20,389 nt of DNA, from IMG/VR virus record IMGVR_UViG_3300017598_000090, positions 1 through 20,389 of that record. One strand, 5' to 3'. Below the pieces are notes generated by a model. The model did not search any database. It was not told the origin of the DNA and worked only from the letters and a program-made list of their open reading frames with translations. The DNA is from a virus. A program made the position numbers and the translations under genes. This document shows, piece by piece, positions 1 to 20,389 of the stretch. How positions within the stretch are numbered: the first letter of the stretch is position 1; the number at the start of each line of letters is the position of its first letter.

Positions 1-9
1 GATTTCCAT
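1..9 (-). CDS. 5' end of the next leftward gene, cut by the window edge
   Basis: An ATG read leftward at 9-7 is followed by two sense codons (Glu, Ile) before the window ends. A clear SD sequence, AAGGAG, lies at 21-16, six bases upstream, and the preceding reading frame stops at 12-10, directly next to the ATG. That is the compact spacing seen throughout this operon. Nothing can be said about the product. Confidence 0.45.
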
Positions 10-102
10 TTAAAACTCCTTCAATCTGTTGATGAACCATGTACGAGCTTTATTGCTGACAGCTCTACCGATATCTTTAGGCTCAAGCTTATTATCAACC
101 AA
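10..102 (-). CDS. Short ORF after the kinase gene, or its frameshifted tail
   Basis: After the kinase stop (109-107) a second frame runs to a TAA at 12-10, just before the next gene. It is open back to about position 137 and contains no ATG. A TTG at 102-100 would give a 30-residue, mostly charged protein (ending in the residues TWFINRLKEF), with a weak GAAGAG ribosome site upstream. Alternatively it is the true C-terminus of the kinase reached by a +1 shift near 107-125, either programmed or through an indel or sequencing error. The frame fills the whole gap between two genes and has a plausible amino acid mix, so it is probably translated. Which form is right cannot be settled here. Confidence 0.4.
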   Translation of the reverse strand: MVDNKLEPKDIGRAVSNKARTWFINRLKEF

Positions 103-106
103 TGTA

Positions 107-781
107 TCAGACTCTTCTTTGTTGATGAGCGGGTATTAATTCCTCCACATGTTCTCTTGTTGCCAGTAACTCTCGAATACTGTCATAATAATTTGCTAAA
201 GCTTGATCTGAAGCGTTGTCACACTCGAAACTCCTGCTACGACCTGCATCCCTATACTTCTTAAAGTAAGCAAGCACCCTTGGTGTAGGTAGTGTATCCA
301 AGAATTCTAAAGACAGCAAGCTTTTATTGGTCTCTATATACCGTTCACTTAAATATTCATTCCAACGCTTGTATTGATCACGTAGGACTTTCTCACCTAC
401 AGCATACTGACGCTCTGCATCACGGTAGATCGCATCCTCAAGGCTTATATGGAACTCCTTGAACACAACTTTATACCCGATATCATTAAGAATCTTTTTC
501 CACTTGTTTCGTGACTTAGGTGACAAGCTAGTCTCAGCAATAACTAGATTCAACTTCTTATGGAAAGACTCTTTCGCAATAGCTACATGAGCTGTTGTTA
601 TAATAGTCTCAATTTTCTTGTCGAATTGATATTCACCCCAATTACCTGCTTTACGTAATGAGAAGCGTAGGTCATCACGGTCAAGTGCGACATAGCCATG
701 ATTTTGACACATCTCACGTGCGTATGTGCTTTTACCTGAAGCCGATACACCTATTGTTATTTCTGCTACTAACTGACTCAT
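107..781 (-). CDS. P-loop nucleotide/polynucleotide kinase-like protein
   Basis: The 224-residue product carries a Walker A motif, GVSASGKST, at residues 11-19, followed by a DRDDLR motif at 34-39. That layout resembles the kinase domain of T4 polynucleotide kinase, which has a GxxGSGKS loop followed by RDD. A beta-strand VIAE with downstream K/R residues (about 80-91) fits the second half of this P-loop fold. The likely reaction is ATP-dependent phosphorylation of a nucleic-acid 5' end or a nucleotide, as phages use in tRNA or DNA repair. No phosphatase domain is present, so it is a kinase-only form. The ATG at 781 is preceded by a GGAGAAGA ribosome site. The C-terminus may be longer than drawn, because the next frame reads on to position 10. 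The exact substrate is unknown. Confidence 0.7.
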   Translation of the reverse strand: MSQLVAEITIGVSASGKSTYAREMCQNHGYVALDRDDLRFSLRKAGNWGEYQFDKKIETIITTAHVAIAKESFHKKLNLVIAETSLSPKSRNKWKKILNDIGYKVVFKEFHISLEDAIYRDAERQYAVGEKVLRDQYKRWNEYLSERYIETNKSLLSLEFLDTLPTPRVLAYFKKYRDAGRSRSFECDNASDQALANYYDSIRELLATREHVEELIPAHQQRRV

Positions 782-794
782 AATTAATCTTCTC

Positions 795-1292
795 CTATTG
801 CGCGTGGCGCGTTCTTTTGATTAGTAAGTATAACTCATACTCAAAGTCTGTCAATGTGTTTTCGTTTTTAATTCTCATTTGGACTTCACCCCAAGTGTGA
901 CCAAAATTATGTTGCACCCAGCGGTATTCATACTCTTCAAATGCAAACACATGCTCAGGAACAACTATACTAACAGCTGTCATTACTTCATTGCAACTAT
1001 TATCTTCTCTCCATTGTTCCCAAGGGAAAGGGTTATCGTCACGTTGTAATAGCTTCACGATGTCGATAAGGCCTGTCTGGTCACCACCATTACGGATGTT
1101 TACCACCTTATCTGAGCTTGCCCATTTCCAGAACATATCTACCTTAGCATTACGTCCTTTGCTTGACTGCTGATATTTCTGACGGAATGTTGTAGCCATA
1201 TCCATCCAACAATGTCCCGATTGTATTCCAGCATGGATTCCAGCGAACTGAAAGTGTTGGAAGCTGAACATAATTAATTTTTCATCATTCAT
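795..1292 (-). CDS. Hypothetical phage protein, 165 aa
   Basis: This is a soluble 165-residue protein rich in aromatic residues (Trp, Phe, His). Its N-terminal part contains GIHAGIQSGHC (about 18-28), a Gly/His/Gln run that loosely recalls the GK..AQ..HA segment of peptidyl-tRNA hydrolase type II. I could not match other residues of that family, so I do not assign the function. The start ATG overlaps the stop of the upstream SGNH lipoprotein gene (ATGA), with a GGAG ribosome site inside that gene, so the two are probably translated together. The downstream neighbour is the kinase, 13 bases away. Confidence 0.6.
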   Translation of the reverse strand: MNDEKLIMFSFQHFQFAGIHAGIQSGHCWMDMATTFRQKYQQSSKGRNAKVDMFWKWASSDKVVNIRNGGDQTGLIDIVKLLQRDDNPFPWEQWREDNSCNEVMTAVSIVVPEHVFAFEEYEYRWVQHNFGHTWGEVQMRIKNENTLTDFEYELYLLIKRTRHAQ

Positions 1293-1840
1293 AAAGGGTA
1301 CATCTCCAATATTCGTTTAAATTCATATCCAAGAAGTCTTTCATCTTGGACATCCCAATGTATGCCATCCCTACGATTAACTGTGACACCCAATTCGTAT
1401 GGGTCTATGACATTCGTACATCTGTTTAACATCTCCTGTCTGTGATCGTCTACACGCACCGCTGTTCGATCTTCTTTGACGACTGGTAGTACGCAATATA
1501 CGTCTGCGTTAGTCGTCCCTAGAAGCATTGTGAGGTGTTCTCCGTACACTGTTGGGTCAACACCCTTCCAAGCATCATTAACTCCAAGAGCAAGGAATAT
1601 GACAGTCTTATTTGGTAGTGACCTCACATTAATCAGTTTACGACCTCTCTTACAGTCACCAGCGATGCCAGCAATAACCCAAGGTAGTTCTCCAAAAGCC
1701 ATTTGCACTGGAGTACAGTTTGAATCTCCTATCTCAACGATATCAGGTCTATTTGGTACATAAGTGTACACTGGTGGAGTACAACCCGTTCCAGTTGCGA
1801 GTAGTGCAGCCATAGCCACATAAATCCAAATTTTCTTCAT
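1289..1840 (-). CDS. Lipoprotein with an SGNH/GDSL hydrolase domain
   Basis: Residues 1-19 form a lipoprotein signal peptide (MKK, a hydrophobic stretch, then ATGTG) followed by Cys20 as the lipid-anchored residue. The mature part shows the SGNH hydrolase blocks in order. IGDSN at 37-41 has nucleophile Ser40. LGVND at 85-89 is block III, with Asn88. DGIH at 158-161 is the C-terminal Asp/His pair. The family cleaves esters (acyl, acetyl or lipid). The combination predicts a membrane-anchored periplasmic esterase expressed by the phage, acting on the cell envelope. It follows a one-TM protein with a 4-base overlap and shares its promoter at 2172-2199. Possible roles are lysis, envelope or O-antigen deacetylation, or exclusion of other phages. 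Confidence is high for the fold and low for the role. Confidence 0.85.
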   Translation of the reverse strand: MKKIWIYVAMAALLATGTGCTPPVYTYVPNRPDIVEIGDSNCTPVQMAFGELPWVIAGIAGDCKRGRKLINVRSLPNKTVIFLALGVNDAWKGVDPTVYGEHLTMLLGTTNADVYCVLPVVKEDRTAVRVDDHRQEMLNRCTNVIDPYELGVTVNRRDGIHWDVQDERLLGYEFKRILEMYPL

Positions 1841-2133
1841 AGTAATTCATTCCCCTTTTGAGTTGGGTGTGCATGTTCACCTGCTTCATGACCATCTGCA
1901 CACAATAATTTTGTTGTCTTGTTACTATAAATTATAACATCACCTGTGCCGCCATGTAAAGACCTACATTCTAAATAATAGTCATCCAATGCTTCATACT
2001 TGAAGGTCACTATTGGATAGACTGCTGTTTGTGAATCCTTAGCAATATAAACCAATGTAACAAATGCTACCATGGCTATTGATGCACCAAGGAACTTGAC
2101 AAACCTTTTAGTTTCTGACTCTCTCTCACACAT
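1837..2133 (-). CDS. Small single-TM protein, possibly part of an envelope or lysis pair
   Basis: The 98-residue protein has a charged N-terminus (MCERESETKRF), one predicted membrane span at about residues 14-30 (FLGASIAMVAFVTLVYIA), then a periplasmic-looking tail with two Cys residues that could form a disulfide. The ATG is preceded by a GGAGG ribosome site, and its end overlaps the SGNH lipoprotein start by four bases. An inner-membrane protein followed by an outer-membrane-type lipoprotein resembles spanin pairs, but no coiled coil is evident, so that is only a suggestion. It is the first gene after the promoter and terminator at 2154-2199. Confidence 0.7.
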   Translation of the reverse strand: MCERESETKRFVKFLGASIAMVAFVTLVYIAKDSQTAVYPIVTFKYEALDDYYLECRSLHGGTGDVIIYSNKTTKLLCADGHEAGEHAHPTQKGNELL

Positions 2134-2153
2134 GTACTTTCCTCCAGACGTAA

Positions 2154-2187
2154 AAAAACCCTATATAGAGAACTATACAGGGTTTTT
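2154..2187. terminator. Bidirectional intrinsic terminator
   Basis: AAAAACCCT (2154-2162) pairs with AGGGTTTTT (2179-2187). After one A-C mismatch a further TATA/TATA helix closes a six-base loop. Both strands end in a U-run, so it can stop transcription either way. It separates the gene at 2203-2463 from the pair downstream of it. Confidence 0.85.
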
Positions 2188-2199
2188 AGTGGTTGTCAA
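2172..2199 (-). promoter_or_regulatory. Promoter overlapping the terminator hairpin
   Basis: Read leftward, TTGACA (2199-2194), a 16-base spacer and TATAGT (2177-2172) make a near-consensus sigma70 promoter. The -10 box is part of the terminator stem at 2154-2187. It would restart transcription for the one-TM protein and the SGNH lipoprotein just where upstream transcription ends. Confidence 0.7.
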
Positions 2200-2202
2200 G
2201 GA

Positions 2203-2463
2203 TTATTCTTCAGATTCTTTCAACTCTTTTGGGTCAACAAGCTTAAGACCAATGAGAGTGTGGAAATCCTCTTGCATTTTCTGTATACCAAACTGTCGAC
2301 CAGATTGGAAGTACTGTTCGCAGAGATTGAATACTACATCCACTTGACTATCATCAAATGATGCTGGTAATGAGAACATCGCATCACCCTCACTGCTGAG
2401 CACTACACGCGCTGGATTATCACCCTCACGTTCTTCAATTGAGTACCGTTTTTCTTCTGTCAT
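2203..2463 (-). CDS. Hypothetical acidic protein, 86 aa
   Basis: I do not recognise this family. The start chosen is the ATG at 2463, because GGAGGG lies four bases upstream; a TTG four codons earlier would overlap that ribosome site. The product is acidic at both ends (EEKRYSIEEREGD, and KELKESEE at the end) with a central amphipathic segment. It looks like a small soluble accessory protein. It sits 15 bases after the M15 peptidase gene and is followed by the bidirectional terminator, so it is the last gene of that transcription unit. Confidence 0.65.
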   Translation of the reverse strand: MTEEKRYSIEEREGDNPARVVLSSEGDAMFSLPASFDDSQVDVVFNLCEQYFQSGRQFGIQKMQEDFHTLIGLKLVDPKELKESEE

Positions 2464-2478
2464 AATTCCCTCCAAGGG

Positions 2479-2904
2479 TTAAGGTTTAAATGTGTAAACT
2501 TTATTTTCAGGTCTGTTCCTAACATCGAAGTGTAGCCAACTAACATCTTCTTCAAGTGTTATAGGCCAATCGAATCCAGAGTTTTCCCATTCTTCTAGTA
2601 TCCACTGACGAGCTTCTTCAGCGGTGTAATCTTTAAACTTGCAATCAAATGCTCTACCATACTTATGTTGGCTTAAGCTTTTAAGATATGCACTGTCTCT
2701 TATGTAGGCTTCCTCAGTCCTGAATCCAGATTGACTATATTGTCCATCCCAATACCAGTTGTTGACTGTACACTGCCCAAGTGACTCTCTAAGCCACTCT
2801 AACGTCTTAAGTGCTCTATAATCTAATAGTTGCCATGCTTTCTCTCCACGTTTATCGTAGATAGGCTGTGGTACTAGCTCATAGATTTTAAAATATTTGA
2901 TCAC
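2479..2904 (-). CDS. M15-type peptidoglycan peptidase, probable endolysin
   Basis: The product carries the zinc-site signature of the M15/hedgehog-type peptidases. SQHKYGRAFD has His80 and Asp87 (H-x3-G-x-A-x-D), and WLHFD has His125. These proteins cut D-Ala or L-Ala-D-Glu peptide bonds in peptidoglycan, and in phages they commonly serve as endolysins. I place the start at a GTG (2904-2902), giving 141 aa. GGAG lies nine bases upstream, and the earlier frame residues overlap the upstream gene and do not look like a signal peptide. There is no signal peptide, so release would need a holin. The neighbouring one-TM protein and SGNH lipoprotein could complete a lysis group, but no holin is certain. 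Confidence 0.8.
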   Translation of the reverse strand: MIKYFKIYELVPQPIYDKRGEKAWQLLDYRALKTLEWLRESLGQCTVNNWYWDGQYSQSGFRTEEAYIRDSAYLKSLSQHKYGRAFDCKFKDYTAEEARQWILEEWENSGFDWPITLEEDVSWLHFDVRNRPENKVYTFKP

Positions 2905-3088
2905 GTATGGAAACTCCACTAACGCTAGGCTTAGAACTCTTAACAAGCTCTGTTAAGCTATTCTCAGAGATATAATCAAGAGCATGACAGTCTATCGGAT
3001 ACTCAGCATCTGGATAGACTGTCTTTGCGTCTTTATGTGTGATAGGAAGGTCAAGTTCATACTCGACCATAACCTTTACTTTAATCAC
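2888..3088 (-). CDS. Hypothetical protein, 66 aa
   Basis: This is an unrecognised small protein. The start is a GTG (3088-3086) that overlaps the stop of the upstream gene in the string GTGATTAA, with AAGGAG just upstream, which is a typical reinitiation arrangement. It begins VIKVKVMVEYELDLP, a likely beta strand. Its 3' end overlaps the M15 peptidase start by 17 bases. No motif is visible. Confidence 0.6.
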   Translation of the reverse strand: MIKVKVMVEYELDLPITHKDAKTVYPDAEYPIDCHALDYISENSLTELVKSSKPSVSGVSIRDQIF

Positions 3089-3926
3089 TAAGCTCTCCTT
3101 TCCAAGCAAGAATCATGTTCTCGAACTTCTCTCCCTTATCTAGCTTAACACTAAATGTTTTAGCGTATTCGGCAAGTTGATTCTTTGCTTCACGTTTATT
3201 TTTTGCTGTTTTTAAGAAAGACTCGGCCTTACCCCAATCTACAGTAGATTCCTCATTATCCCTATCGATCTGTCCAGTGTCATCGGATTTCTCTGCTGGA
3301 GTGTCAGGAAGTTCTTGAGTCTCAGCTGGAGTCTGAACTTCGCTCTGCTCGGAAGCTGCTGCTTCTCCGCCTTCGCTTGCTTCAACGCCAACATTCTCAA
3401 CCTTATCGGAAAGTTCTCCTGAATCTCCTTTTGGTTCTCCATCTTCCACTTTGTCGTCAGTACTAACGGTTTCGTCCTGTACTGGTACTTCGGTCTCGGG
3501 TTCATTAAGCTCTCCTAACTGTTCTACCTTGTGTGGCTCTTTCTCTACATCAACATTCTCCACCTTGTCTTCATATTCGTCTTCTGGAGCAACGTAATCA
3601 GAAATAGGGGCTGTCTTCTCACCAGCAACATAGTCAACAGGAACTATACTCACCATAAGCCTAGAACCCATGGCTCTAGCTGTCGAAGGTTTTACTTCTC
3701 TGCCTTCATCTAACGCTGTATTCACTGCGTGAACGAAGTCACCTGTTGATGTGACACGAATAGTGTGACCAAAGGCTAAACTAGGACGTTGCCATTTAGT
3801 ATCAACTTCTTCGTATGTAAATATTGCTGTAGAGCCTCTTACGCCATTTGGGTTTAGAGGTCTACCTTCTTTATGTGCATCAATGATTGCTTGTGTCAAT
3901 CTAACAGCACCGTATATCTTTCTCAT
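3081..3926 (-). CDS. Three-part protein: N-terminal domain, acidic linker, C-terminal helical domain
   Basis: The 281-residue protein has a folded N-terminal part (about 1-105), a long low-complexity acidic linker (about 110-225, rich in Glu, Asp, Pro, Ser and Thr), and a basic helical C-terminal domain of about 50 residues (about 229-281: VDWGKAESFLKTAKNK and on). The linker contains the repeat DKVENV twice. The C-terminal piece resembles the short helical tails that end many phage proteins (a HeH-like or LDK..LE motif), which may bind DNA or a partner; that is inference. A large acidic linker tethering two domains suggests a scaffolding, DNA-mimic or adaptor role. It directly follows the reductase gene with an 8-base gap. 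Confidence 0.65.
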   Translation of the reverse strand: MRKIYGAVRLTQAIIDAHKEGRPLNPNGVRGSTAIFTYEEVDTKWQRPSLAFGHTIRVTSTGDFVHAVNTALDEGREVKPSTARAMGSRLMVSIVPVDYVAGEKTAPISDYVAPEDEYEDKVENVDVEKEPHKVEQLGELNEPETEVPVQDETVSTDDKVEDGEPKGDSGELSDKVENVGVEASEGGEAAASEQSEVQTPAETQELPDTPAEKSDDTGQIDRDNEESTVDWGKAESFLKTAKNKREAKNQLAEYAKTFSVKLDKGEKFENMILAWKGELSD

Positions 3927-3934
3927 AATCTCAC

Positions 3935-5866
3935 CTATTTAATTGGACAGATACCAGACTCGCATCCGATTTGATCTGCTGAAATATCATCTTCGTCAAA
4001 AGTAACCGAAGTAATTGGTTTAGTGTTAGCGATACGAGTTAGGTAACCAATATCGTTAATAGCTTCCATTGGTGCTTGGTCGAAACCATGATCCTTATGG
4101 AGTAAGAAACTTACTGACTTAACACATTCAGTATAGTTCTCAGCTAACCACTCTTTTATGTCTTCCAGTTCTTCGACTCTGTAGTACACTGTAACTGAGA
4201 CAGCATTATCAGACCATTCAGTCTGTAGTCGTTTGACTGTATTCAACTGATCAACAGCTGTGACATCTTTTGCGAATGTTGCATGTTCTGGAGTCTTGCA
4301 TGGGAACTCTACAACCACTGTTTTGTGATCTTCTGTTCCATCGAAGTTTCTTAAGTACTCAATTGGATAACCAGATGCTCTACAAACTTCTGTAAGAGGA
4401 CTATCAGATGCAATCCGCATACGACGAATAAAATATGGACTAAACGCAGGGTGTCCACCAGATGTTACTCCAGCTAACAGGCTAAGTGTGCCGCTTGGTT
4501 TGACTGTTGTAAGCTTAATGCTTATCGGCCAACCATGCTCCGCGCTATATTCAACATCATATTCACGTAATCTCTTGTATATCTCTGGTAACCAGCTACG
4601 TTGTTCTTCAGTAGCCATTGCATAACCAGTTATCCCAATCCCCATACGCATGTTCTTGTGAACAATCTCTTCTGTGTCTGCATTGTGACAATGTAATGCC
4701 AAACTATGCTTACAGATGCGATATAGGTTTTTCGTTACTAACCACATCTCTTCAAGAGAGGTCATGTTAGGTAAAAATTCTTCTGCCAAGCAGCAAGTCT
4801 CTTTACTAACTAATGGTTGTTCTGCACAAGGATTGAATCCTTCAACGTCAGGGTCAGGGTACTGAAATTCACCAACACGACCCTGCTTACGTGATGCTTC
4901 AAGGTTGATAAGTCCGTATGGCTCACCGTTACCTTTATAGCCTTCCCAAAACTCTTCAGGAAGCTTTGATACGTCATCACATACCACTGAGTTGTTACTG
5001 TTAGACCTCCAGTTAGGTATTCCACCTAAGTCCCAGCGTTTAGCACGTAAGTAATCGATATCATCATAGTCACCTAAAGCGATCATAGCTGAACGTCTTA
5101 CATTACCAGCAACGACAATCATACCAATAATGTTCATAATATCTAAACAGTCAATCGGCTGTAGTCGCTTACCACGCTTCTTGTCTAACACCCCAATTAT
5201 GAGGTCTATACCTTCAACCAGTATCTCACCACCAGAAGCCGTACCACCGAATGATTTAATCGGAGCACCAGCACCACGTATAAGCTGTGTTGAATATGTG
5301 AAGCCTTCTCCAGAGTAAAAGTAACTCTTTAAGACTTTACCTAACAGTTTAGTCCAACCTTCACGTGTATCTGGTACAATGAAGTCTGCACTAGCATCAT
5401 CCTGACGGACAATCTTAATTTTCTTTCTTTGGAGCTTAGGTAGCTGATGAACATACTCACGTTGTATGTTAAAGCCAACTCCACAACCTAACATAAGCAT
5501 ATCCATAGCCCATGTAAAAGGTCTGATAGGTTCATCTACAGTTGTGAAAGCACAATTCTGTAATGATGGTAACCCAAGTTTGTTTACTGTCTTTGTTCCA
5601 AGTTGCCACCAGAATCTCCCAGCAACACTTCCTTTCAAGCCTAACAGTTGTCTTGCCAATTCTTGTTCTTCATCTTCAGTGAATCCGACCTTAAGTTGAG
5701 TTCTGGATGCTTTTATCACTCTCGACACTACATCTGGAAATTCTTCAGTCTCAGAATTTGGGTTGTTTTCATCTGTTTTTCTGCAGTAAGTTCGCTTCAG
5801 AGTAATATAGCCTATCTCACCCCAAGGTGTTTTAACATCAGGTAAATCTGCTGCGGTATTAATCAA
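3935..5866 (-). CDS. nrdJ: Adenosylcobalamin-dependent (class II) ribonucleotide reductase, monomeric type
   Basis: This 643-residue enzyme reduces ribonucleotides to deoxyribonucleotides for phage DNA synthesis. The radical is generated from adenosylcobalamin, so no NrdB subunit or oxygen is needed. Catalytic residues match the Lactobacillus leichmannii enzyme. NCAF has Cys105, the first redox cysteine. FNPCAE has Asn345, radical Cys347 and Glu349. A second redox cysteine, Cys358, lies exactly 11 residues on. The C-terminal shuttle pair is Cys635 and Cys640 (CESGICPIK). GCGVGFN (127-133) and the NVRRSA segment also fit. The start is a TTG (5866-5864) inside the end of the upstream gene, with AAGGA upstream. 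It needs host-made or scavenged B12 and is shorter than the about 740-residue Lactobacillus protein. No separate NrdA or NrdB gene is visible. Confidence 0.94.
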   Translation of the reverse strand: MINTAADLPDVKTPWGEIGYITLKRTYCRKTDENNPNSETEEFPDVVSRVIKASRTQLKVGFTEDEEQELARQLLGLKGSVAGRFWWQLGTKTVNKLGLPSLQNCAFTTVDEPIRPFTWAMDMLMLGCGVGFNIQREYVHQLPKLQRKKIKIVRQDDASADFIVPDTREGWTKLLGKVLKSYFYSGEGFTYSTQLIRGAGAPIKSFGGTASGGEILVEGIDLIIGVLDKKRGKRLQPIDCLDIMNIIGMIVVAGNVRRSAMIALGDYDDIDYLRAKRWDLGGIPNWRSNSNNSVVCDDVSKLPEEFWEGYKGNGEPYGLINLEASRKQGRVGEFQYPDPDVEGFNPCAEQPLVSKETCCLAEEFLPNMTSLEEMWLVTKNLYRICKHSLALHCHNADTEEIVHKNMRMGIGITGYAMATEEQRSWLPEIYKRLREYDVEYSAEHGWPISIKLTTVKPSGTLSLLAGVTSGGHPAFSPYFIRRMRIASDSPLTEVCRASGYPIEYLRNFDGTEDHKTVVVEFPCKTPEHATFAKDVTAVDQLNTVKRLQTEWSDNAVSVTVYYRVEELEDIKEWLAENYTECVKSVSFLLHKDHGFDQAPMEAINDIGYLTRIANTKPITSVTFDEDDISADQIGCESGICPIK

Positions 5867-6089
5867 TAGTCTTTTTCCTTTTTGTTGGTATCACCCAAAA
5901 ATCTAAAAGACCTTCATCTCTAGATTTTGTCAACCCAACTTTCAAATTGTCTTTCATCTCTGGTGGAATATCACCTAAGATATTATTACACTGACCACAG
6001 ATATTTCTACGCTTAGTTCTGTCCCTAGATTGCTGTGGAAAGCTCTTAATAGGCCTTTCCTCACCACACTTGACACAAACCTTAGTCAT
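5859..6089 (-). CDS. Zinc-ribbon protein, endonuclease VII-like N-terminal motif
   Basis: The 76-residue product begins with a CxxC pair (VCVKCGEERPIKSF) and a second CxxC (ICGQC) about 22 residues later, with Lys/Arg-rich spacing between. This pattern is common at the start of phage HNH or endonuclease VII proteins (KxCxxCGExKP...F...RxxxCxxC), but the catalytic part is missing, so it is a stand-alone zinc finger or a short remnant. The C-terminus is basic (PTKRKKTID). AAGGA precedes the ATG, and its 3' end overlaps the reductase start. It may bind nucleic acid. Confidence 0.7.
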   Translation of the reverse strand: MTKVCVKCGEERPIKSFPQQSRDRTKRRNICGQCNNILGDIPPEMKDNLKVGLTKSRDEGLLDFWVIPTKRKKTID

Positions 6090-6097
6090 AATTATCC

Positions 6098-6322
6098 TTA
6101 CAATGTGAATAACCGTTTTATCTTCTCTTGCAGTGTCGGTGTATAAGGTTCTAAACTAGCAAATGGTGACCCTTCCTTTTTCTCTCTGGTATATCTTACA
6201 GGGGATTTGAATGAACATACCCTGCAAGAATAATTGTAACCAGATCGAGAGTACCAGCCTTCAGGCAGCTTGTTAAACATGAACCTTGGTAACTTCCACT
6301 TACAGTTCCAACATCTGGTCAT
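6098..6322 (-). CDS. Second small zinc-ribbon protein, 74 aa
   Basis: It contains two CxxC knuckles: CWNC at residues 4-7 and CRVC at about 33-36, separated by an aromatic and basic stretch. The spacing differs from its downstream neighbour, so the two are not obvious duplicates. The family is unknown; nucleic-acid or protein binding is likely. It starts two bases after the previous gene, with a weak ribosome site in that gene's end. Confidence 0.65.
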   Translation of the reverse strand: MTRCWNCKWKLPRFMFNKLPEGWYSRSGYNYSCRVCSFKSPVRYTREKKEGSPFASLEPYTPTLQEKIKRLFTL

Positions 6323-6324
6323 AT

Positions 6325-6606
6325 TTATTTTCCAGCCAATAACTCATTTTCTTCAAAACAAGAATCGAACCAGTTCTTCTCTGCCGCATACTTCTGAGGG
6401 TTGTTCTCTTGCATGTCACGCAGCTTAGCATACTTGGCTAGGAGTGCTTTAGGCATACCAGTTTCTTCTAAGATACGGTCTTTAATATCCGCAATGTATG
6501 ATGCGCTATCACGCTTAGCAACTTCTGCTTTTACAATCTCGTCGATTGCATCATTGATCTGCTTACGCTTCTCTGGACTCTCACCATTAATATCAAAATC
6601 ACTCAT
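6325..6606 (-). CDS. Small helical protein, tentatively DsbA-like
   Basis: The 93-residue protein is helical and highly charged. The central segment (YIADIKDRILEETGMP, then LLAKYAKLRD) resembles in layout T4 DsbA, the small dsDNA-binding protein that promotes late transcription. DsbA proteins share a pattern of K-DI-x-R..E-LG followed by LL..Y. This is from memory of the family, without an alignment. It overlaps the upstream gene as TAATG (6608-6604), so the two are translationally coupled. If correct, it would be a candidate regulator for the phage promoters described here. Confidence 0.5.
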   Translation of the reverse strand: MSDFDINGESPEKRKQINDAIDEIVKAEVAKRDSASYIADIKDRILEETGMPKALLAKYAKLRDMQENNPQKYAAEKNWFDSCFEENELLAGK

Positions 6607-6914
6607 TAACCTGCAACTCCTAATTTATCACCAACATATCTAATGCGACCCATAAACAGAGCGTTCATGTTAGCCTCACCACGTAAAATCTTGCCTAAGC
6701 GTTTAGAAGCGTTCTTACGAATAGTTATACCACCTTTCTTGCACTGAGTGCCTGAAGTCTTAGCCATAAACACCTTATTAGCTTGTAGCAGCATTGAGCT
6801 TGTAGGGAATGCACCCTTTACTAGCACCTTTGGAAGTGTCTCCAATTCACCAGCCTCATGAGCTTCGTTATGCTCTTTCGCTAAACGTCTTTTTCTTGCC
6901 TGTTTGCCTTCCAT
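6606..6914 (-). CDS. Small basic protein, 102 aa
   Basis: Start chosen at 6914: GGAGG lies upstream, and the residues before it (MFCRAFIGSIYWRID) belong to the overlap with the previous gene. The protein begins MEGKQARKRRLAKEH, is strongly basic, and has another basic segment near the end (IRKNASKRLGKILRG). That fits nucleic-acid binding, but I recognise no family. It sits between the MazG-like gene and the DsbA-like gene with almost no gap. Confidence 0.6.
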   Translation of the reverse strand: MEGKQARKRRLAKEHNEAHEAGELETLPKVLVKGAFPTSSMLLQANKVFMAKTSGTQCKKGGITIRKNASKRLGKILRGEANMNALFMGRIRYVGDKLGVAG

Positions 6915-6916
6915 AT

Positions 6917-7561
6917 CTATCCTCCAATAAATTGAGCCAATGAAGGCTCTACAAAACACCTTGGCTTAACGATCTTGCCAAGACCATCTTCTGCCCTGAA
7001 CACATAGTGTCCATCAACAATAGTTTCGACAACACCGTCATACTTAGAGTGTATATCAAACCATTCTAAGTCAGCTACCAACTCGAAGTCATCTACGATT
7101 GGAAACTTACTGAAATTACTTATTACCACATTGTTATATGACTTCTTAAGGTCGAAGTCGAACAACACGCTTGTCTGGATAATCAACTCACAGACTGTGC
7201 GATACTTCTTATCAGATGTAAGAGCATATACTTGAGTATATAAGTCTTCTAACGTATACCCTGTATCTACTAACTCATGATCCATGCCGCCAATATCAAT
7301 TGTGCCACCATTAATATCACTATTAATAAACCATGCGAACACACCTACAAATAGTATATCACAAAGAGCATCTACTGTCTCTACCTTATCATTATCATCT
7401 AACGCATCACGTAACTCTTGGACTTCTTCAAGTAGGAGTCTGTGCTGCAAGTCTTTACGCTGTTGTGAGAAGTCAAACTCACCACCCATTGCGATCTTAT
7501 TCCACGATAGAGTATGCTCTACCGATTTCTCTAAATCTAAATCTCTTCTGAGAAAACTCAT
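6917..7561 (-). CDS. MazG-like NTP pyrophosphohydrolase
   Basis: With the start at 7561 (SD AAAGAGG upstream; the longer frame would begin inside the tRNA-Ile gene), the 214-residue protein shows the all-alpha NTP pyrophosphatase metal-binding pattern. EEVQE (45-49) supplies ExxE, and ETVDALCD (61-68) supplies ExxD twelve residues later. Members hydrolyse (d)NTPs or ppGpp-like nucleotides to monophosphates. In phages they are thought to adjust nucleotide pools or the stringent response. A second helical region (NNVVISNFSKFP, about 150-161) and a beta-rich C-terminus follow. It fits beside the reductase in a nucleotide-metabolism group. Confidence 0.78.
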   Translation of the reverse strand: MSFLRRDLDLEKSVEHTLSWNKIAMGGEFDFSQQRKDLQHRLLLEEVQELRDALDDNDKVETVDALCDILFVGVFAWFINSDINGGTIDIGGMDHELVDTGYTLEDLYTQVYALTSDKKYRTVCELIIQTSVLFDFDLKKSYNNVVISNFSKFPIVDDFELVADLEWFDIHSKYDGVVETIVDGHYVFRAEDGLGKIVKPRCFVEPSLAQFIGG

Positions 7562-7586
7562 GTAATACCTCTTTGTATTATTAATT

Positions 7587-7661
7587 TGGTACTCGGAGCA
7601 TGATTCGAACATTCGACCTTCCGCTTATCAAGCAGATGCACTACCGCTTTGCTATCCGAGC
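7587..7661 (-). tRNA. tRNA-Ile (anticodon GAT)
   Basis: Read leftward, GCTCGGA pairs with TCCGAGT as the acceptor stem (one G-T pair). The D arm is GCA...TGC with GG in the loop. The anticodon arm is TCTGC-TTGATAA-GCGGA with GAT at positions 34-36. The T arm is GAATG-TTCGAAT-CATGC with one mismatch. The 3' end is encoded as ACCA. All arms are present, so it is probably functional. Confidence 0.88.
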
Positions 7662-7859
7662 GTAAATTTGATCGTGGACACAGGAAGCATACGCTCATGA
7701 AACGGCAACCATTACCCTGTGATCCACTATTGCTGACCTTCTCGACCAATAAGAAGTAGGTTTTGTTCGGTAACTGAAACCGCTAAGCCAATCACATGCT
7801 TGCCAGATTTTCCCTTACGCTGGCCTTAATAGGGTCACATCAACAAATCTTCCTAACAT
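7662..7859. other. Non-coding gap between two tRNA genes, with a long hairpin
   Basis: No gene is supported in these 198 bases. TGGA plus CACAGG (7675-7684) pairs with CCTGTG plus TCCA (7716-7726), giving ten base pairs with one bulged A around a 31-base loop. On the leftward strand a T-arm-like hairpin (CGGT-TTCAGTT-ACCG) lies near 7770-7785, with partial acceptor complementarity (TTTGTT/AACAAA). A D or anticodon arm of normal size cannot be drawn. It may be decayed tRNA sequence. Confidence 0.4.
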
Positions 7860-7936
7860 TGGTGCTCAGTGGTAGAATCAAACTACCTCAGTCCTCTGTG
7901 TAAGAGAGGCGCAATCCCACTCTGCTTCAACCGAGC
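7860..7936 (-). tRNA. tRNA-Val (anticodon TAC)
   Basis: The acceptor stem is GCTCGGT/ACTGAGC with one G-T pair. The anticodon arm is CCTCT-CTTACAC-AGAGG with TAC at 34-36. The T arm is GGTAG-TTTGATT-CTACC, fully paired. The 3' end ACCA is encoded. The D arm is slightly irregular (GCA...TGC, one extra base before it). The next 83 bases up to the coiled-coil gene hold only a small hairpin (CCTAC/GTAGG, 7 nt loop). Confidence 0.85.
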
Positions 7937-8019
7937 TAAATACGGAGAATCTTTTTAAGCCAGCTCTGTAACTGACGACCTACTTAGAGTGTAGGAGGTG
8001 TTCTCGAACCTAATACGCT

Positions 8020-8625
8020 CTACTTCACACCACTAACATTGATTGTTGGCTGCGATTGGTTTGCAGACATCTCAACACGTGCGGTACGTTCAGCTTCTAA
8101 CATTTGCTTCAAGCTTGCTACAGACTCTTCCAAGTAACCAACCTTGTTAGATAGTGCTGCATTGTTAGCTTTCAACTCAGCAGTTTCTACAGCGTGTGCA
8201 GATTGCAAGTTAGCCTTAATAGCGTTAGTTGTTACAGCAGCATTCTTCTCAGCTTGAGATACAGCAGCTTCGATAGCAACAGTATTATCTTCTTGTGCAT
8301 CAACTAACTCTTGACTTAAGTCTGACAAGTCTGTCTTGCTGATTGTTGCTAAACCACGCTTCTGCATAAGGCTTGCTACAACATTATCTTCATTCTCAAC
8401 AATACGAATCTTCAAGTCAGCTTTTGCTTGACGCTCAGTCTCAGCAATAGTCACTTCAATAGCACCTAACTCAGAAGTCTTTTGCTCAATATCACCAGCA
8501 AGACCTTCACTAATCGTAGTTAGACCAACTAGGTCTGTAACGATCTTCTGTACATCACCAGCAACTTTAGTTAAAGCTTTGGTTGAACGATCTACTTGTG
8601 TTACTACTTTCTTTACTTCACTCAT
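8020..8625 (-). CDS. Coiled-coil protein, 201 aa
   Basis: The sequence is almost entirely helical and rich in Ala, Glu, Lys, Gln and Thr, with heptad-like Leu/Val spacing (for example VGYLEESVASLKQMLEAERTAR near 160-180). It has no Cys, no membrane span and a disordered Gln/Pro-rich end. A GGAGGG ribosome site precedes the ATG. The shared phage promoter at 8752-8793 lies upstream and would make it the first large gene of its unit, with the tRNAs following. It is probably an elongated oligomer, either a scaffold-like or virion-associated protein or a DNA-organising protein. I do not recognise the family. Confidence 0.65.
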   Translation of the reverse strand: MSEVKKVVTQVDRSTKALTKVAGDVQKIVTDLVGLTTISEGLAGDIEQKTSELGAIEVTIAETERQAKADLKIRIVENEDNVVASLMQKRGLATISKTDLSDLSQELVDAQEDNTVAIEAAVSQAEKNAAVTTNAIKANLQSAHAVETAELKANNAALSNKVGYLEESVASLKQMLEAERTARVEMSANQSQPTINVSGVK

Positions 8626-8719
8626 ATAATACCCTCCACAGGCTGTTAATTAAACTTTTCACGTCTTTCAATTTGGTGTCCAGTTATGGTGTTGCACCAC
8701 AATGACAAAAGTCGTTCAA

Positions 8720-8839
8720 TCAGTCTTCACAGTACACGCAGTCTGCTACACTGTTCATAAGATCATTATTGTCTGTTTCTGATGTATTGTCAATAGTTTC
8801 ATCAACAATATTTTCATTTTCTGTTACGTCGTCTGTCAT
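8720..8839 (-). CDS. Small acidic protein, 39 aa, with a CxxC motif
   Basis: An ATG at 8839-8837 sits eight bases after an excellent SD (GGAGGG, 8853-8848) and opens a 39-codon frame ending at 8720. The product is very acidic (MTDDVTENENIVDETID at the start) and ends CVYCED, so it could bind a metal. The shared phage promoter lies inside this frame. Part of the sequence (SETDNNDLM) is therefore dictated by the promoter DNA, and the same residues recur in the small frame at 10695-10787. The ribosome site argues for real translation. Confidence 0.55.
   Translation of the reverse strand: MTDDVTENENIVDETIDNTSETDNNDLMNSVADCVYCED
8752..8793 (-). promoter_or_regulatory. Shared phage promoter element, copy 1
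   Basis: Read leftward: TTGACA (8793-8788), 17-base spacer, AATAAT (8770-8765), then GATCTTATGA. It shares the 19-base string GACAATAATGATCTTATGA exactly with the copy at 10721-10762. It lies upstream of the coiled-coil gene and the tRNA genes. Confidence 0.7.
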
Positions 8840-8871
8840 AATTATATCCCTCCAAGGATTATTGTAAAAAT

Positions 8872-8954
8872 TGGTCGGGGCGGAAGGATTCGAACCTTCG
8901 AACTCTGTTTACCGACGTGAAAGGCCGATGTATTAACCCAGATACGAGTGGGAG
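8872..8954 (-). tRNA. Chimeric tRNA-Glu-like gene (anticodon TTC), probably defective
   Basis: The 5' part is clearly Glu-like: a D arm GTAT-CTGGGTTA-ATAC and an anticodon arm TCGGC-CTTTCAC-GTCGG. The 3' part has its own good T arm (GAAGG-TTCGAAT-CCTTC), acceptor strand CGCCCCG, discriminator A and encoded CCA. The 5' acceptor strand (CTCCCAC) does not pair with CGCCCCG, and twelve bases instead of about five separate the anticodon and T stems. TTCGAA occurs twice, nine bases apart, in the overlap. It looks like two tRNA genes joined at their conserved T-loop sequence. A promoter-like element starts 41 bases upstream. Confidence 0.6.
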
Positions 8955-8963
8955 ATTGTGCCG

Positions 8964-9000
8964 TACTAACAGTTTAACCGATTCCCAGTTAAACTGTCAA
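8964..9000 (-). promoter_or_regulatory. Second shared promoter element, inside an inverted repeat
   Basis: Read leftward: TTGACA (9000-8995), 18-base spacer, TAAACT (8976-8971), then GTTAGTA. The same TTAAACTGTTAGTA string occurs at 12144-12157 before the small terminase gene. Here it overlaps a perfect ten-base inverted repeat, ACAGTTTAAC/GTTAAACTGT (8969-8978 and 8988-8997), which could be an operator. It points into the chimeric tRNA. Confidence 0.55.
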
Positions 9001-9003
9001 GTT

Positions 9004-9204
9004 TTATTTACCTAATGTGTCTTCACTAATGTATCCAGTGATAATACCCATCGGCCATAAAGGTATACCAATACCTCGTACAACCTCACACTTAGTCGAT
9101 GGATTGGCTTGAAAATCACAATCTACGAACTTCACGATGTTTGCTAGATATCCACCAACACAAGCCAGTATCAAAAATACCACAAATAAACTGCCTGATT
9201 TCAT
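9004..9204 (-). CDS. Small membrane protein, 66 aa
   Basis: The N-terminus MKSGSLFVVFLILACVGGYL is a membrane span or uncleaved signal. A second, shorter hydrophobic segment lies near residues 45-58 (GIGIPLWPMGIITGYI). Two Cys residues between them may be periplasmic. A GGAGGAATT ribosome site precedes the ATG, and a sigma70-like promoter lies upstream (9233-9260). The size and one-to-two-span layout would suit a holin or a membrane-acting host-takeover protein, but nothing proves that. No charged C-terminal tail typical of holins is seen. Confidence 0.65.
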   Translation of the reverse strand: MKSGSLFVVFLILACVGGYLANIVKFVDCDFQANPSTKCEVVRGIGIPLWPMGIITGYISEDTLGK

Positions 9205-9232
9205 AATTCCTCCTTCTGATTAATTTAAGGGC

Positions 9233-9281
9233 ATTATACAGACCAGAAACCCTAAGTAAAGCTTTTTCTCAAAGTTTCTGG
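9233..9281 (-). promoter_or_regulatory. Promoter with flanking inverted repeat
   Basis: Read leftward: TTTACT (9260-9255), 16-base spacer, TATAAT (9238-9233), upstream of the small membrane protein. CCAGAAAC (9243-9250) and GTTTCTGG (9274-9281) are an eight-base inverted repeat around the -35 box, so a repressor site or a weak hairpin is possible. The bases after the -10 (GCCCTTAAAT) loosely resemble the shared phage element. Confidence 0.6.
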
Positions 9282-9288
9282 AACTATT

Positions 9289-10302
9289 TTACAGGACGTG
9301 AGCCAATGTAGTCTGCATTTGGTCTTTAGAACGTATGTTCTTACGTCCACGCATCTGCTTACCACAGTCATTACACACATACCCGACAAACTCACTAACG
9401 CCTGTCTTAGTTGTATGACCTGTCTCTGACACATCACTAGAGCCGCAGATAGGACTTATACAACGAGTGTACTCAGTGTCCACATGCGTGACGAACGTTG
9501 GTGAACGCTTATCGTATGGCGCGAGAGCCACATAAACATTCTCAAGGATAGTCACATCTCCAATATTGTACTCTAACATGTGTCTCCACGCTGTTTCATC
9601 ACCAGCAAGGCATCTAGCCCACAGATCAAATCCACCAGTATCAACCTTACTCTCTCCACACAACACTTGAGCTAGATAGTCTAGTTTATTTGAAGAGAAC
9701 ATACCAACTGCTTTTGCAATCAACATTGTGTCGATCAACTTCACTGGCTTGTGAGGCTTAATGCCTAACTGTATTGCTCTGGCTGTCACTTTCTTAATAT
9801 CAAAGCGATTACCATTGTGTGCGACTAACATGTCAGCTTTCTCAAACATGTCCCAGAGGCTTTGTATGACCTCTCTATCGCAACCTTCTTTATTGTCTGG
9901 GTCGAAGCCATGATTCCAACATGAGTCATGATAAATCTTGTCCTCACCAAACCACTTAGCTGCCCAAGTCATTACGAACCAATCTTCTTTGATCATATTG
10001 ATTCCGATGTTCTGCTTAAACAATCCCCAGAAATATCCAAGCATTGGAGAAGTCTCAATATCATAAATCAAAATATTCAACTCATGCTTAGGCTTACCTG
10101 TTTCAATAGCAGCTTCATCCATGTTGTCCCAGATAGTCCAGAACGCATCGTGACCTGATCTAACACGATCTATGAAGTCACCTATAGTTTGCCTTGGATA
10201 GCCTGTCTCTCTTGAGATAACAGCTATTGGCTTCTTGTAAGTCAGACGTGCTTCAGCTATGTAAAACATATCCTTCTCTGTCATACTCGTTTTTCTACCC
10301 AT
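9289..10302 (-). CDS. DEDDy-type 3'-5' exonuclease with HTH-like N-terminus and zinc ribbon
   Basis: The ATG at 10302 was chosen because GGAGGAGG lies nine bases upstream; it overlaps the upstream gene's stop. The 337-residue protein has the RNase H-like exonuclease motifs: IYDIETSP (Asp81, Glu83), AHNGNRFD (163-168, N-x3-F-D) and YNIGDV (Tyr245, Asp249, the Exo III Y-x3-D of DEDDy enzymes). A helix-turn-helix-like segment (about 24-48, ISRETGYPRQTIGDFI) precedes the catalytic core. A zinc ribbon follows it: Cys281, Cys286, Cys310, Cys313. It is expected to trim DNA or RNA 3' ends. No polymerase domain is present, so it may supply proofreading or recombination activity in trans. Confidence 0.85.
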   Translation of the reverse strand: MGRKTSMTEKDMFYIAEARLTYKKPIAVISRETGYPRQTIGDFIDRVRSGHDAFWTIWDNMDEAAIETGKPKHELNILIYDIETSPMLGYFWGLFKQNIGINMIKEDWFVMTWAAKWFGEDKIYHDSCWNHGFDPDNKEGCDREVIQSLWDMFEKADMLVAHNGNRFDIKKVTARAIQLGIKPHKPVKLIDTMLIAKAVGMFSSNKLDYLAQVLCGESKVDTGGFDLWARCLAGDETAWRHMLEYNIGDVTILENVYVALAPYDKRSPTFVTHVDTEYTRCISPICGSSDVSETGHTTKTGVSEFVGYVCNDCGKQMRGRKNIRSKDQMQTTLAHVL

Positions 10303-10702
10303 GGAACATACCTCCTCCACCACTCAATCGTGACAGTTCATCAACCATACCACCCATTCTGGAAGAGTTCATCTTAGCTTCATCACTGGCAAAACCAGAT
10401 GTAATCCACTTACGATCACTACGTTCTTCACCAACAATGCGAAAATTTGTTACTCGATTGCCTTGTAAAGTTGTATGATCACATTTCTCTTCAATAGATA
10501 ATTTGTTATTTAATTTAACACCTAAGAATTTAATAGCCTCAAACAGCTCCTTCTTCTCGATGCGCCCACCATGCTTCGTTACTTTGCCTACCTTGATCTT
10601 GTCGCCCTCACGTTCAATCTCAACCTTGTAACCTACACTCTCCAAATCACTGAAGGAAATGGTACGATAAATCGTATGATCTCTCTCATTGGAATCAGTC
10701 AT
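10295..10702 (-). CDS. Hypothetical protein with Gly-rich tail, 135 aa
   Basis: This is an unrecognised soluble protein. The N-terminal half (about 10-70) alternates charged beta-like stretches (YKVEIEREGDKIKVGKV). The end is flexible and Gly/Met-rich (MGGMVDELSRLSGGGGMFHG). The last codons hold the ribosome site of the exonuclease gene, so the Gly-rich tail is partly shaped by that GGAGGAGG string. The shared phage promoter (10721-10762) would begin transcription about 25 bases before this ATG, making it the first full gene of the unit. Confidence 0.6.
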   Translation of the reverse strand: MTDSNERDHTIYRTISFSDLESVGYKVEIEREGDKIKVGKVTKHGGRIEKKELFEAIKFLGVKLNNKLSIEEKCDHTTLQGNRVTNFRIVGEERSDRKWITSGFASDEAKMNSSRMGGMVDELSRLSGGGGMFHG

Positions 10703-10787
10703 TAATATTTCTCTGTGTTGTTATCATAAGATCATTATTGTCCGATTCTTGAACAGTGTCAAGCTTTTGATTAAATACTACATTCAT
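10695..10787 (-). CDS. Possible 30-aa protein spanning the promoter
   Basis: An ATG at 10787-10785 lies nine bases after GAGGTGG and opens a 30-codon frame that ends at 10695, overlapping the next gene start by a few bases. Its middle (QESDNNDLM) matches the small frame at 8720-8839, because both read through the same promoter sequence. It also overlaps the end of the 75-aa gene upstream. Translation is plausible but unproven. Confidence 0.35.
   Translation of the reverse strand: MNVVFNQKLDTVQESDNNDLMITTQRNIND
10721..10762 (-). promoter_or_regulatory. Shared phage promoter element, copy 2
   Basis: Read leftward: TTGACA (10762-10757), 17-base spacer ending ATCGGAC, AATAAT (10739-10734), then GATCTTATGA. 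It stands at the head of the 135-aa protein and exonuclease genes. It is very close to the + strand copy at 20336-20376, which shares ATCGGAC and ATAATGATCTTAT. Confidence 0.7.
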
Positions 10788-10998
10788 TTTCATGTTCCAC
10801 CTCTATTCCACATTGGTTATACACGTCAGCATCCCCACCAGATGATGTCTGATAGTTTGAACTGAACCTCCACAGCCGATACTCCTCCACAGTCTTACAG
10901 TGCTCTGCACGATAGTCCTTTGGAATACAGCCCAACTGTTCACTGGCAGCAAGACCCTTTGTACGGTCTGTACCATGAACCCCTTCGATCAACTCCAT
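10771..10998 (-). CDS. Hypothetical small protein, 75 aa
   Basis: The frame is open to 11037, but the likely start is the ATG at 10998. AAGGAG lies just upstream, and the promoter at 11028-11056 would begin transcription near 11021, after the earlier ATG. The product is soluble with three Cys and several Glu/His residues, ending QCGIEVEHENECSI. I recognise no family. It is the first gene of the leftward arm next to the origin-like region, a place where phages often put early host-takeover genes. Confidence 0.6.
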   Translation of the reverse strand: MELIEGVHGTDRTKGLAASEQLGCIPKDYRAEHCKTVEEYRLWRFSSNYQTSSGGDADVYNQCGIEVEHENECSI

Positions 10999-11027
10999 AA
11001 AATTCTCCTTGTTATGATTTGAGATGG

Positions 11028-11056
11028 AGTATTGCACACCAAATAGTTGATGTCAA
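11028..11056 (-). promoter_or_regulatory. Sigma70-like promoter at the head of the leftward arm
   Basis: TTGACA (11056-11051), 17-base spacer, AATACT (11033-11028). It lacks the GATCTTATRA extension of the shared elements, so it may be a plain host-type early promoter. Confidence 0.6.
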
Positions 11057-11244
11057 ACCTAACGATAAAATAAACTAAAAGAATGTTTTCTTATCACTCC
11101 TTGACATAAGTAGCAAGTTCGTTTAATATTGATCGTATATGGGTAGTGGCAAGCATTACTTAATTCAACTTCTCCGAGCAGTTGACCATTAGCAAGACGC
11201 TTAAGAGAGACATGTCGAAGGTTAATTATAACGCCAATCACTCA

Positions 11245-11480
11245 CCGACTTAAGTGTAAGCCCAAGAAGAATACCGATGGGGCAACTGAATTCTAAAGAC
11301 CAAACAGCGGTTGGACTCGTCAAAGCGAGGAAGGTGGTCGAGCTAATACAACTTTGATAGTTATTAGCTACCGATGGTTCGTACCGATGGCTCCAAGCTG
11401 GTAAGCGTACTAAGGTAAAAGGTCTTATTAACTCCTTAATTGGGGTTGGGATTCTTTTACCTTAAATTCCCCCAATTCAC
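11245..11480. other. Structured non-coding region with a triplicated 9-mer
   Basis: No gene is seen from about 11057 to 11894. Here TACCGATGG occurs at 11272, 11369 and 11382. Several hairpins follow one another: CCAA/TTGG (11300-11314), CTCG/CGAG (11316-11329), both inside GACCA/TGGTC (11298-11302 and 11335-11339), then AGCTAAT plus AACT pairing with AGTT plus ATTAGCT (11341-11369). AAGGTAAAAG (11412-11421) pairs perfectly with CTTTTACCTT (11454-11463) around an inner helix (11430-11435 with 11442-11447). AATTGGGG (11438-11445) can instead pair with CCCCAATT (11470-11477), which excludes that inner helix. It could be a structured RNA or part of an origin; the strand is unknown. Confidence 0.5.
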
Positions 11481-11499
11481 CCTCTGGTAATATAAAAAC

Positions 11500-11760
11500 C
11501 CAATACAATCATACAGATATATATTCATACAGATTGCGAAGCAATACTGGTGTCTGTGTGATATGTGTAAAAGTCTTATTAAGGACTGATTGGGTTTAGA
11601 CTGATCTATGCGACTTATGCACATATCCACAGATTATATTTTGTGTGTTATGTGGGTAAGTGCAGCATGCTCTCTCAGGTTAGTAACTATCTATCGCACT
11701 TATCCATCATATCCACAACTCCTACTCTCCTATTAAATAATTTCATTTATTTTGCCTTAC
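11500..11760. other. Candidate replication origin: DnaA-box-like cluster, direct repeats and AT-rich DNA
   Basis: TTATGCACA (11615-11623) fits the DnaA box TTATNCACA. ATATCCACA (11623-11631 and 11709-11717), TTATCCATC (11700-11708) and TGTGGGTAA on the other strand (11651-11659) are one or two changes from it. Just before them are TCATACAGAT repeated at 11509 and 11525, and the inverted repeat ATTGC-GAA-GCAAT (11533-11545), which contains GCGAAGC, a sequence known to form an unusually stable DNA mini-hairpin. An AT-rich stretch follows at 11730-11755. The region lies between divergent arms, a usual place for an origin. Confidence 0.55.
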
Positions 11761-11764
11761 CCTA

Positions 11765-11805
11765 TTGACAGACTACGAAAACTGGTCTATAGTTGATCTT
11801 ATAAG
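11765..11805 (+). promoter_or_regulatory. Shared phage promoter element, copy 3, head of the virion arm
   Basis: TTGACA (11765-11770), 17-base spacer, TATAGT (11788-11793), T, then GATCTTATAAG (11795-11805). It includes the palindrome CTTATAAG. It is the only obvious strong promoter before the + strand genes until 12122. Confidence 0.75.
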
Positions 11806-11840
11806 GGTTGAGGAATCCTTGTGTTAAGTGTATTTGTTTT

Positions 11841-11865
11841 GCCCAGTTCCGCACTGGGCTTTTTT
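11841..11865 (+). terminator. Intrinsic terminator in the leader of the virion operon
   Basis: GCCCAGT (11841-11847) pairs perfectly with ACTGGGC (11853-11859) around a five-base loop, followed by six T. It lies about 40 bases after the expected start of the 11765 promoter and before the first + strand gene. Most transcripts would therefore end as a leader RNA of about 65 nt unless terminator readthrough is arranged. Confidence 0.9.
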
Positions 11866-11894
11866 ATGTCCAACAACTAACAGGAAAACTCAGC

Positions 11895-12101
11895 ATGAGT
11901 AGATGCAGAGCCTGCAACATAGAACTCTCAGAAGGTGATCTTTTGCGTAAAGCTAAAGATTGGGATTATTGCTCAGAATGTCGCAACCAATCAACTAAAA
12001 AATATCATGCCAGTGATAAAGAGTATGATCACCAGACACTAACTAATATCCAATTCGATGGTAGTCCATTGTCAGTAGAGCTGGGACATACAGCTGATTA
12101 A
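11895..12101 (+). CDS. Small zinc-finger protein, 68 aa
   Basis: The ATG at 11895 has AGGA nine bases upstream; a longer frame back to 11808 would run through the terminator and is not used. The protein starts MSRCRACNIELSEGDLLRK and carries two CxxC knuckles (Cys4/Cys7 and Cys26/Cys29). Short proteins of this type are common in tailed phages and are probably zinc-binding. Being first in the virion operon, just past a terminator, it could be a regulator, but that is inference. Confidence 0.75.
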   Translation: MSRCRACNIELSEGDLLRKAKDWDYCSECRNQSTKKYHASDKEYDHQTLTNIQFDGSPLSVELGHTAD

Positions 12102-12121
12102 TAATTAATTATAATTAGTGC

Positions 12122-12157
12122 TTGACAAAATATGAAGAATGCCTTAAACTGTTAGTA
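12122..12157 (+). promoter_or_regulatory. Second shared promoter element before the small terminase gene
   Basis: TTGACA (12122-12127), 17-base spacer, TAAACT (12145-12150), GTTAGTA. The 14-base string TTAAACTGTTAGTA (12144-12157) recurs on the other strand at 8964-8977, also downstream of TTGACA. The -10 match to the sigma70 consensus is only moderate. Confidence 0.55.
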
Positions 12158-12190
12158 TAGATAGTATAAACTTATTACAGGTAACCAAGC

Positions 12191-12538
12191 ATGGCAGGTA
12201 TTTCAAGAGATGCACGTAAAGTTAATCGCGCACAGTCTGCTTATGATAACGGTATTGATAAGTTTCTTGATATCATCGAAGGTCTCAATGATGAGATTCC
12301 AGAAATCTACGATATCATGATAGGTTACTCGAAGGGCAGAAGTGAACCTAAGTACGATATAACATCACAACAATACAGCGCACTTAAAGATCAATTCAAC
12401 TTGTGGAAGAGTAATCTTCGTGAGCCAGATAAAGTGTTAGCACATATTAATGAAGAATTGCGAAAGAAGCACAACTCAAGTAGTGTGGATAGCGCAGGCT
12501 CTAATAAACCCAAATTAGCAGTGTTCAAATCTCAATAG
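12191..12538 (+). CDS. Probable small terminase subunit
   Basis: The 115-residue, mostly helical protein precedes the large terminase, which is the standard place for the small subunit that recognises phage DNA and loads the packaging motor. It has an N-terminal basic segment (RDARKVNRAQSAYD), a central helical region, a segment FNLWKSNLREPDKVL, and a flexible basic tail. No clear helix-turn-helix can be named by eye. The assignment rests on size, composition and position. Unusually, about 370 bases separate its stop from the large subunit start. Confidence 0.65.
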   Translation: MAGISRDARKVNRAQSAYDNGIDKFLDIIEGLNDEIPEIYDIMIGYSKGRSEPKYDITSQQYSALKDQFNLWKSNLREPDKVLAHINEELRKKHNSSSVDSAGSNKPKLAVFKSQ

Positions 12539-12780
12539 ATTCGAATAACTAAAACAGTTCCACTGCCAAGGGGTGCAATACTCCTGACGATTGCTAGAGC
12601 ATTCGGTTAAGGGACTCTCACCTTTCAGGTGATTGTAAGCAAATATATCGGTACGCCCTCCAGCTGATATGTTTCCCTTTTTAATTCTGGAGAGAATTTG
12701 ATGAACCATAATTCCTAACATAAAGTTGATTTGAATATCGGCTGGTTAGGTTGGGCATCTCCTTATATGGGAGAAGTCAG

Positions 12781-12881
12781 ATGTATTTTATGTACAAGAT
12801 AGTTAACACAGTTAATGAAAAGTGTTATATAGGTATTACCTGTCTAGAGAAATAGTGAGACGAGGTTATAAACTAAAATAG
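12781..12881 (+). pseudogene. Truncated GIY-YIG homing endonuclease
   Basis: The ATG at 12781 opens 24 codons reading MYFMYKIVNTVNEKCYIGIT, then CLEK and a stop. The segment YKIVNT...KCYIGIT is the hallmark N-terminal strand pair of GIY-YIG nucleases (usual form (G/Y)(I/K)Y...YIGxT). The catalytic Arg, Glu and DNA-binding domain are absent. A neighbouring frame continues SREIVRRGYKLK to a stop at 12881, which may be the remains of the C-terminus after internal loss and a frameshift. It is too short to be active. It is likely what is left of a free-standing or intron-borne homing gene between the terminase genes. Confidence 0.75.
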
Positions 12882-12893
12882 TACCCTATCTTC

Positions 12894-12908
12894 AGACTGG
12901 AGGGGTCT
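12894..12908 (+). promoter_or_regulatory. Hairpin holding the ribosome site of the large terminase
   Basis: AGACT (12894-12898) pairs with GGTCT (12904-12908). The loop is GGAGG, the SD itself, and the ATG follows directly. The stem is short, so it may tune rather than block translation. Confidence 0.55.
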
Positions 12909-14453
12909 ATGTCAGAACAGATAATTATTGAACCACAAGCAGGAAAGCAAAAACAAGCTTGCAACATAGCTGTAGATTTTTTGATCTACGGTGGGGCGAG
13001 GGGAGCAGGTAAAAGTTACTTACTAAACATGTTGCCACTTAAGCACATTGAAGACCCGAAGTTTCGTGGTATCTTCTTTCGTAGACAACATGACGAGATC
13101 ATGGGTGCTGGTGGCTTATGGGATACAGCGACATCAATGTATCCCCAGTTTGGAGCACATCCAAATCTATCAAATTTAAGATGGAAGTTTCCTTCTAAAG
13201 CAGTTCTTCAAATGAAGCACATGTATACGGAAGCTGACAAAGAAAGACATCGTGGACTACAGTATTCATTTGTAGGTTTCGATGAGATCGATCACTTCAG
13301 TAAAGAACAGGTTATATTCTTACAAACTTGTCTACGTTCTGAAGCACAAAACGATTCGTATATGGTTGGTACTTGTAACCCGAATCCTGACTCATGGGTG
13401 TTAGACCTTGTAGAGTGGTATCTGGATGATGATGGGATACCAAACCCAGAAAGAAGCGGAACAATAAGACATTACCTAACAGTTGGTGGTGACTTTGTTT
13501 TTGCAGATACATCAGAAGAATTAGTTGAGAAGTACCCAGAGCTAGTTTATATAGAAAACACTAAAACTGGTAAGGTTGATTTTGTTCGACCTAAGACATT
13601 TGCATTCATAGCTGCTAATATTGATGATAACCCAGCACTTGTTAAGGCTAACCCTGTATATAAGTCTGAACTATTATCTCTCCCAGAGCATGAGAAGCTT
13701 AGACAATATTACGGTTCGTGGTATGCAAGGCCTACTGGTGCTAACTACTTCCAACGAGATTGGTTAGTAGAAGTTGATACATATCCTAACAAGGCTAAAT
13801 GTTGCCGAGCATGGGACAAGGCTGCAACCCAGCCAAGCGAACTTAACAAGAATCCAGATTACACAGCTTGTAGTCCAAGGATTTATATGTTCGAAGGTCT
13901 TTACTATCTTGTATTCGATGTACATGATTCAATCAAAGACCCAAAAGATAACGATAAAGATATTTCTGGACGTTTCAGACTCCGTTCAGGTGAAAGAGAC
14001 CTCTTAATAAAGAGACAGGCTCAACATGATGGCACAGATTGCCACGTAGTCTTTGCTGTCGACCCGTCAGCATCAGGAAAAACAGAATTTGAAAGCTCGT
14101 CTCAGAAGCTAACCTGTGAGGGAATGGTGGTCAAGAAAGACCCTATGCCTAACAACAAGAGTAAGTTAGTGAGATTTGAACCATTCGCATCTGCTTGTCA
14201 GAATGGATTGGTTAGAGTTGTTCGTAGTTCATTCCCAAACAAAGCCACGTATGACGCATTCATGAAAGAATTGGAAGCGTTTGACGGTCAACCATCTACA
14301 GTATCGAGAAAGGACGATTGGCCTGATGCAACTGCGTCAGCATTCAATTATATCTCTCGTATGAAGACTATTAAGGATTTCACAATCCCTACTGGTACTC
14401 CTACTGGCAAAGGTGGCTCATTATTATCATCCTTTAAGAAGACTTTATTCTAA
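12909..14453 (+). CDS. terL: Terminase large subunit
   Basis: This is the ATP-driven DNA packaging motor and headful or cos nuclease, 514 residues. The ATPase has Walker A GGARGAGKS at 28-36, Walker B FVGFDE at 121-126 and a coupling motif GTCNPNP at 154-160. The RNase H-like nuclease half follows, with acidic residues Asp303 (RAWDKAA), Asp385 (VFAVDPS) and the late pair in DDWPDA (469-473). Length and motif order are normal for the family. The start is fixed by GGAGG in a small hairpin just upstream. The portal gene begins at the last base of this gene. Confidence 0.95.
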   Translation: MSEQIIIEPQAGKQKQACNIAVDFLIYGGARGAGKSYLLNMLPLKHIEDPKFRGIFFRRQHDEIMGAGGLWDTATSMYPQFGAHPNLSNLRWKFPSKAVLQMKHMYTEADKERHRGLQYSFVGFDEIDHFSKEQVIFLQTCLRSEAQNDSYMVGTCNPNPDSWVLDLVEWYLDDDGIPNPERSGTIRHYLTVGGDFVFADTSEELVEKYPELVYIENTKTGKVDFVRPKTFAFIAANIDDNPALVKANPVYKSELLSLPEHEKLRQYYGSWYARPTGANYFQRDWLVEVDTYPNKAKCCRAWDKAATQPSELNKNPDYTACSPRIYMFEGLYYLVFDVHDSIKDPKDNDKDISGRFRLRSGERDLLIKRQAQHDGTDCHVVFAVDPSASGKTEFESSSQKLTCEGMVVKKDPMPNNKSKLVRFEPFASACQNGLVRVVRSSFPNKATYDAFMKELEAFDGQPSTVSRKDDWPDATASAFNYISRMKTIKDFTIPTGTPTGKGGSLLSSFKKTLF

Positions 14454-15985
14454 TGGCAAGAAAACGTAAGCAAAAGTTAGTTGCAAAGGAAGTTCCTGTT
14501 ACTATTAAAAAAAGTAGGAATGTTCCACGTGAAACATTATCGTTAGAGAAGAAAGCTTCTGTTGATGTTGGTGTGTCACGTATGATGTTAGGCTCGCAAG
14601 GTATTGATGGTCTCAGGACTACCAATGGAGCTATTAACGAACATTGTAACGCAGAGTTAAAGTGGCCTCACTCGATACACACGTATCAAGCGATGAGTCT
14701 CGACCCAACTGTAGCGGCTGTTAACAACTTCTACAATATGATGATAGCGAGAGCTGAGTTTGAATTTAAAGCTCCTGAGAACGCTTCAGCGGAGTCTATA
14801 GCGGCTACTGAGTACCTGAACTACTGTATGACTAATATGGAAGATCAGACTTGGCAACAATTCATTTCAGGAATCGGAACATACCGTATTTATGGTTTCA
14901 GTATAGCTGAGAAGTTATGGACTACTGTAAAGAACGGAAAGTACAAAGGTAGACTAAAGTGGAAAGCTCTTGCACAAAGGTCACAGCATACTGTTAAGCG
15001 TTGGGCTTGGGATAAGAATGACCCAGACAAGCTAACAGGAGTGTACCAGCAGAGTCAGGCGATGGATGTTGAAAGGTATGGAACTACAGAGTTCAAACCT
15101 GAACGCAAAATTGACCGCAGTAAGATTCTTCTTTTTAGATTTGACCCACAGAAGAACAACCCACAAGGAAAATCTCCTTTAGATGGTGCATGGCAAGCGT
15201 GGAAATATCTACAGCTAGTTAGAGAATATCAAGCGATTGGTGTTGCTAAAGACTTAGGTGGAATACCAGTTATTGGTTATCCAGTTGAGAAACTTATCGA
15301 AGCAGCCGCTGACCCAACAGGTGCAGCAGCAGTAACGTTAGACACACTGAAAGCTCAAGCATCGGCATTACATGCTGGTGATAGTACTTATGCTATTAAG
15401 CCAATTGATTACACTGACAACGGTAAAGAGTTATATACTTTTGAACTGGTTGGTATTCAAGGTGGTGGTAAGCAATATGATACTGGGGAAATTATAACCC
15501 AATACCAGAACGAAATATTAACTGTTTACTCAGCAGCGATGTTGAAGCTCGGTCAGGATTCTACAGGTTCATTCGCATTATCTGATAACATGAATAACAT
15601 GCTTGCCTTTGGTGTACAGCATAATCTTGACATTATTACTCAACAAATTAATGTTGATTTAATCCCTCAGACACTTGCAGCTAATGGTTGGTTGTTAGAA
15701 GAAGAGGACATGCCACGTCTTACGTATGGTGATATCGCTCCACGTGATTTAGACGAACTTGGTAAATACATGCAACGTACTCTTACAGCGGGTGGTATTA
15801 CAGCTGGTAAGAATCTTGAAGCAGCATTGCGTAAAGCAGCTAACCTTCCAGAAGCTACGTATGACGATCAGATACCAGAAGACTTTAAACCTGACAATGC
15901 ATCTAATGCAGGAAAGGGTGATGGGACATCTGGTACAGGTGGTTCGCAGACAAGTGGTGATGACAACAACGAGAACACAGGATAA
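14453..15985 (+). CDS. Portal protein (DUF935/gp29-like)
   Basis: The 510-residue protein would form the dodecameric ring at the head vertex through which DNA enters, binding terminase and later the neck. It follows the terminase with a one-base overlap. A conserved-looking core runs from about 70 to 460, including stem or clip candidates (LQLVREYQAIGVAKDLGGIP, about 256-275) and the segment FALSDNMNNMLAFGVQHNLD (about 370-390), typical of Mu gp29-like portals. The first 25 residues are very basic. The C-terminus is a Gly/Ser/Asn/Thr-rich tail from about 485. Family placement is from pattern memory; portal identity is well supported by order. Confidence 0.87.
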   Translation: MARKRKQKLVAKEVPVTIKKSRNVPRETLSLEKKASVDVGVSRMMLGSQGIDGLRTTNGAINEHCNAELKWPHSIHTYQAMSLDPTVAAVNNFYNMMIARAEFEFKAPENASAESIAATEYLNYCMTNMEDQTWQQFISGIGTYRIYGFSIAEKLWTTVKNGKYKGRLKWKALAQRSQHTVKRWAWDKNDPDKLTGVYQQSQAMDVERYGTTEFKPERKIDRSKILLFRFDPQKNNPQGKSPLDGAWQAWKYLQLVREYQAIGVAKDLGGIPVIGYPVEKLIEAAADPTGAAAVTLDTLKAQASALHAGDSTYAIKPIDYTDNGKELYTFELVGIQGGGKQYDTGEIITQYQNEILTVYSAAMLKLGQDSTGSFALSDNMNNMLAFGVQHNLDIITQQINVDLIPQTLAANGWLLEEEDMPRLTYGDIAPRDLDELGKYMQRTLTAGGITAGKNLEAALRKAANLPEATYDDQIPEDFKPDNASNAGKGDGTSGTGGSQTSGDDNNENTG

Positions 15986-16395
15986 TGACAGATTCAAATA
16001 AAAACGCAATCCCAATTATCAAGAGTGCAGATGAACTGAAACGAGAAGTGACGTTCATCTATTACGAGCCTAATAAACAGGATGCCCATGGTGATTGGGC
16101 TTCTGCTAACACTATTGAAAAGGCTTGTAGGAACTTCAATGAGAATTTAGAGAAAGGCAATGTTGTTGCTAATCTCTTCCACAGTCGTGATGACGATGGG
16201 AACATTGAAGCTACTGATTCATTTACGATTCAGAAGAGTTGGGTAGCACCAACAGACTGCATAATTGGTGAGACGGAAGTTATAGAAGGTACTTGGCTGG
16301 TCAAGGTTAAGTTTAATAACGATGTTCTATGGGACATGTTCTTACAAGAAACTGTATCAGGCGTAAGCTTTGGTGCGTTAGGAACAAGGAATTAA
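15985..16395 (+). CDS. XkdF-type prohead protease
   Basis: The 136-residue protein matches the N-terminal domain of phage serine protease XkdF. It has YYEPNKQDAHGDW (26-38), then LFHSRDD (64-70) with the probable catalytic His66, an SWVAPTD strand, and EGTWLVKV. It ends in SGVSFGALG (125-133) with the probable nucleophile Ser128. Such enzymes cleave scaffold and capsid proteins during head maturation. In many phages this domain is fused to a C-terminal extension. Here it stops at 16395 and the extension starts as a separate gene in another frame two bases later. It overlaps the portal end as ATGA-type coupling. Confidence 0.82.
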   Translation: MTDSNKNAIPIIKSADELKREVTFIYYEPNKQDAHGDWASANTIEKACRNFNENLEKGNVVANLFHSRDDDGNIEATDSFTIQKSWVAPTDCIIGETEVIEGTWLVKVKFNNDVLWDMFLQETVSGVSFGALGTRN

Positions 16396-16396
16396 T

Positions 16397-17347
16397 ATGA
16401 GCTTAAAGCCAGAAGACGAAATTACAAGTATCACATTCGACCATAAAGGTGCTCACATGGCTGTATGTCATAAAGCGCAAGGTTATGGAGCTAACGGTAG
16501 GCCAGAGGCTCTACTTATTAAATCGGATGATGAAGCTATACCAGACGAAGCTATAAGTGACCTAGAGTTCATCAAGGCTACTTCAGAAGTTCAGATAGAT
16601 ACAACAATGTTTACATTCTTACGTAAATGGATGGGTATGTATTACGATGATGCCGATGCACTTGCACGTATCCTTGGATATGAAGGTGATGGTATGGAAG
16701 TCACTGAATGGATTGAAGAGAAGATTGAAGGCATTACGCTGCTTGAGGCTGCTACTCTGTGTGGAGAAGCTTCTCAATATGTCGATGAAGATATTGCAAA
16801 GCTAAACGAATTTATTAAGTCATTTGAAGACTTAGAAAAAGATTCATTATCTGAGGGCGACCCAGATGTGAAAGAAGAGATTGATAAATCTCAAATACCC
16901 TCAGAAAATAAACTAGAACCCCAAGGAGACCTCATGTCTTTGACAGACCAAGAGAAACTTGAAAAAGCTAACCAAGACGCTATTGATTTAGCAGCAAAAG
17001 TTGAGAAGCTAGAGAAAGCCGCAGCAGATGCTAAAGACCGTGAAGACGCTCTAACAGCACGTGCAGACAAGCTTGAAAAAGCAGCTCAAGAACGTCTTGA
17101 AAAAGCTTTCTTAAACAAAGTACAAACTTATTCATTCGTAACAGAAGATGAAGCGGAAGAATTTGCTAAAACACTTATCCTATTGGACAACGAAGATGTT
17201 GTTACAATGTTAGACAAAGCACAAGCTGCATTGACTGCGTTAGGTGAGACACAAGGTGTAGATACTGAAACAGACGTAGTTCTGGAAAAGTCTTCAAGCC
17301 TACAAGATAAAATTATGGCTAAGTATGACTTAGGAGATAAAGACTAA
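16397..17347 (+). CDS. Protease extension plus scaffold domain
   Basis: The first about 45 residues (MSLKPEDEITSITFDHKGAH and on) look like the part that normally follows an XkdF protease domain. The middle (about 50-175) is acidic with Trp/Tyr spots. The C-terminal part (about 180-316) is an acidic Ala/Glu/Lys coiled coil typical of capsid scaffolds (KLEKAAADAKDREDALTARA). The protein would be targeted to the prohead through the scaffold domain and cut by the protease before it. A second start inside the gene (16934) would give the scaffold alone. AAGGAA precedes the main ATG. Its end overlaps the decoration gene start by one base. Confidence 0.75.
   Translation: MSLKPEDEITSITFDHKGAHMAVCHKAQGYGANGRPEALLIKSDDEAIPDEAISDLEFIKATSEVQIDTTMFTFLRKWMGMYYDDADALARILGYEGDGMEVTEWIEEKIEGITLLEAATLCGEASQYVDEDIAKLNEFIKSFEDLEKDSLSEGDPDVKEEIDKSQIPSENKLEPQGDLMSLTDQEKLEKANQDAIDLAAKVEKLEKAAADAKDREDALTARADKLEKAAQERLEKAFLNKVQTYSFVTEDEAEEFAKTLILLDNEDVVTMLDKAQAALTALGETQGVDTETDVVLEKSSSLQDKIMAKYDLGDKD
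16934..17347 (+). CDS. Nested scaffold protein from an internal start
   Basis: At residue 180 of the larger gene an in-frame ATG (16934) is preceded by a strong SD AAGGAG (16923-16928), five bases away. It would give a 137-residue, almost purely coiled-coil acidic protein. This copies the lambda C/Nu3 arrangement, where the scaffold is the separately translated C-terminal part of the protease gene. The SD is better than that of the main start, as expected if scaffold is needed in excess. Confidence 0.7.
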   Translation: MSLTDQEKLEKANQDAIDLAAKVEKLEKAAADAKDREDALTARADKLEKAAQERLEKAFLNKVQTYSFVTEDEAEEFAKTLILLDNEDVVTMLDKAQAALTALGETQGVDTETDVVLEKSSSLQDKIMAKYDLGDKD

Positions 17348-17874
17348 TGGCTAACCCTACAGCTACACAAACAAACATTCAAAGCGAAATTCTTGCTTAT
17401 GAAGAGTTGAAAGAATACGGCTACTGTCGTGTTAATGCTACGTTCGACAATGACCCGCTTATTGCTGGTGTTGGACTTGGTACTCTTTTCGCACGTACAG
17501 TTGATGAGTCAGCCTCACTAACAGTTTATGGCGCATGGGCACCTGTACCAGTTGCAGACCTTGCAGACGCTGCTACAGCATTTGCACCAACAGCTGACAC
17601 ACACGTTGAAGTTGGTATTATGATTGGTCATGGTAAGTTAGGTCTTGCTACAGACGAAGCATTCACAGTTGCAGACGCTACACAAGACATCGTGCTTTTA
17701 GTACGTGGTGCAGCTATTGTACGCTTGCCGTACATCAACTACACAGGTACTGCTACAGCAGCATCAACAGCGAACATCACAAATGTTATCCAGAATAACA
17801 TGGTTGGCGTAATGCCAGTAGATTCTTTCGCTCCATTCGACGGAACTTACTCTGACGTAACTCCAATCACTTAA
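17347..17874 (+). CDS. Head decoration protein
   Basis: The 175-residue, Ala/Thr-rich beta protein sits between scaffold and major capsid, the usual position of lambda gpD-like decoration proteins, which stabilise the expanded head at the three-fold axes. Its composition (many short T, A and V strands, few charges, no Trp-rich core) and size fit. No single diagnostic motif is visible, so the call rests largely on order. It starts in a TAATG overlap with the scaffold gene. Confidence 0.72.
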   Translation: MANPTATQTNIQSEILAYEELKEYGYCRVNATFDNDPLIAGVGLGTLFARTVDESASLTVYGAWAPVPVADLADAATAFAPTADTHVEVGIMIGHGKLGLATDEAFTVADATQDIVLLVRGAAIVRLPYINYTGTATAASTANITNVIQNNMVGVMPVDSFAPFDGTYSDVTPIT

Positions 17875-17897
17875 TAGTTTAAAGGATATAATTAAAC

Positions 17898-18920
17898 ATG
17901 AGTATTACACATAAGTTTGATAACGCTTATACCCTTACAGACTACACTGCGGAGATGAACATCATCCCTAACAAGTGGGGTTTGATAAGCCAGTCTGGGT
18001 TGTTCACAACAGAGTCAGTTGGCTCTAACACAATTACATTCGATAAAAGTTACGGCACTGTAGCATTGCTTGAGGATACTCCTTGGGCTGAGCGTTCACA
18101 GTTCAGTGGTAACAAGAAAACCGAAATGTACTCATTCAGCATTCCTCACTTCACATTGGATGACACTGTGACTGTTGGAGACGTTTGGCAGAAGCGTAAG
18201 ATCGGTACACCTGATCAGCAAGAAACCAAAGACAACGTGTTGATGGGCAAGATGGAGATGCTTAACGGCTCTTACGACATCACTCAAGAGTACGCTAAAT
18301 GTCAAGCAATCCAAGGTAACAAGTTTGCTCCTAACGGAACAATTGATACTGGTACTACTTGGTACGGTGAGTTCGGTAAAACACAACAAAACAAAAACTT
18401 CGATTTCGCAGGTGCTTCTGACCAGCGTGAAAATATCCAAGAAGTTGTTGCACACATTCAAGATCAATGGAAAGCTGGTGGTGTACTTGAGAACATTACG
18501 TTCTACTGTACTCCAAACTTCTTCTCAGCGTTAATCTCTAACGCACAGGTTGAAGCGGCATACACATACTACAGCTCTACCCAAGAGCCTCTACGTAACT
18601 CGTTACGTAACGGTATGTACCGCATCTTCGAATGGCAAGATGTAACATTCATCGAGTACCGTGGTAAACTTCCAGATGGCACAGCAATGTTCCCTGAAGT
18701 TACTGGTGGTCAAGCTTGGGCTGTTCCAAGCGGTGGTAACGGATTCGTAGAGTACTACGCTCCAGCTTATCGTTTCGATGAACTAGGTTCAACAGGTAGC
18801 GAACGTTACATGTGGACTTACGAAGATCGTGCTTCGAGTCAGATCGAAGTAATGTCAGAGAGTAACTTCCTGACAATGAACAAACGTCCTGAGTTAGTGG
18901 TACTATGTACTAACACTTAA
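17898..18920 (+). CDS. Major capsid protein, lambda gpE family
   Basis: The 340-residue protein forms the head shell. It fits the gpE type of HK97-fold capsid proteins. It has an early strand region with a Y/T-rich start and a segment resembling gpE's head-arm (FTTESVGSNTITFDKSYG, 36-53). A central GTTWYG then NFDFAG (about 153-173) resembles gpE's GGTEWS. The C-terminal half ends with the typical SQIEVMSESNFLTMNKRPELVV. Length is close to gpE (341). AAAGGA lies upstream of the ATG, and a strong terminator follows at 18949. Confidence 0.92.
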   Translation: MSITHKFDNAYTLTDYTAEMNIIPNKWGLISQSGLFTTESVGSNTITFDKSYGTVALLEDTPWAERSQFSGNKKTEMYSFSIPHFTLDDTVTVGDVWQKRKIGTPDQQETKDNVLMGKMEMLNGSYDITQEYAKCQAIQGNKFAPNGTIDTGTTWYGEFGKTQQNKNFDFAGASDQRENIQEVVAHIQDQWKAGGVLENITFYCTPNFFSALISNAQVEAAYTYYSSTQEPLRNSLRNGMYRIFEWQDVTFIEYRGKLPDGTAMFPEVTGGQAWAVPSGGNGFVEYYAPAYRFDELGSTGSERYMWTYEDRASSQIEVMSESNFLTMNKRPELVVLCTNT

Positions 18921-18948
18921 GACTTAGTTCAGACGAAAGTCTAAAAGA

Positions 18949-18974
18949 GGGAGTCCTGATGGACTCCCCTTTTT
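18949..18974 (+). terminator. Intrinsic terminator after the major capsid gene
   Basis: GGGAGTCC (18949-18956) pairs perfectly with GGACTCCC (18961-18968) around TGAT, followed by C and five T. A small AGAC-GAAA-GTCT hairpin (18931-18942) precedes it. It would limit readthrough from the abundant capsid message into the fibre-like gene. Confidence 0.93.
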
Positions 18975-19030
18975 CGTATATGCTTATTGAGTTTATATGA
19001 AAGAGATTAACATGATTACATAGGAATGCT

Positions 19031-20311
19031 ATGAGTAATACAGATAACATTTGGGGCACAACCCTAATTGAAAGGCAGACTGGTGCGAGAGCATCTGTAG
19101 CGTCAATTATAGCAGCAGCCGAAGGTGGTGGTGGTGGTGGAACTGATCCTGCTAAAGTCACTATCGTAAATGCTAAGTCAGATTTCCCTGATCCAGATGT
19201 ATCTAATGTGATCAACCTATTAGACGGTGAGACTTATTTAATCTCAGGAAACATTAATATAGGTGGTGATCGTATTTCATTCGGCATAGGTTCAGCCATC
19301 ATAGGATCAAACCGTTTCACAGATTTTATCACTTATACAGGAACAGACACTCTATTTACTGCAACATCTCAACACAAGATTGAAGAGATAGGCATTATAG
19401 CTTCGTTAGCTCAAGTGTTTGATTTATCAGGTACAACATCAGAAACAGCTGTGTATACAAATTCATATATTGTGTCTTGTGATTCTGTAGGTACGATTCA
19501 TGACTGGCGTACAATAGTATTCAGAAGCTTCTCTGTTGTTGGTGCAACCACAGGTGGATTAACTTTCACAGGTGATATTGAAGCATTCGATATGACAAAC
19601 TCATATTGGAGTGATGGTGTAGCAGGAACAATGTTAGATTTGAATGGTGCTACGTTTGATCGTGTGCAGGTTCTATCTGGTAACAGATTTAATGTCTTAG
19701 GTGGTGTTACAGCTATTGATGGAGCTGTAGATAATGGTAATCTAAATGCAGGAGGTCGAGGACTTATCGAAGGTTGTATCTTTGAAGGTGCAGGAACTTA
19801 CCTTAATAATATTACTACACAAGACACACAATGGACTATGCAAGGTAATGCTGGTATAGGTGATACATCAAAGAATGCCCAAGGGTATAACCACACTATA
19901 ACACTAACAACTATTGGCACAGGGGATGGTAATATTGGTAATCCTAAAGTTATGTCAGGCTCAACAAATTGGTTAGAGGAACAGTTAGATCAATTTGAGA
20001 TGACAACTGGAGGCCGATTCACATATAAAGGTGAAGACTCAGCAGAGTTCCATATAAGAGCTGTAATTAATGGCACAGCTCAGTCTGGAACTAACAGAAA
20101 CTTTAACCACTATTTAGGTAAGACTGGTACAATAATTACTGCATCAAAGATCACCCGCGAATACCATTCAGGGAACAATGGTACGGTCACAACAGCTGCC
20201 ATAGTTACATTAGCTAAAGATGACTTTATCGAGGTTTTTGTCGAGAATATTAGTGGAACCCAAAACTGGGAAACAAATATTGTAAATGTGATTATTGCAA
20301 GATCAGACTAA
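19031..20311 (+). CDS. Beta-helix fibre or decoration-like virion protein
   Basis: The 426-residue protein has a short N-terminal attachment segment (1-30), a Gly6 hinge at about 32-37 (EGGGGGGTD), then many short strands with Asn/Gly turns typical of a right-handed beta-helix (about 55-290, for example SDGVAGTMLDLNGATFD). A C-terminal jelly-roll-like domain (about 325-426) ends in strands IEVFVENISG and VNVIIARS. This pattern fits a trimeric head or tail fibre attached to the capsid. It follows the capsid gene after a terminator, with AGGAA before its ATG. I saw no catalytic depolymerase residues. A head fibre is the likeliest role because of its place between capsid and neck genes. Confidence 0.65.
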   Translation: MSNTDNIWGTTLIERQTGARASVASIIAAAEGGGGGGTDPAKVTIVNAKSDFPDPDVSNVINLLDGETYLISGNINIGGDRISFGIGSAIIGSNRFTDFITYTGTDTLFTATSQHKIEEIGIIASLAQVFDLSGTTSETAVYTNSYIVSCDSVGTIHDWRTIVFRSFSVVGATTGGLTFTGDIEAFDMTNSYWSDGVAGTMLDLNGATFDRVQVLSGNRFNVLGGVTAIDGAVDNGNLNAGGRGLIEGCIFEGAGTYLNNITTQDTQWTMQGNAGIGDTSKNAQGYNHTITLTTIGTGDGNIGNPKVMSGSTNWLEEQLDQFEMTTGGRFTYKGEDSAEFHIRAVINGTAQSGTNRNFNHYLGKTGTIITASKITREYHSGNNGTVTTAAIVTLAKDDFIEVFVENISGTQNWETNIVNVIIARSD

Positions 20312-20335
20312 TTTAGAAATAATTGAAATAAATGT

Positions 20336-20376
20336 TTGACAGAACTGAACTTATCGGACTATAATGATCTTATAAG
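20336..20376 (+). promoter_or_regulatory. Shared phage promoter element, copy 4
   Basis: TTGACA (20336-20341), 18-base spacer ending ATCGGAC, TATAAT (20360-20365), then GATCTTATAAG. It lies after the fibre-like gene and points to genes beyond the window. It is the closest to consensus of the four copies. Confidence 0.8.
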
Positions 20377-20389
20377 TTAATGAATTAAA

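Follow-up and report, generated by a model that had tools for sequence, protein, structure and literature searches.

Introduction

A strong promoter followed by an intrinsic terminator ahead of the packaging genes was found in a 20,389-base virus record (IMG/VR IMGVR_UViG_3300017598_000090), an incomplete genome that was analysed at its full length and is hereafter called the window. The source phage is freshwater-type. On the basis of the terminase, its closest named relatives are Vequintavirinae and marine and Aeromonas myoviruses (46%); on the basis of the capsid protein, they are Limnohabitans phage DC31, Curvibacter phage P26059A, and KPP10-like Pseudomonas phages (35-40%).

Similar arrangements are known. 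In the lambda pR'-tR'/Q system, as in the window, a strong promoter and then an intrinsic terminator lie ahead of the late genes, and the leader RNA is 194 nt. In phage 21, the terminator of the late promoter is close to the start; hence, a short spacing would not be unusual. Attenuators of the pyrBI type also have a terminator between the promoter and the first gene, and the window resembles them in this placement. Short promoter-terminator RNAs comparable to that of the window are produced by other phages as well, such as lambda OOP (77 nt) and P22 sar (68/69 nt) (PMC12197685). The initial annotation of the window proposed a late switch of the lambda pR'-tR' type, with a leader RNA of about 65 nt as the alternative.

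Materials and methods

Promoters were scored against the sigma70 consensus, on the assumption that it applies to the host. For the shuffle test, 300 dinucleotide shuffles of the window were scanned for terminators with a perfect stem of at least 7 bp, 5 G-C pairs, and a T6 run. The 29-sequence alignment of the non-coding RNA (ncRNA) family described below was fitted to the model and leans toward it; therefore, the closing helix was also read from the raw sequences.

Results

The unit lies in a non-coding gap between divergent gene blocks

The leftward genes of the window encode a thymidylate-synthase-like protein, exonuclease, MazG, ribonucleotide reductase, and endolysin, among others. The rightward genes are the zinc-ribbon gene, a small-terminase-position ORF, and the genes for the terminase large subunit (TerL), portal, protease-like protein, and major capsid protein. 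The two divergent blocks are separated by an 850-base gap, which holds the promoter (P1) and the terminator. The codon scores were negative for all ORFs tested within 11040-11894 but not for the flanking genes; hence, the gap is non-coding. On its left, it is bordered by the following gene, which has a codon score of +0.27 bits/codon and a promoter-like site just upstream (11056-11028, - strand).

10771..10998, - strand: opening gene of the leftward operon (75 aa), with AAGGAG ahead of ATG 10998, the reassigned start

P1 and the terminator

11765..11793, + strand: promoter P1, TTGACA-17-TATAGT, 11/12 consensus match
11841..11865, + strand: intrinsic terminator, 7-bp stem 11841-11859, T6 11860-11865; proposed attenuator

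Both elements reported by the initial annotation, the promoter at 11765 and the perfect seven-base terminator with six T, were recovered. The terminator reads GCCCAGTTCCGCACTGGGC+TTTTTT. Its stem consists of seven Watson-Crick pairs, five of them G-C, with a 5-nt loop, and the hairpin has a folding energy of -10.8 kcal/mol (-12.0 including the U run). None of the 300 shuffles yielded such a terminator or a promoter-terminator pair. Promoters with a match of at least 11/12 numbered eight in the window, compared with a mean of 0.69 per shuffle; therefore, host-type promoters appear to be widely used in this phage. Between the terminator and the zinc-ribbon gene, no promoter of at least 9/12 was found in the scan of the window.

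We consider it extremely improbable that the promoter or the terminator is a chance occurrence without function. Consensus scans do over-predict, and approximately 1.45 Mb of mostly phage DNA contained two other strict promoter-then-terminator pairs, about as many as the approximately 1.7 expected from independent densities. Because the count is close to the product of the densities, the pairing with P1 is by itself moderately improbable, which is suggestive but not decisive; the terminator itself is clearly non-random. The shuffle result, a hairpin at the predicted +1, and a leader 11-mer shared with a relative argue against chance, and the pairing is strengthened by that hairpin, of 10 bp, and by the fold of the whole RNA (z -3.7). 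The same promoter-terminator-gene order was seen in Pseudomonas phage KIL1 (L076, 8509-8595), where a perfect TTGACA/TATAAT promoter is followed by 28 nt, a terminator, and then the thymidylate synthase gene.

The predicted 66-nt RNA

11800..11823, + strand: 10-bp 5' hairpin with a GAGG loop, located where the RNA is predicted to start (fold; z -3.41 for 11800-11840)
11824..11840, + strand: U-rich single-stranded linker of the 66-nt RNA (fold)

Transcription from P1 is predicted to start at about 11800 and to end at about 11865, giving an RNA of 66 nt. With two hairpins that are predicted to fold independently, the leader and the terminator, this RNA agrees well with the leader RNA of about 65 nt named as the alternative in the initial annotation. 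The 10-bp 5' hairpin had been missed there, as had a promoter at 12122 and an upstream promoter with an RNA starting from 11101. For 11800-11840, one of 500 shuffles was equally stable. As for a pause-inducing -10-like element just after +1, inspection showed TATAAG at 11800-11805, which lacks the final T. The non-coding sequence is flanked by a promoter and an intrinsic terminator, as is expected of a small or leader RNA.

Negative codon scores led to the rejection of two coding possibilities, namely a pyrBI-like leader peptide (GTG, 11821-11880) and a zinc-ribbon gene extended at its 5' end. The negative peptide score, together with the lack of any alternative fold removing the terminator within the 66 nt, distinguishes the window from the pyrBI-type attenuators. 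Since the hairpins fold independently and no such competing fold was found, the predicted structures make it unlikely that a metabolite or the ribosome drives a switch within the leader, and any regulation of the terminator would need a factor acting on RNA polymerase.

The 66-nt RNA may instead be the product of a stand-alone small RNA gene that acts on phage or host RNA, with read-through as noise. Its anatomy (5' hairpin, U-rich linker, terminator) is typical of small RNAs and its fold is significant. We nevertheless regard this explanation as unlikely. Predicted pairing of the RNA with the translation starts of the window was not better than that of shuffled sequences (16.5% as good), and when related loci and records were scanned with a covariance model of the RNA, only the leader hairpin of CHA_P1 stood out above chance. 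Whereas OOP and sar are antisense RNAs, no antisense gene or target for the 66-nt RNA was found in the window.

The zinc-ribbon gene, P2, and the packaging genes

11895..12101, + strand: zinc-ribbon gene of 68 aa with CxxC...CxxC, opening the operon; 37% identical over 49 aa to its counterpart after P1 in a related locus (L043)
12122..12150, + strand: promoter P2, TTGACA-17-TAAACT, 10/12, between the zinc-ribbon gene and the packaging genes
12191..12538, + strand: small-terminase-position ORF, 115 aa, assigned by position only
12909..14453, + strand: terminase large subunit (phrog_979, E 2.6e-174; Pfam Terminase_6N, E 1.5e-24)

The zinc-ribbon protein had only weak matches in the HMM libraries (E 0.013 or worse), and the small-terminase-position ORF had no family match. 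A TTGACA promoter of at least 10/12 was located between 14 nt before and 75 nt after the stop codon of the zinc-ribbon gene in 10 of 13 loci.

P2 bears directly on the lambda comparison. In a switch of the pR'-tR' type, a phage antiterminator would load near P1 and let the polymerase pass the terminator into the virion operon. The order of promoter, intrinsic terminator, and late genes is indeed present. However, P2 at 12122, with its conserved position, would provide a bypass, so that the late genes do not appear to depend on P1; no antiterminator gene was seen adjacent to the unit, and the proteins scanned from the window, an incomplete genome, matched no antiterminator family, Q included; and the terminator is absent from the relatives examined. 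The window thus differs from lambda in having its own virion-gene promoter, no detected Q gene, and a leader of 66 nt. The late switch is not supported and is, in our judgement, very unlikely. As the packaging genes have P2, the comparison would fail for the virion operon as a whole but could still hold for the zinc-ribbon gene taken by itself; a protein may modulate read-through into that gene.

The stretch 12540-12908, between the small-terminase-position ORF and TerL, is non-coding, and a GIY-YIG-like protein is represented in it by its first 24 codons (12781-12855). The stretch had no group I intron match in Rfam and, from its sequence, looks like a decayed homing element.

Operon heads in related phages

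The initial annotation had also named the short zinc-finger gene as a possible partner of the unit. This suggestion fits the comparison, since in relatives the equivalent promoter heads the zinc-ribbon gene. In L043 (terminase 51%), TTGACA-17-CATAAT is followed by AAGGGTTGAG, the zinc-ribbon gene, and a further promoter at the end of the gene. The 11-mer TAAGGGTTGAG after the -10 of P1 is common to the window (offset 8) and L043 (offset 5), while none of 879 other promoters shared more than 8 bases with the start region of the window. Another locus (L039) has a promoter, a 5' hairpin, and the zinc-ribbon gene. In L043, a group I intron (5268-5500, Rfam E 1.1e-24) also lies between two pieces of the TerL gene, and the ORF before it (4119-5300) contains intein-like sequence.

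Small CxxC...CxxC genes occupy the same place in Nankokuvirus, Pakpunavirus, Otagovirus, and Flaumdravirus, and in the last three genera the gene is followed by a promoter. The layout of the Pakpunavirus and Nankokuvirus type, that is, a divergent non-coding region, zinc-ribbon gene, promoter, small-terminase position, and TerL, is also that of the window.

The Nankokuvirus phages PAK_P3 and CHA_P1 (KC862299, KC862295) share with the window the divergent non-coding region, a putative promoter, a 5' hairpin, and the small CxxC...CxxC gene (MRCKGCN in these phages), which is followed by TTGACA-18-TATAGT (putative promoter_16) and an NPRGRP-type small-terminase-like gene. The 5' hairpin (TACAAGGGAGG...CCTCCCTTGTACTAAGTATAT) was found with the leader model of the window (E 0.095) and lies directly before the equivalent zinc-ribbon gene, amid annotated putative promoters. 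Both hairpins contain CCTTGTRYTAAGTRTA. Unlike the window, these phages have a longer hairpin and no terminator between the leader and the gene, and the ncRNA covariance model R3 found nothing in them. The CHA_P1 leader hairpin has a 28-nt core (GGGAGGGAGTGGGCAAGTGCCCCCTCCC) that recurs perfectly at a second genome site (L164, 44501-44528 and 21811-21838).

In the Pakpunavirus and Otagovirus phages (PAK_P4, C2-10_Ab1, phiPsa374), the divergent region, the ncRNA family, the zinc-ribbon gene, and a P2-like promoter are present as in the window, and the ORF after that promoter is 100-120 aa (115 aa in the window). Unlike in the window, their ncRNA stops approximately 70-100 nt short of the zinc-ribbon gene, and neither a second, P1-like promoter nor a leader hairpin or terminator was seen.

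Outside the window, a terminator ahead of the zinc-ribbon gene was present only in two near-identical contigs (L011 and L012), which show no variation across the P1-terminator region. None was found in any other relative examined. In a lambda control, the strict definition missed tR'; the absence is therefore no more reliable than that definition, although looser settings were also used. A terminator directly before TerL in Mydovirus, without a nearby promoter of at least 9/12, was rejected as not comparable, as was a weak terminator (L023) with a weak promoter before it and a different gene after it. Because only near-identical loci share the terminator, selection on it cannot be shown from the available loci.

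Related phages also provide evidence on the small RNA gene considered above. RNA-seq has detected small RNAs of PAK_P3 and PAK_P4 in the corresponding stretch, which runs from the divergent promoters to the virion genes, and two of those of PAK_P3, approximately 100 nt each, are abundant late in infection (PMC4933390). The PAK_P4 stretch carries an annotated putative promoter and no RNA annotation, although the phage has been studied by RNA-seq. The 66-nt RNA was rejected as an equivalent of PAK_P3 sRNA1 and sRNA2, which lie further downstream and differ in sequence, fold, and position. The PAK_P3 small RNAs show that the stretch before the virion genes serves RNA production in related phages, no more. 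Against the small RNA gene, relatives keep P1, the leader start, and the zinc-ribbon gene together without the terminator.

A conserved ncRNA family upstream of the zinc-ribbon gene

11101..11129, + strand: upstream promoter (TTGACA-17-TAATAT, 10/12), which precedes the conserved RNA
11192..11315, + strand: conserved ncRNA, 5' domain (covariance model, HMM, covariation)
11411..11464, + strand: probable 3' hairpin of the ncRNA, arms 11411-11421 / 11454-11464, 11-bp perfect inverted repeat
11495..11680, + strand: two strong hairpins, more stable on this strand (z values by sub-stretch)

Alignment of the stretch before the zinc-ribbon gene from six phages revealed a conserved RNA of roughly 250-330 nt. 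In the window, the family stretch is 11137-11470, with its core at 11192-11315 (+ strand); the hairpin at 11411..11464 was inferred to be its 3' domain, which is a probable assignment. Seven members, the window not among them, were used to build a profile; beyond these members, its top match was the window (11205-11296, E 0.011; next 3.2). A covariance model built from ten members, again without the window, found 11192-11315 (E 1.7e-6 to 2.8e-6, these E-values being rough). By blastn, the ncRNA was present in 182 phage records. The motif GAGAGAYATGTC...CTCACCGR occurred in 30 viral stretches, two of which are the near-identical contigs of the window, leaving approximately 28 others. In many members, a promoter-like site begins approximately 41-43 nt ahead of the motif; in the window, this distance is 104 nt. 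The exact motif also occurred in eight stretches of bacterial and archaeal genomes; one was convincing, in a contig of an Armatimonadetes metagenome-assembled genome (L220, 1755-1869), which may be a phage contig in the bin.

The closing helix around the motif (11197-11205 / 11249-11257 in the window) is fully different between members yet paired when read from the raw sequences, for example CTGATGG/CCATCAG, GCGTGGG/CCCACGC, and AGTGATTGG/CCAATCACT, with ACGCTTAAG/CTTAAGTGT in the window. In the 29-sequence alignment, 99.2% of cells pair, 14 of 18 pairs changed on both sides, and the covariation score was 0.666, compared with 0.145 for shuffled sequences. Rfam 15 gave no match at the gathering score for window 11040-11900 and none over the ncRNA in relatives; matches to RyhB, anti-hemB, and miRNA were below the gathering score, at chance level, and were rejected. 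No description of the family was found in the titles and abstracts retrieved by literature searches, or in full-text searches of a collection of non-subscription papers.

In three loci (L193, L210, and L215), an intrinsic terminator closes the family RNA after approximately 240-255 nt; hence, the sequences indicate that it can be free-standing. Two copies are found on each of two contigs (L209 and L211 on one, L204 and L205 on the other), and only one copy of each pair has the zinc-ribbon gene a few hundred bases downstream.

These observations would also fit a different role for the terminator, namely that it mainly ends an RNA of approximately 730 nt started at 11101, comprising the ncRNA and the hairpins, and insulates the operon, with its closeness to P1 being incidental. 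A promoter at 11101 and a confirmed ncRNA family member do lie upstream on the same strand, the stretch 11137-11866 is more structured on the + strand (z -4.1) than on the - strand (z -1.2), and, whereas the three family RNAs above have terminators of their own, no good terminator was found after the ncRNA of the window before 11841. However, the ncRNA is separated from the terminator by P1, which has a conserved start region, and no terminator intervenes where the ncRNA of Pakpunavirus and Otagovirus leads toward the zinc-ribbon gene. As the main function of the terminator, this role is rather improbable.

The hairpins at 11495..11680 are more stable on the + strand in both halves (11495-11604, z -5.35 vs -2.8; 11600-11679, z -3.95 vs -2.31). 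A covariance model of this stretch matched itself, weakly its own opposite strand, and nothing else. The stretch 11495-11720 combines the two very stable hairpins with DnaA-box-resembling sequences (TTATGCACA, ATATCCACA, TTATCCATCATATCCACA), and the GC skew turns there; judging from these features, a replication origin is possible. L043 has a repeated TTATCAACAACACGG upstream of its zinc-ribbon gene.

Proposed attenuated head promoter of the zinc-ribbon gene

The explanation that we prefer, with a probability of approximately 0.5, is that P1 is the head promoter of the zinc-ribbon gene, fitted with a lineage-specific attenuator. From the layout, the predicted structures, the conservation of P1, the leader start, the gene, and P2, and the absence of the terminator in relatives, we infer promoter use, termination efficiency, RNA accumulation, and the dependence of the gene on read-through as follows. 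P1 would be recognized by host sigma70 and would serve the zinc-ribbon gene at the start of the packaging/virion operon, and the transcript would carry a protective hairpin at its 5' end. In the lineage of the window, an intrinsic terminator would have been interposed between the leader and the gene, and most P1 transcripts would stop at approximately 11865, giving the 66-nt two-hairpin RNA. The zinc-ribbon protein would be made only from read-through, while the packaging and virion genes would be served by P2 without passing the terminator. The RNA started at 11101 lacks a convincing terminator itself, so the one at 11841-11865 probably stops this RNA as well and shields the operon. Against the attenuator, the sole purpose of the unit could be the 66-nt RNA itself.

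More tentatively, the virion-operon head of a large myovirus group may possibly be an RNA control region, in which the ncRNA family and the lineage-added P1, 5' hairpin, and attenuator tune the zinc-ribbon protein. If so, the ncRNA and the 66-nt leader would exert this control at the entry of late gene expression. The attenuated leader alone varies known themes only modestly. Of wider use is the comparison that it prompted, in which several phage genera, among them well-studied Pseudomonas phages, share a conserved head-of-virion-operon layout, and which reveals a strongly covarying RNA family without an Rfam entry.

Other features of the window

The protein encoded at 6325-6606 (- strand) matches phrog_639, a phage transcriptional regulator family (E 9.3e-7), and is presumably T4 DsbA-like. 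A good tRNA-Ile was detected at 7587-7661, together with two weak or degenerate tRNA matches at 7865-7934 and 8883-8945 (- strand).
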